Translations under genes and position numbers: made by a program
In this document: positions 1 through 64,000 of the stretch, piece after piece
How positions within the stretch are numbered: position 1 is the stretch's first letter
How the letters are laid out: every line of letters begins with the position of its first letter
NCBI RefSeq assembly: GCF_024508235.1
Contig: NZ_CP101943.1
Span: 1,488,001-1,552,000, forward strand
Direction: 5' to 3'
Source: Halococcus qingdaonensis
GTDB taxonomy: Archaea > Halobacteriota > Halobacteria > Halobacteriales > Halococcaceae
DNA length: 64,000 nucleotides
The notes under the pieces: model-generated
Databases searched by the model: none
What the model was told of the DNA's origin: nothing
Seen by the model: the letters and a program-made list of their open reading frames with translations, nothing else

Positions 1-627
1 CGCACCGACATCGTCGTCAACTTCTCGACAGGTGCGCTCGACGCGCCGCCGGAGGAGCGCATCGAGTACGTTGAGGAGGTCGGGCCGGAGATCGCCGCGC
101 TCAACATGGGGTCGATGAACTACGCGAAATACTCCGACAGTCGGGATGAATTCGTCTTCGACATGGTGTTCGAGAACCCTTTCGACGAGATCCGTCGGTT
201 CGTCACCGCGATGGAGGAAGCGGGCGTGCGCCCGGAGTTGGAGTGTTTCGACACCGGCCATATCGGGAACACGCGACCGCTTCTGGAGCAGGACGAACTC
301 ACTCATCCGCTCCAGTTCAGCCTCATCATGGGTGTCCTGGGCGGGATCCCGGCGACCGTCGAGAACCTGGCTCATCAGGTACGCCAGCTCCCTGCGAGCG
401 CGAACTGGCAGGTGATTGGCATCAGTCGGGATCAGTGGCCGCTCGTCGCCGCGGCGCTCTCGATGGGTGGCAACGTCCGCGTCGGGCTGGAGGACAACTT
501 CTACCTGCCGGACGGCGAGATGGCGACCAACGCCGAACTCGTCGCGCACGCGGCCACGCTCGCCGATTCGGTGGGCCGCGAGCCGGCGACGCCCGACGAG
601 GCACGTGCCATCATGGGGTTGGACTGA
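1..627 (+). CDS. BKACE family (3-keto-5-aminohexanoate cleavage-like) enzyme, 5' partial
   Basis: The gene enters from the left edge: base 1 is already in frame (RTDIVVNFSTGAL) and runs to a TGA at 625-627, giving 208 visible residues of a family that is usually about 280-310 long. The visible part holds NMGSMNYAK, ECFDTGHIGN and a C-terminal VGLEDNFYL, which match the DUF849/BKACE fold of zinc-dependent enzymes that cleave beta-keto acids with acetyl-CoA. The substrate cannot be told; the founding member acts in lysine fermentation. The stop overlaps the next start (TGATG), so it is translationally coupled to the SDR gene behind it. Confidence 0.85.
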   Translation, partial: RTDIVVNFSTGALDAPPEERIEYVEEVGPEIAALNMGSMNYAKYSDSRDEFVFDMVFENPFDEIRRFVTAMEEAGVRPELECFDTGHIGNTRPLLEQDELTHPLQFSLIMGVLGGIPATVENLAHQVRQLPASANWQVIGISRDQWPLVAAALSMGGNVRVGLEDNFYLPDGEMATNAELVAHAATLADSVGREPATPDEARAIMGLD

Positions 628-1433
628 TGGCGGGGCTCGGCCCAACGCCGCCCGTCGAGGAACTCTTCGCCGACGATCTTCTCGCGGCCGAGGTCGCACT
701 CGTGACCGGCGGCGGGACGGGCATCGGCCGGGCGATCGCGCTTGCGCTCGCCGACTGCGGTGCGGACGTGGCCATCGCCAGCCGCGAGCTGGACCACCTC
801 GAACCCGTCGCCGACGAGATCGAAGAGCGAGGGGTCGAGGCGTGCGCGACCACCGTCGACGTCCGCGAGTACGACGCGGTCGAGACGATGGTCGACACGG
901 TGGTCAAGGAGTTCGGCGGCATCGATGTTCTCGTGAACAACGCGGGCGCGAACTTCCTCGGACCGAGCGAATCGCTCACGCCGGGCGGCTGGCGCGCGGT
1001 CGTCGGCACGATCCTGGACGGGACGGCCTACTGCACGTTCGCCGTGGGCGAGCACATGATAGACGAGGGTGGCGGGGCGATCGTCTCGATGGGTGCGACC
1101 AACTCCGTCAGGGGTGCGCCGTATCACGCCCACTCCGGCGCGGGCAAGGCCGGCGTCCACAACCTGATGCAAACCGTGGCAAGCGAGTGGAGCGAGCACG
1201 GCATCCGGGCGAACACGGTCGCGCCGGGGATCGTCGAAACCGAAGGCGTGACCGAGGCCGCCGGCGGCGAACTGCCCGACGCGTTCCTGGACGACGTGCC
1301 CGCCGACCGGTTCGGCACGCCCGCCGACTGCGTTCCTCCTGTACTCTTCCTCGCCAGTCCCGCGGCCGCCTACGTCACCGGCGGCTACTTCACCGTCGAC
1401 GGCGGCCAGCTGCTCGCGCCGACGCCGTTCTGA
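627..1433 (+). CDS. SDR oxidoreductase, 2,4-dienoyl-CoA reductase-like
   Basis: A 268-residue classical short-chain dehydrogenase. The cofactor motif TGGGTGIG is at residues 27-34 and NNAG at 104-107. The usual YxxxK active site is altered: Lys174 is present but the residue four before it is Ser170, in the context HSGAGKAGV. This resembles 2,4-dienoyl-CoA reductases (HAGSAKAAV), which also lack the tyrosine, so a role in unsaturated acyl-CoA breakdown fits the acyl-CoA genes nearby. The ATG at 627 overlaps the stop of the BKACE gene; open frame upstream of it lies inside that gene. The enoyl-substrate role is inference. Confidence 0.85.
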   Translation: MAGLGPTPPVEELFADDLLAAEVALVTGGGTGIGRAIALALADCGADVAIASRELDHLEPVADEIEERGVEACATTVDVREYDAVETMVDTVVKEFGGIDVLVNNAGANFLGPSESLTPGGWRAVVGTILDGTAYCTFAVGEHMIDEGGGAIVSMGATNSVRGAPYHAHSGAGKAGVHNLMQTVASEWSEHGIRANTVAPGIVETEGVTEAAGGELPDAFLDDVPADRFGTPADCVPPVLFLASPAAAYVTGGYFTVDGGQLLAPTPF

Positions 1434-1502
1434 GCGATCCAGAAACCGCGATCGACGAGCGAGTTCCGTGACCGTTAGGCGATCGGCGGCCATCGACCGA
1501 TC

Positions 1503-1916
1503 ATGCCCGGCGGAACGTACACCTTGCTCGTCGTGATGCCCGAGCGCACGACCATCACCGTCGGCGCGCTCGGCGAACACGTCTTCAATCCTGGCTGGTA
1601 CGCCTACACTGGCAGCGCGTTCGGCACGGGCGGGTTCGCGCGTATCGAACGCCACCGTACGGTCGACGACGGCGAGAACGACACCCGTCATTGGCATATC
1701 GACTACCTGCTCGGTCACACAAAAACGACCATTGCAACGGTCGCGCGGACGGCCGACGCGGACGTCGAATGCGCGGTCGCCGACGTGCTTCCCGGCCAGC
1801 CGGTGGCGGGGTTCGGTGCCTCGGACTGTGACTGTGAGTCCCACCTCGCCTTCGACCCCGACCGCGAGCGACTGTGGCGGGCGATACAGGGCGCACACCG
1901 GGCGTTCGCACCTTAG
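1503..1916 (+). CDS. DUF123 GIY-YIG nuclease-like protein
   Basis: 137 residues. The start GTYTLLVVM and the later YAYTGSAFG form the GIY and YIG parts of the motif, followed by an Arg in FARIERH and the conserved HWHIDYLL. This is the archaeal DUF123 family, related to the GIY-YIG endonuclease fold and found alone or fused to endonuclease III. Cellular role unknown; DNA repair is a common guess. A Cys-rich CDCESH stretch near residues 105-110 could bind a metal. It converges with the carboxyltransferase gene on the other strand and overlaps it by 4 bases. Confidence 0.8.
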   Translation: MPGGTYTLLVVMPERTTITVGALGEHVFNPGWYAYTGSAFGTGGFARIERHRTVDDGENDTRHWHIDYLLGHTKTTIATVARTADADVECAVADVLPGQPVAGFGASDCDCESHLAFDPDRERLWRAIQGAHRAFAP

Positions 1917-3613
1917 AACAGGACGGTGCCGTGGTGGCGCGGACGTTCGTCGCGGCGCTTGGTGGCGAACGTGGCGAGGCGGGCTCTCAACTGGTCGCGC
2001 AGATCGCCGGCGGGGAGCAGTTCGTCGACCTCCATGTTCGAGGCCTGGGCCTCGATGTCGACGTAATTCTCGAACTCCTCCTTCGCGCTCTCGACGAACT
2101 GCTCGCGCGCCTCCCCGTCAAGCTCGGCGATCTGCTCGCCGAAGAGGGCGTGGACAGCCGCATCGGGTCCCATCACGGAGATCTCGGCGGACGGGAGCGC
2201 GAGCGTCGCGTCGGCCCCGAAGGCCGGTCCGCACATCGCGTAGATCCCCGCGCCGTAGGCCTTCCTGGTGATGACGCAGAATTTGGGTACTTGTGCGTTC
2301 GCCGTCGCGTAGATGAACTTCCGGCCCTTCCGGAGTACGCCTTCGCGCTCGACCTGCGAGCCGATCATGAACCCCGGCGTGTCGCAGAGATAAATGAGAG
2401 GTATGTTGAAGGCGTCGCAGGTCCAGACGAAACCCGCGCCCTTGTCGGCCGAATCCGGGAAGATCGCCCCGCTGATGCGGTTCGGCTGGTTCGCCACGAT
2501 CCCGACTGGTCGGCCGTCGATGCGCGCCAGCCCCGTCACGAGTTCGGGCGCGAACCGGGGTTTGAGCTCGAAGAACGACTCCCTGTCGACGAGCCGATCG
2601 ATGGAGTCGTGAACGTCGTAGGCCTCGTTCGGCGCTTCCGGAATCACGCCGTCGAGACCCTTCGGGTTCTTCAGCGGCGGAACGGGCGTGCTCTCGGGCG
2701 GTTTCTCGGTGTAGTTCTGCGGGAGATACGAGAGGAGGTCGCGGGCCGTCTCGGCGGCGGCCTGCTCGTCGGGAACGACGAGATCAGCGCTTCCGCTGCG
2801 GGTCGCGTGCACCTCGGGTCCGCCGAGCGACTGCATGTCGACCTCCTCGCCGGTCATCGCCGCGACGATGCGCGGCGAGGCGATCGCCATCCCCGAGATC
2901 CCCTCGACCATGATCAGGAAATCACAGAAGACCGGTGTGTACGCCGAGCCGGCAATGTCGGGGCCGTAGAGCACGCCGATCTGGGGCACCTGTCCCGAGA
3001 GCCGACACTGGTTGTAGAACATCCGCCCGCCGTGATAGCGACCCATGTGGGTGTCGCCCGGGTCGCGCTCGGTGGCGTCTAGGCGCGCGCCGGTCGAGTC
3101 GATCAGCCTGAGCATCGGGATGTCGAGCTCCATCGCGCGCTCCTCGATGCGGATGACCTTCTCGACCCCGTCCTGTCCGAGCGAGCCGGCCTTTACGGTG
3201 TAATCGTTCGCGGTAAAGGCCACCCGTCGGCCGTCGATCAGTCCAATCCCGGTCAGCAGTCCGTCGGCCGCGAGGTCGTCATCGTCGCTGTGGCGCGCGA
3301 ACGTACCGTCCTCGTACTCGATCCGATCGAAGACCATCTCCAGGCGATCGCGAACGAACAGTTTGCCGAGATCCGCGATCTTCCCGTGGCCGCGTTCCGG
3401 CCCGCCCGTGAGGACACCCTCGATATCGTCGCGGAGGCGCTGTTCGCGGTCGGTCATCACCGTGCCGGCCTCGTTCCAGTCGCCCTCGCCGGCGTCGGCG
3501 ACTCGTTCGCCGTCCGCGACGAGTTCGACCGATCGTCCGAGATGCTCCGAGACCGCGGTGGCGAGCGCGCGGGCGGTTTCACCGTCGATTTCCTCGCCGA
3601 CGTCGATCTCCAT
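1913..3613 (-). CDS. acyl-CoA carboxylase, carboxyltransferase subunit
   Basis: 566 residues from the ATG at 3613 (MEIDVGEEID); another ATG seven codons upstream is possible. It has both crotonase-like halves of the biotin-dependent carboxyltransferase family (PccB/MmdA/AccB): an N half with LTGIGLIDGRRVAFTANDYT and GGPEVHATRSG, and a C half with NQPNRISG and LCDTPGFMIGSQVE. It would transfer carboxyl from biotin to acetyl-, propionyl- or methylcrotonyl-CoA. It is longer than usual (about 515) because of an extra N-terminal segment of about 50 residues. No biotin carboxylase gene is in the window, so the partner must be elsewhere. Confidence 0.88.
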   Translation of the reverse strand: MEIDVGEEIDGETARALATAVSEHLGRSVELVADGERVADAGEGDWNEAGTVMTDREQRLRDDIEGVLTGGPERGHGKIADLGKLFVRDRLEMVFDRIEYEDGTFARHSDDDDLAADGLLTGIGLIDGRRVAFTANDYTVKAGSLGQDGVEKVIRIEERAMELDIPMLRLIDSTGARLDATERDPGDTHMGRYHGGRMFYNQCRLSGQVPQIGVLYGPDIAGSAYTPVFCDFLIMVEGISGMAIASPRIVAAMTGEEVDMQSLGGPEVHATRSGSADLVVPDEQAAAETARDLLSYLPQNYTEKPPESTPVPPLKNPKGLDGVIPEAPNEAYDVHDSIDRLVDRESFFELKPRFAPELVTGLARIDGRPVGIVANQPNRISGAIFPDSADKGAGFVWTCDAFNIPLIYLCDTPGFMIGSQVEREGVLRKGRKFIYATANAQVPKFCVITRKAYGAGIYAMCGPAFGADATLALPSAEISVMGPDAAVHALFGEQIAELDGEAREQFVESAKEEFENYVDIEAQASNMEVDELLPAGDLRDQLRARLATFATKRRDERPRHHGTVLF

Positions 3614-3721
3614 GCATATGTCTCGCACCCACATGGTTTCAAACTACTGCGCCGTATCCGCGGTTGCCGTACCGCACAGTTGGGCGTCACGTTTATTCGC
3701 GCCACGGGACTCTCGGGGACA

Positions 3722-4687
3722 ATGGCCCAACGCGAGCGGGCGACGGCCGTCCACCGCATCGAGTTCGATGTCGACTGGCCACCCGGCCACGTCGCGAGCT
3801 ATCTCGTCGACTGCGAGCGGCCGACGCTCGTCGATGCCGGCATGCCGGGCGACGACAGCGAACGCCAGCTCCGCGAGGCGCTCGCGGCCGTCGATTACGA
3901 GCTCGCGGAGATCGACCAGCTCGTCCTCACCCATCCCCACATCGACCACATCGGCCAGACCAACGCCGTGATCGCGGCGGCCGACCCCACCGTCTACGCG
4001 CCCGTCGGGGTCCGCGAGCGGTTCGCGCGCGACAGCGACGATCTCGACGCCGTCGTCGAGGAGACCGCGACGCGCGCCGGTCTGACGGGTGACGACCACG
4101 AACGGGCGGTCGGGATGGCCGTCGAATCGCTCGAACGCAATCGTGATCTCCTCCCGCCGGCCGCGGTCGACGTCTGGGTCGAGGACGGCAACTCGTACGA
4201 CATCGGCGGCATCCCGGTCGACGTGCTCCACACGCCCGGCCATCAGGCAGATCACTGCTGTTTCACGGTCGAACTCGACGGCGAGCGCGCGCTCCTCGCC
4301 GGCGACATGGCCATCGAGTCGTTCCGTCCCGTCACCCTCCACACGGGGCTCGATCGTGGCGTCGACGAGGCTATCGCGGCGTTTTACGGCGCGCTCGACC
4401 GCCTCGCGGCGCTCGATCCGGATCGCGTCTACCCCGGTCACGGCCCCGTTCACACCGATTTCGAGCACACTATCGAGCGCGACCGCCGGAGCCTCGATCG
4501 ACTGCTCGACAACACGGTCGAATCGCTCGACGAGCCACGGACGGCTGCCGACGTCGTCACCCGACGAACGGACGACGACGATCCCACCAATCTCCTCCCC
4601 GAGACGGTCGCGGTGCTCGCCCATCTCGCTGCAAGGGGGAGAATCGAAGCAGAGGTCGTCGACGGCGTTCGCTACTACAGCCGCTGA
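3722..4687 (+). CDS. MBL-fold metallohydrolase (LACTB2-like)
   Basis: 321 residues. The metal-binding HxHxDH motif is intact as THPHIDHIG, followed by HTPGHQADH, LLAGDMAIE and YPGHGPVH, giving the full ligand set of a binuclear metallo-beta-lactamase fold. The C-terminal 60 residues look like the winged-helix tail of LACTB2-type hydrolases. Its place between carboxylase and acyl-CoA synthetase genes suggests hydrolysis of a CoA thioester or similar small ester, but nuclease activity is also known for this group. The ATG at 3722 lies just upstream of the HRIEFDVDWPPGH segment typical of the family's N terminus. Confidence 0.85.
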   Translation: MAQRERATAVHRIEFDVDWPPGHVASYLVDCERPTLVDAGMPGDDSERQLREALAAVDYELAEIDQLVLTHPHIDHIGQTNAVIAAADPTVYAPVGVRERFARDSDDLDAVVEETATRAGLTGDDHERAVGMAVESLERNRDLLPPAAVDVWVEDGNSYDIGGIPVDVLHTPGHQADHCCFTVELDGERALLAGDMAIESFRPVTLHTGLDRGVDEAIAAFYGALDRLAALDPDRVYPGHGPVHTDFEHTIERDRRSLDRLLDNTVESLDEPRTAADVVTRRTDDDDPTNLLPETVAVLAHLAARGRIEAEVVDGVRYYSR

Positions 4688-4706
4688 CGTCGCTCACGCA
4701 CGAACA

Positions 4707-4714
4707 CTTAATAC
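4707..4714 (+). promoter_or_regulatory. TATA-like box of the acyl-CoA synthetase gene
   Basis: CTTAATAC lies 28-35 bases before the ATG at 4742, a usual distance for a leaderless haloarchaeal transcript. It favours ATG 4742 over the in-frame GTG at 4727. Confidence 0.5.
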
Positions 4715-4741
4715 GCCACGCGAGACGTGTCGTACCATACC

Positions 4742-6388
4742 ATGGAGTATCACGACGGCGGCCCCCTTCGACGGATGGGCGACCTCCCGGCGATGGCGGC
4801 CCATCGCTACGGTGAGAAGACGGCATTCGTCGCCTTCGGCGAGGAACAGTCCTACAACGAACTCGACGACGAGGCGAACCGAGTGGCCAACGTCCTCACC
4901 GATCACGGCGTCGAACCGGACGAACGCGTCGGACTGTTCGTCCCGAACACGCTCCAGTTCCCGAGCGCCTACTTCGGGACGATCCGTGCGGGCGCGGTGC
5001 CGATCCCGCTCAACCTACGGATGGATCCCGAGACGCTCGCGTTCGTCCTCGACGATGCGAACGTCGACGCGATGATCGCCTCGCCGTTGCTCGCCGAGGA
5101 GGCGACGGGCCTCGCGGCGGCCGCCGGACTGGAAACGACGTTTCTGCCCGGTGTTGCCGAGGACGGCGTCGTCAACCTCTCGCACGAACTCGATGCGGCG
5201 GGCGACGAGTTCGCGGGGCCGGAACGATCGTTCGACGACGTGGCCTGCCAGCCCTACACCTCCGGGACGACCGGCAAGCCGAAGGGTGTGCTGCTGACAC
5301 ACCAAAATCTCCTCTCGACGATCGAATCGTACGATACGGGCGGTCTCAACGTCGACGCCGAGGATTCGGTGTTGCTCGTCCTCCCCCTGTTCCACATCTA
5401 CGCGCTGAACGCGGTCATGGGCACGTTTCTCTACACGGGCGCAAAGATGGTGCTCCAGCCCCAGCCCGAGGCCCAGCCGATGCTCGACGCCATCGGTGAG
5501 CACGTCATCACCCACTTCGCGGGCGTCCCGGCGATGTACACGATGATGCATCGCGAGTACCGACAGCAACCCGACGAGTACGACCTCTCGTCGCTCGACA
5601 GCGTCACCTGCGCGGCCGCACCGCTCGCGGACGCGACCCGCCGGGAGATCGAGGAGGCCTGGGACGTCCCGATGACCGAGGGTTGGGGGATGACCGAGAC
5701 GTCGCCCGCGGGCACGACCGAGCCCTCGCGCGGGGTGCGCAAGGCCGCGGGTTGCATCGGCCCGCCGGTGCCGAACATCGAGTGCAAGATCGCCGATCCG
5801 GCGACCCGCGAGACGCTCGTCGGCCCCGACGACCTCACTCCGTTCGTCGATCCCGAGATCGACTTCGAGGACGACGAGCGCGTCACCGGCGAGATCGCCG
5901 TCCGCGGCCCGCAGGTGTTCGAGGGCTACTACGAACGCCCGGAGAAAACCGAGCAGGTGTTCGACGACGATGGCTGGTTCTACACCGACGATATCGCGCG
6001 CGTCGACGCCGATGGCTACTTCTGGATGGTCGATCGTGCCGACGACATGCTGATCGTCGGCGGCGAGAACGTCTATCCCGCCGAGGTGGAAGAAGCACTC
6101 TACGACCATCCCGACATCGCTGAAGCCGCGGTCGTCGCCGCTCCTCACGAGGTGAAGGGCGAGGCCCCGGTCGCGTTCGTCGTCGCCGAAGACGGAACCG
6201 AGCTCGGCGAGGACGCCCTTCGGGAGTTCACGCTCGATCACGTCGCGAGCTACGCCCATCCTCGGCGGGTGTTCTTCGTCGACGAACTCCCACGGAGCGC
6301 GACGCGCAAGGTCCAGCGGTACAAGCTCGAAGCCGACGCCACGGAGCGACTCAACGAGCCCCTCCGATCGACCGATGAGGAGTTCTGA
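4742..6388 (+). CDS. AMP-forming acyl-CoA synthetase / ligase
   Basis: 548 residues of the ANL superfamily. The phosphate loop is YTSGTTGKPKGV, then GWGMTETSP, YTDDIARVDADGYF, VDRADDMLIVGGENVYP and, near the C terminus, the catalytic lysine region RSATRKVQRYKLE. It would activate a fatty or aromatic acid to its CoA ester with ATP, at the cytoplasmic face. Its length and motifs are complete. Start set by the TATA-like box upstream; a GTG 15 bases earlier is the alternative. It fits the acyl-CoA catabolic genes around it; the acid used cannot be told. Confidence 0.9.
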   Translation: MEYHDGGPLRRMGDLPAMAAHRYGEKTAFVAFGEEQSYNELDDEANRVANVLTDHGVEPDERVGLFVPNTLQFPSAYFGTIRAGAVPIPLNLRMDPETLAFVLDDANVDAMIASPLLAEEATGLAAAAGLETTFLPGVAEDGVVNLSHELDAAGDEFAGPERSFDDVACQPYTSGTTGKPKGVLLTHQNLLSTIESYDTGGLNVDAEDSVLLVLPLFHIYALNAVMGTFLYTGAKMVLQPQPEAQPMLDAIGEHVITHFAGVPAMYTMMHREYRQQPDEYDLSSLDSVTCAAAPLADATRREIEEAWDVPMTEGWGMTETSPAGTTEPSRGVRKAAGCIGPPVPNIECKIADPATRETLVGPDDLTPFVDPEIDFEDDERVTGEIAVRGPQVFEGYYERPEKTEQVFDDDGWFYTDDIARVDADGYFWMVDRADDMLIVGGENVYPAEVEEALYDHPDIAEAAVVAAPHEVKGEAPVAFVVAEDGTELGEDALREFTLDHVASYAHPRRVFFVDELPRSATRKVQRYKLEADATERLNEPLRSTDEEF

Positions 6389-6399
6389 GCGCGGGCGAA

Positions 6400-6807
6400 C
6401 TACCGTTGGCCCTCGTCGTCGGAGTTCGTAACGAGTGTCGTCGGATCGCTCGTGTCGTCGCCTTGCTGGTCGGTTTCCGACCGGCGTACGTCCGAGTGAT
6501 CGCTGAGCGTCGAGATGTCCGCGACGGCCGTGCCGAGCAGCCGCTTGCCGACACGGATCACCTCGTCGTGGGTGAGTCCGTAGGCCCTCACGGCGACATA
6601 CGCCGCGATGATCGGCAAAACGAGGCTGAAGACGAGTGTGACGGCGAGATGGAAGAGTACGCCAGCCGGCCGCACCGCCGTCACGGCGATCGGGACGAGC
6701 AGCACGAGAGCTGTCAGTACGCCTGCGCCGACCGCGAAGAGCCGCTGGCCCCAGTTGCGGAGTGCGCGCCGCGTCTCGGCGTTCAAAACGGCGTCAGCCT
6801 CAGTCAT
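6400..6807 (-). CDS. two-TM membrane protein of unknown function
   Basis: 135 residues. A short cytoplasmic N terminus with NAETRRALRNWGQR is followed by two strongly hydrophobic helices (about residues 22-44 and 52-74), then an acidic, Ser/Asp/Thr-rich tail. No enzyme motif is visible. It converges with the acyl-CoA synthetase gene, 11 bases away. I do not recognise a named family. Confidence 0.6.
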   Translation of the reverse strand: MTEADAVLNAETRRALRNWGQRLFAVGAGVLTALVLLVPIAVTAVRPAGVLFHLAVTLVFSLVLPIIAAYVAVRAYGLTHDEVIRVGKRLLGTAVADISTLSDHSDVRRSETDQQGDDTSDPTTLVTNSDDEGQR

Positions 6808-6933
6808 GTCGGTTCTTTCCCCTCTGCCATACTGGCCGCTACTCGCTCGTGCGCACTCAAAATTCCGATTGGGGCCGGACGGGAAATGGTGCGCTGCCCG
6901 CCCGCTCGAAACGGCGTGGAAACGTAGTGGCGC

Positions 6934-7185
6934 TCAGTTCTTCAAGATCACCTTGTCGTCGCCGACGGCGTCGATCTGCTCTTCGTCTATCGGGTCGGTG
7001 TCCTGGCCCGATGCATCGCCGAAACCGAGGCGGCTTTTGACCTCGTCGGTGAGGCCCGGATCGAACTCGATCCAGGCCGTGTCGCCCTCGACCTCGGCGA
7101 CGACGCCGATCTGGTCGTCCCGGGCGTCGACGACCGGTTTCCCCTCGTCCTCCGCTGTGATGTTCTTCGGCATCGCGTTTGACAT
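6934..7185 (-). CDS. small PRC-barrel-like protein
   Basis: 83 residues from ATG 7185 (MSNAMPKN); ATG 7173 is equally possible. The pattern ITAEDEGKPVVDARDDQIG ... VVAEVEGDTAWIEFDPG ... LGFGD ... IDEEQIDAVGDDKVIL is the short beta-rich PRC-barrel-like type common in haloarchaea. Such domains bind RNA or proteins in other families (RimM, photosynthetic reaction centre H subunit), but the role of these free-standing ones is unknown. It is a single-gene unit. Confidence 0.65.
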   Translation of the reverse strand: MSNAMPKNITAEDEGKPVVDARDDQIGVVAEVEGDTAWIEFDPGLTDEVKSRLGFGDASGQDTDPIDEEQIDAVGDDKVILKN

Positions 7186-7350
7186 CTTGAGAGCCAGCGG
7201 CAAGTGCGCATGCCAGGTACTTGCAAGCATTACACCGATTTATCGATCGCTCGTCGGTGCTCGCATGGCATGACGAGATCGAAGAACGCCAGTCGTCCAT
7301 CCGATCGGTGAAACCGCCAGAACTGGCCGCAGCACACTGCTAATCGAGAT

Positions 7351-7887
7351 TCAATCCGCTCCGCCTCGGTCGTTCATCGCGTCTTCGAGGACACGCTCGA
7401 CGAACGGATTTTTTCGTTCGGTGTACGTCTCCCGGTCGTCCGGATGTTTTTCCGCCAATTCCCGCTTCAGCGATTCGTACTCCGCCGCAATGTCGGCATT
7501 CTCGCAGAGGGAGTCTCGGAACGCGAGTGTTTCGGCATAGAAATCGCTGTCCCGCTCGGTGAGCGAGAGGTAATGCGTGCGGTTCGAGCGCGGCCCCTTC
7601 GCCAAGAACAGTCGTCCTTGAACATCGCCCGGTCGATGCTCATAGCCGTGCTCTTCGAGGAGCGGAACGAGCGACTCGCGGGCAGCGGAGAGATCGTCGA
7701 GCACAGCTAGCAGGTCGATGACGGGTTTCGCGGCAATCCCCTCGATGGCGGTGCTACCGACGTGTTCGTAGCCGTGGAGTCGATCGCCGGTGCTGGATTC
7801 GAGTCGGTCGACTTTAGTTTCGTACTCTCGTTTCCACTTCGGTTGGTGGGAAACGAGCGTGACGTTGCCGCGCTCCAGACCAATCAT
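7351..7887 (-). CDS. GrpB family (UPF0157) nucleotidyltransferase-fold protein, start displaced by IS
   Basis: 178 residues from ATG 7887. The sequence GYEHVGSTAIEGIAAKPVIDLL is the GrpB hallmark (helical nucleotidyltransferase-like fold, GS motif and Asp), with a further RTHYLSL match. Biochemical role is unknown; some relatives are fused to dephospho-CoA kinase. The start codon lies inside the 5-bp target duplication (7883-7887) of the insertion sequence, so the gene body is intact but everything upstream is now IS DNA. The open frame continuing upstream to 8043 is therefore not native. The transposase reads in the same direction, so read-through could still express it. Confidence 0.8.
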   Translation of the reverse strand: MIGLERGNVTLVSHQPKWKREYETKVDRLESSTGDRLHGYEHVGSTAIEGIAAKPVIDLLAVLDDLSAARESLVPLLEEHGYEHRPGDVQGRLFLAKGPRSNRTHYLSLTERDSDFYAETLAFRDSLCENADIAAEYESLKRELAEKHPDDRETYTERKNPFVERVLEDAMNDRGGAD

Positions 7888-7903
7888 CAGTACCTCGCAA
7901 AGC
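7888..7903 (+). repeat. IS terminal inverted repeat, left
   Basis: CAGTACCTCGCAAAGC, the exact reverse complement of bases 9271-9286. Confidence 0.95.
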
Positions 7904-8072
7904 TCGTCGGCTGACTGCTTCTGAGATGTGAGTTCGATGGAAAATCGGTGCCGAGCAACTGCTGGGAAAGACGATTCGGCATGGAGAGCATCGAGCCTGT
8001 CGCAGTCGGCGGCGGAACGCCGCCGACGCGACAGCGTTGCCACTCGACAAGCGGGCGGTCCTGATCGGTGGA

Positions 8073-9239
8073 TCAGCGCTCGAAGCGCTCGTCAGGTGGC
8101 TTATTCGCGGGGACGGCCCGACGCACGTCGAGGGCCGTCCACGCTGCCCGCGTCACCATGCGGATGAACTCCTCGAACGACCATTCCCATAGGCGACGCC
8201 CGCCACGGCGGGGCGTCGCCACGTACTCCCAGTGCAAATACCGCCAGGCGTTCTGGAAGAGCAGACTGATCACGACGAACAGCAGCCGTTGCGTCGGATC
8301 AGTCGTTGTCGTCGAAATCGTTGTCTTCTCCGCGAGGCGGTAGCTCGATTCGATGCCGAACCGACGGCTGTAGTAGGTCCGCGCCTGTGAGGGCGTCTCG
8401 ATGAACGGCGCGTCCACGGCGTAGCCGTGACGCGCCACGCCGTGCTCGTCGTATCGCCCGTTCTGGTACGTACAGTCGATGTAGACAGGAAATTCGACGG
8501 TCCACTCGTGACCGTCGAATCCCGTTTCGAGGTCGTGAGTGATGGTCCGACTCCACCCCTGACGAAGCTCCGTCTTGATCGCCGCTCCCCACTTGATGAT
8601 CGGAACGACGTAGGCGTAGTTGTGCGCGTGCAGCAGCGTGAGACACTTGCCGTCGTAGAACTCTGAATCGAGATAGACAGCCTTGACCTCGAGGTCAAGG
8701 CCTTCGAGAAGACCGAGGAACTCCGCGAGGACACTGCTGGCGGTGTCGCCGTCTTCGAGACGGCGCACCGCCAGCGTGTAGCGTTTGTTTCGTACGCGCG
8801 CGTAGAGAGTAGCGTAGGCGTGGAACGCGGTCGTGCCACGTTTGGCTTCGGAGTGATAGAGGCCCTCGGTTTCGTCTTCATCACCGTAGTAGGGCCGCAG
8901 GTGGAGGTCAGCGACGACCTCCACCTGCTCGGGAAGAAGTTCGAGCACGTCGCGTTGGAGCAGGAGATTACCGACGGAAGCGACGCCGTCGAGATTGAAC
9001 TTCGTACGGAGGTGATGGAGGACGTTAGTGCCAGAGGGAGCGTCTTCGCTATGCTTGCAGAGCGAAGAGATGGAGGTCCCGTCGGCGCACGCGCCGACGA
9101 GGACTTCGAAGATGTCGTCAGGGTCGATTTCAGCGTTCTCGCCGAGGGTGAGGGAGAACGTGCCAGTGAGAGTGTTGACGAGGAAATTAAGGAGCTGGTC
9201 CTCGTGGATTTCGTCGTCTGCTTGCTGTTTTGTGGTCAC
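8073..9239 (-). CDS. ISH3-family transposase
   Basis: 388 residues, GTG start at 9239. The N terminus (DEIHEDQLLNFLVN, then DDIFEVLVGACADGTSISSL) is characteristic of ISH3 transposases. The DDE catalytic centre is suggested by VVADLHLRPYYGD (first Asp), KAVYLDSEFYDG (second Asp) and RFGIESSYRLAEKT (Glu in the YxxRxxIE-like segment). Full length with no frameshift, so probably functional. The 185 bases between its stop and the left terminal repeat are non-coding. Confidence 0.92.
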   Translation of the reverse strand: MTTKQQADDEIHEDQLLNFLVNTLTGTFSLTLGENAEIDPDDIFEVLVGACADGTSISSLCKHSEDAPSGTNVLHHLRTKFNLDGVASVGNLLLQRDVLELLPEQVEVVADLHLRPYYGDEDETEGLYHSEAKRGTTAFHAYATLYARVRNKRYTLAVRRLEDGDTASSVLAEFLGLLEGLDLEVKAVYLDSEFYDGKCLTLLHAHNYAYVVPIIKWGAAIKTELRQGWSRTITHDLETGFDGHEWTVEFPVYIDCTYQNGRYDEHGVARHGYAVDAPFIETPSQARTYYSRRFGIESSYRLAEKTTISTTTTDPTQRLLFVVISLLFQNAWRYLHWEYVATPRRGGRRLWEWSFEEFIRMVTRAAWTALDVRRAVPANKPPDERFER

Positions 9240-9270
9240 ATCTCCAGCAAGCAGACGTCGCCACTAACCG

Positions 9271-9286
9271 GCTTTGCGAGGTACTG
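9271..9286 (-). repeat. IS terminal inverted repeat, right
   Basis: Exact reverse complement of bases 7888-7903. It is followed at once by the right copy of the ATCAT target duplication (9287-9291). Confidence 0.95.
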
Positions 9287-9313
9287 ATCATGTGTTCCAG
9301 AGCGCGAGAACGG

Positions 9314-9320
9314 AAATAAG
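9314..9320 (-). promoter_or_regulatory. orphaned TATA box of the GrpB gene
   Basis: On the minus strand CTTATTT lies 23-29 bases before the ATG held in the right target-duplication copy (9289-9291). Before the insertion this would have been the leaderless promoter of the GrpB gene. It now faces into the IS and would drive only a 34-codon frame ending at 9187. Confidence 0.55.
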
Positions 9321-9381
9321 CCGCTCGTCCGAGCCGTCCTTCGATGAGCGGCACAACCACTATGAGTGGTGGACGCTCACA

Positions 9382-10575
9382 ATGTCCATGGCTGCCTTCG
9401 AGACCGACGTACACGAGATGATCCGGGAGGCGACGCGGGAGATCGCCGCCGAGTACGACGCCGAATACTGGCGCGAGTGCGTCAACGAGAAACAGTTTCC
9501 CGAGGAATACTGGCAGGACCTCGCGGACAACGGCTGGCTCGGCGTCGCCATCCCCGAGGAGTACGGTGGGGAAGGGATGGGGATGCTCGAAATGGCGATC
9601 GTCATCGAGGAGCTCTCGCGCGGCGGCGGACAGGGCGGGATTATTTTCGTCCTCACACCCGTGTTCGGCGGCGTCGGCATCGAACGCCACGGTACCGAGG
9701 CCCAGAAGGAGGAGTATCTCCCGAAGATCGCGGACGGCGACATGCGCTTCTGCATGGGACTGACCGAACCGCGTGCAGGCACGAACACGCTCAACATCGA
9801 CACCGAGGCCGAACGCGTTGATCGTGCCGGCGGGCACGCGGGCGACGAGTTCGTGCTCTCGGGCCAGAAGACGTTCATCAGCGGCGTCGAGAACGCCGAC
9901 GAGATGCTACTCGTCGCGCGCACGTCCGAACTCGATCCCTCGAACCCCACCCACGGGGTCACGATGTTCCTCGTCCCGGAACCGGCCGATCAGGACGGGA
10001 TCTCGCTGACGCCCGTGGAGACCACGGTGCCGTGGTTCGAGACCCAGTACCAGGTCGACATCGACGGACTGCGCGTCCACGAGGACCGTATCCTCGGGGC
10101 CGAGGACGGTGGGCTCTACCTCCTGTTCGATACCCTTAACACCGAGCGCATCGGCGGCGCGGCGAGCGCTCTCGGAGGCGGACTGCGCGCGATCGATCTC
10201 GCGGTCGAGTACGCCAACGACCGTGATGTGTTCGGCCAGCCGATCGGGAGCCATCAGGCCATCCAGCACCCGCTGGCCGAGCACTACGCCAAACTCACCG
10301 CCGCCCAGCAGCTCACCTACGATGCCGCCGCCAAGTGGGACGACGGCGAGGACTGCGGCATGGAGGCCAACGCGGCCAAACTGCTGACGAGCGAGTTCGC
10401 CACCGAGGCAGCCTCACAGGCGATCCAGACCCACGGCGGCAACGGGTTCACGCCCGAGTACGAGGTCTACGACCTCTGGCAGAACTCCCGGCTCACCCAG
10501 ACCGCGCCCGTCTCGAACGAGATGGCGAAGAACTTCATCGCTGAGCACCATCTCGGCCTACCTCGGTCGTACTGA
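9382..10575 (+). CDS. acyl-CoA dehydrogenase family protein
   Basis: 397 residues from ATG 9382 (a second ATG follows two codons later). Family features are complete: GWLGVAIPEEYGGEGMG, FCMGLTEPRAGTN, FVLSGQKTFISG, ALGGGLRAIDLAVEYANDR and QTHGGNGFTPEYEV. One oddity: where most family members have the catalytic Glu in IYEGTSEIQ, this protein has TQTAPVSNEM, so the base is absent at that place. Some subgroups carry it elsewhere, so activity is not excluded. It would oxidise an acyl-CoA with FAD and pass electrons to ETF. It lies next to the IS. Confidence 0.88.
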   Translation: MSMAAFETDVHEMIREATREIAAEYDAEYWRECVNEKQFPEEYWQDLADNGWLGVAIPEEYGGEGMGMLEMAIVIEELSRGGGQGGIIFVLTPVFGGVGIERHGTEAQKEEYLPKIADGDMRFCMGLTEPRAGTNTLNIDTEAERVDRAGGHAGDEFVLSGQKTFISGVENADEMLLVARTSELDPSNPTHGVTMFLVPEPADQDGISLTPVETTVPWFETQYQVDIDGLRVHEDRILGAEDGGLYLLFDTLNTERIGGAASALGGGLRAIDLAVEYANDRDVFGQPIGSHQAIQHPLAEHYAKLTAAQQLTYDAAAKWDDGEDCGMEANAAKLLTSEFATEAASQAIQTHGGNGFTPEYEVYDLWQNSRLTQTAPVSNEMAKNFIAEHHLGLPRSY

Positions 10576-10621
10576 GCACGATGAGATTTCGGGGGAAGAG
10601 GCGATCGACCAGTGCCGGGTT

Positions 10622-11590
10622 TTACTCCGACGTGACCACACGGTTTTCGAGCGTCCCGATACCCTCGACTGACAGCGCGATGCGGTCGCCGTCGTCCAGG
10701 AAGCGCCCGATTTCGAGGCCACAGCCCTCGCCGACCGTGCCGCTACCGATGACGTCGCCGGGATGGAGGGGTTCGTCGCGCGAGACGTGGGCGACGATCT
10801 CCGCGAAGGTGTGTTCCATCGCGCCGGGTGTGCCAGATGACCACGTCTCGCCGTCGATTTCGGCCGTCATCGTCGCACTTTCGACGTCGAAGGAGTCGGC
10901 CGTCACGAGATACGGCCCGAGCGCGTTGGCGAAGTCCTTGCCCTTCGCCGGCCCGAGGTTTCCCTCCATCTCGCGACCCTGCACGTCGCGCGCGCTGAAG
11001 TCGTTGAAGATGGTATAGCCCGCGATGTACGAATCGGCCGCTTCGACCGGAATGTCGCGGCCCTCGCGGCCGATGACCGCTGCGAGTTCGAGTTCGAAAT
11101 CCATCAGCTCCGAGGAATCGGGCCAGACGACCGTCTCGCCGGTACCGCGGATCGAATCGGGATTGCCTTTGTAGTAGATCGGTTGTTCGTACCAGACTTC
11201 AGGAACGTCCTCGCCCATCGTGTTCGCGACGTGCTCCTCGAAGGCCATGCAGTCGCGCAGCGAGTTCGGGCGCGGAAGTGGGCTCAGGAGTTGCACGTCG
11301 TCGGAATCGAAGACGATGCATGCATCGTTCGGGCCGCGTTCGCGGCCGTCGCGCTCCACGAACGAAACGACGTCTCGGGCGGCCTCGATCGCACGCTCGC
11401 CACGTTCGAGAAAGGCGATCATCTCGGGTGGCGCGATGGATTCGGCGAGTTCCACGGGCGTCGGTTCGCCTCGCTCGTCGAGCACGCAGGCGTAGCCAGT
11501 CGTCGCGTCGACGAGTCCCGATTCGGTGTTGATCCCCACACGTCGTTTCGGTCCGAGCTGCGTGTCGACCGCGAACGTGGCGAGTTGCAT
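10622..11590 (-). CDS. fumarylacetoacetate hydrolase (FAH) family protein
   Basis: 322 residues from ATG 11590 (MQLATFAV); an ATG eight codons upstream is less likely. Family motifs: RDCMAFEEHV, YYKGNPDSI, the metal-binding FELELAAVIGREGRDI and YTIFNDFSARDVQ, then GPAKGKDFANALGPYLVT and LHPGDVIGSGTVG. Members split C-C bonds or hydrate keto acids in aromatic breakdown (fumarylacetoacetate, 2-oxohept-3-ene-dioate, acylpyruvate). Exact substrate unclear; the neighbouring acyl-CoA genes suggest a catabolic role. Confidence 0.87.
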   Translation of the reverse strand: MQLATFAVDTQLGPKRRVGINTESGLVDATTGYACVLDERGEPTPVELAESIAPPEMIAFLERGERAIEAARDVVSFVERDGRERGPNDACIVFDSDDVQLLSPLPRPNSLRDCMAFEEHVANTMGEDVPEVWYEQPIYYKGNPDSIRGTGETVVWPDSSELMDFELELAAVIGREGRDIPVEAADSYIAGYTIFNDFSARDVQGREMEGNLGPAKGKDFANALGPYLVTADSFDVESATMTAEIDGETWSSGTPGAMEHTFAEIVAHVSRDEPLHPGDVIGSGTVGEGCGLEIGRFLDDGDRIALSVEGIGTLENRVVTSE

Positions 11591-11669
11591 GCGTGAACGC
11601 TCGTGCCCACGCACCTATACGTTCCCCCAGGCCGCGTGGGTTTATGCGCCCGCGGCGACAGCGGATCGC

Positions 11670-12173
11670 ATGGTCATCCGTTCGTTCGAGGGCACCGAAC
11701 CCACCATCCACGAGTCGGCGCGCGTCGACGAATCGGCGGTCGTCATCGGCGACGTCACGATCGAGGCCGAGGCGAGCGTCTGGCCGAACGTCACCCTCCG
11801 TGGCGATTCGGGCGCGATCGTCCTCCGCGAGGGCGCGAACGTCCAGGACAACGCGGTCTGCCACGAGGGCTGCGAGATCGGCCCCGGCGCGACCGTCGGC
11901 CACACGGCCATCGTCCACGCAGCCACGGTCGGCGAGCGCGCGATGGTGGGGATGAGCGCGACCGTGCTCGGCGACGCACACATCGGCGAGGAGAGTCTCG
12001 TCGCGGCGGGCAGCGTCGTCACCGAAGGGATGGACGTCCCGCCGAACACGCTCGTCGCCGGGACGCCCGCCGAAATCCGTAAAGAGGTCGAAGATTCACC
12101 GTGGATCCATGCCGGCAAACACTACGTCGAGCTGGCGAAACGCCACGACCGCTCGTCCGAGCGCGTCGACTGA
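11670..12173 (+). CDS. gamma-carbonic anhydrase-like hexapeptide repeat protein
   Basis: 167 residues built of left-handed beta-helix hexapeptide repeats. The three zinc-ligand histidines of gamma-carbonic anhydrases are present as His65 (NAVCH), His78 (VGH) and His83 (IVH), with the 5-residue spacing of the last two conserved. RGDSGAIVLREGANVQDN is also typical. It belongs to the short Cam-H/PaaY/YrdA type that lacks the acidic loop, so whether it hydrates CO2 is open. Diverges from the FAH gene, which starts 80 bases away on the other strand. Confidence 0.85.
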   Translation: MVIRSFEGTEPTIHESARVDESAVVIGDVTIEAEASVWPNVTLRGDSGAIVLREGANVQDNAVCHEGCEIGPGATVGHTAIVHAATVGERAMVGMSATVLGDAHIGEESLVAAGSVVTEGMDVPPNTLVAGTPAEIRKEVEDSPWIHAGKHYVELAKRHDRSSERVD

Positions 12174-12174
12174 C

Positions 12175-12768
12175 TTACCACAGCCGCGCCGCCGTGGCGA
12201 GCACCCAGACCGAGAGACAGGCCGAGCCGACGAGCTCCGGCAGCGCCAGCCCGCCCGGCGTGCCTGCCCCGAACCACACCGCCCAGCCGAGAACGTGGAC
12301 GAGCGCCAGCGCGAGCGTCGCGAGACCGCGAGCCCGTGTGCCAGTACGCACGTCGCCAACGCCGTCGAAAACGAACGCGACGGTGAACGCGAGGAAGAAG
12401 CCGACCGCCACGAGCCCGTGCTCGGGAGCCGGCAGCGCGAAGACGCCGATCAATGAGAGGGAGACCGCCGCCAGCGCGAAGGCGAGGCTGCCGGCAGCGT
12501 GGAGCAGCGTGCGGGCGTTCTTAGCGAGGACGACGGCGAACGGGAGCGCGAGCACGCCCGAAAAGAGTAGTCCGTAATTGAACACGGCCGTCGAGGCCCA
12601 ACTCGCACGTCCGAGATCGGACAGCGCGCTCGTCGAAAACGTGAATCGCGTCGAGAGCAAGATGGCGACGGTGATCGCCCCGAGCGCGACGACGATCGAG
12701 AACACGCCGAACGCCGCGGCGAGCCTGTTCGCTCGTGTGGACGGTGTCGGGTCGGGCGAATTCGTCAT
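12175..12768 (-). CDS. DUF998-type membrane protein
   Basis: 197 residues with six predicted membrane helices. The N-terminal segment FTFSTSALSDLGRASWASTAVFNYGLL is the mark of the DUF998 family of archaeal and bacterial membrane proteins of unknown function. It ends one base past the gamma-carbonic anhydrase gene, which converges on it. No catalytic residues stand out. Confidence 0.75.
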   Translation of the reverse strand: MTNSPDPTPSTRANRLAAAFGVFSIVVALGAITVAILLSTRFTFSTSALSDLGRASWASTAVFNYGLLFSGVLALPFAVVLAKNARTLLHAAGSLAFALAAVSLSLIGVFALPAPEHGLVAVGFFLAFTVAFVFDGVGDVRTGTRARGLATLALALVHVLGWAVWFGAGTPGGLALPELVGSACLSVWVLATAARLW

Positions 12769-12853
12769 TATCGTTCAGAACCGCGGCCGGTCGTCCCTTC
12801 AGCCTACCGTCGCGCTCGACACACGACACTCGACGATCCGCAGCGTCGATCCG

Positions 12854-13954
12854 TCAGCCGAAGAAGTCGACGAGTCGGCGACCCGCCGTCTCGATCTCGG
12901 GTGAGACGAGCGCGAACCGGAACCAATCGGCGCGCGCCTCGCCGAAGGTTTCGCCGGGCATGGCGGCGACGCCGGCCTCGTCGATGAGCCGCTCGGCGTT
13001 CGTCATCGTTCCAGGAAACCCCGGAAAGCGCGCCATCACGTAGAACCCGCCGTCGGGGGTGGTGTACTCCGCCCCGGCGTCGTCGAGCGCGGCGGTGAAG
13101 CTGTCGATGCGGCGCACGAGGCGCTCGCGATTGCGCTCGTAATACTCGGGGCCAGTTCCACGGAGCGCGCGGAGAACGGCGTACTGGGCGGGTCGGCTCC
13201 CGGCGACGTTGACGAGCATGTGGCGACTGCGCACCCCATCAACCAGTTCGTCCGGAAAGACACCGTAGCCGACACGAAAGCCCGTGATAGCCATCGACTT
13301 CGAGAAGGCGTTCGTCACGATCCGGTGTGACGAATCGACCGCGAGCGCGCTCGCGAACTTCCCCGTATAATCGAAGTGGTCGTACACCTCGTCGCTCACG
13401 AGAATCGCGTCGTGCGCCGCGGCGATTTCGACCAGTTCGGCCATCGTTTCCTCGCCGTAGACCGCGCCCGTCGGGTTGTTCGGCGTGTTGACGACGATGG
13501 CGGCCGTCTCGTCGCTCGCGCGCTCGCGGACGGCAGCGGGATCGAGCGAGCCGTCGGCGTCGACCGGGACGTAGCGGGGAACGCCGCCGAACAGCTGTGT
13601 TTTGCCGGGGTAGTAGGGGTAGACCGGATCGGTGAGCAGCACCTCCGTGCCCGCGTCGCGGTCGAGCGCCGCCGCCAGCGCGAGCGAGTTCGCCTCGCCG
13701 GCCCCGTTGGTGACGACGACGTTCTCGATGGCGACGCCGCGTCGGGCGGCGATCTCCTCGCGGAGCTCCGCGAGCCCCGCGCTCGGCGGGTACTGATAGT
13801 CGTTGCCGTCCAGATCGGCGAATTCGTGGAGCCCCTCGCCGATCGCCGAGGGTGCGTTCCAGTCGGGCCCGCCGCTGACCAGTTCGACGACGTCCCGCTC
13901 GGCGGCCGCCGCGTACTGCATCAGCCGGAAGAACTGCGGCGTCTGATACTCCAT
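12854..13954 (-). CDS. PLP-dependent class I/II aminotransferase
   Basis: 366 residues, fold type I. Visible are the N-terminal VSGGPDW / DYQYPPSAGLAELREEIA segment, VVVNTPNNPTGAVYG, the Asp-Tyr region SDEVYDHFDY, and the PLP lysine in NAFSKSMAITGFRVGY. It transfers amino groups between an amino acid and a 2-oxo acid in the cytoplasm. The AspC/aromatic-aminotransferase-like layout does not fix the substrate. Start ATG 13954 is well placed for the family. Confidence 0.88.
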   Translation of the reverse strand: MEYQTPQFFRLMQYAAAAERDVVELVSGGPDWNAPSAIGEGLHEFADLDGNDYQYPPSAGLAELREEIAARRGVAIENVVVTNGAGEANSLALAAALDRDAGTEVLLTDPVYPYYPGKTQLFGGVPRYVPVDADGSLDPAAVRERASDETAAIVVNTPNNPTGAVYGEETMAELVEIAAAHDAILVSDEVYDHFDYTGKFASALAVDSSHRIVTNAFSKSMAITGFRVGYGVFPDELVDGVRSRHMLVNVAGSRPAQYAVLRALRGTGPEYYERNRERLVRRIDSFTAALDDAGAEYTTPDGGFYVMARFPGFPGTMTNAERLIDEAGVAAMPGETFGEARADWFRFALVSPEIETAGRRLVDFFG

Positions 13955-14037
13955 GGATCGCCTGACGGTCGCCGCCTATTCGGTCTTTCCGCTCCGGGAG
14001 GGGTGGGTTTTTGCCCGCGGCGGGCAAGCGCTCACCC

Positions 14038-14556
14038 ATGACCGCCGACGCGATCGAACGACGGCTCGGCGACGCGCTCCGGGAGAGCGACGCGACGATC
14101 GCGGTCGCCGAATCCTGTACCGGCGGGCTCGTGGGCTCGCTGTTGACCGACGTTCCTGGATCGAGCGATTACTTCGATCGGTCGCTCGTCACCTACTCCT
14201 CGCGAGCCAAACGCGCGCTGCTGGCCGTCAGTCGCGAGAGCCTCGACGCCCACGGCGCGGTGAGCGAACCGGTCGCCCGCGAGATGGCCCGTGGCGCGCG
14301 CGATACTGCCGACGCGACCTGGGGGCTCGCCACGACCGGCATCGCGGGCCCCGACGGCGGCACCGACGAGAAACCGGTCGGCACGGTCTACATCGGTGTC
14401 GCCCACGCCGGCGAGTGGGGCACCGGCGAGTCGACGAGCAGGGTCGAACACCACGTCTTCGACGGCACGCGCACGGAGGTCAAAGAGAAGATCGCTCGAC
14501 GTGCGCTCACCGCGGTGCTCAAGGCGCTCGACGATCGCGAGCAGGAAGCGACTTAG
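14038..14556 (+). CDS. CinA C-terminal-domain (nicotinamide-nucleotide amidohydrolase-like) protein
   Basis: 172 residues. AVAESCTGGLVGSLL at 22-36, VPGSSDYFDRSLVTYSS and TGIAGPDGGTDEKPVGTVYI are the conserved blocks of the PncC/CinA-C family, which turns NMN into nicotinate mononucleotide in pyridine nucleotide salvage. It stands alone, without the molybdopterin-binding CinA N domain. ATG 14038 is preferred to an ATG nine codons upstream because it matches the family start. Confidence 0.85.
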   Translation: MTADAIERRLGDALRESDATIAVAESCTGGLVGSLLTDVPGSSDYFDRSLVTYSSRAKRALLAVSRESLDAHGAVSEPVAREMARGARDTADATWGLATTGIAGPDGGTDEKPVGTVYIGVAHAGEWGTGESTSRVEHHVFDGTRTEVKEKIARRALTAVLKALDDREQEAT

Positions 14557-14583
14557 GGGACACCCGCGTCGGAAGAATCGAGA

Positions 14584-15072
14584 ATGAACAAGCGCGGCCA
14601 CGTGCTCAACGCGATCGTCCTGAGCGTCGGGCTCGCCTGTCTCGCCCACCCGTCGCTCGACGCTGCGACGGTCCGGGCGGCCGTCGCCATCGGCGTGCCC
14701 GTCACCCTCGGCGCGCTCATCCCCGACGTCGACACCGCCTTCGGCACCCACCGCAAGACGCTGCACAACCTCCCCGTCCTGCTGCTCTTCTTCGTCTATC
14801 CGTTCTACTTCGGCAACCTCCAGTTCGTCTGGATCGGCGTTGCCACCCACTACGTGCTCGATCTGTTCGGGTCGAAACGCGGGCTCGCACTGCTCTACCC
14901 GCTCGATCGCGCCGAGTTCGACGTTCCCGTCGGCGTTTCTGCACGGAGTCGCTACGCCGGCGGGCTGATGGTGCTCATCACGGCGTTCGAGCTCGCCGTC
15001 GCTGCCGCGCTCGCGTACGATCTCCCACGCCGACTCGTCGCGAGCGGCCTGCGCGCGAGCGGGCTCGCCTGA
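14584..15072 (+). CDS. metal-dependent hydrolase-like membrane protein (DUF457/YdjM type)
   Basis: 162 residues, four predicted membrane helices. MNKRGHVLNA at the start, GALIPDVDTAFGTHRKTLHNLP and THYVLDLF supply the spaced His/Asp residues of the LexA-regulated YdjM family of inner-membrane putative metal-dependent hydrolases. Substrate unknown. It follows the CinA-like gene by 27 bases and may share its transcript. Confidence 0.78.
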   Translation: MNKRGHVLNAIVLSVGLACLAHPSLDAATVRAAVAIGVPVTLGALIPDVDTAFGTHRKTLHNLPVLLLFFVYPFYFGNLQFVWIGVATHYVLDLFGSKRGLALLYPLDRAEFDVPVGVSARSRYAGGLMVLITAFELAVAAALAYDLPRRLVASGLRASGLA

Positions 15073-15138
15073 ATGTGATGAGGTTCGCCTGAGCCGAGAG
15101 CAGAACAGGTATCACCGGCGAGCGAATCACAGGAAACG

Positions 15139-16149
15139 ATGACTGCAGGCAGAACCGTCGGCGTCTGTGTGGTCGTTTTCGCGCTGCTCGCGGCGGGCGT
15201 CGCCGGCACCGCGAGCGCACAGAGCGCGCCGACGCCGATCGACTCGTGTCGGACGATCGCCGACGACGGCGAGTATGTGCTCACCGCCGACATCGCGAAC
15301 AGCTCCCAGTCGACGTGCATCCAGATCCTGTCGAGCGACGTCACCTTCGACGGTGGCGGCCACACGATCGGGGGCGCGAACGCCAACGATAGCGTCGGTG
15401 TGAAGGTGAACAACTCGCTGACGAGCCTCTCGAACGTCACCGTCAGAAACGTCTCGACGACCGGCTGGACGACCGGCGTCCAGTATCTCGATGTCGCGAA
15501 CGGCAGCATCGAGGACGTCACCGCGAACGGCAACGACCGCCACGGCATCCGCCTGCGCGCCGCGAACGACGCACGCGTCGAGAACGTCACCGCGACCGAC
15601 AACGGCCGCTGGAGCCTCTACACCGTCGGCAACACGACCGTCACCGGCACTGGCTTCGCGACGGGCTCGACGGACAACGCCTCGTTCACCGCTAGCGACG
15701 TCGCGCTCACGGGCGTCGGCTCGCCGCCGGGCGGGCTCGACAACCGCTCGACGGTCGGCCAGCGCCTCGGCGCGGTCGCCACGGGCGACAACAGCTCGCT
15801 CCGGCTCGGCATCGGCTACGACGAGGCGAACGTGACGCGCGCGAACGTGACCGAGAACAGCCTCCGGATGTGGCGCTTCGAGGGCAACTGGAGCCAGCCC
15901 GACGGCGTGAACTTCGTCAACATCGAGCAGGACCGCGTCGTCGCCGAGGTGGAGAACGTCGACAACGCGAGCGTGCTCGCCCCGGTCGGCGACGTCCAGA
16001 CGCCGACGCCGACACCGACTCCGACCGCCACGGCGACCGAGGCAGCCGCCAACACGACGAGCAGTTCCAACGGACCGGGCTTCGGGATCGGACTCGCGCT
16101 CGTCGCGGTTCTCGCGAGCGCGTTCGTCCTCCTGCGCCGGGATCAGTAG
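15139..16149 (+). CDS. NosD-like right-handed beta-helix surface protein with PGF-CTERM
   Basis: 336 residues. A signal peptide (GVCVVVFALLAAGVAGTASA) is followed by SCRTIADDGEYVLTADI and parallel beta-helix repeats (VTFDGGGHTIGG, VTVRNVSTTGWTTGV, IEDVTANGNDRHGIRLR), then a Thr/Pro/Ala stalk from about residue 285 and a C-terminal GPGFGIGLALVAVLASA helix ending in RR. That tail is the PGF-CTERM signal cut and lipid-anchored by archaeosortase A, so the mature protein sits outside the cell. Several N-x-S/T sites suggest N-glycosylation. Ligand unknown. A paralogue lies at 18428-19732. Confidence 0.85.
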   Translation: MTAGRTVGVCVVVFALLAAGVAGTASAQSAPTPIDSCRTIADDGEYVLTADIANSSQSTCIQILSSDVTFDGGGHTIGGANANDSVGVKVNNSLTSLSNVTVRNVSTTGWTTGVQYLDVANGSIEDVTANGNDRHGIRLRAANDARVENVTATDNGRWSLYTVGNTTVTGTGFATGSTDNASFTASDVALTGVGSPPGGLDNRSTVGQRLGAVATGDNSSLRLGIGYDEANVTRANVTENSLRMWRFEGNWSQPDGVNFVNIEQDRVVAEVENVDNASVLAPVGDVQTPTPTPTPTATATEAAANTTSSSNGPGFGIGLALVAVLASAFVLLRRDQ

Positions 16150-16907
16150 ACTCGCACGTCGTCGAATCGCCCTTCGTAGTAGTCCTGTTCGGGGTGGGTT
16201 GGCTCGGTGCCGGAGAGGACAAGCCGATCGAACTTCGTCACGCTGTTTTCGTAGCCCAGGTGGGCGAACTCAGCGGCGCTCCGCAGACGATGGATCGCGC
16301 CCGATCGGTGTTCGACGCGCCGGGCGATTCCCTCGCGAAACGCCGTCAACAAGTCGTCCACCCCGCCGATCGCCCGCTCGAACGCGGTCCAGACCTCGCC
16401 GACCGTCCGCTCGCGGTGGGCGTACGAGGAACCGAACGTCGGGAGCGAGAGCGAGGCGGCGATCGAGCGCGCGCGGCGGTTGTGGTGGGCCCAGTGTTTC
16501 GGGTTGTAGATCTCGACGGCGTCGACGAGCTCGCGATACCGGTCGATGGTTTCGCGATCGAGACTCACGTTCAGGAATTCGGGATGAGGAACCAGCACGA
16601 CCGCGTTCTGGCGGCGGAGTTCGGCCATCGTGCCCGCGAGCGTGAGGAAATCGGGGATCGGCTCGTCGAGTCCGAACGCGAGGACGTGCCGGCGGTTGCG
16701 CCACGACCCCGTGAACAGTTCGCGACCCGGGATCACCAGGAGCTCGTCGTCGCTGTGTTCGCGTGCTTTCGCGCGGACGTCGGCCAGCTGGGTGAAATGC
16801 GGCGCGTAGACCAGCGCGTCGAGACCGTACCGTTTGGCTCGGCGGACGACCCGCTCGTCGAGGACCTTGACGTGCGGATCGACGCGAAACGACTCGTTCG
16901 GCGTCAC
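16143..16907 (-). CDS. PHP-domain metal-dependent phosphoesterase-like protein
   Basis: 254 residues from a GTG at 16907; a TATA box centred about 25 bases upstream (16929-16935) supports this start rather than the longer frame reaching into vapB. RVDPHVKVLDE stands in for the usual DxHxH motif of PHP proteins, then VIPGRELFTG, VLVPHPEF, VEIYNPKHW and FGSSYAHRERTVGEVWT follow the PHP order. The first motif is degenerate (His-Val-Lys instead of His-x-His), so catalysis is uncertain. It overlaps the PGF-CTERM gene by 7 bases at the 3' end. Confidence 0.75.
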   Translation of the reverse strand: MTPNESFRVDPHVKVLDERVVRRAKRYGLDALVYAPHFTQLADVRAKAREHSDDELLVIPGRELFTGSWRNRRHVLAFGLDEPIPDFLTLAGTMAELRRQNAVVLVPHPEFLNVSLDRETIDRYRELVDAVEIYNPKHWAHHNRRARSIAASLSLPTFGSSYAHRERTVGEVWTAFERAIGGVDDLLTAFREGIARRVEHRSGAIHRLRSAAEFAHLGYENSVTKFDRLVLSGTEPTHPEQDYYEGRFDDVRVY

Positions 16908-16964
16908 TGATTCGAGATCGGTCGCCGACGTATAGCGGTTTCCGATTCGATCCTCGCCGATGGA

Positions 16965-16991
16965 GTTAACTACACGTACACGTACGTGTAG
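16965..16991 (+). promoter_or_regulatory. vapBC promoter and probable VapB operator
   Basis: A TATA-like GTTAACT (16965-16971) is joined to an inverted repeat at 16970-16991: CTACACGTAC, two bases, GTACGTGTAG (10-bp perfect arms). It ends 4 bases before the vapB ATG. A repressor bound here would cover the transcription start, as expected for antitoxin autoregulation. Confidence 0.65.
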
Positions 16992-16995
16992 ACGT

Positions 16996-17232
16996 ATGGC
17001 GACGAAGACGCTCACCATCACCGAAGAGGCCTACGAGTCGCTGAAGGCCCACAAACACGACGACGAGAGCTTCACGGAGACGGTACTCCGACTGACGGAC
17101 GGCGAGCGCGACGTCTGGAAAGGCCATGGAGCACTCGCCGACGTCGAGGGGTTCCGCGAGGTGGTCGACGCGGTCCACGAGGAACTGAACGAGGACTTCG
17201 ACCGGAGAGAGGATGCTCTGTACGGACAGTAG
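16996..17232 (+). CDS. vapB: VapB-family antitoxin
   Basis: 78 residues. MATKTLTITEEAYESLKAHK is the archaeal VapB N terminus (beta strand plus helix for DNA binding), with SFTETVLRLT next and an acidic C-terminal half that should wrap the toxin. It neutralises the PIN-domain RNase encoded immediately downstream and overlapping by 20 bases. Expected to repress its own promoter through the inverted repeat just upstream. Start is leaderless by TATA spacing. Confidence 0.85.
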   Translation: MATKTLTITEEAYESLKAHKHDDESFTETVLRLTDGERDVWKGHGALADVEGFREVVDAVHEELNEDFDRREDALYGQ

Positions 17233-17602
17233 CTTCCTCATCGACTACCTGACCGAAGCCGGCGGCGGCCCGGCGGCGGACTTCCTCGACGCTCACGACG
17301 ACGAGTCGTTTTACGCACCGACGATCGCGCTGTTCGAGATCTACTGCGGACCGACCGGCAATGGGACCGTTCCCGTCGAGCGCATCGCCAGCCTGGTCGA
17401 CTGGCTCGAACCGCTCCCGTTCACCGATGCCGTGGCTCGCGAGGCAGCCCGAATCCGTCGTGAACTCCGCGAAACGAGCCGATCGCTCGGCACTGCTGAC
17501 GTACTCATCGCCGCCACCACACGGCAGGCCGGTGCGACGCTCGTGACCGCCGATTCGGATTTCACGACGGTCGATGATCTCTCGGTGAAAACGTTTCGCT
17601 GA
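17213..17602 (+). CDS. vapC: VapC-family PIN-domain toxin
   Basis: 129 residues. The acidic PIN active site is complete: Asp5 (TDSSFLIDYL), Glu42 (ALFEIYCG), Asp96 (GTADVLIAA) and Asp114/Asp116 (TADSDF). VapC toxins are magnesium-dependent RNases that usually cut tRNA or rRNA. Its start lies inside vapB, so the pair is translationally coupled. Nothing suggests decay, so the module should be active. Confidence 0.88.
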   Translation: MLCTDSSFLIDYLTEAGGGPAADFLDAHDDESFYAPTIALFEIYCGPTGNGTVPVERIASLVDWLEPLPFTDAVAREAARIRRELRETSRSLGTADVLIAATTRQAGATLVTADSDFTTVDDLSVKTFR

Positions 17603-17678
17603 TTCGACCGTCCGACGAACTACCGTTTCTCGCTCTATTCGGTACAGCGAAGCTGCGCTGACTGCGTGAAGAACCGTT

Positions 17679-18125
17679 TCAGCGTTCCTCGCTGTCCAGC
17701 ACGCGGATCTGGTCGCCACGAACGGTGACGGGGATCGGGACCGTCGCCTCGTACAGTTCGACCGTCACCTGGTCCTTGCCCTCGTCGATGCGCTGGACCT
17801 GCGCCTTCTCGCCCTTGAACGGGCCGGCGACGAGCTCGACGATGTCGCTCTCGGCGATCCCCTCGACGTCGGGTTTCGGCGAGAGGAAGTGTTCGACCTC
17901 GGCGATCGAGGACTCGCCAGGGACGAGGTTGCGGGCGTGGGGGATCTCGTCGAGCACGCGTTCGAGGATCGCGTGATCGTCGGCCTCGACCATCACGTAG
18001 CTCGTCAGCGAATCGGGCGCGAGCGCGGCGTGGATGTCATCCGCCTCGCGCTCCATGATCATGTCGGCGACGGTGCGTTCCTGGCTCGCAGTCGTCTTGA
18101 CGGCGTACATCCCCATCTCAGACAC
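17679..18125 (-). CDS. spt5: transcription elongation factor Spt5 (NusG homologue)
   Basis: 148 residues. The NGN domain (MYAVKTTASQERTVADMI to about residue 85, with SYVMVEADD and NLVPGE) is followed by a KOW domain (VELVAGPFKGEKAQV ... QIRVLD). Archaeal Spt5 pairs with Spt4 and clamps RNA polymerase for processive elongation. MSEMGMYAVK offers three candidate ATGs; the first overlaps secE by 8 bases. spt5 after secE is a conserved archaeal order, close to the large-subunit ribosomal genes in many genomes. Confidence 0.93.
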   Translation of the reverse strand: MSEMGMYAVKTTASQERTVADMIMEREADDIHAALAPDSLTSYVMVEADDHAILERVLDEIPHARNLVPGESSIAEVEHFLSPKPDVEGIAESDIVELVAGPFKGEKAQVQRIDEGKDQVTVELYEATVPIPVTVRGDQIRVLDSEER

Positions 18126-18291
18126 CCCCCGGGAGGAAGCTCATCACCGTGAAGATCAGGAAGCCGACGATGCCGATGAGGATGATGCCCGCACCCGCGA
18201 TCAGCGCGATGCGCGAGAACTCCTCCCACGATGGCGTGCTGGCGAGCTTCAACACGCGCGTGTAGCTCGAAAGGTCGTATTTGATGTCCAT
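18118..18291 (-). CDS. secE: protein translocase subunit SecE (Sec61 gamma)
   Basis: 57 residues. MDIKYDLSSYTRVLKLASTP is the cytoplasmic amphipathic part and WEEFSRIALIAGAGIILIGIVG leads into the single C-terminal membrane helix, typical of archaeal SecE. It clamps the SecY channel. The 8-base overlap with spt5 indicates coupled expression. Confidence 0.92.
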   Translation of the reverse strand: MDIKYDLSSYTRVLKLASTPSWEEFSRIALIAGAGIILIGIVGFLIFTVMSFLPGGV

Positions 18292-18427
18292 ACGGCCGGT
18301 ATTCCCCGGACGAATTTCTATCTTGTGACACCGGCCGCCCCGCGTGACGAGAGCGAGGGATAGATAACGGACCCGTTGAAACCCGATCGATGACCATGAA
18401 CGCATCACAGGACGACGGAGGGATTTC

Positions 18428-19732
18428 GTGTCGAACAGACGAGCGATAGTCGCAATTCTCGTCGTCGTGGCGCTCGGGAGTGCCACGGCGTCGGTCGGAA
18501 TCGCCGGCGCGCAATCGACCACCGGCATCGACTCGTGTACGACGATCGACTCGTCGGGATCGTACACGCTCACGTCGAATCTCTCGACGGAGTCGGACGA
18601 CTGCCTCCGGATCACGGCGAGTCACGTCACCCTCGACGGGAACGGTCACGGGGTCGACGGCGGCAGTTCCGGCGTCGGCGTCGTGGTCACGGGCCCCGAA
18701 CGACTCTCGGACGTCACGGTTCGGGGAATGCACACGGAGGGGTTCACCCGCGGCATCCTCTTTCGGAACGTCGACAGCGGAACGATCGCGGACAGCACCG
18801 CGATCGGCGCGACCGAGGGGATCACGCTGCTCTCGACCGACGACACCACCGTGACGGAAAACACCGTTCGGGAGAACGCCCTCGGGATCGAACTTCGAAA
18901 AGCGAGCGACAACACGATCGCCGACAACACCGCGAACGACAACAAGTACGGCCTCCACATCGAGCGCGCGAGCATCGGCAATCGCTTCGTGAACGACACG
19001 GCGACGGGGAACTCGCTTTGGGATTTTTACTCCGATCGCTTCGATCCAGGAACCGATTCACAGACCACGGTGAAAAACCTCGACATGGGTGCGGTGACGG
19101 CCGATCTCTCGGGGACGAACGTCGGCGTACACGCACAGGGCGAGCCCGACAGCGCTCCGTCCGGCCGAACCGCCGTCGGGACAGCCGTCAGAACCACCGA
19201 TTACGGTGAGGGATCGAACCTCTCACTCTCGCTGCATTACGACGACGCAAGTGGTGTGGACGAGTCCTCGCTGGCACTCTGGAGCAGTCCCAACGGCGAC
19301 TCCTGGTCGAAGCTCGACGGCTCGACGGTGAACACCGAGGCGAACACCGTCTCGGCCGACGGCGTTCCCCATCCCGCGACGATCGGAGTCTTCGGTCGCT
19401 CGGAGAACGGAACGTCGAACGCTACAGCAGCCGCACCGCAGACCGCCACGGCGACGGCAACGCCGACCACGACGACGGCAGCCACCGCGACTGCAACGGC
19501 CACGTCGACCACAACGACCGCCGCAACCGCAACGCCAGGGACGGCATCGACGACGGATCCCGAGGCGACATCCATCGCCGCGGCTACGACGGCCGTGGCG
19601 AACGCCAGCGAGACGAGCGCGAACGGAACGACGACCTCATCGACCACCGGTCCGGGATTCGGTCCCGTTGGTGGACTGCTTGCGCTGTGTGTGGCCGGTT
19701 TGCTCGCCGTTCGGTTCGGGCGGCGTCGCTGA
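18428..19732 (+). CDS. NosD-like beta-helix surface protein with PGF-CTERM (paralogue)
   Basis: 434 residues, GTG start. Signal peptide (AIVAILVVVALGSATASVG), then a domain that begins STTGIDSCTTIDSSGSYTL like its paralogue at 15139, beta-helix repeats (HVTLDGNGHGVDGG, DTTVTENTVRENALGIEL, DNTIADNTANDNKYGLHI), a long Thr/Ala-rich stalk (about residues 338-405) and a C-terminal GPGFGPVGGLLALCVAGLLA helix with RRR. This is an archaeosortase-anchored exoprotein. It sits between secE and ftsZ, two genes that are usually neighbours. Confidence 0.85.
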   Translation: MSNRRAIVAILVVVALGSATASVGIAGAQSTTGIDSCTTIDSSGSYTLTSNLSTESDDCLRITASHVTLDGNGHGVDGGSSGVGVVVTGPERLSDVTVRGMHTEGFTRGILFRNVDSGTIADSTAIGATEGITLLSTDDTTVTENTVRENALGIELRKASDNTIADNTANDNKYGLHIERASIGNRFVNDTATGNSLWDFYSDRFDPGTDSQTTVKNLDMGAVTADLSGTNVGVHAQGEPDSAPSGRTAVGTAVRTTDYGEGSNLSLSLHYDDASGVDESSLALWSSPNGDSWSKLDGSTVNTEANTVSADGVPHPATIGVFGRSENGTSNATAAAPQTATATATPTTTTAATATATATSTTTTAATATPGTASTTDPEATSIAAATTAVANASETSANGTTTSSTTGPGFGPVGGLLALCVAGLLAVRFGRRR

Positions 19733-19813
19733 CCGGTCGCTATCGACAGTGGTGTGAGATGTGTTTCGCGGAGAAAAGGAAACGAGAGCCGGTTCGGTCG
19801 GTGCGGAACCGAG

Positions 19814-20941
19814 TTATTCGACGTAGTCGATCTCGGAGTCGACCTGCCCGCCGGATTCGCTGGCGAGATCCGAGCGGCCGTAGATCTGCGGCGAGTCGAC
19901 GCCCGTGACGACGATCATCGTCTCCATCTTCCCGGAGAAGCTCTCGTCGACGGACGCGCCCCAGATGATGCGCGCGTCGGGGTCGATCCGGTCGTAGAGC
20001 TCCTCGACGACGCCCTCGGCCTCCTCGATCGACATGTCCGGACCGCCGACGACGTTGACGAGCGCCGAGCTGGCACCCTTGAACTCCACGTCGAGGAGGG
20101 GCGAGCGCAGCGCCGACTGGATCGAATCGCGCGCCTTGTTCTCCGAGTCGGATTCGCCGAGCCCGATCATCGCGACGCCACCGTTCTCCATCACGGTGCG
20201 AACGTCAGCGAAGTCCACGTTGACCAGGCCGGGTTTGGTGATGAGTTCGGTCATCCCCTTCACCGAGCGCATCAGCACGCGATCACAGATGGTGAAGGCG
20301 TCCTGCAGCGGGAGGTTCGGCGCGTATTCGAGCAGGCGGTCGTTCGGGACGACGATGACGGTATCCGAGACCGCGCGGAGTCGTTCGAGCCCTGCGTCGG
20401 CGTTCGCGCGCCGGCGCTCGCCCTCCGCGGTGAAGGGGATCGTGGCGATGGCGATGGTGAGCGCGCCGGCCTCCTGGGCGGCCTGGGCGACGACCGGGGC
20501 CGCGCCCGTTCCCGTCCCGCCGCCGAGACCCGCCGTGACGAACACCATGTCCGAGCCCTCGATCGTCTCGGTGATGTCGCCGATCGTCTCGCGGGCGGCC
20601 TCCTCGCCGATCTTGGGCACCGAGCCGGCACCGCGCCCGCCGGTCTTGTCACGGCCCATCAGGATCTTCGTGTCGGCCTGCACCTGTTCGACGAGATGCT
20701 GGGCGTCCGTGTTGGCCGCGACGAGCTTCGCGCCGTGGATGCCCTCCTTCGCCATTCTGGTGACGGTGTTCGAGCCGGCCCCGCCACAGCCGATCACCGT
20801 GATCTGTGTCTTGAGTTCCTCGACGACGCCCGCGAGCTCCTCGTTTGTCATCGCTCCCGCGTCGCGCTCGCCCGCTGGCCGCTCGTCCTCGTCGTGGCCG
20901 TTTTCGGCCTCGTCGATGGCGTCCTCGATGATCGAATCCAT
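19814..20941 (-). CDS. ftsZ1: cell division protein FtsZ (FtsZ1 type by context)
   Basis: 375 residues. An acidic N-terminal extension of about 44 residues leads to [14 protein letters not shown], the tubulin signature [10 protein letters not shown] at 140-149, and the T7 loop [13 protein letters not shown]. It polymerises with GTP at the division site. Haloarchaea have two paralogues; closeness to secE-spt5 on the same strand points to FtsZ1, which is inference. A NosD-like gene on the opposite strand lies between them here. The C-terminal tail is short and acidic. Confidence 0.93.
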
Positions 20942-20965
20942 TTGTCTTCGAGTGGCGGAGGCCGC

Positions 20966-22327
20966 CTATTTATCTTTCCCCTTTCCGCTCGCAGCGCCGT
21001 CGAGCGGAAAGCGCCGCTCGCGCTTCTCGTGGACGGCCATCGGTTCGATGGTCCGCCCGTCGACGGCCACGGGTTCACCGTCGGCGAGACGGCCGAATTT
21101 CGGTCCTTCGGGAACGTCGAGCGTCCGCGCCTTCACCGGCGAGAACGCCCGCTCGTGCGCGACGACCGCTCCTTCCACCCGCTCGACCGTCTCGTATTTC
21201 TCGTCCAGGAGAGCGACGAGCGCGTCGATGACCGATGTCCGTCCGGCGTCGTCGAGCAGCGCGCGCTCGCCAAGGCGCGTGCCCGACTGTTCGGTCTCGA
21301 ACGCGAGCGCGTGGCGCTCGACGCTCTCGCGCACCCTCTCGGCATCGATCCCTTCCACCTCGGCGAGGAGGGCACTCGGCAGCGTCCAGCGCTCGACGTT
21401 CTCGACCGACGTCTCCGCCGCGGGTGCGCCGAATCGGAGTCCGTCGTCGACGGTCGTGACCCGCCGCTCGGCTGCTGCTGCGGTATCGAGCGGGATGCCT
21501 GTCGTTTCGCGCAGCCACGTCTCGCTCACGAGTTCGTAGCCGAGCTCCGTGATCGTGTCTTCGAGCGCGGGTCGCACACCCTCGACGAGCGCGCGCTCGG
21601 CACCGCTTCGCTCGAAGGCGCGGCGGATCACGTTCTCGTCGATGGCTCCCATCGCGTCGAGCGCCCAGCCCGCGCCGATGTGACCGACGGCCCAGTCGGT
21701 CTCGCGAACGACGCGCTCGAAGCGCGGGACGTAGTGGCCACCGCCGAACCCCACGATCTGGCGCTCGCGATCGGGAGGGACCTCGCGCAGGTCCAGGATG
21801 GCACGGGCGACCGCGCGTGCGCCCTCGGGATCGTCCCACTCCGATTCGGCGCTGCCCAGTTCGACGAACAGCGACGGTGCACCGACGTCGGTGGGGCCGT
21901 GGTGGGTGCACTCCGTGCCGACGTCGTAGTTCGCGGGTGCGTAGTCTGCGAGCGCGTCGAGCACCGCCGAATGGGCGTTCGGTGCCGCTTCGGCGAATTC
22001 CCCTTCCTCCCCACCGGCCTCGGCGGGGCCGAAGTTGCCCGTGTGGTGGGCGGTGAGGAATCGACCGGTGTCGCCGGCGTGTTTCGAGGCGAAGACGATC
22101 AGCCGCGGGTCGGTGAACGTTTCGGCGACGTTCACGAGATCGAGGTGGAGTGCGTCGAACTCGCGCAGCTCGATCCCCGGTGCGCGGTAGACGGTCCCGC
22201 CGCCCTCGGCGTCGGGGCGGGAATCGTCCGTATCGTGCTCCCAGTCGATGCACTCGCGGAGCCGGGCGGCGATGTTCGTCGAGGCCGCGTCGGCCCGGCT
22301 GACGACGATGGCGAGCGACCCGGCCAT
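20966..22327 (-). CDS. dtdA: D-aminoacyl-tRNA deacylase, archaeal DTD2/GEK1 type
   Basis: 453 residues. LAIVVSRADAASTNIA at the start, LIVFASKHAGDTGRFLTAHHTGN, CTHHGPTDVGAPSLFVELGS and IVGFGGGHYVPRF are the conserved blocks of DTD2, which hydrolyses D-amino acids mischarged on tRNA. The catalytic domain fills roughly residues 1-280; the C-terminal 170 residues are a less conserved extension seen in haloarchaeal members. Its ATG overlaps the stop of the antiporter gene (TGATG), so the two form one transcript. Confidence 0.9.
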   Translation of the reverse strand: MAGSLAIVVSRADAASTNIAARLRECIDWEHDTDDSRPDAEGGGTVYRAPGIELREFDALHLDLVNVAETFTDPRLIVFASKHAGDTGRFLTAHHTGNFGPAEAGGEEGEFAEAAPNAHSAVLDALADYAPANYDVGTECTHHGPTDVGAPSLFVELGSAESEWDDPEGARAVARAILDLREVPPDRERQIVGFGGGHYVPRFERVVRETDWAVGHIGAGWALDAMGAIDENVIRRAFERSGAERALVEGVRPALEDTITELGYELVSETWLRETTGIPLDTAAAAERRVTTVDDGLRFGAPAAETSVENVERWTLPSALLAEVEGIDAERVRESVERHALAFETEQSGTRLGERALLDDAGRTSVIDALVALLDEKYETVERVEGAVVAHERAFSPVKARTLDVPEGPKFGRLADGEPVAVDGRTIEPMAVHEKRERRFPLDGAASGKGKDK

Positions 22328-23676
22328 CAGTCGGCACGCTCCGGCTGGCCGGAGCCACCGATCGCCTCGCGAGCGTTCGTCACCGTGCGGCCGAGCAGTT
22401 CGCGCAGGCTCTCGCGGTGGCGGACGAACAGCGCGAGCCCGAGCACGACGTAGACGACGGTGTAGCCGTGGAGGATGAGGATCGAGACCTCGTTCGCCGC
22501 CTGTGCGCTCATCGTCTGGATGACGTAGAACTCGGCGAGGACCTGCGAGGCGAACAGGACGAGCAGCCCGATCGCCTCGCGGACGGAGATCTCGAAGTTC
22601 GAGAGGATGCCGATGGCGAAGAGGCTCTGGGCGGCCGTGATCCAGATCTCGGCGACCTGCTTCTCGTCGATCGGCAGCCCGCCGATGTGGCCGGCGGCGA
22701 TCGAGAAGACGACCGCGAGCGTCCCGATCAGCAGCGTCCACTGGTTGAGCTTCGAGGAGATGAGCGCGTTGAACCCGGCCGTCGAGCGCGCCTTGTTGAC
22801 GAGATAGGCGACGACGATGAGCTCCGGGCTCTCGGAGGCCAGCGGTGCGAGCCACTGGATCATGAAGAATTCGGGGATGCCGTACTGGAGCCCGAGCCGT
22901 TCGAGACCCGTGGCGAAGGGATGGACGGCGATGTAGATGAGCACGCCGGAGAAGGCGAACAGGAAGAGCACGACCGCGATGCGCGGAACTTTCGAATACG
23001 CCTGAAAGTACGCCGGGACGCCGACGTTTTCTTCCGGTTCCTCGACGTCGCCCCGGATGACGATGGCGATGTAGAGCACGTAGAGTCCGAGGAGAACGAC
23101 GGTGTCGAGAATGCCGATGGTGCCGCCGAGCGGGACGAAAAACGCGAACGCCGTCGCGGCGAGCAGGAAGGCGATCTCGAGGGCGATCCCGTGATCGAGC
23201 GTGACGACGTCGGCCAGGAACCCCGACCGGTATTCGACGGCCTCGTCGCCGAGGCGCTTGGCGCGATAGACGGTGAAGAGTGCGATGCCCGCCCAGCCGA
23301 TGCCGATCAGGATGCGGTTCGCGCCGGTCATGTTGGCGATGGCCAGCTGTGCCGCCCCGCTCTGGCCGGAGCCGGCCTGCCATGCGTAGAGGGCGTCGAC
23401 GGCGTACTCGGGCGCGACCGCGAGCACCGCCAGCACGGCGATGGCGAAGGCGGTCGGGACGTCTTTTTCGGCCGTCTCGGCGGCCCACGCGAGCAGGAAC
23501 GACGCGCCGAGGATGGCCGCTCCGCCGGCGAGCACCGCCATCGCCGGCGTGATGTTCGCACCCGGTGGCTCCGGGGAGAGATGGAGGCCGTGTGAGACGA
23601 ACAGCCCGAGGAACGGAACGGTCAGCAAGAGCGCCGCCGCGACGGCGACGAGCGGATGGCGTAAACGGTCGAACAT
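22327..23676 (-). CDS. sodium/calcium exchanger family antiporter (CaCA)
   Basis: 449 residues, about 11-12 membrane helices. The two inverted alpha repeats are clear: APEYAVDALYA ... NMTGANRILIG in the first half and ASESPELIVVAYLV ... GFNALISSKLNQW in the second, each with the acidic residue that binds the cation. It would exchange Ca2+ (or another cation) for Na+ or H+ at the cell membrane. Coupled to dtdA by a one-base overlap; no functional link between the two is obvious. Confidence 0.87.
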   Translation of the reverse strand: MFDRLRHPLVAVAAALLLTVPFLGLFVSHGLHLSPEPPGANITPAMAVLAGGAAILGASFLLAWAAETAEKDVPTAFAIAVLAVLAVAPEYAVDALYAWQAGSGQSGAAQLAIANMTGANRILIGIGWAGIALFTVYRAKRLGDEAVEYRSGFLADVVTLDHGIALEIAFLLAATAFAFFVPLGGTIGILDTVVLLGLYVLYIAIVIRGDVEEPEENVGVPAYFQAYSKVPRIAVVLFLFAFSGVLIYIAVHPFATGLERLGLQYGIPEFFMIQWLAPLASESPELIVVAYLVNKARSTAGFNALISSKLNQWTLLIGTLAVVFSIAAGHIGGLPIDEKQVAEIWITAAQSLFAIGILSNFEISVREAIGLLVLFASQVLAEFYVIQTMSAQAANEVSILILHGYTVVYVVLGLALFVRHRESLRELLGRTVTNAREAIGGSGQPERAD

Positions 23677-23735
23677 GGTCGAACCGAGCGAGGCACGTAC
23701 CTATCTCTTTTGCTGTGGGCTGCGCGGACCGGCCC

Positions 23736-23742
23736 GCTTATC
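23736..23742 (+). promoter_or_regulatory. TATA-like box of aroE
   Basis: GCTTATC, 25-31 bases before the ATG at 23767. It supports that ATG over the TTG nine bases upstream. Confidence 0.5.
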
Positions 23743-23766
23743 GCCCCCGGGTCGTGATTGACGCCC

Positions 23767-24588
23767 ATGCAGGTGTTCGGACTCGTCGGCTCGCCGGTCG
23801 AGCATTCGCTGTCGCCGCCGCTACACGAGGCGGCCTACCGCGAACTGGGGATCGACGCGCGGTACGTCACCTTCGAACCCGATCCCGACGATCTCGCGGC
23901 GGCCATCGACGGTGCTCGCGCGCTCGGGATCCAGGGGCTGAACGTCACGATCCCGTTCAAGCGCGACGTGCGCGACTACTGCGAACCGGACACGCTTGCG
24001 GCACGGATCGGCGCGGTCAACACGCTCGATTTCGGCGGAGAACGACTAACTGGCTACAACACCGACGCAATCGGCGTCACGCGCGCGTTCGCCCATCACG
24101 ACGTGTCGCTCTCCGGGCGGGCGGTCGTCGTCGGCGCGGGTGGGGCGGGCCGTGCGGCGGCGTTCGCGCTTGCCGACGAAGGAATGGCGGTCGCCATCGC
24201 CAACCGGACCGCCGAGCGCGCCCGCGAACTCGCCAGCGAGATCGACGGTGCGACAGGCCACGGTCTCGACGAACTCGACGAACTCCTCGCGGACGCCGAC
24301 GTCCTGGTGAACGCCACGAGCGTCGGGATGGACGGGGACGTCTCACCCGTCGACTCCGAAGCGTTGCACGGCGATCTCGCCGTTCTCGACGCGGTCTATT
24401 CGCCGATCGAGACGCGATTGCTCCGCGAGGCTGCCGCCACGGGGGCGACAACGATCGACGGCGCGTGGATGCTGCTCTACCAGGGCGTGGCGGCCTTCGA
24501 GCGGTGGACCGAGCGTACGGCCCCCGTCGAGACGATGAACGAGGTGCTTCGGGAACGGCTCGCGTCGGACGACGGTGGCTCGGACTGA
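23767..24588 (+). CDS. aroE: shikimate dehydrogenase
   Basis: 273 residues. [16 protein letters not shown] binds shikimate, Lys65 in NVTIPFK and Asp100 in GYNTD are the catalytic pair, and [14 protein letters not shown] at about 120-133 with NRTAER is the NADP-binding Rossmann motif. It reduces 3-dehydroshikimate in aromatic amino acid synthesis. Shikimate kinase and chorismate mutase lie 6-8 kb downstream in the same window. Confidence 0.94.
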
Positions 24589-24654
24589 CGACTGAAGAAC
24601 TATCGAACCGCCAACGCGACCGGCATCGTCCTTTTTCGGACTTCCGTCCGACAG

Positions 24655-24663
24655 TATATTTAA
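24655..24663 (+). promoter_or_regulatory. TATA box of the acidic repeat/HhH gene
   Basis: TATATTTAA, 24-32 bases before ATG 24687. It sets that start, since the ATG at 24672 would be too close for a leaderless mRNA. The T-run at 24632-24636 just upstream may end the aroE transcript. Confidence 0.6.
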
Positions 24664-24686
24664 CCCCGGGGATGGTAGGAGCGGCC

Positions 24687-25499
24687 ATGACGCTGCTCGA
24701 TACCATCAAATCGCTGCTCGGTCTGGACGACGGTCGGTCGGAGGATCGCCGCGAGCGCTCGCGGTCGACACCGACGACGGACTCCGAGGACGCCGTCAAG
24801 GGAACCGATACCGACGAACCGGCAGCCGCCGGCGGCGACGCTGCCGGTTCGACCGCATCGATCGTCGACGAAAACGCCGAGGGCGGTGCCGAACCCGGTG
24901 AGGTCACGGGATCGGCGTCCACCGAGAACGACGACTCCCCCATCGAAGGGGACGCCGACGCGAACGAGTCGGCAGCGGCCGGCGGCGACGCGGCCGCCTC
25001 GACCGGTTCGATGACCGAGGAGGACGGTTCCGAGGGTGCCGCCGAGCCCGGCGAGGCGGTCGGCCCGACCGACGACGAGGAGATCGAACCTGTCGAGGGA
25101 GACGAGACCGACGACGGCGGCGAAGCCGAGGACGACGAATCGGAAGCCGACGACGTGGGAGACGGCGACGGTACCGCCGACGAGGCCGCCGCGGCGGGCA
25201 GCGACGCGAGCGGTTCGACGGGCTCGATCACCGAGGAGACCAACGAGTCGATCTCGGCGGCCGAGGACGCCGAGGCCGCCGGGCCGACCGACGCGGACCC
25301 GGGCGACGACGCCGCCGACAACGACGTCGACGCGCTGAAGGGGATCGGCCCGTCCTACGCCGATCGGCTCGGCGAGGCAGGCATCGAGAACATCGCTGAT
25401 CTCGCCGACGCCGACCCTGAAACGGTCGCCGACGAGGTCGACGTCGCCGAGAGCCGGGTCGAACGCTGGAGCGAACGCGCGAAGGCCCGCCGACAGTAG
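24687..25499 (+). CDS. acidic repeat protein with C-terminal helix-hairpin-helix domain
   Basis: 270 residues. MTLLDTIKSLLGLDD is an amphipathic N-terminal helix. The middle is extremely acidic and low in complexity, and a 19-residue core of the form E-x-AAAG-x-DA-x-x-ST-x-S-x-x-x-E occurs three times (residues 44-62, 94-112, 166-184). The C terminus (about 214-266; DALKGIGPSYADRLGEAGI, then IADLADADPETVADEV) is a helix-hairpin-helix domain that normally binds DNA without sequence specificity. Function unknown. The disordered acidic linker suggests tethering of a DNA-binding module to a partner. Confidence 0.72.
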   Translation: MTLLDTIKSLLGLDDGRSEDRRERSRSTPTTDSEDAVKGTDTDEPAAAGGDAAGSTASIVDENAEGGAEPGEVTGSASTENDDSPIEGDADANESAAAGGDAAASTGSMTEEDGSEGAAEPGEAVGPTDDEEIEPVEGDETDDGGEAEDDESEADDVGDGDGTADEAAAAGSDASGSTGSITEETNESISAAEDAEAAGPTDADPGDDAADNDVDALKGIGPSYADRLGEAGIENIADLADADPETVADEVDVAESRVERWSERAKARRQ

Positions 25500-25573
25500 C
25501 TCATTTCGTGTGGATGGCCACCTGGCGAACCGAACCACAACACCGTTGATCATGCGGGTGCGTTCTCGATGCA

Positions 25574-27064
25574 ATGGACCGGACCGTCGTCACGTCCCGT
25601 GAATCGTTCCGCGAGGCCGTCCGGAATGCACCGGGCGCGTGTCGCGTTCCGGTCGAGGTACGGACCACGGTCCGGGACCCGTTCGCGGCCTACCGGCGTG
25701 CGCGAACCGACGAGGGCGGCGTCTTTCTGGAGACTTCGGGCGGGCAGTCGGGCTGGGGTTATTTCGGCGTCGAGCCGCGCGCGTTCCGGACCGTCGAAGC
25801 GGATGGCGAAGGTGCGTTCGACGCGATCGACGACCAGACCGACGAGCAGTTGAACCGTGCCGGCTGTGACGTTCCCTACCCGTGCGGTGCCATCGGCTGG
25901 CTCTCGTACGACGTCGCCCGCGAGCTCGAATCGCTGCCAGCGACGACGATCGACGATCGGGGGTTCCCACGCGCACAGATCGGCTTCTACGACCGCCTCG
26001 CCGCCTGGGAGGAGCCCCGCGGCGAGACGACGACGACGCTCCGCGTGACCGCCTGTCCGCGCGTCGACGGCGAGAACCGGTCGGTTGCGGCGATCGACGA
26101 GCTGTACGAGACGGGTCGCGAGCGCGCGCTCGCGCTGGTTCGTGCCGTTCACGAGGGCGATCCGTCAGTCGAGGAAGCGACGAGAGCGGCAGGTTCGATC
26201 CGCTTCGAGAGCGACTGTTCGCGCGAGGCGTTCGCCGAGCGCGTTGCGACGGTGAGAGAACGGATCCGCGACGGTGAGACGTTCCAGGCGAACGTCTCCC
26301 AGCGCCTGAGCGCGCCCGCGACCGTCCATCCCGTCGAGCTCTTCGCCGCCCTCCGGACCGTGAACCCGGCACCCTACTCGGCGCTGGTCGAGTTCCCGGA
26401 CGTCGATCTCGTGAGCGCGAGCCCCGAACTCCTCTGTGAGCGCGAGGGAAGAGCGGTGACGACCGAGCCGATCGCGGGCACCCGACCGCGTGGGGAGACG
26501 AACGCCGCGGACCGCGAGCTCGAAGACGACCTCCTCGCGGACGAGAAGGAGCGCGCCGAACACGCCATGCTCGTCGATCTCGAACGGAACGATCTCGGGA
26601 AGGTTTGCGAGTACGGCTCGGTGACGGTGAGCGATTACCGGCGCGTCGATCGGTACTCGTCGGTGATGCATCTGGTCTCGATCGTCGACGGTCGTCTTCG
26701 CGAAGGGACGAGCCTCGCCGACGTGCTCGCGGCCGTCTTCCCCGGCGGGACGATCACCGGCGCGCCGAAACCGCGCACGATGGCGATCATCGACGAAGTC
26801 GAGCGCTCGCGCCGCGGGCCCTACACCGGGAGCCTCGGCATCGTCGGGCTCGACGAGCGCGCGACGTTCAACATCCTCATCCGAACGCTCGTCCGGCGCG
26901 ATGGGGAGTACTCGCTGCGCGTCGGCGCGGGCATCGTCCACGACTCGGAGCCCGAACGCGAATACGACGAGACGCTCGCCAAGGCCGGCGGTCTCGTCGA
27001 CGCGCTCTCGCGGGCGCTCGACGCCGACGTGACGATCGCGGACCGTGAGGGGGTCGAGCAGTGA
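25574..27064 (+). CDS. pabB: aminodeoxychorismate synthase component I
   Basis: 496 residues of the chorismate-binding family. Conserved blocks: [75 protein letters not shown] and [22 protein letters not shown], and a class IV aminotransferase two genes on, favour PabB over TrpE. It adds ammonia to chorismate to make aminodeoxychorismate for folate/methanopterin precursors. TrpE cannot be fully ruled out by eye. Overlaps pabA by 4 bases (GTGA). Confidence 0.85.
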
Positions 27065-27642
27065 TTCTGGTCATCGACAACTACGACTCGTTCGTCTACA
27101 ACCTCGTCCAGTACGTCGGCGTCCACGACGAGGTGTGCGTCCGGCGCAACGACGCGATCACGGTCGACGGAATCCACGAACTCGACCCCGACGGGGTCGT
27201 CGTCTCGCCTGGTCCTGGAACGCCGGAAGAGGCGGGCGTCTCGATGGCGGTGTTCGCCGAGCTCGACTACCCGACGCTGGGGGTCTGCCTCGGGCTTCAG
27301 GCGCTCTGTGCGGCGGCAGGCGCGCCAGTCGGCCACGCGCCGGACGTGATCCACGGCAAGCCCTCGCGTATCGGCCACGACGGCCGCGGGGTCTTCGCCG
27401 ACCTGCCGAACCCCCTTGTTGCCGGGCGCTACCACTCGCTCGCGGTCGAGCGCGACGATCTCCCGGAAACCCTCGACGCCTGCGCCGCCACCGACGACGA
27501 ACGCCGGGTCGTGATGGGCGTGCGCCACACCGTGAAGCCGCACATCGGCGTCCAGTTCCACCCCGAGAGCATCCTCACCGAGAGCGGCACGGACCTCGTC
27601 CGCGCGTTCTGCGAGCGCTGCGCGAACGGAGGAAAGCCATGA
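27061..27642 (+). CDS. pabA: aminodeoxychorismate synthase glutamine amidotransferase component
   Basis: 193 residues, GTG start overlapping the pabB stop. [36 protein letters not shown] with the nucleophile Cys, and [14 protein letters not shown] with the catalytic His-x-Glu form a complete class I glutamine amidotransferase. It feeds ammonia to PabB. May also serve anthranilate synthase, as PabA/TrpG proteins do in other species. Confidence 0.88.
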
Positions 27643-28517
27643 AATACCACGTGAACGGCGAGATCGTACCCGAGGACGAGGCTACGGTGAGCGTCCGCGA
27701 TCGCGGGTTTCTGTACGGTGACGCCGTCTTCGAGACGGTGCGCGTCTACGGCGGCCGAATTTTCGAGTGGGCAGTCCACGAGAACCGGCTCCACGACAGC
27801 GCCGAGCGACTGGGCTTCGCCGACGCCGTGCCCGACGATCTCCACGAGCGCGCCCGAGAGACGATCGCGGCGAACGAACTCCCCGAGGCCTACCTCAGAC
27901 TGACCGTCTCGCGGGGCGTTCAGTCGCGTGGGCTCGCTCCTGGAGAGGCGACCGAGCCGACGGTCGTCATCCAGATCGGCGAACTCTCCCGCGGTGGCGT
28001 CGATGGCGAGTCGGTCTGGACGGAGCCGGCGACGGTCCAGATCGTCAAGACGCGCCGCGCGCCCGACGTCGCGCTCCCCGCCGACGCGAAGACGCACAAC
28101 TACCTCGGCGGCGTTCTCGCACGCCTCGAACTCGAACGCGCGGCGACCGAGCAGTACCGCGCCGACGAGGCGCTGCTCCGGGACATGGACGGGAAGCTGG
28201 TCGAGGGGACGACGAGCAACGTCTTCTTCGTCGAGGACGGGACGCTCAAGACGCCGAGCCTCGACGGCCCGATCCTCCCCGGCGTGACGCGTTCGGTCGT
28301 CCTCGATCTCGCCGCCGACGAGCGCTTTCCGGTCGAGACAGGTGAGTACGTGCCGGCGGACGTCCGCAGCGCCGACGAGGCCTTCCTCACCAACTCGACG
28401 TGGGAACTGCGGCCGATCGAGCGCGCCGACGGCATCGCGGTCGGCGCGGGGCCGGTCACGGAACTCCTGACACGGCTGTTCGACGAGTACGTCGAGCAGC
28501 GCCACTACGACGATTGA
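27639..28517 (+). CDS. pabC: class IV aminotransferase, probable aminodeoxychorismate lyase
   Basis: 292 residues. VRDRGFLYGDAVFETVRVY at the start, the PLP lysine in KTHNYLG, and EGTTSNVFFV / LPGVTRSVV are the marks of the PabC/IlvE/Dat fold IV group. The ATG overlaps the pabA stop (ATGA), and pabB-pabA-pabC order makes 4-amino-4-deoxychorismate lyase (releasing p-aminobenzoate and pyruvate) the best call; a branched-chain or D-amino acid aminotransferase would look similar. Confidence 0.82.
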   Translation: MKYHVNGEIVPEDEATVSVRDRGFLYGDAVFETVRVYGGRIFEWAVHENRLHDSAERLGFADAVPDDLHERARETIAANELPEAYLRLTVSRGVQSRGLAPGEATEPTVVIQIGELSRGGVDGESVWTEPATVQIVKTRRAPDVALPADAKTHNYLGGVLARLELERAATEQYRADEALLRDMDGKLVEGTTSNVFFVEDGTLKTPSLDGPILPGVTRSVVLDLAADERFPVETGEYVPADVRSADEAFLTNSTWELRPIERADGIAVGAGPVTELLTRLFDEYVEQRHYDD

Positions 28518-28565
28518 TCGTGTATGACCGGCAGTGTCTTCATCCCGTCCGCCGATGTGAGCGGC

Positions 28566-29366
28566 ATGCACGAGGAACTCGACGCGGTGATCGTGGCGTT
28601 CGACGAGGAACGGGGCGTCGGCACGCTGACGCTGAACCGGCCGGATGCGCTGAACGCGATGAACGGGCGTATGCGCGCCGATATCGAGACCGGTCTCGAA
28701 CTGCTCGAAGAGCGCGACAGCAAGGCGGAGGGCGTCGCGGTGCGTGCGGTCGTGATCGAGGGAGCCGGCGAGAAGGCGTTCTGTGCCGGTGCGGACGTCA
28801 CCGGATTTGCTGATGCGTCGCCGGCGGCCTTCGACGCTCACGGGCTGCGCGCTGCGATCGGCGAATTCTCGGCTCCGGTGGTGGCGAAGATCGACGGCTA
28901 CTGTCTCGGCGGCGGGCTTGAACTCGCGCTGGCCTGCGATCTCCGTCTCGCCAGCGAGTCGAGTCGGTTGGGCTTTCCGGAGGTCGATCTCGGACTGTTG
29001 CCCGGTGCCGGCGGCGTCCAGTACGTCTCGCGGCTGGCGGGGCCCGCGTTCGCGAAGGAACTCGCCATGACCGGCGAGCACGTCGAGGCCGAACGCGCTG
29101 CCGACGAGGGGATCGTCAATCACGTCTACGACGACGAGGCGTTCGCCGACGAGGTCGAGGGGTTCGTCGAAACGATCGCCGACAAGCCGCCGCTCGCCGT
29201 CCGCGCGATCAAGGATTCGGGCAACGTGAGCGTCGAGGTCGGCCTTAGTGAGGGGCGGAAATACGATCGGCGGATCTTCGGGACGCTGCTCGAAACCGAC
29301 GATCACGAGGAGGGCGCACGCGCGTTCGCCGACGACGAGTACGATCCAACGTTCGTCGGGAAGTAG
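28566..29366 (+). CDS. enoyl-CoA hydratase/isomerase (crotonase) family protein
   Basis: 266 residues from ATG 28566 (MHEELDAVIV); an ATG 14 codons earlier at 28524 is possible. The two oxyanion-hole segments are FCAGADVTGF and GYCLGGGLELALACDLRLAS, and FPEVDLGLLPGAGG holds the position of a catalytic Glu. It would hydrate or isomerise enoyl-CoA esters. It follows the pab operon by 48 bases but is unrelated in function. Confidence 0.87.
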   Translation: MHEELDAVIVAFDEERGVGTLTLNRPDALNAMNGRMRADIETGLELLEERDSKAEGVAVRAVVIEGAGEKAFCAGADVTGFADASPAAFDAHGLRAAIGEFSAPVVAKIDGYCLGGGLELALACDLRLASESSRLGFPEVDLGLLPGAGGVQYVSRLAGPAFAKELAMTGEHVEAERAADEGIVNHVYDDEAFADEVEGFVETIADKPPLAVRAIKDSGNVSVEVGLSEGRKYDRRIFGTLLETDDHEEGARAFADDEYDPTFVGK

Positions 29367-29446
29367 AGGCCTGAACCTCCGGTTTCAGTATCGATTACCG
29401 TCGTTTCAGGCACAACCCTTAATTGAAATCCAGCCCTATCAAGAGT

Positions 29447-29686
29447 ATGGCAGAAAAGAACATCAGCGAGGAGAAACTCGACCGTGCCGAGGCCGCCGAG
29501 CGCCTGCGGGAAATTGCTGACGAGCTGGAATCCGACGAGGAATTCCACATCGACATCGACAACAAGACGATCACGCTCCACCCGCGCGACTCGCTCGGCT
29601 TCGAGGTCGGCGTGCGCGAGCGCTCGTCGATCCTCCGGGGGAGTCGTGAGTCGGTGACGATCAAGATGGACTGGAGGGGGAAATAA
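29447..29686 (+). CDS. amphi-Trp domain protein
   Basis: 79 residues. ISEEKLDRAEAAERLREIADEL is an amphipathic helix, followed by FHIDIDNKTITLHPRDSLGFEVGVRE and a terminal VTIKMDWRGK containing the Trp. This is the small amphi-Trp domain family of archaea and bacteria, function unknown. A TATA-like CTTAATT at 29418-29424 suits a leaderless start. Stop and the next start share one base (TAATG). Confidence 0.72.
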   Translation: MAEKNISEEKLDRAEAAERLREIADELESDEEFHIDIDNKTITLHPRDSLGFEVGVRERSSILRGSRESVTIKMDWRGK

Positions 29687-30048
29687 TGGCGATCCTCGAC
29701 AGTCTCGTCATCTTCCTCGTCAGCCTGCTCCTCGGGACGGTCGGCATCTATGCCGGCGTGCGCCTCGTCGCCGATCGGGACGTCGGCTACGGCAACGCCG
29801 CCCTCACGGCCCTGCTCGGCGCGGTCGCGTGGGGGATCGTGAGTTTCTTCGTCGGCTTCATCCCCGTTCTCGGCGCGCTGCTCGCGCTCGTCGTCTGGAT
29901 CGGCGTCATCAACTGGCGCTATCCGGGTGGCTGGATCACCGCCGCCGGCATCGGCTTTGTCGCGTGGCTCGTGGTCTTCGTCGTGGTCTACGTGCTCGCG
30001 ACGCTCGGGCTCATCACACCTGACGCGCTCGGCGTGCCCGGCATCTAA
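29686..30048 (+). CDS. four-TM membrane protein of unknown function
   Basis: 120 residues, almost entirely hydrophobic with four helices; an RLVADRDVGYGNAALTALLG loop and a WRYPGGW motif are the only polar landmarks. Translationally coupled to the amphi-Trp gene, so the two may act together at the membrane. Family not recognised. Confidence 0.65.
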   Translation: MAILDSLVIFLVSLLLGTVGIYAGVRLVADRDVGYGNAALTALLGAVAWGIVSFFVGFIPVLGALLALVVWIGVINWRYPGGWITAAGIGFVAWLVVFVVVYVLATLGLITPDALGVPGI

Positions 30049-30464
30049 ACGATCTCGACGCTGCGCTCGCTTCGCTCGTCCTCCTCGAAGACGAACACGC
30101 GCCCGCGAGCCGTCTCCGGGTCGGCCGCGACGGTGACGCGATGGCCCTCCGCACGCACGCTCACGCCCGGAAAGAGGGTCGTCTCCTCGCCGTCGTCGAC
30201 GAGCACGCGCCCGACGCCGGTCTCGGTGATGATCTCGTCGACGGTTGTCCGGTCGTTGACGTAGACGAGCACGCCCTCGGTCTCGGTGGGATCGGTGACG
30301 AGAACGTGGACCTCCTTTGCTGGAGCGGTCGTGTGGCTTTCCTCGACTTTCGCCGGAACGCCGTGATAGAACGCCTCGCGGCCGTCGGTGTACTCGACGG
30401 CGATGCCCGCCTCCGTGAGATCGATCGACAGCGTGTCGGGCGAATGCTCGCTGTGGTAGCTCAT
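30045..30464 (-). CDS. DUF5796-type haloarchaeal protein
   Basis: 139 residues. SPDTLSIDLTEAGIAVEYTDG, FYHGVPAKVEES, KEVHVLVTDPTETEGVLVYV and VGRVLVDDGEETTLFPG match a haloarchaea-specific conserved protein that I recall as DUF5796. Mostly beta-rich, no catalytic motif, function unknown. Open frame continues far upstream of the ATG at 30464 but runs antisense through the shikimate kinase gene and is not coding. Confidence 0.72.
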   Translation of the reverse strand: MSYHSEHSPDTLSIDLTEAGIAVEYTDGREAFYHGVPAKVEESHTTAPAKEVHVLVTDPTETEGVLVYVNDRTTVDEIITETGVGRVLVDDGEETTLFPGVSVRAEGHRVTVAADPETARGRVFVFEEDERSERSVEIV

Positions 30465-30548
30465 GGGAGGACTACTGGACTCTACGGCAAAAACGGCGTG
30501 TTCCGCGCGGACCGCTATCGGTAAGGCCACTGGGGTGAACTCGCCGGC

Positions 30549-31412
30549 ATGGACGGACGCGCGAGCGCGCCGGCAGCCGGCACAGTGATCAACGCACTCG
30601 CCACCGGCAGGGGGAGTGCGTTCGCCATCGACCGCGAGACGACTGCAACGGTCGAGCTCTCGAGCAATGGCGACGTGACCGGGACGATCGCCGGTGTGCC
30701 CGACGCCGACACGCGCCTCATCGAGCGCTGCGTCGAACTCGTCGTCGAGCAGTACGGCGACGGCCAGGGTGGGTGGGTCGAAACCGAGAGCGAGGTGCCG
30801 ATGGCTGCCGGGCTCAAGAGTTCGAGCACCGCAGCCAACGCCACGGTGCTGGCGACCTGCGACGCGCTCGGGGTGACCGTCGGCGAAAGCGGTGCGCTCT
30901 CGTACGAGAACGCCGCCAGGCTCGGCGTGCGCGCCGCCCGCGACGTGGGCGTCACGGTGACAGGTGCGTTCGACGACGCGAGCGCGAGCATGCTCGGCGG
31001 CGTCACCGTCACCGACAACACGACCGACGAACTCCTCGCGCGCGGAACGGCCGATTGGGACGTGCTGGTGTGGACACCCGACGAGCGTGCGTTCAGCGCC
31101 GATGCCGACGTAGCGCGCTGCGAGCGCGTCGCGCCGGTCGTCGAGGTCGCGACCGAGCAAGCGCTCGCAGGGACCTACGAGCGCGCGATGACGGTCAACG
31201 GGCTGGCGTTCTGTGCGGCGCTCGACTTTCCGACCGCGCCGGCGATGGCGGCGCTCGAACACGTTGCGGGCGTCTCGCTGTCGGGCACCGGGCCGAGCTA
31301 CGTCGCGGTCGGCGAGCGCGATCGACTAACGAAGGTACAAGAGGCGTGGAGCGAGTACGATGGGGATACATGGCTGACGACGAGTCGGACCGACGGCGCA
31401 CGGACGGAATGA
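30549..31412 (+). CDS. aroK: shikimate kinase, archaeal GHMP type
   Basis: 287 residues of the GHMP kinase superfamily, the archaeal replacement for bacterial AroK. ASAPAAGTVINALATGRGSAFA at the start, the phosphate loop VPMAAGLKSSSTAANAT, and C-terminal VSLSGTGPSYVAVGE are conserved. It phosphorylates shikimate with ATP. The chorismate mutase frame overlaps its 3' end. Confidence 0.92.
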   Translation: MDGRASAPAAGTVINALATGRGSAFAIDRETTATVELSSNGDVTGTIAGVPDADTRLIERCVELVVEQYGDGQGGWVETESEVPMAAGLKSSSTAANATVLATCDALGVTVGESGALSYENAARLGVRAARDVGVTVTGAFDDASASMLGGVTVTDNTTDELLARGTADWDVLVWTPDERAFSADADVARCERVAPVVEVATEQALAGTYERAMTVNGLAFCAALDFPTAPAMAALEHVAGVSLSGTGPSYVAVGERDRLTKVQEAWSEYDGDTWLTTSRTDGARTE

Positions 31413-31675
31413 GCCTCGACGAGCTGCGCGAGGAGATCCAGACGATCGACCGCGAGATCGTCGAGCACATCGCTCAACGCACCTACGTCGCCGACGCCAT
31501 CGCCGAGGTCAAACGCGAACAGGGGCTGCCGACGACCGACGAATCCCAGGAACAGCGCGTAATGGATCGGGCCGGCGAGAACGCTCAGCGCTTCGATGTC
31601 GACGATAACCTCGTGAAGGCGATGTTCCGGCTGCTGATCGAGCTCAACAAGGTCGAACAGCGCGAGTCGAGATAA
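31370..31675 (+). CDS. aroQ: chorismate mutase, AroQ class; 3' end duplicated downstream
   Basis: 101 residues from ATG 31370, overlapping aroK by 43 bases; ATG 31409 (MSLDELREEI) gives an ATGA overlap and 88 residues, and is a good alternative. The all-helical fold is clear: LDELREEIQTIDREIVEHI, RTYVADAIAEVKREQGLP and a C-terminal LVKAMFRLLIELNKVEQRE. It turns chorismate into prephenate for Phe and Tyr. Its final 75 bases recur at 32560-32634, beyond a toxin-antitoxin cassette, so the present 3' end may have been brought in with that cassette. Confidence 0.88.
   Translation: MADDESDRRRTDGMSLDELREEIQTIDREIVEHIAQRTYVADAIAEVKREQGLPTTDESQEQRVMDRAGENAQRFDVDDNLVKAMFRLLIELNKVEQRESR
31601..31675 (+). 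repeat. direct repeat, copy A: in-frame 3' end of chorismate mutase
   Basis: 75 bases coding for the last 24 residues plus stop. They match 32560-32634 at 68 of 75 positions. The differences are mostly silent, including AGA-TAA here against CGG-TGA there for the final Arg and stop. Confidence 0.9.
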
Positions 31676-31887
31676 CGATTCGTGTTTCGCGTTCGACGAT
31701 CCTGCAGCGATTACGTTGTCGATCGAAACATCGCGTTATCGAGTCCTCGTTAGACGCCCGAAAAGGCATGACCTCGGTACGCGACGGACATTTTGCTCGT
31801 CACTGAGGTGATTCGGCGGTCGTCCATTCGACTGCGCTCGTACTTCCGAGTGCAAACCGTCGAAACGACTTTGGTAAGACAAACGTA

Positions 31888-31899
31888 ATACGTACGTAT
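31888..31899 (+). promoter_or_regulatory. palindrome at the antitoxin start, probable operator
   Basis: ATACGTACGTAT, a perfect 12-bp palindrome overlapping the ATG at 31898. It is a good target for autorepression by the ribbon-helix-helix antitoxin. Confidence 0.5.
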
Positions 31900-32179
31900 G
31901 TCCGAAGCGACTACTAGGGATAACGGCGACGAGATAGTCACGGTGAATTTCAAACTCACGCAGTCTTTCCTCGACGAGATAGACAGTACGTGGCAGGGAC
32001 GGGGCTTCAACAGTCGAAGCGAGTTCATACGCTACACTCTGCGCGACGCCACCGAGTTCCCCACGTTCGATCGCGATGAACTCGTCGCGCTCCTCCAAGC
32101 AGAGGAGGACATCGGCGAGGGGCGGACGATGAGTGCCGAGGAGGCCCGTGAGAAGTTCGGGACGGACGGCGATGAGTGA
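31898..32179 (+). CDS. ribbon-helix-helix antitoxin (CopG/RelB-like)
   Basis: 93 residues. VTVNFKLTQSFLDEIDSTW and FNSRSEFIRYTLRDA form a ribbon-helix-helix DNA-binding domain; the C-terminal acidic half (DELVALLQAEEDIGEG) should bind the toxin. Overlaps the toxin gene by 8 bases. Base composition is less GC-rich than the flanking genes. Together with the toxin it makes up the insert between the two chorismate mutase 3' ends. Confidence 0.82.
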   Translation: MSEATTRDNGDEIVTVNFKLTQSFLDEIDSTWQGRGFNSRSEFIRYTLRDATEFPTFDRDELVALLQAEEDIGEGRTMSAEEAREKFGTDGDE

Positions 32180-32453
32180 GGGTGAGTGGACGTGGGAACT
32201 CGCTCCGAAGGCCCAGGATGATCTCGCCGCGCTCGGCCCTCACGAACAGGACCGGATACTCGATAAACTCAACGAGATCACCGATTCGCCGTGGCGCGAC
32301 CCACCGGAGTACGGTGAACCACTCCAGAACAGTCCACGCAAGAAGATACGTGTCGGGGAGTTTCGGCTCGCCGTAACGTTTCGCCGGAATGAACAACGTA
32401 TGGCGGTTGCCCGAATCAAGCGCCGAGATGGAGCGTACACTGCCGACGACTGA
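32172..32453 (+). CDS. RelE/ParE-family toxin
   Basis: 93 residues. WTWELAPKAQDDLAALGPHEQDRILDKL is the two-helix start of RelE-fold toxins, followed by the beta-sheet part RKKIRVGEFRLAVTFRRNEQRMAVARIKRR with several basic residues suited to RNA cutting on the ribosome. A gyrase-targeting ParE role is the alternative. ATG 32172 lies inside the antitoxin gene. An open frame upstream to 32133 belongs to the antitoxin. Confidence 0.82.
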   Translation: MSEGEWTWELAPKAQDDLAALGPHEQDRILDKLNEITDSPWRDPPEYGEPLQNSPRKKIRVGEFRLAVTFRRNEQRMAVARIKRRDGAYTADD

Positions 32454-32559
32454 TCGTACACCGAAGAAGACGGTAGTATCGGCAAAATACGTAACTTCAG
32501 TTCGAGATTTAAATAATATAATATGAGGTTGGAGAAACAATTCAAGCGTTCTTAGTATT
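32454..32559. other. AT-rich stretch right of the toxin gene
   Basis: About 100 bases with a run of A/T near 32505-32525 (GATTTAAATAATATAATATG), in clear contrast to the GC-rich genes around. It marks the right part of the inserted cassette. No gene seen. Confidence 0.6.
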
Positions 32560-32634
32560 GACGATAACCTCGTGAAAACGATGTTTCGGCTGCTGATCGA
32601 ACTCAACAAGGTCGAACAGCGCGAGTCGCGGTGA
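32560..32634 (+). pseudogene. direct repeat, copy B: orphan 3' end of a chorismate mutase gene
   Basis: It codes in frame for DDNLVKTMFRLLIELNKVEQ, then RESR and a TGA, one residue different from copy A (Thr for Ala). There is no start or upstream part, so it cannot be expressed as an enzyme. It is followed by the intergenic DNA before the flavoprotein gene, and may be the original end of the resident aroQ. Left of base 32558 similarity to aroQ fades. Confidence 0.85.
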
Positions 32635-32665
32635 AGTCGTCCCACATCGCGAGCAGCCGTCACCA

Positions 32666-32674
32666 CTATTTATC
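32666..32674 (+). promoter_or_regulatory. TATA box of the small flavoprotein gene
   Basis: CTATTTATC, 26-34 bases before ATG 32700. Confidence 0.5.
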
Positions 32675-32699
32675 ACGGTCGCGGTCGTAGCCAGCGTCG

Positions 32700-33263
32700 A
32701 TGACAGAGACAGATGTCGCAGTCGTCGGTGGCGGACCGGCCGGACTCAGCGCGGCGCTGTTCACCGCGAAGAACGATCTCGAAACGATCGCGTTCGACAC
32801 CGACGATACCTGGATGCACAAAGCCCACCTGTTCAACTACCTGGGCATCGAGAGCGAGGACGGCTCGGCGTTCGTGGACGGCGCCCGCGAACAGGTCGAC
32901 GAGTTCGGCGTCGATCGCCACCAGGGCACACAGGTCACGGACGTCTCGGAAAACGGTGACAGTTTCACCGTCTCGACGGAGGACGGCGATCACGAGGCGA
33001 GCTACGTGATCCTGGCGACGGGTGCCGATCGCGACCTCGCCGACGAAATGGGCTGTGCGTTCACCGACGAGGACATCGTCGACGTCGACGTCACAATGGA
33101 GACGACGGTGGCCGACGCCTACGCGACGGGTGCGATGGTGCGCGCCGAGGAGTGGCAGGCGGTCATCTCGGCGGGCGACGGCGCGGCCGCGGCGCTCAAC
33201 ATCCTCACGAAGGAGAAGGGCGAGCATTTCCACGACTTCGACGTGCCGGCCGACGCCGAATAG
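32700..33263 (+). CDS. small FAD-binding protein (thioredoxin reductase-like fold)
   Basis: 187 residues. DVAVVGGGPAGLSAALFTAKND is the FAD dinucleotide motif, ASYVILATGAD the second flavin contact, and a C-terminal TGAMVRAEEWQAVISAGDGAAAA places the isoalloxazine-facing helix. It resembles a thioredoxin reductase with the NAD(P) domain and the CxxC redox pair left out, a short form frequent in haloarchaea. Redox role and partner unknown. Confidence 0.75.
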   Translation: MTETDVAVVGGGPAGLSAALFTAKNDLETIAFDTDDTWMHKAHLFNYLGIESEDGSAFVDGAREQVDEFGVDRHQGTQVTDVSENGDSFTVSTEDGDHEASYVILATGADRDLADEMGCAFTDEDIVDVDVTMETTVADAYATGAMVRAEEWQAVISAGDGAAAALNILTKEKGEHFHDFDVPADAE

Positions 33264-33305
33264 GGCGATCACAAGCGGTAAGCACCCGCTCGCCGTCGGA
33301 TCGCC

Positions 33306-34196
33306 GTGAGCAACGTTTTCGGTCGTATCGAACGCGCGACGCCGCCGTTCGCCGCGCTCGCGATCGCCGTCGTCGCCGTGAGTACGAGCGCGATCCTCGT
33401 CCGGTTCAGCACCGCGCCGAGCATCGTGAAGGCGTTCTATCGTGTTCTCTTCACCACCCTCCTGCTCGTGCCGTTCGCCGTCGTGCGCCACCGCGACGCG
33501 TTCTCGCGGCTGACGGTCCGCGACTGGCTCGTCGCGGGAGCGGGCGGGGTCGCGCTCGCCATCCACTTCGCGTCCTGGTTCGAGAGCCTCGAATTCACCA
33601 GCGTCGCCGCCTCCGTCACCATCGTCCAGTCACAGGTGCTGTTCGTCGCGATCGGCGCGTCCTGGCTGCTCGCCGAGCACGTCACCCGGCGGACGATCGC
33701 GGGCATGGCGCTCGCGCTGGTCGGCATCGCGACATTGTCGATCGGCGATTCACTCACCGGCGCGGTCGCCGGTTCGGCCCCGCTCTACGGCAATGCCTTG
33801 GCGCTCGTCGGCGCGGTCTGTGCGGCGGGATACGTGCTCGCCGGGCGCTCGCTCCGCCAGCGGATTCCCCTGATCCCGTACGTCATCGTCGTCTACTCGG
33901 TCTGTGCGATCGTCCTCCTCGCGCTCGTGCTCGCCGACGGCGCGGCGCTCACGGACTACCCCGCGAGCGAGTGGCTGCTCTTCGCCGGCATGGCGATCGG
34001 TCCGGGGATCTTCGGTCACACGGTGTTGAACTGGGCGCTCGCCCACCTCGAGTCGAGCGTCGTCAGCGTCTCGCTGCTCGGCGAGCCGATCGGCAGCGCG
34101 CTGCTCGCACTCCTGCTCGGCGAGGTGCCGAGCGCCCTCACCGTCGTCGGCGGGGCGGTCATCCTGCTCGGCATCACCGTCACCGCACGGGCGTGA
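33306..34196 (+). CDS. EamA/DMT-family transporter
   Basis: 296 residues, ten membrane helices in two EamA repeats. GTG start at 33306. Family landmarks: STSAILVRFSTAPSIVKAFYRVLF, ASWFESLEFTSVAASVTIVQSQ and, in the second repeat, HTVLNWALAHLESSVVSVSLLGEPIGSALLA. It probably exports metabolites or amino acids; the substrate cannot be told. Confidence 0.87.
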   Translation: MSNVFGRIERATPPFAALAIAVVAVSTSAILVRFSTAPSIVKAFYRVLFTTLLLVPFAVVRHRDAFSRLTVRDWLVAGAGGVALAIHFASWFESLEFTSVAASVTIVQSQVLFVAIGASWLLAEHVTRRTIAGMALALVGIATLSIGDSLTGAVAGSAPLYGNALALVGAVCAAGYVLAGRSLRQRIPLIPYVIVVYSVCAIVLLALVLADGAALTDYPASEWLLFAGMAIGPGIFGHTVLNWALAHLESSVVSVSLLGEPIGSALLALLLGEVPSALTVVGGAVILLGITVTARA

Positions 34197-34295
34197 TCGT
34201 CGACTGAGCAGTCGTCGACGGAACCCCCGCAAGAATCGAACCGCCCACAAAAGCGTGCGTGCCGGCGTTCAGCAATCCTCTCTCCCTGATCGTTC

Positions 34296-34784
34296 TCAGG
34301 GGTGGTCGGATCGGTCGCGGCGATGGATCCCCATCAGGATCTCCTCTTTGGGCCGGGAGGTCACCGTTGGGATCACCTCGATGTTTCGGTCGGAGGCGAG
34401 TTCGAGGTGGTAGCGCTGATAGACCATCGCGAGGATGAGGCGGGCTTCGAGCATCGCGAACCGATCGCCGATACACCGGCGCGGGCCGGCTGAGAACGGG
34501 AAGTAGGCCAGATGGGGGAGCGAGCGCTGGAACTCCTCCGTCCAGCGTTCGGGCTCGAACGCCAGCGGATCGTCGTACCACCGCGAGTCACGGTGGACGA
34601 CCCACTGGTTCAGGAAGACGTTCGCGCCCGCCGGGATGGTGTAGTCGCCGATCTGGTCGGCCTCCGTGGCCTCGCGCACGATGCCCGGGACCGGCGGGAA
34701 GAGCCGCATCGACTCCTGAACCACCTTCTCGGTGTAGGTGAGTTCGGAGAGATCGCTCATCGTGGGGCGCTCGCCGTCGAGCAC
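34296..34784 (-). pseudogene. cytochrome P450, C-terminal remnant
   Basis: Only the last 160 or so residues of a P450 (about 400-460 expected) remain. LTYTEKVVQESMRLFPPVPGI holds the ExxR motif of helix K, FEPERW follows, and FSAGPRRCIGDRFAMLEARL is the heme loop with the axial Cys. The helix I oxygen-binding region and all N-terminal parts are gone. Homology starts near VLDGERPTM at about 34784, where it runs straight into the remnant of an HTH_10 gene on the other strand. Not functional. Confidence 0.82.
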
Positions 34785-34788
34785 CGAA

Positions 34789-35016
34789 TCCTCACTGTTG
34801 ACCGACGAGCAAGCCGCACTGCTCGCGCTCGCGATCGACGAGGGCTACTACGAGGTGCCCCGGGAGACGACCCAGCGGGAACTCGCCGATCGTGTCGGTG
34901 TCACTGCGGGAACCATCGGTGATCGCCTACAGCGGATCGAGCGCCGTGTGATGACCGCGTACGCGAACGATCACGCAACAGCACCCACCGGAACGGATCG
35001 CGGCGGCTCCGGTTGA
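34789..35016 (+). pseudogene. HTH_10 (Bat-like) transcriptional regulator, C-terminal remnant
   Basis: LLTDEQAALLALAIDEGYYEVPRETT followed by QRELADRVGVTAGTIGDRLQRIERRV is the bacterio-opsin-activator HTH that closes Bat-type haloarchaeal regulators. The N-terminal GAF/PAS/BAT sensor part is absent. A frame can be read from 34738 but its first 17 codons overlap P450 DNA in antisense and do not resemble the family. Head-to-head contact with the P450 remnant suggests one deletion truncated both. Confidence 0.72.
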
Positions 35017-35075
35017 TCACCATCGATCGGTGGCCGTCTCACGAGAATTCGATTCGCTCGCCGAGTGATTCGGGA

Positions 35076-35680
35076 TCAGGAGGTGTCCCATCCATCGAGC
35101 AGCCACCGATCCCGAAGCAGGTACGCACCGACGATCACGACGGACACGACGCCGATGATCGCGTAGAGTTCGACTTCGGTCAGCGAGCGCGCGGCCTCGC
35201 CAGCAGCGATCGCCAGCCCGGCTTCCAGGACGTACCGGCCGCCACGTCCCACGATCGACGCGAGGAGATACGTCCGCGGACGCAGGCCGAAGACGCCCGC
35301 AGCGACCGAGAGCAGTTCGTAGCCCTCGGGAATCGGTGCGAACGCGCCGACGAACAGGACGGCGAACCCGTACTCCCGAACGTACGCTTCGGCCTGCCCG
35401 ACACGTTCGCTGGAAAAGCGCGATTCGAGCACCCGCCGACCGCCCTTGCGCCCGACAGTGTAGCCGACGAGCCCCGCGCTCACCGAACCAGCGGTCGCGA
35501 GAGCCGCGTAGATCGGACCGAACTCCGGGCTGACGACCGTGAGGGGACGAGCACCAGATCCGGCGGCACCGGCAACAGGAAGAACTCCAGAAACGCCACC
35601 GCGAACACCCCGAGCGGCCCCAGCGAGATGAAAAACTCGCGTGAGAGACGAATTCCATCCAACAACGCAAGCAGTGACAC
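35076..35680 (-). pseudogene. DedA/VTT-family membrane protein, frameshifted
   Basis: Two frames must be joined to read the family. The first, from a GTG at 35680, gives REFFISLGPLGVFAVAFLEF and LLPVPPDLVLVP; the second continues LTVVSPEFGPIYAALATAGS, GYTVGRKGGRRVLE, FAVLFVGAFAPIPEGYELLS and ends LDGWDTS. The switch falls at a run of four G (35543-35546); a fifth would restore a protein of about 201 residues. DedA proteins are membrane transporters, some of polyprenyl phosphate or phospholipids. Either a real disruption or a sequencing error in the homopolymer. Confidence 0.75.
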
Positions 35681-35817
35681 TACCGTTCGGTTCGCGTAGC
35701 GCCGATGAAAAGCTCCCCGACTTCGCGACGATTGCAGCTCGCGGTCGCATCGAAGACGGGATCGAGTTCGGATGTCGTCGCGAATCCGATTTCGGCGATC
35801 TCGCCGTCGACATCCAG

Positions 35818-37350
35818 TTACTGCTCGTCTCGTTTGTCGTCTACACTGGATGATGGTTCCGTCTCGGACGGTTCCTCGGCTCCGGTCGACGTCTCTTCGT
35901 GTTCTTCCATTGCCTCAGAACCATCCCGTCGCACGGTCGATCGGCCGATTGCCGACCCGATGGCGGACTGGAGTCGGTCGATCATCCTCGACGGAGCGCC
36001 CGATCGTTCGTCGGTAGCGGAGTCGGGATCGGGTCGTCCCTCATCCACAGCCGGCGGGCCGGAGAGTTCAACGACTGCGGTCGGTTGTACCTCTCCGTCG
36101 TCCCTATCAGCCGATTTCGCAGGTGTACTTGCGGTCGCGTCCATACCGTCGCCCGTGCTCGCGTTCGATGGGATTTCACCGTCGCCACGACCGTCGAGTG
36201 TGGATTTTGACGCATCGGTCGTCCAATCGGGGACGAACCGATACCGAACGTCGCCGTCGAGGACAACGTACGTGCCGGTGTCGCCGTCCTCGACGATGCG
36301 TCGATCGGAGTCGATGGCGACATCGACCAACCCTTCCAACGAATCGACCGTGATCACGGTTCGGTCGTCCTCGGCGGGCACCGTTCCGGTCGTGATCCAC
36401 CCCGCGAACTCGGAGCGGAGCGTCGCGCGCTGTATCTCGGCGCGATCGGATTGGGACACCTCAAACCAGTCGTTCGCTCGGCCATAGAGGAGGCCAGCCA
36501 GCGCGACCAGCGGAGCGAACAGTCCGGCGAGCGAGGCAAAAACCACCAGCGATCCGTAGTCGTTTTCGACCGTCATCGGGCGTGTGACGCTGAACTGCGT
36601 CGTCGCCGGTGTTTCCGGGGGATAGACGGCGTAATATCCCTGTGAGCTGTTGATCGGCAACGTGTAGTCGAACGACCGACCCACGCGCTCCCCGGCCACG
36701 GTCCCGTTGACCCGCACCGTGACGGCGATCGACGTTCGATCGTCGGACACGCGAGAGATCGGCCCAAGCGCCTGATCGATGGCTCGGGTCCGCTCTCGTA
36801 TGTCACTGACGTCGACCGAAAACGTGGTGTTCGCCGTGCCATCCGCCCCGACCCGCGTTCGGTCAGTCGTGAGCGGTGCCGTGAGCTCCCACAATCGTCG
36901 TTCGGACCGGTTTCGTGGTCTCGATTCATTGCCGGCAACGGGTTGGCTTCGGACTCCGGACCGGCCGCCGGTTCCGGACCTGGTCTGGACGGCGTAGTTG
37001 ACGAGCGTCGCCTGCGTCGTCACCACCGCGTTTTCGACCGGCCCCACGACCCGAAACCGGAATCGACCGTCCAACACCGGCATCGGGTTCGTGAAGTAAA
37101 AGCGCTGACCGGCGCGCACCGCTCCGCGTTCGGAGATGGGCGTCTCGTTGACGACCGCTGCGCTGTGGTTGAAGTTACCGGTGACGCCCCACGATGCGAC
37201 GTCGCGCTGTTCGACGTGCGTGCCTGGAGCGGCCGCGGTGGTGTACGTCGCCCACGCGCCGCCGGCTGCAACGACGGCGAGCACGAGCACGATCGCAAGG
37301 AAATGCTCGTCGAGCAGTATCTTGATCCGTGTTCGTCGATCTGAGGTCAT
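35818..37350 (-). CDS. DUF5305 membrane-anchored exoprotein
   Basis: 510 residues. An N-terminal anchor (LAIVLVLAVVAAGGAWATYT), a large outside domain with N-glycosylation sites (about residues 45-270, including RFYFTNPMPVLDGRFRFRV and YTLPINSSQGYYAVYP), a second membrane helix (VVFASLAGLFAPLVALAGLL) and an acidic cytoplasmic tail containing a WEVSQ-like start and YRFVPDW. I recall this as DUF5305, regularly beside a dedicated signal peptidase in haloarchaea. Function unknown. Last gene of the 39830-35818 operon, 8 bases after the signal peptidase. Confidence 0.78.
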   Translation of the reverse strand: MTSDRRTRIKILLDEHFLAIVLVLAVVAAGGAWATYTTAAAPGTHVEQRDVASWGVTGNFNHSAAVVNETPISERGAVRAGQRFYFTNPMPVLDGRFRFRVVGPVENAVVTTQATLVNYAVQTRSGTGGRSGVRSQPVAGNESRPRNRSERRLWELTAPLTTDRTRVGADGTANTTFSVDVSDIRERTRAIDQALGPISRVSDDRTSIAVTVRVNGTVAGERVGRSFDYTLPINSSQGYYAVYPPETPATTQFSVTRPMTVENDYGSLVVFASLAGLFAPLVALAGLLYGRANDWFEVSQSDRAEIQRATLRSEFAGWITTGTVPAEDDRTVITVDSLEGLVDVAIDSDRRIVEDGDTGTYVVLDGDVRYRFVPDWTTDASKSTLDGRGDGEIPSNASTGDGMDATASTPAKSADRDDGEVQPTAVVELSGPPAVDEGRPDPDSATDERSGAPSRMIDRLQSAIGSAIGRSTVRRDGSEAMEEHEETSTGAEEPSETEPSSSVDDKRDEQ

Positions 37351-37358
37351 CGCTTGTA

Positions 37359-38534
37359 TCACCTGAGAAACCGCTTGATGCGGCGCACGATCGGATTCCG
37401 ATTCGTGTCTGTCCTGATCGTTCCGCGACCGACGATCGGTACAGCGACTGCGACGAAGCCACCGAGAACCAGCGCATCGATGACCACGACGGGAAGCCAT
37501 GGATGGACGAGATAGAGCCCATGAATCCACGACTGCGGCAGGACGGCGAGATATCGATGCTCGACGACGTAGCGCGGGTAGTAGCCGGTCGTCGGTGGGA
37601 CGGAGAGTTCAACCCCGACGGTCGCCCGTTCGCCGGGTTCGACGAGAACACCATCACCCGGCGTGTCGACGCCGGTGCTGGCTGGATCGACGTACGCCAC
37701 GATGGGGACGACACCGTCGTTCGGAACGCTGTAATCGAGTCGTTCGGACTGTCCCGCGGGAACGATCGTCGCTTCCGGCGAGTCCTGCTCGGCGCTGACG
37801 ACGCCGAACTCCTGCACCCCGCCGGCGACGGTCATCGTCACAGTCAGCGATGCGACGAGGAGACATCCAAGCACGAGCGCGATCCAGAGCCTCGGGATTC
37901 GTCGCGGGAGAAAGCCACCACGTCTACGGCTGCGACGTCGGGAACGCCGTCGCGATCCGGAGCCACGCCGCTCTGCGACAACGCTGCCCGCGTAGAGCAC
38001 CCCACCCACACCGAGCAGTAGATAGGCCAGTCCACGCGTCCCGAGCAGCGACCGCATGCCCAGTTTGATCGCCAGCCACCGCTGCGCGCCCGTCATCGCG
38101 TCGCGAATGGCTGTAAGCGCTGTCCCGAGAGACGGGATCACGACCGGCCCACCACCGACCGAAACGGCCTGTCCGACGACCTGTACGGGCTTGACCGGCG
38201 GCTCACCGCCCGATTGGTCGGTAAAGGGGTTGTTATCCCCCTTCGTGAGGAACCCCTGTTCGGTCTCGCCGACCACGCGATGTGTCGTGAGCCCGCCTTT
38301 CCCGCCGTGGAGCGTCTTGGCGTTGAAGACGACGATGTCACCCTTCTCGACCGATCCAGCGACCACGGATGGAAGCACGAGATAGCCGTCACCGGTCGCG
38401 ATCGTCGGGGCCATGCTGTCGCTGGTGACATAGGTTACCAACACCGGCTGGCCGATGAGCTGTCCCGCGACGATAGCCACGAGAACGAGAACGACGATCG
38501 CCTGCATCACCGTTCCGAGACGGTACCGAACCAC
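37359..38534 (-). CDS. dedicated signal peptidase I (S26, archaeal Ser-His type) with C-terminal extension
   Basis: 391 residues from GTG 38534; an ATG at 38675 would add 47 Arg-rich residues and overlap the upstream gene by 17 bases. The catalytic Ser40 is in VTSDSMAPTIATGD, His85 in GLTTHRVVGE (in place of the bacterial Lys), and the conserved Asp region is TKGDNNPFTDQSGG at about 98-111. After the catalytic half come three more membrane helices and an outside domain (about residues 245-345), absent from housekeeping SPase I. Its place among secreted proteins suggests a SipW-like specialised peptidase. Confidence 0.85.
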   Translation of the reverse strand: MVRYRLGTVMQAIVVLVLVAIVAGQLIGQPVLVTYVTSDSMAPTIATGDGYLVLPSVVAGSVEKGDIVVFNAKTLHGGKGGLTTHRVVGETEQGFLTKGDNNPFTDQSGGEPPVKPVQVVGQAVSVGGGPVVIPSLGTALTAIRDAMTGAQRWLAIKLGMRSLLGTRGLAYLLLGVGGVLYAGSVVAERRGSGSRRRSRRRSRRRGGFLPRRIPRLWIALVLGCLLVASLTVTMTVAGGVQEFGVVSAEQDSPEATIVPAGQSERLDYSVPNDGVVPIVAYVDPASTGVDTPGDGVLVEPGERATVGVELSVPPTTGYYPRYVVEHRYLAVLPQSWIHGLYLVHPWLPVVVIDALVLGGFVAVAVPIVGRGTIRTDTNRNPIVRRIKRFLR

Positions 38535-38658
38535 TACATCGCCCCCGTCCGACGACCGTCGGTTCGGTCGCCCCGCGTTTCGGCCTCGTTTCGGCTCCGG
38601 ATCGACACCGGCTGCTCGTTTCGTGGACCGAGTCCACCGACGACAGCGCAGTTCGAAC

Positions 38659-39240
38659 TCATGTCGAACCGCCACCCACCCGCTGTGGAGACAGCGGTCG
38701 CGACGGGTTCGACGGTGACGACGACGTTCGGTTCACACACGTAACGGGCATCGTCCGCTCGGCCGTGGCACGGGTGTCCGTCCCCGTGGCTTCGAACGAG
38801 ATCGTCACCGTACCGTGCGACACGCCCCCACAGTCGACGGTGGCCATCAGACTCGTGCGTGCGCCGGATTCGAGGGGAAGGTCCCGCACGTGGATATCGC
38901 TCACGGCTACTCCCCTAGATGTTTTCGATACGCTGGAATCGATGGTATCGAGCTCCGCCGGGAAGTAGTTCGTCACCGCCCCGAGAACGACCGTGGACGA
39001 CGCCGTTCGTCCCTCGTGGGGACGAGCCGTGTTCGTACCCACCCCGTCGTTGCTCCCGTTGGTGGCCACCGTCGCCCCGGACGCCGAAATGCCGAGATAC
39101 GAGCTCGATTCCCCACCAACGCCGACGAACAGCTGTCGGTTCGCCTCGACTGTGCTGAACGCGCCGACGCCCGCGGTCGAGAGCACCAGCCCACCGACGA
39201 TGAGCACCACACCGACGTATTTCACCCATGTGCGGCTCAT
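38659..39240 (-). CDS. secreted TasA/DUF1102-like protein
   Basis: 193 residues. The N terminus YVGVVLIVGGLVLSTAGVGAFSTVEA is a signal sequence of the kind met in SipW-dependent exoproteins, followed by a beta-rich body (RQLFVGVGGESSSYLGIS; AVTNYFPAELDTIDSS; TVTISFEATG) without stalk or PGF-CTERM. I infer a fibre- or matrix-type subunit like TasA/camelysin, mainly from this layout and from the adjacent signal peptidase. ATGA overlap with the regulator gene before it. Confidence 0.6.
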   Translation of the reverse strand: MSRTWVKYVGVVLIVGGLVLSTAGVGAFSTVEANRQLFVGVGGESSSYLGISASGATVATNGSNDGVGTNTARPHEGRTASSTVVLGAVTNYFPAELDTIDSSVSKTSRGVAVSDIHVRDLPLESGARTSLMATVDCGGVSHGTVTISFEATGTDTRATAERTMPVTCVNRTSSSPSNPSRPLSPQRVGGGST

Positions 39241-39830
39241 GGGTCTCGATCCACCTCCGGCGGGACGTCCGCGCGATCGACTCGCATCAAATGCGATTGG
39301 TAGGTGTGGACGGCCGCGGAGAGCGTGAGCGTGAGTCCGATGAGTGCCGCCAAGCCGAGGTTCGGAATCGTCACGAAGAAATCACCGCCGACCGCCACGA
39401 GACCGACCAGGACGCAGCTCAACACACCGATTCCGAGATAGTAGCTGCTCCATGGGATATCGCGGTCGGCAACGATTTCCAGATAGAGATCGAGCGTCCG
39501 CGCTCTCTCGGTCGCTTCGACCACACCGCGATCGGCCTCGAACTCGATGACCCCTGCCTCGGCGAGCGTCGGGAGATGGGTCTGCTGCAGCGCGGTGTAC
39601 GTTCGTTTGCGCTGTTGATAGGCCACCCGCTCGACGGTCGTGCCGTTCTCCCACGCAGCGATCTGCTCCGCAAGCTCACCGAGCTCCGTCCGTCCTTCGT
39701 GTTTGAGATATCTGAGCACCCATCGGCGTCGCTGACTGCCGAGAAGCTGGAACCGTTCGTCCCGCGTCAGTTCTCCTTCGTTTCTCGCCGATGTGTCGTC
39801 AGATCTCGCCTGCACGCGTTGTCCGTTCAT
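39237..39830 (-). CDS. DUF7344-type HTH regulator with two C-terminal membrane helices
   Basis: 197 residues from ATG 39830. RDERFQLLGSQRRRWVLRYL and the segment TELGELAEQIAAWENG are the DUF7344 winged-helix domain of haloarchaea; YTALQQTHLPTLAEAGVIEF completes the wing, and two helices (about 145-185) anchor it in the membrane. First gene of the four-gene operon ending at 35818, hence the likely local regulator. A TATA-like CTATAAAT (minus strand, near 39880) lies about 50 bases upstream of the ATG. Confidence 0.75.
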   Translation of the reverse strand: MNGQRVQARSDDTSARNEGELTRDERFQLLGSQRRRWVLRYLKHEGRTELGELAEQIAAWENGTTVERVAYQQRKRTYTALQQTHLPTLAEAGVIEFEADRGVVEATERARTLDLYLEIVADRDIPWSSYYLGIGVLSCVLVGLVAVGGDFFVTIPNLGLAALIGLTLTLSAAVHTYQSHLMRVDRADVPPEVDRDP

Positions 39831-40263
39831 ATGTATGGATGCGACTCGTCTTTCGAACTGTTCCCGACACCTCTTCATTTATAGCGAGTGTGATTCGACG
39901 ATTTTTGAGTATCATATTAAATTTTCCGATAGTAGTATTGTATTTCCAATCGTTGCGACGCAGATGGAACGCATCAAGCCCTGCTTGATTGATGTCGGGC
40001 CGAGCGTGATGGTCCATCAAGCGGGCCAATACTACGTGGGTAGCGCTGGAGGTGCTGGCTGTAGGATGATTAAATCGGGCCGACTATCGCGTCTTCCGAG
40101 CAATATCAGGCAAAAATACTGAATGAACTCCCCGGTAAGCTGATCGACACCGATAGTGGGTCGACGCCCGCAGGCAGATGATGAGATAACTAATATTAGG
40201 AGACATAGGTTTTAACCGTGAAGAATCCAGTACTGTCCCGAAGTCGTGCACCAAGGGTAGCGC
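39831..40263. other. 433-base non-coding region between the two surface operons
   Basis: AT-rich compared with its neighbours. It holds the promoter of the regulator gene near 39880, poly-T/A patches (39900-39950), and an inverted repeat ATCAAGC-CCT-GCTTGAT near 39972-39988. The short frames present have no recognisable similarity. No gene is called. Confidence 0.5.
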
Positions 40264-41898
40264 TCAGGCATCTCCGTACGTATCCGACGTTGCACGAACC
40301 GCGTCGGGATAGTACGCGCTCAGAACCCGTCGCAGCGTCGCGATCACCTCCTGCGAACGCTTATCGCCCTCCGCCGCAGCGTCTTCCGCCCGCTCGACGG
40401 TCTCGCGTGGGAGGCTGATGGTCATGCTTCGATGGACGAATTCCCTGTCGGCATCATCAGGCGTCTCACCATCCATCGCGGCCAGATCCAGTCCGTCGAT
40501 GGCGGCAAGTGCTTCGACAGCGCTCCGTCGCTCCGCCGAATCGTCCGCCGAGAGATCGATTTCGAGTGTCCGCCACTCCACCGGGATCCCGTACGCTCGC
40601 ATATCCACCCCGTGTCGACTGACAGCCATCCGAATCCGCGCCAGTTCCTGTTGCAACGCGCTGACGTCGCTGTCGTCCGAGGTCCGGGATCGTCCAGCGG
40701 CGACCCATCCAATGACGAGTACCGCGACGATGCTACCGATGGCGAAGAGTCCGACGAGACCGCCGCTTCCGCTACCAGCGCCGGAATCGTCACCGCTTGC
40801 CCCTGCTTCGCCACCGGATCGGTCGGTCGTTGCTCGCCGCCCAACGCCGCTTGCGCTGGTCGGTTCGAGCATTGCCGTCGTTGGTGGCCGTTCGGGAGAT
40901 GCCACTGCCGTCTCATTCCCGGGAGTGCCAGTGTTGTTGACCCGAACGCGTGTGACGAGAGGGACACCGCTCTCGTTCAGATACGGGGTGTCGGTCCCGT
41001 GCGATAGGTTCCGGAAGTCGAACTCCCCGTTTCTGTTCGTGTCACGATAGAGACTTACGTACAGCCGTTCGGATTCGTTGGGTCGGTATCGATCGAAATT
41101 GCGACCCGGAACGTCGTAGAGTTCGATGGTGATGTTTCGGAACGTGCCGATCCGTACTCGCTTTGTCCTGCCGATGATCGTCGCCGTGGACGGCGAGGAG
41201 ACGTCATAGCTGCTGTTGTGAACGACGATCCAGCTATAGATCGGGAGTCTGACCGAATCGACGGTGATCCGGTCGTTGATCGCCGTCTGATTTTCGATCG
41301 TGACCGATGGACTCGTCGGTCGGTCGTCGAACGCGTTGCCGACACCCGATCGCGGAAGTCGTTGGATCGTCGCGACCCCGCTGTCGGAGACGGGCGTTCC
41401 ATTGACACCGAATGCAGTATCGACGAAACCGTTCGCGCTCGCGTAATCGAAGTTCCCGTTCCCGTTGCTATCCCGGTGCACGACGGCGGTGAGCGTCTGG
41501 TTCGCTTCGAGCAGTCGTCGAAACACGACCGTGACGTTCTCGTGTTTCCCGGCATCGAGAAACGACGAAACCCCGACGATGCTCGTGCCGGATTCGTTGC
41601 CGGTCGATCGATACGAGCGATTGTGTATCGTCACGAAACCGGGCTCGGGAAGCGTGACCGAACGTATCCGTGCGGTCGTTCCAGTGGTGGTTTGATTGTC
41701 GAGCATGACCGAGACGTTCGATGCGACACTATCGTTCTGACTCCCGGTGGCGACGCCAGTACCGTTCTGCTGGAACTGTCGAGCATCGCCGATCGTGGCG
41801 TCTACATCGCCCACCGGATCGAGAGCAGGAAGCGACACGATCCCGATGGAGAGACAGACGACCGCGACCAACACGACTCGACTGTGACGTTCAAACAT
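40264..41898 (-). CDS. DUF7282 surface glycoprotein with cytoplasmic C-terminal domain
   Basis: 544 residues. Signal sequence (VVLVAVVCLSIGIVSLPAL), then two DUF7282 repeats: VTLPEPGFVTIHNRSY ... AVVHRDSNGNGNFDYA and VRLPIYSWIVVHNSSY ... SLYRDTNRNGEFDF, each ending in a Ca-binding-like DxNxxGxxD loop. A Gly/Ser linker leads to one membrane helix (about 388-408) and a cytoplasmic tail of about 130 residues containing YGIPVEWRTLEIDL and MTISLPRETVERAEDAA. Many N-x-S/T sites. Function unknown; the topology could pass signals inward. Confidence 0.7.
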   Translation of the reverse strand: MFERHSRVVLVAVVCLSIGIVSLPALDPVGDVDATIGDARQFQQNGTGVATGSQNDSVASNVSVMLDNQTTTGTTARIRSVTLPEPGFVTIHNRSYRSTGNESGTSIVGVSSFLDAGKHENVTVVFRRLLEANQTLTAVVHRDSNGNGNFDYASANGFVDTAFGVNGTPVSDSGVATIQRLPRSGVGNAFDDRPTSPSVTIENQTAINDRITVDSVRLPIYSWIVVHNSSYDVSSPSTATIIGRTKRVRIGTFRNITIELYDVPGRNFDRYRPNESERLYVSLYRDTNRNGEFDFRNLSHGTDTPYLNESGVPLVTRVRVNNTGTPGNETAVASPERPPTTAMLEPTSASGVGRRATTDRSGGEAGASGDDSGAGSGSGGLVGLFAIGSIVAVLVIGWVAAGRSRTSDDSDVSALQQELARIRMAVSRHGVDMRAYGIPVEWRTLEIDLSADDSAERRSAVEALAAIDGLDLAAMDGETPDDADREFVHRSMTISLPRETVERAEDAAAEGDKRSQEVIATLRRVLSAYYPDAVRATSDTYGDA

Positions 41899-42011
41899 GG
41901 CAACTCACCAGGACATGACGCTCGGAGCCAGCGTATTGAGCCATGTCCAGCAGCGTATTAATTCGTCAAACGCGAACTGAGATATAATGGTTTCGGATCG
42001 TTCGAACGCCG

Positions 42012-43835
42012 TTAACCGCTTACCGACGACTCGACGGTCGTGTTCGTTACCGTGGACGACGAGTTCACCGTCGTGGATTCGGTGGATGATCCGGTCGTTT
42101 CCGTGTCGGATGGCCGATTGGCCGCCGTGTTCGTCGTGGCAGGTCCGGACGGGAACGGTGTCCCATTGTCGGTCGTCGGTGTCGGAGTGGGCGTTGCCGT
42201 GTCGGTCGGACCCGGCGTCTCGGTCGGGGTCGGCGTTTCCTGCACAGGGACGACCACCCTCGCGGACTCGCTCACGGGCTCGCCGTTCGCGCCGAGAGCT
42301 GCCATGTCTATCTCTTGACTGTACTGCCCGTTGCCGTCCGTGTCGTCGATGAGGACGGCCGTGAGCGTCTGCACGGAGTCGAGTTGCGGCTCGACATCGA
42401 TCATGACGTTCTCGGTCGTGCCTGTACCGAGTTCCGAGATGCCGATCGGGGTGTCGTCGATCTCGTCGAGACTACTGGCGTTGTAGATCGCCACGAACCC
42501 ACCGTTTTCGTTGTCGGTCGTCGACGCCATCACTTCGACTGACGATCCGTCCTGTGACGGCTGATTACGGAACGTGATACTGGGCTGCTCGTCGTCCGGT
42601 GTTCCCGGCGTCTCGGTCGGCGTTGGCGTCGGGGTCGCGGTCGGTGTGGAAGTCGCCGTCGATGTTGGCGTTGGTGTCGGGGTCGCAGTCGATGTGGAAG
42701 TCGCAGTCGATGTCGGGGTTGCGGTCGGTGTCGATGTCGCGGTTGACGTTTCGGTTCCGACCGATTCCGGAGTGGGCGTTGCTGTTTCGGTCGACTCCGG
42801 CGTCTCGGTCGGTGTCGCGTTCGATCCCGACGTCGTGGTCGATGTCGCAGTCCGTTCTGGGATCTCGGTTGCCGTCGCGGTCTGTTCCGTAACGGCTGTC
42901 GCCGACGCAGTCGCCGTCCTCGGTTCCGTTTCGGTCGTCGGCGGTGTCGAGGTGGTATCGGTCCGGTCTACCGTTTCCGTCGCGACCGTGTCGCTGCTGG
43001 GCGGGAGATCGACGCGGAGCGTGTAGGAACCACCCGGCTCGAAGGTTCGTGTATCGGCCCCGACGAACTCCTGGAGCGGTTCGGTCTCGGGCGACCAGAC
43101 CGGCCCAGGCTTGGTGTAGCTTGCGAGCGTCAGTTCGAACGGCCCACAGCCCTCCGCAACGCTGAACGTCACGTGTGCGATTCCGTCGTCGACTGCGATC
43201 TCCCGGCTCTCGACACACCGTGCGAGCGTCCGATTCGTCGTGAACTCGCCCTCCGAGCGGCGAGTGATCCCATCCATGGCGCTCCCGTGGGCGAAGCGGA
43301 TCAGATTGCCGTTGGTGTAGGTCCCCTCGGGTCCACGGAGGTTCTCGATCGGATCACCGCGCACGAAGTCGATCTGATAGTACGTCGCGTTCGGGTCCGA
43401 ACTCTCGCTCGTACGCTCGTCACCGGACGGTTGGGTTCGATTCGACTGCTGTAGCAACTGTTCGATTCGACTGGCTGCCGCCTGCGAGCTCGCATCGCCA
43501 CCAGTCGCGACCACGACCGTCGCCACGTGGTTCTCGACACTGGCGATCTCCATGCTGCTCGCCCTGATAGCCGCGTCATCGACGGCGTCCACGAGTGAAT
43601 CGCTCAATTGTTCGCGATCGAACGCACCGCGAAACGAGATCGCGAGTCTGAGGCGATCGTTCTTCCGATCGAGAACGCTGACGTTCTCGATACTCATGGG
43701 TTTCGTCTCGCTCGACTGGCTTTCGTTGTCTCGGTGAATCCCATTCTCGCCGTTCGTGGAGACGAACGCACCCGCCCCAACGGTCGACAGAACGAGTCCA
43801 CCAACCACGAGCCATATCACGACTCTGTTGTTCAT
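42012..43835 (-). CDS. large Thr/Pro-rich DUF7282 surface glycoprotein
   Basis: 607 residues. Signal sequence VVGGLVLSTVGAGAF is almost the same as in the secreted protein at 38659-39240. An N-terminal domain (about 45-275) holds IENVSVLDRKNDRLRLAISF and a Cys pair (RCVESRE, VAEGCGPF). A stalk of about 120 residues of T-P/T-A/T-S repeats follows, then one DUF7282 domain (ITFRNQPSQDGSSVEVM ... DTDGNGQYSQEIDM) and a second Thr/Pro/Ser-rich tail. No PGF-CTERM or C-terminal helix, so it is released or held by other means. Heavy O-glycosylation is likely. Confidence 0.68.
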   Translation of the reverse strand: MNNRVVIWLVVGGLVLSTVGAGAFVSTNGENGIHRDNESQSSETKPMSIENVSVLDRKNDRLRLAISFRGAFDREQLSDSLVDAVDDAAIRASSMEIASVENHVATVVVATGGDASSQAAASRIEQLLQQSNRTQPSGDERTSESSDPNATYYQIDFVRGDPIENLRGPEGTYTNGNLIRFAHGSAMDGITRRSEGEFTTNRTLARCVESREIAVDDGIAHVTFSVAEGCGPFELTLASYTKPGPVWSPETEPLQEFVGADTRTFEPGGSYTLRVDLPPSSDTVATETVDRTDTTSTPPTTETEPRTATASATAVTEQTATATEIPERTATSTTTSGSNATPTETPESTETATPTPESVGTETSTATSTPTATPTSTATSTSTATPTPTPTSTATSTPTATPTPTPTETPGTPDDEQPSITFRNQPSQDGSSVEVMASTTDNENGGFVAIYNASSLDEIDDTPIGISELGTGTTENVMIDVEPQLDSVQTLTAVLIDDTDGNGQYSQEIDMAALGANGEPVSESARVVVPVQETPTPTETPGPTDTATPTPTPTTDNGTPFPSGPATTNTAANRPSDTETTGSSTESTTVNSSSTVTNTTVESSVSG

Positions 43836-44055
43836 TGGTTCATTGGCTATCTATTTGATTAATAAATCTATCGCTATGAAGTCCTTAGATGTAGCGCAAA
43901 ATATGTCGATTATACTTCTGGTGGATCGTTGAAATTCTTGATCGAGGCTGCGTGTAGTATGGAACGTTCGCGTCGGACAAGGCATACAGCGGTCGGAGAT
44001 GGCTGACCTATGAATGGACCACAGCGACGTTCCGACCGGCGAAAGAGGGATTCGT

Positions 44056-45624
44056 TCACGCGTGGTCTTCGTCGCCACTCACTCGATCCGGCACGTCGTC
44101 GGCTGGATCGTTCGTGGTCGAAACGTCGCGGCGCAGCGCGAGGCTCTCATCGAGCCGTCGGCGGACCGTCTCGCGGAGGGTTGTCGCCTCGCCCGCGTCG
44201 AAATCGACCGCACGTGCGCCGCGATCGGTCACCGACAGCGAGCCGGCGGTATCGATAGCGACGCTCGCGAGCGATCGCCAGCGCTGGAACGGCGTCGCGG
44301 TCTGGATCACCGTCTGAACGCGGTAGGCGGGCACGACGGCGATCGTGCGCCGCCAGAATCCGTTGCGCGTCAGGACGTGTTCCGCTCCCACGTCGTAGCC
44401 ACGACTGCGCCACTTGTAGTGGGCGGCGAACGGGACGAGAGCCAGGGCGAGCAGTGGGACATACCAGAACTCGAGGAGGGCGCTCCAGCCGCCGAGCGAA
44501 CGACCGACGACGGCCGTCGCGAGCCCGGCGCGCAGCGCGTACAGCACGCCCGTGACGAGGGCGATCACGAGCGCGTAGCGGACGGCGTAGCGCCGTCGAG
44601 CGCGGCGAGGTGGACGGGAGAAGCCCGGGTCGTCGAAGGCAAATCCGTCGATCGAGCGCGCGAAGGCGAGCACGCGCTCGCGTTCGGCCAGCGGGATCGC
44701 CGCCTCCGATCCGCCCGAAGGGCCTTCACCGGGTGTGTAACCCGCGGTCTCGACGGCGAGCGAGCCGTAGCCGAGCCGGCGCATCAGGACGTTCTCCCTG
44801 ACGTCGATCTGCTGGATCTTGTCGATCGGGATCGAGCCGTCGTAGCGCGAGAGCAGGCCGCGCTCGTAGCGGAGTTCGTCCCCGAAGCGAGTGAGGCGGA
44901 ACTCGTAGTAGCGCGCGGCGGTCACGGCGGCCGTCCCGATCCAGGAAACGATCGCGAGCGCCGCCCCACGTGGCCCGACGCCGAACGCACCGCTCTCGGC
45001 GAGCAGGTCGGGGATCGAGACGCCAAGGGTGGGGACGGCGAAGAAGAGCACCGGCAGGAGTGCCCGGAGGTCGGGGGCAACCAGCCCCAGCACGGCGAGG
45101 TTCCGGTGTGTGAGCGCGAACAGCAGTTCGCCCTGGGCCTCGCTCTCGCCTTCGTCGGCAGCCGTCGGTTCGTCGCTCGCGCCGCGCTTGCGCCGTCGGA
45201 TGTCGTGCTGGAGGCGTTTGGCCTCCTCGTAGCTCACGTAGCGGAGGTCGGCCTCCGTCTCGCCGCCGCCGGCGGTCTCGATGCCAACAGCTGCGATCGA
45301 GAGCGCGCGCTGGACGATCCCCCGCGAGATATCGACGTTCTGTACCCGCCTGATCGGGATCTCTCGCTCACGCCGCGAAACCACGCCCGAACCGATATCG
45401 AGCGTGTCGGCCGTGAGTTCGTACTCGAATCGGCGATAGTAGAGCAGTTCGTAGCCGACACCGGCGAGGAAGCCACCGATCGTCGCTACGACGGTGAGGG
45501 CGAACCAGCCGGGTACTGCCGCCACCATCGTGGTCGCCACCGTGACGGCAAAGAAGCCGAACGAGCCGAGCTGGACGCCGCGCGGGAGCGCCCGGAAGAC
45601 CAGCGAGAGCGGGTGGAGTTTCAC
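44056..45624 (-). CDS. three-domain bacterial-PH (YdbT-like) membrane protein
   Basis: 522 residues, GTG start overlapping the previous stop (GTGA). Three bPH2 domains are separated by membrane-helix pairs: YELTADTLDIGSGVVSRRER with VQNVDISRGIVQRALSIAAV; LTRFGDELRYERGLLSRYDG with IQQIDVRENVLMRRLGYG; and a third with VLTRNGFWRRTIAVVPAYRVQ. This is the YdbT layout, always paired with a smaller YdbS-like protein, as here. Function unknown; membrane stress or lipid handling has been proposed. Confidence 0.8.
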   Translation of the reverse strand: MKLHPLSLVFRALPRGVQLGSFGFFAVTVATTMVAAVPGWFALTVVATIGGFLAGVGYELLYYRRFEYELTADTLDIGSGVVSRREREIPIRRVQNVDISRGIVQRALSIAAVGIETAGGGETEADLRYVSYEEAKRLQHDIRRRKRGASDEPTAADEGESEAQGELLFALTHRNLAVLGLVAPDLRALLPVLFFAVPTLGVSIPDLLAESGAFGVGPRGAALAIVSWIGTAAVTAARYYEFRLTRFGDELRYERGLLSRYDGSIPIDKIQQIDVRENVLMRRLGYGSLAVETAGYTPGEGPSGGSEAAIPLAERERVLAFARSIDGFAFDDPGFSRPPRRARRRYAVRYALVIALVTGVLYALRAGLATAVVGRSLGGWSALLEFWYVPLLALALVPFAAHYKWRSRGYDVGAEHVLTRNGFWRRTIAVVPAYRVQTVIQTATPFQRWRSLASVAIDTAGSLSVTDRGARAVDFDAGEATTLRETVRRRLDESLALRRDVSTTNDPADDVPDRVSGDEDHA

Positions 45625-46091
45625 ACCGCGTCCTCCGGCTCGCCCGGTTCGCTCTCGATGGCGAGCCGGCGCAGTCGTTCCCTGATGGCGTCGGCGCGCT
45701 CGGGCGCGAGTCCTGGAATAGTGATGTCAGCACCGCGCGAGCCGGCGGTGTAGACCACGACACTCGACAGGCCGGCGAGGCGCTCGATCGGCCCGCGCTG
45801 GGTGTCGACGTGCTGGACGCGGACGAACGGTACCACCGACGTCACGCGGGTGAGGACGCCCCGTTCGAGTGTAACGGCGTCGTCCTCGATCGCGAACCGC
45901 CAGATCCGATAGCGGGCGAGCTCGTAGCCCGCTCCGAGAACCGCGAGAACGACGAACGCGACGGGGACGACCCAGAGGCCACTGTCGAAGAAAAAGCGTC
46001 CGGCTGCACCCACGAGCGCGCCGCCGATCAGACCACCGACGAGCGCGCTCGCGAGCCAGACGATCCTGACGCGCGAATCGAGCCGCTCCAT
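45621..46091 (-). CDS. single-domain bacterial-PH (YdbS-like) membrane protein
   Basis: 156 residues from ATG 46091. Two membrane helices (about 12-52), then a bPH2 domain: YRIWRFAIEDDAVTLERGVL, TSVVPFVRVQHVDTQRGPIE and LSSVVVYTAGSRGADITIPG. Partner of the three-domain gene downstream by a 4-base overlap. A related protein is encoded at 61256-61795. Confidence 0.8.
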   Translation of the reverse strand: MERLDSRVRIVWLASALVGGLIGGALVGAAGRFFFDSGLWVVPVAFVVLAVLGAGYELARYRIWRFAIEDDAVTLERGVLTRVTSVVPFVRVQHVDTQRGPIERLAGLSSVVVYTAGSRGADITIPGLAPERADAIRERLRRLAIESEPGEPEDAV

Positions 46092-46217
46092 GCGACGAAC
46101 ACCGGCCCCTCCCCACATAAACCGCCGCCTCCCGCGGGCGGTGTCGATCCGCTCGTCGAACCGACGGAGCGCTATCGGTGGGTTTGTCCGTGCGTAGCGG
46201 CTACGTCGGGCGATACG

Positions 46218-46850
46218 ATGCAACGGACGAGCGATCCCGACATCACTGGTGCTGGCTCGACGAGCGACGGACTGCGATCGGCCGTGGCCGATAACCGTGA
46301 CCCGAACTACGACGTCGACCCGCTGTTGGTCAACCGCTGGTCGCCGCGGACGATGACCGGCGAGCAACTGGCCGAGGACGAACTGCTCGCGCTGTTCGAG
46401 GCCGCACGCTGGGCACCCTCCTCGTACAACAACCAGCACTGGCGGTTCGTCTACGCGACGCCCGACGACGATCGCTGGGCGGCGTTCACGGAGCTACTCG
46501 CCGAGGGCAACCGTCAGTGGGCGAACGACGCCGCGGCGCTCGTGGTCGTGCTCTCGAAGACGACATTCGACCACAACGGCGAGCACGCGCCGACCCACTC
46601 GTTCGACACCGGCGCAGCGTGGGAGAACCTCGCTCTGGAGGGTGCACGCCGCGGGCTCGTCGTCCACGGAATGCAGGGGTTCGATTACGACGGCGCACGC
46701 GAGCTGTTCGACCTCACCGACGAGTACGCCGTCGAGGCGATGGCCGCCGTCGGCGTCCACGACGAGAGCAGTGCACCCGACGACGAGCAGCCGAACCAGC
46801 GCAAGCCGCTCGACGAGATCGTCTTCGCCGGCGAGTTCACGCCGAACTGA
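46218..46850 (+). CDS. nitroreductase-family flavoprotein
   Basis: 210 residues. VNRWSPRTMTGEQLAEDELLALFEAARWAPSSYNNQHWRFV is here in pieces: the RWSPR and ARWAPSSYNNQ motifs bind FMN, and GAAWENLALEGARRGLVVHGM is the dimer/FMN segment. NAD(P)H-dependent reduction of nitro- or quinone-like compounds is usual; real substrate unknown. ATG at 46218; diverges from the PH-domain genes. Confidence 0.85.
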   Translation: MQRTSDPDITGAGSTSDGLRSAVADNRDPNYDVDPLLVNRWSPRTMTGEQLAEDELLALFEAARWAPSSYNNQHWRFVYATPDDDRWAAFTELLAEGNRQWANDAAALVVVLSKTTFDHNGEHAPTHSFDTGAAWENLALEGARRGLVVHGMQGFDYDGARELFDLTDEYAVEAMAAVGVHDESSAPDDEQPNQRKPLDEIVFAGEFTPN

Positions 46851-46851
46851 G

Positions 46852-48261
46852 CTACTCCTCGCGACCCGGAATCCCGCGCTCGGTCATCGCGCCCGCATCG
46901 AGGACCTCCGCAGCTTCACCCTCGTCGAGATAGCCGTCGTCGACGACGATCTCGCGGACCGTTTTGTTCTGCTTCAGAGCGTCCTTGGCGACCGTGCTCG
47001 CGTCGTCGTAGCCGATGTGGGCGTTGAGCGCGGTGGCGAGCGCCATGCTGCGCTCGACTTGCTCCTCGCAGCGCTCGCGATTGGCTTCGAGGTTGTCGAC
47101 GAACTTCTCGGCGAATGCCTCGCTCGCGTTCGCGAGCAGTTCGATCGACTGGAGCGTGTTGTAGGCGATGACGGGTTTGTAGAGATTGAGGTCGATCTGG
47201 CCGTTCTCCGCGCCGGTGGTGACGGCGGCATCGTTGCCGACGACCTGGATATGGACTTGATTCACGGCCTCGGCGACGACGGGGTTGATCTTCCCCGGCA
47301 TGATCGACGAACCCGGCTGGTTCTCCGGCTGGTCGATCTCGCCGATGCCGTTCCGGGGACCCGAGGCCAGCAGTCTGAGATCGTTGGCGATCTTGTGCAT
47401 CGAGCCCGAGACGGTGCGCAGCGCGCCGTGGGCCTCGGCCATCGCGTCGTGGGCGGCCTGGGCCTCGAAGTGGTCGGTCGCCTCCTCGAAGGGCAATCCA
47501 GTTTCGCTGGAGATGTAGTCGGCGGCGAGTTCGGGGAACTCCGGATGGGTGTTCAATCCCGTGCCCACCGCGGTGCCACCGAGGGCGAGCTCCGAGAGGT
47601 TTCGAGTGGTGCGACTCACCCGTGAGATACCCTTGTCGATCTGGGTGCGGTAGCCACCGAACTCCTGGCCCAGTCTGACGGGCGTCGCGTCCTGGAGGTG
47701 TGTGCGCCCAGTTTTGACGACCGTGTCGAACTCGGCTTCCTTCTCGCCGAGGGCCGCCCGCAGGGTTTCGAGCGCGGGCACGAGGTCGCGCTGGATCGCT
47801 TCGAGCGTAGCGACGTGCATCGCGGTCGGGATCACGTCGTTCGAGGACTGGCCGAAGTTCACGTCGTCGTTCGGGTGCACAGCCTCGGAGCCGACCTCCG
47901 CACCCTGAAGCTCGCTCGCACGGTTGGCGATGACCTCGTTGGCGTTCATGTTCGTCGAGGTGCCCGACCCGGTCTGGAAGACGTCGACGGGGAACTGGCT
48001 GTCGTGCTCGCCGTTGATGACCTCCTCGGCGGCGTCGACGATGGCGTCGGCGGTGTCCTCGTCGACGAGGCCGAGCTCGCGGTTGGCCTGTGCGGCGGCC
48101 TTCTTCACCGTGCCGAGCGCGCGGATGAACCGCCGATCGAAGGTGATCCCCGAGATGGGGAAGTTCTCGACGGCGCGCTGGGTCTGTGCGCCCCAGTAGG
48201 CCTCCGCGGGGACCTCCATCTCGCCGAGGCTATCGGACTCCGTTCTGTAATCATCGCTCAT
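46852..48261 (-). CDS. fumC: class II fumarate hydratase
   Basis: 469 residues, the usual length. MEVPAEAYWGAQTQRAVENF at the start, TGSGTSTNMNANEVIANRA, HPNDDVNFGQSSNDVIPTAM and the signature GSSIMPGKINPVVAE with catalytic Ser are all present. It hydrates fumarate to malate in the citric acid cycle. Aspartase shares the fold, but GSSIMPGKINPV with LGGTAVGTGLNTHPEF favours fumarase. Converges with the nitroreductase gene one base away. Confidence 0.92.
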   Translation of the reverse strand: MSDDYRTESDSLGEMEVPAEAYWGAQTQRAVENFPISGITFDRRFIRALGTVKKAAAQANRELGLVDEDTADAIVDAAEEVINGEHDSQFPVDVFQTGSGTSTNMNANEVIANRASELQGAEVGSEAVHPNDDVNFGQSSNDVIPTAMHVATLEAIQRDLVPALETLRAALGEKEAEFDTVVKTGRTHLQDATPVRLGQEFGGYRTQIDKGISRVSRTTRNLSELALGGTAVGTGLNTHPEFPELAADYISSETGLPFEEATDHFEAQAAHDAMAEAHGALRTVSGSMHKIANDLRLLASGPRNGIGEIDQPENQPGSSIMPGKINPVVAEAVNQVHIQVVGNDAAVTTGAENGQIDLNLYKPVIAYNTLQSIELLANASEAFAEKFVDNLEANRERCEEQVERSMALATALNAHIGYDDASTVAKDALKQNKTVREIVVDDGYLDEGEAAEVLDAGAMTERGIPGREE

Positions 48262-48314
48262 GCACGTCCGCTTCGCGCCGGGGTGGATAAAACTCACGGG
48301 AACCGGCGGCACTC

Positions 48315-48563
48315 TCACTCCTCGGCGGCGTACTCCTCCGGCGTGTGGGTCGTCAGTTCGAGCGCGTGGATGTCGGTCGTCATGTGGTCGCCGAGGGCGT
48401 CGTAGACGCGCTCGTGCTGGTCCAGAACGCTCTCGTCCTCGAACGCTGGCGCGACGACCACCGCGGCGAGATGGTCGTCCTCGACCCCGCGGGGCCGGGT
48501 GACGGTCGCCTCGGCGTTCTCGATGTCGTTCTCGATGAGTCGCTCGACGTCGGCCGTGTCCAT
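48315..48563 (-). CDS. BolA-family protein
   Basis: 82 residues. DHLAAVVVAPAFEDESVLDQHERVYDAL and IHALELTTHTPEEY follow the BolA pattern, including the invariant His near the C terminus. BolA proteins work with monothiol glutaredoxins in iron-sulfur cluster traffic or as regulators. Lies between fumC, an enzyme family with iron-sulfur forms elsewhere, and fen1, with no clear operon. Confidence 0.8.
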   Translation of the reverse strand: MDTADVERLIENDIENAEATVTRPRGVEDDHLAAVVVAPAFEDESVLDQHERVYDALGDHMTTDIHALELTTHTPEEYAAEE

Positions 48564-48594
48564 ACCCGAGAGGAGTGCGGCCGTGGTAAAACCC

Positions 48595-49572
48595 TCACGT
48601 CCAGCGGTCGAGTCCCGACTGGACGACGCTCTCCTGGATACGCTCGAACCCGCGCTCGACCTCGCTTCCGGGGATCTCCCATTCGTCGGTCACGTACGCG
48701 CGGGCGGCGTCGAGATCCGGCTCGATATCGGGGTCGAAATCAGTGTCGGTGACGTCGGGATTCACGAACAGTTCGCGGACGAGATCGGCGTTCTCGATGT
48801 AGGCGTCCTCGGCTTCGAGCACCGCCCAGAGATCGCCGTGCTCGCCGACGAGTTTGACGGCCGTCTTCGGTCCGACGCCCGACACGCCGTCGTTGAAGTC
48901 CGTTCCGCAGAGAATGCCGACATCGACGAGCTGTTCCCACGTGAGATCGTGCTCGTTGAGAGTCGCGTCGAGTGCCATGCACTCGGGATCGCCCTTGCTG
49001 GTGAGATCGCGGAGCGTGCGCGGCGCGCCGAACAGCAGTGTGTCGTAGTCCTCGCTACCGGCGTAATCGACGATACCTGTGCGGGCCATGTGGGCGGCCT
49101 GCGCCTCGCCCTCGGCCGGCGCTTCCACGATCGGGACGTCGAGGAGGTCGAGGAGTTCGCGCGTCGTCTCGTGAATGGTGTCGGTCAGGCGCTGCGTGCG
49201 CGATTCGAGCCGAGCGGCCTCGACGGCGTCGCCCGCCTCGCGCGCTTTCTCGGCTCGCTGTTCGGCTTTCTCCCGCTGCTCGCGTCGCTGCTCGATCTCG
49301 TCGGTCTTCAGATCGGTGACGCCGCCGTCGAAGACCATCACCGGGGTGATGTCGTGCTCGAAGAACTTGGGCAGCCCCTGAACGATGCCGACCAGGTTCG
49401 CGACCTCCTCGCCCGCGGCGGTCGTGTAGACCGCGTCGCTGGTCCACTTGACGGTGGTGGTGAGATACCGGTAGAGCCAGTTGTGCGCGTCGATCGCCAC
49501 CGTCGCGCCGGCGAGCTCGGAGAACTCGATCGGCTCGATGGCCGCGAGCTGGCGGAGGTCTGCATTTCCCAT
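48595..49572 (-). CDS. fen: flap endonuclease 1
   Basis: 325 residues. [10 protein letters not shown] and [13 protein letters not shown] (first Asp), [49 protein letters not shown]-like [13 protein letters not shown], and the H3TH part [18 protein letters not shown] define archaeal FEN-1. It removes 5' flaps in replication and base-excision repair. The C terminus QSGLDRWT is a short PCNA-binding (PIP-like) motif. Confidence 0.92.
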
Positions 49573-49653
49573 TGCCCTCCGTAAGCGAGAGCAGCGTTTG
49601 AATCCCCCGACTACCGGCGTTCTCTCAGGACGTGCCAGCGGGCACGAAAACCG

Positions 49654-49875
49654 CTATGCTGCGCTCCGATAACCCGTGACGAACAGGGAGACGATCCACG
49701 CGACGGTACCGACGGCGAGAACGGCCGCTCCTACACCCACGAGATACTCACCGGACGGCAGCGCTCGTAGCGTGATACCGATCGAGACGATCGCGATGAT
49801 CCCGAGTAATCCGCCAAGCAGCGCGCGACGGAGCGAGCCGAGCAACCCCTCGATTCCCGACGAATTCGGCGACAT
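49654..49875 (-). CDS. small two-TM membrane protein
   Basis: 73 residues from ATG 49875 (MSPNSSGIEGLLG). Two hydrophobic helices (about 18-38 and 44-66) with an Arg-rich turn before the first. No family recognised. The open frame reaches further upstream to 50091 but that part lacks coding character. Confidence 0.5.
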   Translation of the reverse strand: MSPNSSGIEGLLGSLRRALLGGLLGIIAIVSIGITLRALPSGEYLVGVGAAVLAVGTVAWIVSLFVTGYRSAA

Positions 49876-50231
49876 CTCGTTTCGCTGTGTTCGATCGGGA
49901 TATACGTCTTTCCCTGCCAACCGTAGAATCCTCGGCTGGATTCGAACGGTGGCGCGCGCTCGCGCTCGTGTGCGAACGAAGTAAACACCGACGCGAACAC
50001 TGCGCGAGGGATGAGTGAGCAACCGAAGGGAGTCGTTCGAAAGGCGCGGAGCGCCTTTCGTGATGACGGAAATCGGAGATTTTCGAACCACGAGTGAATC
50101 GGTTGGGGTGGTATGTGGTTCGTGCGGGGCAGTTGCGATCTCTCGTGTAGGCCAGAATTCGTTTGGACGAAGTCGTTACAGCTTCTGCTGAATGTGGCAC
50201 AATCGGATCATCTCCGGTCAGAAATGAGCGA
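49876..50231. other. 356-base non-coding region with haloarchaeal-type short repeats and a hairpin
   Basis: Contains the run GTGCGAACGAAGTAAAC ... ATGAGTGAGCAACCGAAGGGAGTCG (49970-50035), a kind of gap filler recurring in haloarchaeal intergenic DNA and seen in similar form, inverted, at 63195-63290. At 50040-50058 it has a perfect hairpin: AAAGGCGC, loop GGA, GCGCCTTT. No gene seen. Confidence 0.55.
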
Positions 50232-50786
50232 TTAGTCCGGCGCAGCGATCACCGACGGCGGGTCGTCCCCGATGTGCGATTCCAGAAACGCCACCTCGCT
50301 CTCGGTGAGATCGCGCTCGCGATAGACGTCGAGACCCGACTGGTAGGTCGCCCGCGAGCGATCGCCGGGGCGTTCGAGGACGAGTTCGGCGAGGCCGGTC
50401 TCTCGCCCCGTGTAGCCGAAACCGGCCTTGTGGAGCGCCTCGTAAGCGAAGGGGTTGTTGACCGCGATCCGGAGGCGGTCGTAGCCGCGGGCGAGCGCGT
50501 GTTCGGCGGTGAAGACCGCGAGACGCGGGCCGATGCCGTTACCGCGGCGGTCGGCGCGCACGGTGATGTAGCGAAACCAGAGCGTGTCGGGGTCGGTGCG
50601 ATCCTCGTTGAACGCGACCGCCGCGACGATCCCGTCGTCCCACTTGCCGTCGGTTTCGTCGCGCGCGTCGCGGACGACGGCCTTGCCGGTCGATGACATA
50701 ACGAACTTCCCGGCGTAGGCGAACTCGCGGTAGTCGAGCCGGAGCGTCGGCTCGTCGGCCGGCCAGCCACAGACCGCGTACTCCAT
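50232..50786 (-). CDS. GNAT-family N-acetyltransferase
   Basis: 184 residues. LWFRYITVRADRRGNGIGPRLAVFTAEHALARGYDRLRIAVN contains the acetyl-CoA-binding R/Q-x-x-G-x-G/A motif (RRGNGIG), and FAYEALHKAGFGYTGRE is the usual C-terminal strand-helix. Acceptor unknown. Diverges from the methyltransferase gene. Confidence 0.82.
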   Translation of the reverse strand: MEYAVCGWPADEPTLRLDYREFAYAGKFVMSSTGKAVVRDARDETDGKWDDGIVAAVAFNEDRTDPDTLWFRYITVRADRRGNGIGPRLAVFTAEHALARGYDRLRIAVNNPFAYEALHKAGFGYTGRETGLAELVLERPGDRSRATYQSGLDVYRERDLTESEVAFLESHIGDDPPSVIAAPD

Positions 50787-50860
50787 GCCCGACTTCGACG
50801 GCGGATCGGGATAGACCCTGCGCCGGACGATTTAAGCGCCGGCCGATGCGAGGAGGAGTC

Positions 50861-51433
50861 ATGCACACGCCGGGCGACGTCGCGCTCTTCGAGCGGGCCG
50901 CGCGCTACTACGAGCGGTTCTCGCCCGCGACCAACGAGCGCGCGCTCCGGGCGGGACTCGCCCTCGCCGATCGGGAGATCGAACGCGCCCTCGACGTCGG
51001 TGGCGGGACGGGACGCGCGGCGCGCGTTCTCGACAGCCCGGAATGCGTCGTCGTCGACGCTGCGGCGGAGATGCTCGCCGAGGCGCGGCGAGTCGGGCTC
51101 GACTGCGTCCAGGGCGACGGAGCGACGCTGCCGGTCGCCGACGACAGCGTGGATGCGGTCGTCATCGTCGACGCGCTCCACCACATCAGCGACCGAGCCG
51201 GTGCGCTCGCCGAGGCCGAGCGGGTGCTTCGGCCCGGCGGCGTGGTCGTCTGTCGGGAGTTCAACCGTGCGACCGTCCGCGGCCAGGCGCTGGCCGCCGG
51301 CGAGCACATCGTCGGATTCGACTCGGAGTTCTTCACGCCCGAGGAGCTCGCCAGGGCGGTCGAGCGCACGGGACTCGACGCCGCGATCCCGGATCGCGGG
51401 TTCGGGTTCACCGTCGCGGGTGTCAAGCGGTGA
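50861..51433 (+). CDS. class I SAM-dependent methyltransferase (UbiE-like)
   Basis: 190 residues from ATG 50861. ALDVGGGTGRAARVL binds SAM, VVVDAAAEML is motif II, CVQGDGATLPVADDSVDAVVIVDALHHI covers motif III, and AERVLRPGGVVVCREFNR motif IV. Substrate unknown. Two clues bear on the start: a TATA-like TTTAAG at 50831-50836, 25-30 bases before 50861, and a GGAGG at 50852-50856; the ATG at 50846 is less likely. Confidence 0.85.
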   Translation: MHTPGDVALFERAARYYERFSPATNERALRAGLALADREIERALDVGGGTGRAARVLDSPECVVVDAAAEMLAEARRVGLDCVQGDGATLPVADDSVDAVVIVDALHHISDRAGALAEAERVLRPGGVVVCREFNRATVRGQALAAGEHIVGFDSEFFTPEELARAVERTGLDAAIPDRGFGFTVAGVKR

Positions 51434-51473
51434 AAGCGAGCCCTACATACCGCGCGCACTCCGAGACATGTAC

Positions 51474-51890
51474 ATGAGCACCGCCGCATCGCTGCGAACG
51501 CGCGTCGACGCCTCGCCGCGGACGCTCGCCATCGCTGTCGGCGACATCGCGCTCGTGTTCCTCTTCGTCGGTATCGGCGAGCTCCAGCACGGCTACGACC
51601 TCCTCGCCCAGCCGGGGCGGGTCGTCGGGACCGCGCTCCCCTTCCTCATCGGCTGGGCGATCGCGTCCGTGCTCGCTGGCGTGTACGCGCCGCGGATCTA
51701 CCGGTCGCTGCGCAGCGGTGTCGTCCGGACCGCGCTCGCGTGGATCGGCGCAGTGCTCGTCGGACAGGCACTGCGCGCCACGGCGACGTTCCACGGCGAC
51801 TTCGCGGTGACGTTCATGTTCGTCTCGCTCGGCGTCGGGCTCGTGTTGCTCGTCCCGTGGCGAGCCGCGATCGGCTATCTCAGCCGCTGA
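51474..51890 (+). CDS. DUF3054-type membrane protein
   Basis: 138 residues from ATG 51474 (ATG 51468 two codons upstream is as good). Four membrane helices; AIAVGDIALVFLFVGIGELQHG, TALPFLIGWAIASVLAGVYAP and GQALRATATFHGDFAVTFMFVS match the DUF3054 family of actinobacteria and haloarchaea. Function unknown. Confidence 0.78.
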   Translation: MSTAASLRTRVDASPRTLAIAVGDIALVFLFVGIGELQHGYDLLAQPGRVVGTALPFLIGWAIASVLAGVYAPRIYRSLRSGVVRTALAWIGAVLVGQALRATATFHGDFAVTFMFVSLGVGLVLLVPWRAAIGYLSR

Positions 51891-52046
51891 GGAGCGCTGT
51901 ATCCGTCGATAATTCTCCATCATGGGCAATCCCACAGCTACATAACTTATAGGTGTAATACTGGTAAATAGCTGCGTTCGTATCCCTCGCCCACACCCCA
52001 CCTATGGGAAACACTTATGTGGGTCCCTCTCCTACAATGATGTATA

Positions 52047-52286
52047 ATGACTCAGTACTACGATCTCTTGCTCGGGCTCATCCCGCTTGCACTGGGTGGG
52101 ATCACTACGGTTCTCGCCGCCGTCGGCGTCTCATTCACGCTCGCGGTCCCGATCGCCGCAAGCGTCGCCGTCGCGCTCATCGGCCATGGCATGTTCGTTC
52201 GTGCCCCCGGCGCGTCGGCCGCACCGCAGCCCACCTCTCAGACCGTCAACGCCACCCCGGACAGCCAGATCAACTCCGCCGACTGA
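52047..52286 (+). CDS. small two-TM haloarchaeal membrane protein
   Basis: 79 residues. YYDLLLGLIPLALGGITTVLAAVG and FTLAVPIAASVAVALIGHGMFV are the two helices, followed by a polar Pro/Ala/Thr tail. Family not recognised with certainty. The upstream region has a CACTTATGTGG element at 52012-52022 inside an imperfect CCCAC...GTGGG repeat, placed where a promoter would be. Confidence 0.6.
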   Translation: MTQYYDLLLGLIPLALGGITTVLAAVGVSFTLAVPIAASVAVALIGHGMFVRAPGASAAPQPTSQTVNATPDSQINSAD

Positions 52287-52358
52287 ATCCGTCTTCTCTC
52301 CCGTTTTCCGGTTTTCACGAGCCACCAGCCATAAGCGCTCGCCGCGCGTTGCCGGGAT

Positions 52359-53369
52359 ATGGCCGACGACACCGATGGAACCCTGTTTCTGACGAGCGAG
52401 GAGTGTGCCGGGCTCGCGACGCCGACGGAGTACGTCGCCGCGGTGCGCGAGGGCTACCGCCAGCGTGGCGAGGGCGCACCCGCGGCGCTGCGCACGAAGC
52501 TCATGAACGAGGAACCGCCGGGGATGTTCACCGGTTACAGCGCCGTTCTCCCCGAGACGGGCGCGATGGGTGGCTACATGTACGCGGCGGGGTTCGGTCG
52601 ACGGGACGCGCAGTTCGTGCTCCCGCTGTTCGACGCGGAATCGGGCGCGCTGCTTGCCTTACTCGACGGCGCGAGCTTCAACCCCTTCAAGACGGGTGCG
52701 ACCGGCGCGACCGGCGTCGACGCGCTCGCACGCGAGGACGCCACGACGCTCGCGATCATCGGCAGCGGCGCGCAGGCACGCGGTCAGCTCCGGGCGACCG
52801 CCACGGTCCGCGAGTTCGAGACGGTCAGCATCTACTCGCCGACGACCGACCACCGAGAAGCGTTCGCCGCGTCGATGAACAAGGAGCTCTCGGCGAGCGT
52901 CGCGGCCGTCGCCTCCAGCGCCGCCGCCGTCGAGGATGCGGACGTCGTCATCACCGCGACGAACAGTTCAGAACCGGTCTTCGACGGTGACGTGCTCGAA
53001 GACGGCACGCACGTCACCGCGATGGGTCAGTACGACGACGTGAAACACGAACTCGACGCGACGACGATCGAACGCGCGAAATACGTGCCCGACCTGCGCG
53101 AGCGCGTCATGGACGACGCCGGCTCGTTCATCAACGCCGTCGAGGAGGGCGTCGTGAGCGAGGACGACGTCCACGGCGAACTCGGCGAGGTCGTCGCCGG
53201 CGAAGTGCCGGGTCGCGAATCGGACGACGAGATCACCGTCTTCGATTCCGGCGGGACAGGCATCGAGACCGTCGCTTCCGCGTACATGCTCTACGAGAAG
53301 GCGCGCGAGCAGGATCTGGGTACTGAACTCGAGTTCGCCCTGGCGAGCGAGGCGCTCACCGGCGAGTAG
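52359..53369 (+). CDS. ornithine cyclodeaminase / mu-crystallin family protein
   Basis: 336 residues. GAMGGYMYAAGF, GASFNPFKTGATGATGVDALAR and LAIIGSGAQARGQLRATATV (NAD-binding Rossmann motif) and VITATNSSEPVFDG are family blocks. Relatives act as ornithine cyclodeaminase, archaeal alanine dehydrogenase or imine reductase. Lys and Arg contacts for a small amino acid appear kept (RTKLMNEE, FKTGATGA). The exact substrate is open. Confidence 0.85.
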   Translation: MADDTDGTLFLTSEECAGLATPTEYVAAVREGYRQRGEGAPAALRTKLMNEEPPGMFTGYSAVLPETGAMGGYMYAAGFGRRDAQFVLPLFDAESGALLALLDGASFNPFKTGATGATGVDALAREDATTLAIIGSGAQARGQLRATATVREFETVSIYSPTTDHREAFAASMNKELSASVAAVASSAAAVEDADVVITATNSSEPVFDGDVLEDGTHVTAMGQYDDVKHELDATTIERAKYVPDLRERVMDDAGSFINAVEEGVVSEDDVHGELGEVVAGEVPGRESDDEITVFDSGGTGIETVASAYMLYEKAREQDLGTELEFALASEALTGE

Positions 53370-53428
53370 ACCGCGCCCGACACCGGGGACGGGGAAAGAG
53401 ACAAATCACCGGCGGGAGAGGGGACGGT

Positions 53429-54883
53429 ATGCCAGAGGTTCCGTTCGCGTCGGCAGCAGGGCTCGCCGAGGAGATCAGAATCGACGAGCGCTCGCCGGTC
53501 ACCGTCGTCGACGCCTATCTCGATCGCATCGCCGAGCGCAACGACGTGACCAACGCCTACGTCACGGTCATCGAAGAGGAGGCCCGCGAGCGCGCCCGGG
53601 AGATCGAGGCGGCGATCGACCGCGGCGAGGATCCCGGGCCGCTCGCGGGCGTGCCGATCGCGCTAAAGGACCTGTTCGGATTCAAGGCGGGCGTGCCGGC
53701 GACGATGGGCTCGGCGGCGGTCGGCGAGTTCGTCCCCGACGAGAGCGCGGTCGTCACCGAACGGCTCGAACGCGCCGGGGCGATCGTGCTCGGGACGACG
53801 AACGCGCCCGAGTTCGGCCACAAACTCGTCACCGAGAACCCGCTCCACGGCCGGACGGGGACGCCGTTCGATCCCGAACGAACTTCAGGAGGATCGTCGG
53901 GCGGGAGCGCGGCGGCGGTGGCCGACGGGCTGGCGGCGTTCGCACAGGGTTCCGACACCGGCGGCTCGATCCGGGTTCCGGCCGCCAACTGCGGCATCTA
54001 CGGCATCAAACCCTCGTTCGGTCGGGTGCCGAACGCACTCAGACCGGACGCCTTCGGCATGGCGACGCCGTTTTCGAGCAGCGGCCCGCTCGCACGAACA
54101 GTCGAGGACGCTGCCGTCGCGCTCGACGTGCTCTCGGGACCGCACCCGAGCGATCCGTACAGTCTGCCCGCGCCCACGACCGACTACCGCGCGGCCACCG
54201 ATCGGGCGACCGACGGACTCTCCGTGGCGTACAGCCCCGATCTCGGACTGTTCGACGTCGCCGACCGCGTTCGAGAGGAACTCGACGACGCAGTGGACGA
54301 TCTCGCGGGCGTCGTCGGACAGATTGAGCACGCTGATCCATCCTACGAGGGCACGCTATCGGAGTTGCGATACGCGTTCACGCAGCAGACCACGGTGCTG
54401 TTCGCCGCACTCGTCGACGGACTCGAAGCCGACGGGCGGATCGGGGAGGACGACCGCGAGCAGCTCATGCCCTCGACGGCGACGCTGGTTTCCATCGGCG
54501 AGGATTCGGACGCGCTCGGTTACAAGCAGGCCGAACGACCGCGAACTGCCTTCTACGACGCCGTCGAGTCGATCTTCGCGGAGCACGACCTGCTCGTCAG
54601 CGCGACCACCGCGGTCCCACCGTTCGAGCACGGCCGTGACGGTCCAAGCGAGATCGACGGCGAATCGGTCGCCAACCCGGTCGTCGACTGGTGTCTCACG
54701 TGGCCGTTCAACCTCACGGGCCACCCGGTCGCGTCGATCCCGGCAGGGTTCGTCGACGGGCTGCCGGTCGGCCTCCAGATTGTCGGTCGTCGCCACTCCG
54801 AGGAGACGGTGCTCGCCGCGAGCGCCGCGCTCGAACGCGTGCGGCCGTGGCAGGACGCCTACCCACCAGGCGAGGAGAGTTAG
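53429..54883 (+). CDS. amidase signature-family hydrolase
   Basis: 484 residues. The Ser-cisSer-Lys triad is complete: Lys in GVPIALKDLFGFKAG, the cis-Ser in RTSGGSSGGSAAAVADG and the nucleophile Ser in GSDTGGSIRVPAANCGIYGIKPSFG (shown in parts). The full-length enzyme would hydrolyse an amide; GatA is unlikely because no gatB/C neighbours are present. Converges with the presenilin-like gene, overlapping by 4 bases. Confidence 0.88.
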   Translation: MPEVPFASAAGLAEEIRIDERSPVTVVDAYLDRIAERNDVTNAYVTVIEEEARERAREIEAAIDRGEDPGPLAGVPIALKDLFGFKAGVPATMGSAAVGEFVPDESAVVTERLERAGAIVLGTTNAPEFGHKLVTENPLHGRTGTPFDPERTSGGSSGGSAAAVADGLAAFAQGSDTGGSIRVPAANCGIYGIKPSFGRVPNALRPDAFGMATPFSSSGPLARTVEDAAVALDVLSGPHPSDPYSLPAPTTDYRAATDRATDGLSVAYSPDLGLFDVADRVREELDDAVDDLAGVVGQIEHADPSYEGTLSELRYAFTQQTTVLFAALVDGLEADGRIGEDDREQLMPSTATLVSIGEDSDALGYKQAERPRTAFYDAVESIFAEHDLLVSATTAVPPFEHGRDGPSEIDGESVANPVVDWCLTWPFNLTGHPVASIPAGFVDGLPVGLQIVGRRHSEETVLAASAALERVRPWQDAYPPGEES

Positions 54884-55890
54884 AGATACGGCCCGAGGCC
54901 GAGCGCGCGGACGATCGGGATTCCCGAGAGGAGCGCACCGACGAGATAGCCACCGATCGCGCCGCCGTTCAGGAGCGGCAGGCCGGCGTGTGCGCGGCCC
55001 TTCATCACGAGCGAGAGCAGAACGACCAGCCCGCAGACCGTGCCGACCATCGCCGTGAGCGCCGGTAGCGAGAGCGCGAAACCGGCGAACAGGGGTTCGG
55101 CAGGCGCGAAGACGGCGGCGCTCGCGACCAGCACGGCCGGCATCACCGCGTCGCCGAGGCCGACGAAGAAGACGTCGCGGTCGTCGGCGTCCGGGCGGTC
55201 GGCGCTCGTCTCGTCGGCGTCGCCACCGTCGGCTTCGACGGACTTCTGTTCGTCCCCGCCGTCGGTCGCCGGCGCGTCGTCGAGAAAGGAGTAGGAGAGC
55301 GTGAGCGGGATCACCAGCACGACGGGGAGTTTGAGATCGAGCACGCCGTCGGCGAGCGCGAGCATGTGCTCGGTACCGTAGACAGAGATCGCGTCGTAGA
55401 CCGCGAGAACTGTGAGCAGGACGATCGCCGGCAGGAGGCCGAAACTGATGCCGAAGATGCCCGCCGCGCCCGCACCCATGACGACGCCCGCGGCGTCGAT
55501 GACGTACCACTCGGGATAGAGCAAGAGGGCGAGCGCGAGCACGATCGCGGGGCCGATCGCGAGCGGGTTGATCGCGACGCCACCCACGACGATCGAGAGC
55601 GGCGGGGCGAGAACCGAGAAGACGTACAGGGAGATGAGCCCACTCGAAAGGATGACGAACCCGCGCAGCAGCCAGTCGAGGTCGAACTTGATGACCGCGA
55701 GCATCGCCGCCGTCGCGACGAGGATCGCGCCGATGTAGGCGATGCTGTTGGTCGGGTTCGACGGGTTCTCGACGGCGCGATAGCCCGCGCTCTCAAAGGG
55801 GCCGGCGAGCGCGACCGCGCCCGCCTGAACGAGGAGAAAGATGACGATCGTGGCCCCGCTGGCCGCGATCGCTCGCGTGCGCTGGTGCAT
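54880..55890 (-). CDS. presenilin-family intramembrane aspartyl protease (PSH)
   Basis: 336 residues, about nine membrane helices. Catalytic motifs are both present: YD at 165-166 (AVYDAISVYGTEHM) and GLGD at 244-247 (FFVGLGDAVMPAV), with a Pro-containing GLPLLNGGAIGG before the last helix in the place of PALP. Between the two catalytic helices is a very acidic loop (about 204-240). It should cut substrates within the membrane, like archaeal presenilin homologues. Natural substrates are unknown. Confidence 0.85.
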   Translation of the reverse strand: MHQRTRAIAASGATIVIFLLVQAGAVALAGPFESAGYRAVENPSNPTNSIAYIGAILVATAAMLAVIKFDLDWLLRGFVILSSGLISLYVFSVLAPPLSIVVGGVAINPLAIGPAIVLALALLLYPEWYVIDAAGVVMGAGAAGIFGISFGLLPAIVLLTVLAVYDAISVYGTEHMLALADGVLDLKLPVVLVIPLTLSYSFLDDAPATDGGDEQKSVEADGGDADETSADRPDADDRDVFFVGLGDAVMPAVLVASAAVFAPAEPLFAGFALSLPALTAMVGTVCGLVVLLSLVMKGRAHAGLPLLNGGAIGGYLVGALLSGIPIVRALGLGPYL

Positions 55891-55985
55891 ATCCCACGAA
55901 CCCCGGGCGCGACCTTCGGGGTTTCGTTGTGTCGGCGAAGGCGAAGAGTTAGGCGTCGGCAACCCTTCCCTTGTACGAGGGTTGC

Positions 55986-56852
55986 ATGAATCTCCGTTCG
56001 TCGCGTCCGGTCGTCGCACTGCGGGCGATGATCGCCGAAACGACCGAGAACCACCTCACGTTCATGGCGGGGAGCCTGGCGTTCTACGCCTTCCTCTCGC
56101 TGATTCCACTGTTCATCCTTTCGTTCGTCGCCGCCTCGGTCGTCGGCGGCGAGGCGTTCGCCAGGGAGGTCACGGGGCTGCTCGAATCGACGCTCACCGA
56201 CAGCGCGCGCGAGGTGCTCGCCGACGTGCTCACCGATCCGTCCGGCCAGACCGGGGCCTCGGCGCTCGGTCTCGTCACGCTGCTGTGGAGCGCGCTCAAA
56301 CTCTTTCGTGGGCTCGACATCGCCTTCGACGCGGTCTACGGGGTCGCCGAGGCGAAATCGCTTCTCGAACAGCTCCGGGACGCGATCGTCGTCCTCGTCG
56401 CCGTCGGGCTTGCGGTCGGCACCGTCGTGCTCGTCGGCGGCGTGCTCGCGGTCGTCCCGATCCTGCCGACCGTCGAACGGTTCGGCACGCTCCTGTTGAT
56501 CGTCGGCCTCTCCGTGACCTTCCTGCCGCTCTACTACTTCGTCCCCGACGTCGACGTCTCGGTGCGCGAGGTCGTCCCCGGAACCGTCGTCGCGGCGCTC
56601 GGCTGGGCACTCACGGAGTTCGTCTTCCAGTTCTACGTCGCCTACGCGGGCCGCTACGCCGCCTACGGCATCGTCGGCGGCGTCCTGCTGGTGCTCATCT
56701 GGCTCTACTACAGCTGCGTCGTCCTCCTGTTCGGTGCGGTCGTCAACGTCGTCCTCGCCGGGCGTTCCGACCGTTTCGGCGACGAGGACGAACCGTTCGA
56801 CGCGCCGCTTGCGTTCGAACCATCCGGCGAGTCCGGCCGCTGGCGCTGGTGA
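55986..56852 (+). CDS. YihY/BrkB-family membrane protein
   Basis: 288 residues, six membrane helices. NHLTFMAGSLAFYAFLSLIPLFIL, LVTLLWSALKLFRGLDIAFDAVY and AAYGIVGGVLLVLIWLYYSCVVLLFGAVVN are the typical blocks (given in parts). Once annotated as RNase BN by mistake; true role unknown, possibly transport. Diverges from the presenilin gene. Confidence 0.87.
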   Translation: MNLRSSRPVVALRAMIAETTENHLTFMAGSLAFYAFLSLIPLFILSFVAASVVGGEAFAREVTGLLESTLTDSAREVLADVLTDPSGQTGASALGLVTLLWSALKLFRGLDIAFDAVYGVAEAKSLLEQLRDAIVVLVAVGLAVGTVVLVGGVLAVVPILPTVERFGTLLLIVGLSVTFLPLYYFVPDVDVSVREVVPGTVVAALGWALTEFVFQFYVAYAGRYAAYGIVGGVLLVLIWLYYSCVVLLFGAVVNVVLAGRSDRFGDEDEPFDAPLAFEPSGESGRWRW

Positions 56853-56854
56853 AC

Positions 56855-57076
56855 TCAATCGCTGTACAGTCGTTCGCCGAGCAGCGCCGCCGGCCCGTTC
56901 GTCGTATCGACGGAGAGATAGGGCCGCTCGACGGGGCCGAACACGTCGACGACCTGGCCCGCGGTCGAGAGGTCCTGTTCGAGCAGTCGCGTTCCGATAG
57001 CGGGATGGCTCTCGTCGGGCGCGTGGACGATCGCCATCCCCTGTGCCACGCCGACGACCTCGCCAGCGCGTTTCAT
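56855..57076 (-). CDS. gar1: H/ACA ribonucleoprotein Gar1-like protein
   Basis: 73 residues. [49 protein letters not shown] (in parts) is the short beta-barrel of archaeal Gar1, which helps Cbf5 in H/ACA-guided pseudouridylation of rRNA. The ATG overlaps the srp19 stop by 4 bases, a pairing I recall from other haloarchaea. Confidence 0.82.
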
Positions 57077-57351
57077 TCGCGGAGCGCGCTGACGTAGGCT
57101 GCGATCGCCTGGAGCAGATCGGATTTGCCATCGTCGTCGGCGTCCTTGATGAGCACGCGCCCCCTGGATTCGTACTCGCGCGGATAGGTCTTCTCGCGTT
57201 CGATCGCCACGTCGTAGCCGACTTGGCCGGCCGCGCTGGCGATCTCGTCGACGGTCGGTTCCGGGACGGCGACGGTACTGGGGACGCGCCGGCCCTCGTT
57301 GCGACTCAGTGACGCATCGAGATAGGCCGGCCAGATGACGTTCTCGACCAT
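57073..57351 (-). CDS. srp19: signal recognition particle 19 kDa protein
   Basis: 92 residues. [20 protein letters not shown] is the conserved RNA-binding start, then [27 protein letters not shown]19 binds 7S RNA and readies it for SRP54. Full length, single copy, upstream partner of gar1. Confidence 0.92.
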
Positions 57352-57416
57352 GCCCGCCGTTCGCCACCCGGGGAATTAAACCGCTTGCAACCGGGCCGCA
57401 CCGATCGAGTCGCTCG

Positions 57417-58670
57417 TTACGTCCGCCGGGCGAGCAGCGCCGCGCCGAGCAGCACGACGACCGCCATCGTCACGCCGAAGCCGGGACCGCTCCCCGAACT
57501 CGTCGTGGTGGCGTTCGCGGCGGCGTCGGTCGCGGCAGCGTCGGTCGCATCGCCGGCCGCGTCGGTTGCGTCGTCGGCTGCACCGCTGCCGTCGGTCGCG
57601 GCTGCCGTCGCGCCGTCATCGGCGCTCGTCGCAGCGTCGTCAGCACTCGTCGTCACGGTGCCGCCGTCGGCCGCGATCGGCTGTGCGGTCGTCGCGTTCG
57701 TGCTACGGTTCGCCTGTCCGATGGACGTCTCGGAGAGGTTCGCCGACTGGATCGCCTCGGGATGGAGGTTGCGGGCGATCTCGGTCAGCGGGAGGATCAC
57801 CCGCGGTGCCGGCTCGCTGATGTAGCTACCGTTCACGACGAGCGTCTGATTTCGCTGGACGGCGGTCGTCTCGGACCAGGGAGCCTCGTCGGGGACGATC
57901 GAGCGGTCCGACGTGACGATCCACTCGACGTTCCGACTGGCGACGACCTCGGAACTGATCTTCTGATAGCCCTCGATCCCCTCGCTCGCGGCGAGGTTCT
58001 CCGCGCCGCCGGTCGTGAGAACGTCACCGATGAACGTGCCGTTGCCGGGCACGAAACTGCCGGTCTGGAGGTAGAGCGCGCCCGGTGCGGACTCGTTGCC
58101 GATCGCCTGCCGGATCGCGCCGACGCGTGTTTCCATCTCGGAGACGGTGCGTTCGGCTTCGTCACACGCCCCGACAAGCTGGCCCGTTTGATTCGTCTTC
58201 GAGGAGATGTCCGAGAACGAGTCCGCGAACTCGAACTTGAAGACGGTCAGACCGGCGTTGCGCAGCGTGTCAACCGTCTCGTTCGGGATGGTGTTCGGCG
58301 CGAGCACGAGGTCGGGCTCGAGACCCGCGACCTTTTCGACGTTGACGAACTGCTGGCCCGCACCGGAGATGTTCGTCCGGCTCTCGGCCCCGTCGAGATA
58401 GCTGGCGTACTTGGAGACGCCGACCACCTTGTCGCGCGCACCGATCTCCCAGAGCGTCTGTGCCGCGCTCGGCTGGAGCGTGACGATCCGTTCGGGCTCC
58501 TCGTCGACGGTGACGTCGGTCCCCGTCGCGTCGGTCGCCGTCACCGGGAACGAACAGCTCGCCGTCTGTGCCGGCTGCGATCCAAGCGCGGCCGGCGACG
58601 CCGCGGCCGGTCCGATACCGGCGACCACCACTAGTAATATCATCACCGCACTCGCTGTCTTCGAGAGCAT
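57417..58670 (-). CDS. btuF: cobalamin ABC importer substrate-binding protein with PGF-CTERM
   Basis: 417 residues. Signal peptide, then a BtuF-type class III binding domain (about 40-315): [33 protein letters not shown] and VEWIVTSD. A long Ala/Asp/Thr stalk follows and the protein ends [20 protein letters not shown] plus RRT, a PGF-CTERM sorting signal. So it is anchored at its C terminus by archaeosortase rather than as an N-terminal lipoprotein. Divergent from btuCD, 61 bases away, which gives it the function. Confidence 0.87.
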
Positions 58671-58695
58671 ACACTCCCCTCCTGCGGTGCTATGC

Positions 58696-58730
58696 AATAA
58701 ATACTTATCTAACCCAAGCGCAGTTGGGTT
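58696..58730. promoter_or_regulatory. divergent btuF / btuCD promoter with inverted repeat
   Basis: Two TATA-like boxes lie back to back: AATAAATA (58696-58703, read on the minus strand for btuF, about 26-33 bases from its ATG) and CTTATCT (58704-58710, for btuC). An inverted repeat AACCCAA-N6-TTGGGTT at 58711-58730 sits between the btuC TATA and its ATG, a good place for a repressor. Confidence 0.55.
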
Positions 58731-58731
58731 C

Positions 58732-59793
58732 ATGGATGGTGAGGGGGCGACGGCCGCGGCGCGGTCGGACGCCCGCTGGACGGTCGGTTCGCGCGCGCTC
58801 GCGTGGTCGGCCGGTCTCGCGCTCGCACTAGTCGGGGTCGTCCTCGCGAGCGCGACGCTCGGACCGGTCGGCATCGAGTACGGCATCGTGGCGCGAGTCA
58901 TTCTCGATGCGCTCCCCTCGCTCTCGTTCACGGTCCCCGAGACCGCCCGCACGATCGTCATGGACCTCCGCCTGCCCCGGATCACGCTCGCGGCGGTCGT
59001 TGGCTTCGCCCTCGGCGCGTCCGGGACGGTGATGCAGGGGTTCTTCAGAAATCCGATGGCCGATCCCTCGATCATCGGCGTCTCGACGGGGGCGGCGACG
59101 GGTGCGGTCGCCTGGATCGTCCTCCCCATCGCCACCCCGTTCGCCCTCGGGCTCCAGGGAGCGGCGTTCGCTGGCGCGCTGATCGCCGCCTTCGGGGTGT
59201 ATCTCATCGCCACCGAGAGCGGACGGACGCCCGTCGCCACCCTCCTACTCGCGGGCGTCGCGGTACAGACCTTCCTGGGGGCGGTCATCTCCTATCTGCT
59301 CATCAACGCCGGCGAGAGCCTCGAACGAGTGACCTACTGGCTGATGGGCCACCTCCACAACGCCGGCTGGGACGACGTGACGACGACGCTGCCGGTCGCG
59401 ATCGTCGTCTTCGCCGTGCTGGTGACCTATACGCGCGATCTCAACGTGCTCCTGCTCGGCGAGAACGAAGCCCACTCGCTCGGCATCGAGGTCGAACGCA
59501 GCAAGCGCGTTCTCCTGGCCCTGTCGAGCGTGCTGACCGCCGGTGCGGTCGCGGTCTCGGGCGTCATCGGCTTCGTCGGGCTCGTCGTTCCCCACGTGAT
59601 GCGGCTGCTCGTCGGTCCCGACCACCGAATCCTACTCCCGACGAGCGCGCTCGCAGGGAGCGTTTTCCTCGTCACCGCGGACACGCTCGCACGATCGGGG
59701 CCCGCAGAACTCCCCGTGGGGATCGTGACGGCGGCGGTCGGCGCGCCCTTCTTCCTCTACTTGCTCCGCCGTCGGGAGGTGCACGCGCTGTGA
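58732..59793 (+). CDS. btuC: cobalamin ABC importer permease
   Basis: 353 residues, about ten membrane helices, FecCD/BtuC family. [39 protein letters not shown] (in parts) is the family start, and [23 protein letters not shown] the coupling region. With BtuD and BtuF it takes up B12. Metal-siderophore uptake has the same fold; BtuD's haloarchaeal extension favours B12. GTGA overlap with btuD. Confidence 0.88.
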
Positions 59794-61010
59794 TCGACGT
59801 CGAAGACCTCTCGATTGCCTTCGGCGACGTCCAGGCCCTTTCGGACGTGAACCTTACCGTCGATCGGGGCGAGCTCGTCGGGCTGGTCGGGCCGAACGGC
59901 GCAGGCAAGAGCACGCTCCTAGGGACGATCAACGGGCTGCTCGAACCGACGGCGGGCCGCGTCACCGTCGACGGCGACGACGTGACCGAACTCTCGGCGC
60001 GTGCGCTCGCTCGTCAGGTGGCGACCGTCCCGCAAGAGACGAGCCTCTCCTTTGCCTTCCCCGTCCGCGACGTGGTGGCGATGGGACGGACACCCTACCG
60101 CTCGCGCTTCGAGCGCGTCTCTCCAACCGACCGCGAGCACGCCGAGCGAGCGATGGAACGCACCGACGTCGCGCGCTTCGCCGACCGATCGATCGACGCG
60201 GTGAGCGGCGGCGAGCGCCAGCGCGTCGTCGTCGCCCGCGCACTCTGTCAGGACCCGGACGCGCTCCTGCTCGATGAACCGACCGCCAGCCTCGACATCG
60301 ATCACCAGGTGCGGATCCTCTCGCTGGCCCGCGAGTTCGTCGCCGAGGATCGCGCAGCGCTCTGTGCGATTCACGACCTCTCGCTGGCCGCACGCTTCTG
60401 TGACCGGCTGGCGCTCGTCGCCGACGGCGAACTCCTCGCGACCGGCACGCCGGAGTCGGTACTCGCCGAGGAGCACGTCGAGCACGCCTTCGGGACCGAG
60501 GCGACGGTGACGAACCATCCAGTCACCGGAACGCCCGACGTCACCGTCACGGAGAGCCGGCCCGATCGCGACGCACACGTCCACGTTCTGGGTGGCGGTC
60601 ACACCGCTTCCCGTGCGATCGCCGCGCTCGCGACGGCTGGATTTTCCGTCTCGGCGGGCGTCCTGCCGGACGACGACCGAGCGCTCGACACCGCCCGCGC
60701 ACACGACGTCGATACTGTCACGGCAGCGCCGTTCGCACCGGTCGACGGAGCTGTTCGTCGAGAAGCTTCCCAGTCGGTGCAGGCGGCCGACTGCACCGTG
60801 CTCGCCGGCACGGACGAAACCAACCGTGCGCTCGCCGAGCACGCTCGACGGCTGGTCGTCGTCCGAGAAGCTGTCGGCGAGGCAATCGTTGACGAGCGCA
60901 CAACGGATATCGAGACCGCACGCGTCACCGATATCGGGGAGTTGGTCACGGGCGTCGAGGCACGACTCGATGGCGAGCCGCGACGGCTGGAGACGCCGGC
61001 CGACGACTGA
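59790..61010 (+). CDS. btuD: cobalamin ABC importer ATPase with extra C-terminal domain
   Basis: 406 residues, GTG start. Walker [10 protein letters not shown] at 34-42, signature VSGGERQRV at 138-146, Walker [10 protein letters not shown] at 159-167 and the H-loop CAIHDLS form a standard ATPase ending near 250. A further 150 residues (about 252-406) hold a Rossmann-like unit starting [23 protein letters not shown] and ending [15 protein letters not shown]. That domain is absent from bacterial BtuD; I recall it from halophile BtuD proteins. Its role is unknown. Confidence 0.88.
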
Positions 61011-61011
61011 C

Positions 61012-61254
61012 TCAGCCGAACCGGTCGTAGAGCGCGTCGGCGATCGCGGTGGCGATCAGCAGCGGGACGAGCGCCGAGAGCAATGCGAGCAACACGAGCG
61101 TCAGTTCACGCCCGGAAACACCATCGAGGAGCAGTCCCGCGAGCGTCGCGAGCGGTTCGCGAAACTGGACGAACAGCCCGAGAAAGACGATCACGATGAC
61201 GAGCAGTCGCGTCGCCGTTCGCGGCCGCAGGCCAAGCCACCGTTCGTCGACCAT
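61012..61254 (-). CDS. small two-TM membrane protein
   Basis: 80 residues. Helices at about 16-36 and 50-72, with an Arg-rich N terminus. No family recognised. It follows the PH-domain gene by one base in the same direction, so the two are probably expressed together; it also converges with btuD. Confidence 0.6.
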   Translation of the reverse strand: MVDERWLGLRPRTATRLLVIVIVFLGLFVQFREPLATLAGLLLDGVSGRELTLVLLALLSALVPLLIATAIADALYDRFG

Positions 61255-61255
61255 G

Positions 61256-61795
61256 CTACACCGTTGGACGCTCGTCGGTCGAACGGTCCGGTCGCTTCGC
61301 GCGGGCGGTCTCGCCGAGGCGGGTCGTCACGAGCGCGTTCACACGTTTGGGATCGGGCACGTCGCGCAGCGAGAGGTTCACCCCGCCGGTGCCCGCGGTG
61401 TAGACCTCGATGTCGCCGTACGAGAGGGTACGCTCGACGATCGACTGCTCGAAGGCGGTGTTCTGGATGCGGTCGAAACGGATCTGCGTGACCGTTCGCG
61501 AGAGCACGCCACGTTTCTCGTAGATCGCCTTGGTCGTGAACACGTAGCGCGTGCTCCAGCGCGAGAGATACGCCCACACGGCAGCGAGCGCACCGAACGG
61601 GACGAGCACGAGCGCGAGCCACGACGGAAGCAGAGGGAGCGATCCGTCGCGGAAGAGCCAGACGCCGAGAATGCTCAGCACGAACGCGACCACGAACGTG
61701 GGGATCGCCGGATAGAGGCTCGGCATGCCGGCCCAGAGCACGCGCTCCTCACCCGTCAGATGTACCCAGTCGCTCGCTGCGGCTGCCGAACTCAT
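61256..61795 (-). CDS. bacterial-PH (bPH2) domain membrane protein
   Basis: 179 residues. DWVHLTGEERVLWAGMPSLYP, two membrane helices, then a bPH2 domain: RYVFTTKAIYEKRGVLSRTVTQIRFDRIQNT (in parts), TLSYGDIEVYTAG and VPDPKRVNALVTTRL. Similar in layout to the protein at 45621-46091. Function unknown. First of a two-gene unit. Confidence 0.8.
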   Translation of the reverse strand: MSSAAAASDWVHLTGEERVLWAGMPSLYPAIPTFVVAFVLSILGVWLFRDGSLPLLPSWLALVLVPFGALAAVWAYLSRWSTRYVFTTKAIYEKRGVLSRTVTQIRFDRIQNTAFEQSIVERTLSYGDIEVYTAGTGGVNLSLRDVPDPKRVNALVTTRLGETARAKRPDRSTDERPTV

Positions 61796-61923
61796 CCCCT
61801 GATTCCTGGACGAGCAGTGACTTACAGGTTGTGTCCGCGGGCCGTCGACGGGCTGTCAACGCGTAGCGAGGGCGCGTCCGAAGTGCTAACGGTTTTTAGC
61901 CCCGGGCGTGGAGAGGAATCATC

Positions 61924-62724
61924 GTGACCGACCGCCCCAGCCAACGCGGCCGCGGAATCGCCCCCGACAGCGGATCGGGAACGCACCACAGCAGCCGCGA
62001 GGAGCAGGCGACGGCGAGCCGCGGGCGCTCGGTCTCCATCATCATCCCGACGTACAACGAGCGCGAGAACATCGAGCGCGTCGTCGAGCGCTGTCGCGAC
62101 GCCCTCGCCGACTACCGCTTCGAGATCGTCGTCGTCGACGACGACTCGCCGGACAAGACCTGGCAGCTCGTCGCCGACTCCTACGCGGACGCCGAGACGG
62201 TCCGCATCGTGCGCCGCACTGAGGAGTCGGGACTTGCAACCGCCGTCTCCCGGGGCTTCGACGAGGCCAGCTACGAGTGCTGTGCGGTCATCGATGCCGA
62301 CCTCCAGCATCCACCCGAGAAGCTCCCCGAGCTCATCGCGGCGTTCGACGACGGGGCCGACATCGCCATCGGCAGCCGCCACGTCGACGGCGGCGGCGTC
62401 GAGAACTGGTCGCGCTTCCGGCGGCTCGTCAGCCGCGGCGCGATGGCGATCACCAAACTCGCCCTGCCGCCAACTCGGCAGATCGCCGACCCAATGAGCG
62501 GCTTCTTCGCCATTCGACGCGAACTCATCGACGACGTCGCGCTCGCACCCACCGGCTACAAGATCCTGCTCGAAGTCCTGATGAAGTGCGATTACGAGCG
62601 CGTCGTCGAGATTCCCTACGTGTTCACCGAACGCGAACGCGGCGAGTCGAAGCTCAGCGCCGACGAATACTGGGAATTTCTCGAACACATCTATCAGCTC
62701 CGGCGCAGCCCCGACACGAACTGA
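61924..62724 (+). CDS. dolichol-phosphate mannosyltransferase-like GT2 glycosyltransferase
   Basis: 266 residues, GTG start. After a polar N-terminal tail of about 35 residues comes SIIIPTYNERENIERVVERC, IVVVDDDSPDKTW, CCAVIDADLQHPPEKLPEL with the DxD metal site, and VDGGGVENWSRFRRLVSRGA. This is the Dpm1 type without a GtrA membrane domain. It would load mannose or glucose on dolichol phosphate for N-glycosylation of surface proteins, of which the window has many. A link is inference. Confidence 0.85.
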   Translation: MTDRPSQRGRGIAPDSGSGTHHSSREEQATASRGRSVSIIIPTYNERENIERVVERCRDALADYRFEIVVVDDDSPDKTWQLVADSYADAETVRIVRRTEESGLATAVSRGFDEASYECCAVIDADLQHPPEKLPELIAAFDDGADIAIGSRHVDGGGVENWSRFRRLVSRGAMAITKLALPPTRQIADPMSGFFAIRRELIDDVALAPTGYKILLEVLMKCDYERVVEIPYVFTERERGESKLSADEYWEFLEHIYQLRRSPDTN

Positions 62725-62848
62725 GGTCAGAACGGATCGACGGTCGACACCCACGCCGTCACCCGATTCGAAACGATCACACACCCCGATATATACGGCG
62801 AGCATGCGCAGGCCCCAAGGCCATCCTGCAGTCGCTCTATGTTCAGGT

Positions 62849-63031
62849 ATGGCAAGCACCGTCTGCCCTACCAACGAGGGGACACCGGTCTGCGCTCGCC
62901 CCACCGAGGACGGGCCGTGTCTCCACGAAGTATCGGTTCCTGGAGCGCCGTGTCACGATCACACGGGGCTCAGCCCGGTCGAGGTCGATCCCATCACCTG
63001 GGAGCCGCTCGACCCGCAGTGGAGTCTCTAA
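62849..63031 (+). CDS. small Cys/His-rich protein
   Basis: 60 residues. Cys6, Cys15, Cys24 and Cys35 with His26, His36 and His38 could bind zinc; the tail PITWEPLDPQWSL is conserved-looking but not recognised. A TATA-like GATATATAC near 62790 lies about 55 bases before the ATG, so the mRNA would have a short leader. Function unknown. Confidence 0.5.
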   Translation: MASTVCPTNEGTPVCARPTEDGPCLHEVSVPGAPCHDHTGLSPVEVDPITWEPLDPQWSL

Positions 63032-63341
63032 CACCCACTTTTTTAGAGAGGGTCCTCCCTCGCGCCTGCGGCGCTCGGTCAAACCCTCTCCAAAAACCTG
63101 GACTAAAAACGCCCGCTCGCAAACCGCGCAAGCGGTGAACCGCGCTCGTTACACTCGCGCGGACATCGATATCTTCCCAACAGCTACCGCACAGCACCGC
63201 CGAAGCCCTCACTCGCTGCTCACGGCTCACCCCGTTCGCCGTTCGCACGGCGGCGCATCACTTCGTTCGCGCCGCCCGCCGCTCGTTCGCCCTTCATCCG
63301 CCAGGACTGCACTGCCGCCGCACCGCACAGCCGCAACCCAT
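63032..63341. other. 310-base non-coding region with hairpin and haloarchaeal-type short repeats
   Basis: Begins with a T-run (63039-63044) that may end the upstream transcript. GAGAGGGT (63046-63053) pairs perfectly with ACCCTCTC (63083-63090), with a GC-rich loop between. From about 63195 to 63290, read on the minus strand, is the same kind of GCGAACGAAGTGATG / GGTGAGCCGTGAGCAGCGAGTGAGG filler seen at 49970-50035. No gene seen. Confidence 0.5.
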
Positions 63342-64000
63342 TCAGTCGATATAGCCGAGGTTCCGCAGGCGCTCCTGGACCTCCTCGTCGCGATCGACAC
63401 CCTCGCTCTCGCCGATATCGATGGTCGCCAGCCGGTCGTCGAGCACCGTTCGGAGATCGTCCCAGTCGTCGCCGACCGGGTCGGTGATCGGCTCGCGCTC
63501 CTCGGGATCGTCCCGGAGATCGAACGCCAGCACCTCACCGTTAGCGTGGATGAGCTTTCGCTCGGGCGTGCGCACCGCGACCTGGAGTTCGTCGGGCGCG
63601 AGCCGACCGGGTTCGGTCGCCGAGGAAGCGACCTCCGAAATGGCCATCTCGTCGTCGATCCCCTCGCCCTCGACGGCCGGCCGGAGCGAGCGCCCGCGGT
63701 AGGAATCCGGCCGTTCGGCGTCGGCGTAATCCAGGATCGTCGGCGCGATGTCGATGTGGCGCACCTGCGTCTCGACCAGCCCCTCTACCGCGCCGCCCGG
63801 CGGACGGACCAGGAGCGGGACGTGCGTGAGCTCGTCGTACAGCGCCGGCTCGTGGCCGACCTGGCCGTGCTCGAATAGCGCCTCGCCGTGATCGGCGGAG
63901 ACGATCACGAGGGTGTCGTCGTCCACCGCGTCAAGGAGCGTGCCGACCTTCTCGTCGGCGTGGCGGACCGAGGCGGCGTAGAGCCCACGGATGACTTCGC
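63342..64000 (-). CDS. sulfatase-family (alkaline phosphatase superfamily) enzyme, partial
   Basis: C-terminal 219 residues; the frame is open to the right edge (EVIRGLYAASVRHADEKVGTLL just before it). LVIVSADHGEALFEHGQVGHEPALYDELTHVPLL (in parts) is the metal-binding SDHGE-type block, HIDIAPTILDYADAE and LAFDLRDDPEERE follow, and it ends LRNLGYID. Haloarchaeal members are often near glycosyltransferase genes and may act on sulfated or phosphorylated glycans. The nucleophile Cys/Ser region lies outside the window, so the reaction cannot be told. Confidence 0.88.
   Translation of the reverse strand, partial: EVIRGLYAASVRHADEKVGTLLDAVDDDTLVIVSADHGEALFEHGQVGHEPALYDELTHVPLLVRPPGGAVEGLVETQVRHIDIAPTILDYADAERPDSYRGRSLRPAVEGEGIDDEMAISEVASSATEPGRLAPDELQVAVRTPERKLIHANGEVLAFDLRDDPEEREPITDPVGDDWDDLRTVLDDRLATIDIGESEGVDRDEEVQERLRNLGYID

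Follow-up and report, generated by a model that had tools for sequence, protein, structure and literature searches.

The window analysed here is a 64,000-nucleotide stretch of Halococcus qingdaonensis DNA, in which an ISH27-like insertion sequence has inserted at the start codon of grpB. The features of this locus are as follows.

7351–7887, minus strand: grpB, 178 amino acids, intact, with its start displaced from its upstream region (Pfam PF04229; start matched in four relatives)
7883–7887: left copy of the target duplication ATCAT, on the minus strand ATGAT, the grpB start
7888–9286, minus strand: ISH27-like insertion sequence of the ISH3 family, 1399 bp, recognised by its terminal repeats and target duplication, NF033541, and DNA copies elsewhere
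7888–7903: left terminal inverted repeat CAGTACCTCGCAAAGC, as read in the sequence
8073–9239, minus strand: ISH3-family transposase, 388 amino acids with a GTG start, from NF033541 and the alignment of relatives
9271–9286: right terminal inverted repeat GCTTTGCGAGGTACTG, matching the left end at 16 of 16 positions
9287–9291: right copy of the target duplication ATCAT, with a minus-strand ATG at 9291
9314–9319, minus strand: TATA-like box TTATTT, the putative original grpB promoter, with identical spacing in the empty ortholog (L006)

The window element is an ordinary member of the ISH3 family. Elements of this family are about 1.2–1.5 kb long, and the one described here has 1399 bp, perfectly matched 16-bp ends, a 5-bp ATCAT duplication, and a transposase (9239–8073 on the minus strand) that scores 349.9 bits against the curated ISH3-family HMM NF033541, for which the cut-off is 225. 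An earlier, sequence-only reading had claimed an element of ISH3 type, flanked by an ATCAT duplication and with ends identical over 16 bp, and the HMM match, the 16/16 ends, and the duplicated bases at 7883–7887 and 9287–9291 bear this out; its range of 7883–9320 takes in the element together with the duplications and the TATA-like box. Residues D111, D191, and E297 of the transposase are unchanged in all 12 aligned transposases and presumably form the catalytic acidic triad. The E of ISH3-family transposases belongs to a motif Y-(2)-R-(3)-E-(6)-K; here Y290, R293, and E297 are unchanged in 12/12, and no K further along is invariant. The closest named comparisons are ISH27 and ISH3B of Halobacterium salinarum, which share with the window element the family HMM, 16-bp ends, 5-bp duplication, length, and a hairpin at the start codon described below (the ISH27-3 transposase is 75.5% identical to that of the window), but differ from it in species and insertion site. 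The source genome (G000; one contig, 2.70 Mb) has a second copy elsewhere with 82% DNA identity, and its relative G003 has a copy at another locus with 97% DNA identity to the window's. We also note a third copy in the source genome at G000:C1:127082-131021, broken into two halves (L003 and L004) with an ISH3-type transposase gene at 128733–129611 between them, an element nested inside an element.

The minus strand from 7887 begins ATGATTGGTCTG and codes for a GrpB protein of 178 amino acids, of which residues 9–168 match profile positions 2–158 of 159 in PF04229 (E 4e-42), and therefore the whole domain of the GrpB / UPF0157 family. The duplicated ATCAT, read on the minus strand as ATGAT, constitutes bases 1–5 of grpB, and both target copies carry an ATG on that strand, at 7887 and at 9291, as had been proposed. 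The box TTATTT (9319–9314) lies 23–28 bases upstream of the right-hand ATG, from which 34 codons can now be read to a stop at 9187. A GrpB match is present in seven of the ten genomes from the genus, and only in G003 does grpB adjoin the same acyl-CoA dehydrogenase gene; the G003 protein is 84% identical to the one here. That locus (L006) is unoccupied, with a single ATGAT, a GrpB start at that very ATG, and GCGGCTTATTT equally far upstream. In G004, G005, and G008, which represent three more species of the genus, grpB is in a different context, and GrpB starts at the same residue. The sequence-only reading, which had called for a search for such an unoccupied locus, is corroborated by G003 in its claims that the insertion is exactly on the grpB start codon and that a promoter-like box has been split from its gene, box and gene being together in the empty locus; the transposase is also directed toward grpB as claimed, both being on the minus strand. 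A GrpB start far upstream of the ATG in an uninterrupted relative had been named as grounds for rejecting that reading, and is not what we find, because G003 is empty and starts at ATGAT, and the GrpB starts of G003, G004, G005, and G008 agree. G003 is probably Halococcus morrhuae; the flanks of the element copies in G003 and G009 match records named H. morrhuae and H. thailandensis. The element would have transposed after the split of this lineage from G003, into an ANNNT target provided by the ATGAT of grpB. The same comparison touches the neighbouring gene: the acyl-CoA dehydrogenase start (window 9382–9390) reads MSMAAF here and VCMAAF at the unoccupied locus, which makes the second methionine a candidate for the true start.

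We have surveyed 99 distinct insertion sites, 68 of which have identical 5-bp duplications. ANNNT is found in 65 of these 68, and at the 31 sites without identical duplications ANNNT is the left flank 27 times and the right flank 28 times; the end-finding for 87 of the loci gave no bonus for flanks, and one further end-finding run slightly favoured ANNNT flanks. Two duplications that depart from this pattern, GGTTT at L142 and AGAAC at L143, show that the outer A and T belong to the target and not to the element, and they rule out a 3-bp duplication with T/A-tipped ends. An ATG occurs in just one of the 68 identical duplications, the window's own, and CAT in one other (L077); the window's is also the only one of the 68 that contains the start ATG of a gene. 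It could be argued that ISH3 elements seek start codons or promoters and that the grpB ATG was targeted, as the ANNNT target is AT-rich and would favour intergenic DNA, and ATG or CAT is present in 2/68 identical duplications. We regard this as very improbable and have set it aside on the counts: a convincing gene start lies in the window's duplication alone (1/68), and there are weak candidates at 6/198 element ends, two of which are in the window itself. With a single instance in 68, the start-codon hit probably needs no special targeting and looks like chance. Taken alone, the insertion is an unremarkable IS event, instructive for where it landed.

The right-hand part of the element, into which the promoter-like box points, contains two further features.

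9212–9260, minus strand: start-codon hairpin, arms 9260–9245 and 9227–9212, with the GTG (9239–9237) in the loop
9187–9291, minus strand: 34-codon frame made by the insertion, which begins at the host ATG, crosses the hairpin, and ends beyond the transposase start

In the window, CGTCTGCTTGCTG pairs with CAGCAAGCAGACG around the transposase GTG, with a fold z of -4.1. A scan of a collection gave 80 relatives, and these together with seven earlier loci (87 loci) left 86 with terminal inverted repeats, 81 with CAG ends, 80 with a start (L135 being lost), and 40 non-redundant ISH27-like elements. The transposase start is inside a helix in all 40, and an in-frame stop lies shortly upstream, at 6 or 24–27 bases (21 in L144). 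An enclosing helix of at least 9 net pairs is present in 40/40 of these elements, as compared to 11/96 other annotated starts on pNRC100. This test replaced a criterion of enclosure in the MFE structure by at least 11 pairs, which all 40 pass, because 41/96 other pNRC100 genes passed it too. Two of the 11 pNRC100 genes that pass the helix test are the transposases of ISH28 and ISH10, which may mean that start-masking extends beyond ISH3; the enclosing helix has 12 pairs at the ISH28 start (IS5; L192:34534-35361) and 10 pairs at the ISH10 start (IS66; L193:13252-14667).

Elements with CGGTAGTTCCC, CGGTACTTCCC, or CGGTAGTTCCCATCGG ends have the same hairpin layout with different arms; these form two divergent branches, with transposases about 25–29% identical to the window's where aligned. 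In branch C (L053, L054) the hairpin is upstream of the start, and the start is outside it; this long hairpin, about 55–87 bases in from the end of the element, closely precedes the start codon. In L075, L126, and L129 some 50 additional bases set the hairpin further from the left terminal repeat, and the hairpin stays at the start codon. All eight full ISH3 copies on pNRC100 have both arms, one of them without a loop base, and the loop GTG is also the start annotated for ISH3B. A covariance model run on the source genome gave 8/8 same-strand matches at E < 1e-3 that are ISH3 starts, and a ninth match on the opposite strand of the window's own hairpin. The strongest non-ISH3 match of model R1 (L202) lies inside a pilin-like reading frame and looks like chance, and nine Rfam matches are all under their gathering scores. 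In the literature consulted, which is mostly open-access, neither a start-codon hairpin in ISH3 elements nor a role for one is described.

Several lines of evidence suggest that the pairing is genuine. In an alignment of 51 rows (39 and 12; L144 was left out beforehand), 93.7% of cells are paired and 7/11 pairs have changes on both sides; covariation is 0.291 against a shuffled mean of 0.084, with none of 500 shuffles reaching it, and when the arms are slid as a control pairing falls to 27–45%. With phylogeny controlled on a tree from which L120 was left out, pair 16-53 has six independent tree pairs, of which a mean of 5.8 change in the same direction and none in the opposite one (p 0.03); the other pairs have too few events for this test. 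In the coding arm, the glutamine codon is CAA in 37/37 cases, as compared to 109/336 elsewhere in the same genes, and the alanine codon is GCA or GCG in 37/37 (n is 37 because the motif is absent in 3/40 elements); judged by its codons, the coding arm shows constraint beyond that of the protein. The trait of start-masking, a fold around the transposase start in externally initiated RNA, is here both predicted and conserved.

The inverted repeat might instead act in DNA, as a palindromic site near the transposase promoter for the transposase, an autorepressor, or a host factor, with the start overlap being incidental. The repeat is subterminal and most copies have perfect Watson-Crick arms; moreover, over nine pairs G.U cells (4) do not outnumber A.C cells (7), which fails to discriminate between RNA and DNA as the acting form. 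We nonetheless consider a DNA site somewhat unlikely, because in L075, L126, and L129 the repeat keeps its place relative to the start codon rather than to the end of the element, because the start is inside the repeat in two divergent branches that have different arm sequences, and because pairing is kept although these sequences differ. A second alternative is that the hairpin is mainly a site of RNA processing or a landing site for SmAP1 that shortens the life of the transposase mRNA, and not a mask. For the ISH3 gene VNG_0112H, a processing site, SmAP1 sites, and a pile-up of ribosomes are all reported at the 5′ end (PMC10134880), but processing alone leaves the start-in-loop position in 40 ISH27-like copies unexplained, and we think it improbable.

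The reading we favour is one of masking. The hairpin, which the sequence-only reading had passed over, is directly relevant to the fate of transcripts that enter the element from a host promoter. In the window the former grpB promoter would now transcribe into the element in the direction of the transposase, and in the resulting RNA the transposase GTG should sit in the loop of the conserved hairpin, where ribosomes are predicted not to start. RNA whose 5′ end lies at the GTG or immediately upstream of it would be without the 5′ arm, with its start open. The predicted cost of opening the GTG region in host-driven RNA is 19.6 kcal/mol (10.2 +/- 3.6 for shuffles, 2/200 being as high), and 2.7–4.0 kcal/mol in RNA that starts at the GTG or five bases earlier. 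The hairpin would therefore most likely silence the transposase under host read-in, with only its own leaderless or near-leaderless mRNA, from a presumed internal promoter, being translated, and the model predicts a leaderless-only mode of expression for the transposase; we recognised no convincing TATA box about 27 bases upstream of the GTG. We lean on balance toward this whole account, in which the element landed by chance on the grpB start, the hairpin masks the GTG in host-driven RNA, and grpB is probably expressed weakly through read-through. Because the 34-codon frame of the host ATG crosses the hairpin, ribosomes might melt the hairpin in the window copy; this frame is a peculiarity of the window insertion.

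There are some informative parallels among bacterial elements. In IS10 and IS50 the transposase start is covered by a structure that only externally initiated RNA forms; the masked SD and start lie downstream of internal promoters that have been mapped. The ISH3 hairpin resembles these in that a structure in outside-derived RNA is predicted to cover the transposase start. The bacterial elements mask an SD, however, whereas in the haloarchaeal element an SD is not needed, leaderless initiation is common, and the internal promoter is only inferred. ISPpu9 of Pseudomonas putida likewise has a structure in the transposase 5′ region, reported to lower translation (an effect that is predicted for ISH3), and weakening it raised a reporter 26-fold; as described there, it differs in being bacterial, in that an antisense sRNA opens the structure, and in that a ribosome-binding site is masked in a long 5′-UTR (PMC8450116). 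Structures that mask start codons are reported to regulate translation in Haloferax, and the theophylline riboswitch of Haloferax volcanii shows that AUG masking lowers translation in a haloarchaeon, although that system is synthetic and ligand-controlled (PMC8241225).

Published observations on Halobacterium are pertinent to this interpretation. Three ISH3/ISH27 transposase genes are reported to undergo translational repression of more than twofold in stationary phase of H. salinarum (PMC3225822); a second report describes mobilome mRNA as abundant with few proteins, and a pile-up of ribosomes at the 5′ end of the ISH3 transposase mRNA VNG_0112H (PMC10134880). The start hairpin may explain the repression of the ISH3/ISH27 transposases, offering a concrete cis-element for why they are transcribed yet translationally repressed (PMC3225822; PMC10134880). 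It also bears on why SmAP1 helps rather than hinders ISH3 transposition, as ISH3 and IS4 transpositions are reported to be fewer without SmAP1, a result that the authors call counterintuitive and in connection with which they mention hairpin melting (PMC10134880). A broader reading would be that in most haloarchaeal ISH3 elements a covarying hairpin at the start codon serves as a leader sensor, so that RNA from host promoters is folded and untranslated while their own leaderless mRNA, lacking the 5′ arm, is translated, that SmAP1 opens the hairpin, and that the window copy was perhaps accidentally unlocked by the added leaderless frame, along which ribosomes would cross the hairpin. We find this rather doubtful; if true, the opening of the hairpin by SmAP1 would explain the lower ISH3 transposition upon SmAP1 loss. 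ISH8 (IS4) elements have enclosing helices of only 5–6 bp, and yet IS4 transposition drops without SmAP1, so the SmAP1 effect need not use such hairpins.

Under the masking account, grpB is without its own putative leaderless start and would probably be expressed weakly, via read-through only, a dependence on the IS that the sequence-only reading had put forward as a possibility. The gene is separated from the transposase by one further feature.

7997–8034, minus strand: GC-rich hairpin CTGTCGC..GCGACAG, 3′ of the transposase stop, conserved in ISH27-like copies

This strong hairpin is kept in most ISH27-like copies, and other ISH3 branches have different hairpins or none after the transposase stop; covariation is uninformative here because the arms hardly vary. 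A more generous view of the fate of grpB is that it is kept on by transposase read-through and re-initiation at its ATG, aided by a GAGG that resembles an SD in the terminal repeat, 5 bases upstream of the grpB ATG (junction GCGAGGTACTG|ATG). The two genes are in the same orientation, we found no T-rich hairpin terminator between them, and grpB is intact, with no decay seen relative to the empty G003 ortholog (dN/dS 0.25; 7 amino-acid changes on each branch), although this lack of decay says little because a recent insertion would leave no trace anyway. Against it, the GC hairpin intervenes, and the predicted fold of read-through RNA covers the grpB start, at an opening cost of 17.9 kcal/mol, although 18/200 shuffles are as high. 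Haloferax volcanii is also reported, in an account concerned with 5′-UTRs, to make no use of SD motifs there (PMC3986360), and as a counterpoint SD spacing and core do matter according to another report (PMC8241225). We view sustained expression of this kind as a tentative possibility. Finally, the grpB frame (window 7351–8043, minus strand) is open into the element as far as a GTG at 8043, so that translation beginning inside the element could add 52 residues in frame to the N-terminus.

Follow-up and report, generated by a model that had tools for sequence, protein, structure and literature searches.

All six genes of the cluster were found on the minus strand between 35818 and 43835, where the original prediction had placed them in the 64,000-nt stretch of Halococcus qingdaonensis DNA that was analysed (the window; Table 1). 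In the order of transcription, the gene for a 607-aa protein is followed by that for a 544-aa protein, by a gap of 385 nt which holds an A/T-rich promoter-like stretch, and then by the genes for an HTH protein, a 193-aa protein, an S26 signal peptidase and a DUF5305 protein. There is a 4-nt overlap between the HTH gene and the 193-aa gene. Pfam and NCBIfam searches identified the DUF7344 HTH protein, the S26/TIGR02228 peptidase, the DUF5305 protein and the two DUF7282 proteins, confirming the families and the common strand of a four-gene operon for an HTH protein, a secreted beta-rich protein, an S26 peptidase and a DUF5305 protein. The most likely starts of the last two genes are the GTG at 38534 and the ATG at 37350. 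The DUF7282 pair was said to follow the operon; it does share the strand, but from the gene order it lies upstream rather than downstream, with the 385-nt gap in between. As claimed, neither the 193-aa nor the 607-aa protein carries a PGF-CTERM, which is present on two other proteins of the window (15139-16149 and 18428-19732). Beside the cluster, at 44056-45624, the window encodes a protein containing three bPH_2 (bacterial PH) stretches.

Table 1. Coordinates of the cluster's genes and features in the window, with the evidence for each
Feature	Position	Strand	Evidence
HTH (DUF7344, PF24035) protein, membrane segments at the C-terminal end; probable taf regulator	39237..39878	-	Pfam 1.5e-30
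193-aa secreted protein, TafC-position subunit, without twin arginine	38659..39240	-	TafC 3.7e-10 (far under cut-off), position, orthologs, AF2 model
Signal core VGGLVLSTAGVGAF of the 193-aa protein	39157..39198	-	
S26 signal peptidase with exodomain, 391 aa from GTG 38534 (most likely start)	37359..38534	-	TIGR02228 1.9e-17; alignment of 33 relatives; AF2 model and PDB comparison
Peptidase exodomain, about residues 236-335, beta-sandwich between two membrane helices	37530..37829	-	Alignment, AF2 model
DUF5305 membrane protein, 510 aa from ATG 37350 (most likely start)	35818..37350	-	PF17231 8.5e-43
544-aa protein with two DUF7282 stretches, membrane helix and cytoplasmic tail	40264..41898	-	PF23951 1.3e-48
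607-aa Thr-rich protein with one DUF7282 domain; possible peptidase client	42012..43835	-	
Signal core VGGLVLSTVGAGAF of the 607-aa protein	43764..43805	-	

The peptidase is the only extended S26 peptidase in its genome. Its closest named relative is that of Halococcus thailandensis (96% identical); the next-closest relatives are from Halocatena and Actinarchaeum (L077 and L078). Ser40 and His85 were invariant across 33 aligned relatives. The C-terminal exodomain had been called unusual, which was refuted by the same alignment, as all 33 relatives carry it. Structure comparison of the AF2 model gave a Z of only about 7 between the exodomain and MSP-type Ig folds, too low to be decisive, and hhalign gave no sign of common ancestry between the exodomain and the subunit domain.

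The haloarchaeal Taf system ("tafi") was described by Galeva et al. (iScience 2025, doi 10.1016/j.isci.2025.111793, as cited in PMC12687288); the citing article names it Tat-fimbriae, with TafA as its core component. NCBIfam holds models for TafA (NF052520), TafC (NF052521) and TafE (NF052522). The TafC model, which exceeds its curated cut-off in only 16 of 392 genomes, matched the 193-aa protein at 39.5 bits against a cut-off of 410. The 193-aa gene lies directly 3' of the HTH gene, which is the position of TafC, and the proteins at this position in Halocatena and Actinarchaeum are 36% and 29% identical to it. The AF2 model of the protein is Ig-like (mean pLDDT 71, core about 90); its best structural match was a domain of archaeal Fsx1 (Z 10.1), and PapD/Caf1M-type chaperone folds matched near Z 9. 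This fold is of a common kind and sharing it shows no function. The mature part of the protein matched the Tat-fimbrin profile weakly and, beyond the first strand, not above shuffles, so homology of this part to the Tat fimbrins is not claimed from sequence alone. A PHROGs search returned nothing useful. Given the sub-cut-off TafC score and the weak mature-part match, the link to Taf rests on the signal, the gene position and the orthologs.

To place the operon, 13 of the 16 regions with a TafC above the cut-off were compared. The HTH gene adjoins TafC in all 13; the two share a strand in 11 and overlap by 4 nt in nine of these. Every region likewise holds the extended S26 peptidase and another two fimbrins, and DUF5305 was found in 11. 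In the other two regions (L224 and L225), the HTH and TafC genes point towards each other and DUF5305 was undetected at the threshold used. Set against these regions, the window operon is thus the same gene set without the fimbrins. In 40 DUF5305 neighbourhoods of other genomes, genes for HTH and fimbrin-like proteins likewise recurred as a block with the extended S26 peptidase and DUF5305, and DUF5305 was found in 76 of the 87 genera sampled. Among 114 distinct peptidase loci, DUF5305 lies within 4 kb on the same strand in 98 and the HTH gene within 9 kb in 91, while 71 have a fimbrin-family gene directly 3' of the HTH gene. H. thailandensis and Halocatena share the order HTH, TafC-like protein, S26 peptidase, DUF5305, which can also be read in the Actinarchaeum region. 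The window resembles the curated regions in its HTH gene placed directly before the TafC-position gene with the 4-nt overlap, in its extended peptidase and DUF5305 protein, and in the GxGAF..R signal of the fimbrins. In contrast to them, the Halococcus subunits have Sec-like signals without twin arginines, the fimbrins are encoded at a second locus, and the TafC-like protein has half the length and scores far under the TafC cut-off. The HTH and peptidase genes of the window also share one strand, as in 10 of the 91 HTH loci, whereas they are opposite in the other 81.

The second locus was detected with a fimbrin-family profile, which found two more members in the same genome at ~2.044-2.047 Mb (G000:C1:2044420-2046673; L182 8421-10674), 517 kb from the window operon. 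The pair is followed by genes for small membrane proteins, and no S26 peptidase is encoded nearby. The two fimbrins matched TafE at 6.9e-15 and 5.2e-12, under the curated cut-off; the first also matched TafA and is 43% identical to a Halocatena fimbrin that adjoins its own operon. The family profile matched the solved "Pilin" of PDB 9p0a at E 1e-30 over profile positions 1-155, compared with E 0.07 for the 193-aa protein alone, and this pilin has the same kind of signal. The family signal consists of a hydrophobic segment, GxGAF, S/T and then a near-invariant Arg. It had been regarded as unusual, but the same kind is carried by 222 family members in the compared loci, some of which are duplicates.

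Co-occurrence of the signal motif with the extended peptidase had been proposed as a check on the original prediction, and was counted in 293 genomes using DUF5305, the peptidase's neighbour, as its proxy. Fimbrins were present in 206 genomes and DUF5305 in 212; both were found in 202, fimbrins alone in four, DUF5305 alone in 10 and neither in 77. One of the four genomes with fimbrins only does have the extended peptidase. In the Halococcus genome G003, fimbrins were found and the extended peptidase was not; these fimbrins lie at C15:79590-80842, and the contig stops just after them. The tight link of the motif family to the system (202 of 206 fimbrin-bearing genomes) supports in part the dedicated export route that had been proposed. 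A secreted beta-rich subunit served by a dedicated ER-type (Ser/His) S26 peptidase is also supported; the TasA/SipW-like nature ascribed to that route is not. A divergent, compact version of the cluster is present in another Halococcus (G001; L185 6626-10168), in the order fimbrin, shorter exodomain peptidase, 650-aa protein and DUF5305; the 650-aa protein combines malectin and CBM35 domains with a GxDAF-like signal. Collectively, these results suggest that 35818-39878 is very probably that half of a haloarchaeal Taf system which serves regulation and assembly in Halococcus, with the fimbrins encoded at ~2.044 Mb. Against this reading count the low TafC score of the 193-aa protein, the two TafC regions where DUF5305 was undetected and the fimbrins of G003.

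How the subunits are exported was considered from their signals. Neither the 193-aa protein nor the two fimbrins of this genome has an RR, and their signals are hydrophobic. Across the family, mean signal hydropathy was 1.30 for members with twin arginines (n=193) and 2.22 for those without (n=29). The more hydrophobic type includes the window protein, the fimbrins of the same genome and the Halocatena and Actinarchaeum fimbrins; one protein from Actinarchaeum combines an RR with a very hydrophobic segment. With twin arginines missing and the signals more hydrophobic, these subunits are most likely exported by Sec and not by Tat. On a tree of 118 peptidases, where the Sec label of the Halococcus rows was taken in part from genes outside the peptidase locus, the Sec-type loci need a single change, compared with a mean of 6.9 after shuffling, and none of 500 shuffles was as low. 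The clade of Halococcus, Halocatena and Actinarchaeum has full support; a wider Sec-type grouping that adds Halobaculum saliterrae and Halobellus captivus ZY21 has low support (18). The fimbrins of the Halococcus/Halocatena/Actinarchaeum lineage, and perhaps others, thus appear from their sequences to have switched from Tat to Sec. New here are the Sec-like signals of the fimbrins in this lineage and, in Halococcus, the position of the fimbrin genes far from the operon. The lineage of Halocatena and Actinarchaeum is described as a hypha- and spore-former that has lost the archaellum and PilB3-type pili (PMC10067837).

The two DUF7282 glycoproteins were considered as possible parts of the system, and the 607-aa one as a possible client of the peptidase. 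A signal segment common to the 193-aa and 607-aa proteins had been noticed from the sequence, and was borne out: 14 of 20 residues are identical (score 67). In the 42-nt core, nine of 14 third codon positions differ, so this is not a recent copy of DNA. It is quite possible, if somewhat doubtful, that the resemblance arose by convergence in a hydrophobic helix, or by copying long ago, and has no functional meaning. Similar hydrophobic N-termini occur in relatives of the 607-aa protein, for example RVAVWAVVAVLIVS and RAAVWLIVLGVVTSAAGIGAM, and the mature start SxVxAxR is not shared, both of which are consistent with this explanation. However, the score of the pair stands well above that of every other N-terminus compared (the best outside both families reached 48 among 2,080), and BLASTP gave E 4e-4.

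It is rather unlikely that the operon acts with the two DUF7282 proteins as a single surface-assembly unit in which the 607-aa glycoprotein is read by the same peptidase. Such a unit would account for the shared signal core and for the distribution of the GAF form of the 607-aa protein, which was found only in two sister Halococcus species, both with the extended peptidase, while four Halococcus genomes without this peptidase (G002, G004, G005 and G006) have relatives of the protein with no GAF at the N-terminus. However, two sister species amount to a single event, and the relative in G001 also lacks GAF despite the divergent extended-type peptidase of that genome. The family itself is widespread in Halococcus without the peptidase, relatives of the N-terminal domain being present in nine of 10 genomes. 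The 385-nt gap with its promoter-like sequence also separates the DUF7282 pair from the operon, the operons of other genera are without such neighbours, and among the compared loci the 544-aa gene lies beside the operon only in two Halococcus relatives. The pattern would fit recruitment of the 607-aa protein as a possible client of the peptidase, but the GAF form was seen in only two sister species.

The label of a TasA/SipW-like matrix system was not supported. The resemblance to Bacillus TasA/SipW lies in a Ser/His S26 peptidase dedicated to filament subunits and in the Phe at the presumed P2' position; in TasA, residue P2' is Phe and cleavage is by a Ser/His peptidase of its own, and the Ser/His dyad is general to ER-type S26 enzymes (PMC10269814). 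Judged by its sequence, the window peptidase is of this ER type, a trait that is not specific to SipW. The predicted fold, the cluster partners and the family all differ. The 193-aa protein had no match to TIGR04088 at E 1, and the TasA fold was not among the matches listed for its model (Foldseek, VIA; pLDDT 71). A separate TasA-type/SipW-type pair is encoded at 594.3-595.7 kb of the same genome (G000:C1:594338-595687; L187 4339-5688), about 930 kb from the operon: the TasA-type protein has the cognate_SipW signal TIGR04088 and camelysin PF12389, both above cut-off, and the adjoining short S26 peptidase matches SipW at 5.8e-33. The TasA-type protein had no match among PDB sequences. Another DUF7344 HTH gene lies near this pair. 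A true TasA/SipW biofilm matrix system in the window, with the 193-aa protein as TasA-like matrix subunit and the peptidase as SipW ortholog, is therefore very improbable: the Ser/His peptidase with its weak SipW match (6.6e-8), the TasA-like Phe and the beta-rich partner speak for it, but the pair at 594 kb is the better candidate, the 193-aa model is Ig-like and the window cluster is a taf cluster.

Returning to the Taf system, the genes suggest how it may work. The HTH protein would control expression of the taf cluster. The subunits would be exported, in this lineage probably by Sec rather than Tat, and held by their N-terminal hydrophobic segment until the Ser/His peptidase cuts them, by analogy with TasA, before the AF of GxGAF. 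If the cut lies there, a near-invariant Phe falls at the place that matches P2' of TasA. The freed N-terminal strand, SxVxAxRxVxV, might then pair with the following subunit's beta domain, giving a fibre, and the exodomain and DUF5305 protein may hold or guide subunits at the membrane. More speculatively, the peptidase and subunits of one branch of the "Tat" fimbriae (that of Halococcus, Halocatena, Actinarchaeum and perhaps other genera) may have changed jointly from Tat to Sec export, and the Halococcus enzyme may also have gained a further client, a large wall glycoprotein that had acquired a fimbrin cleavage signal; we consider this combined scenario unlikely. Together, these results tie a near-universal but poorly named haloarchaeal block, consisting of the HTH protein, the extended S26 peptidase and DUF5305, to fimbriae, and the genera with Sec-type signals are natural cases for asking if Tat export is truly required for the fibres.
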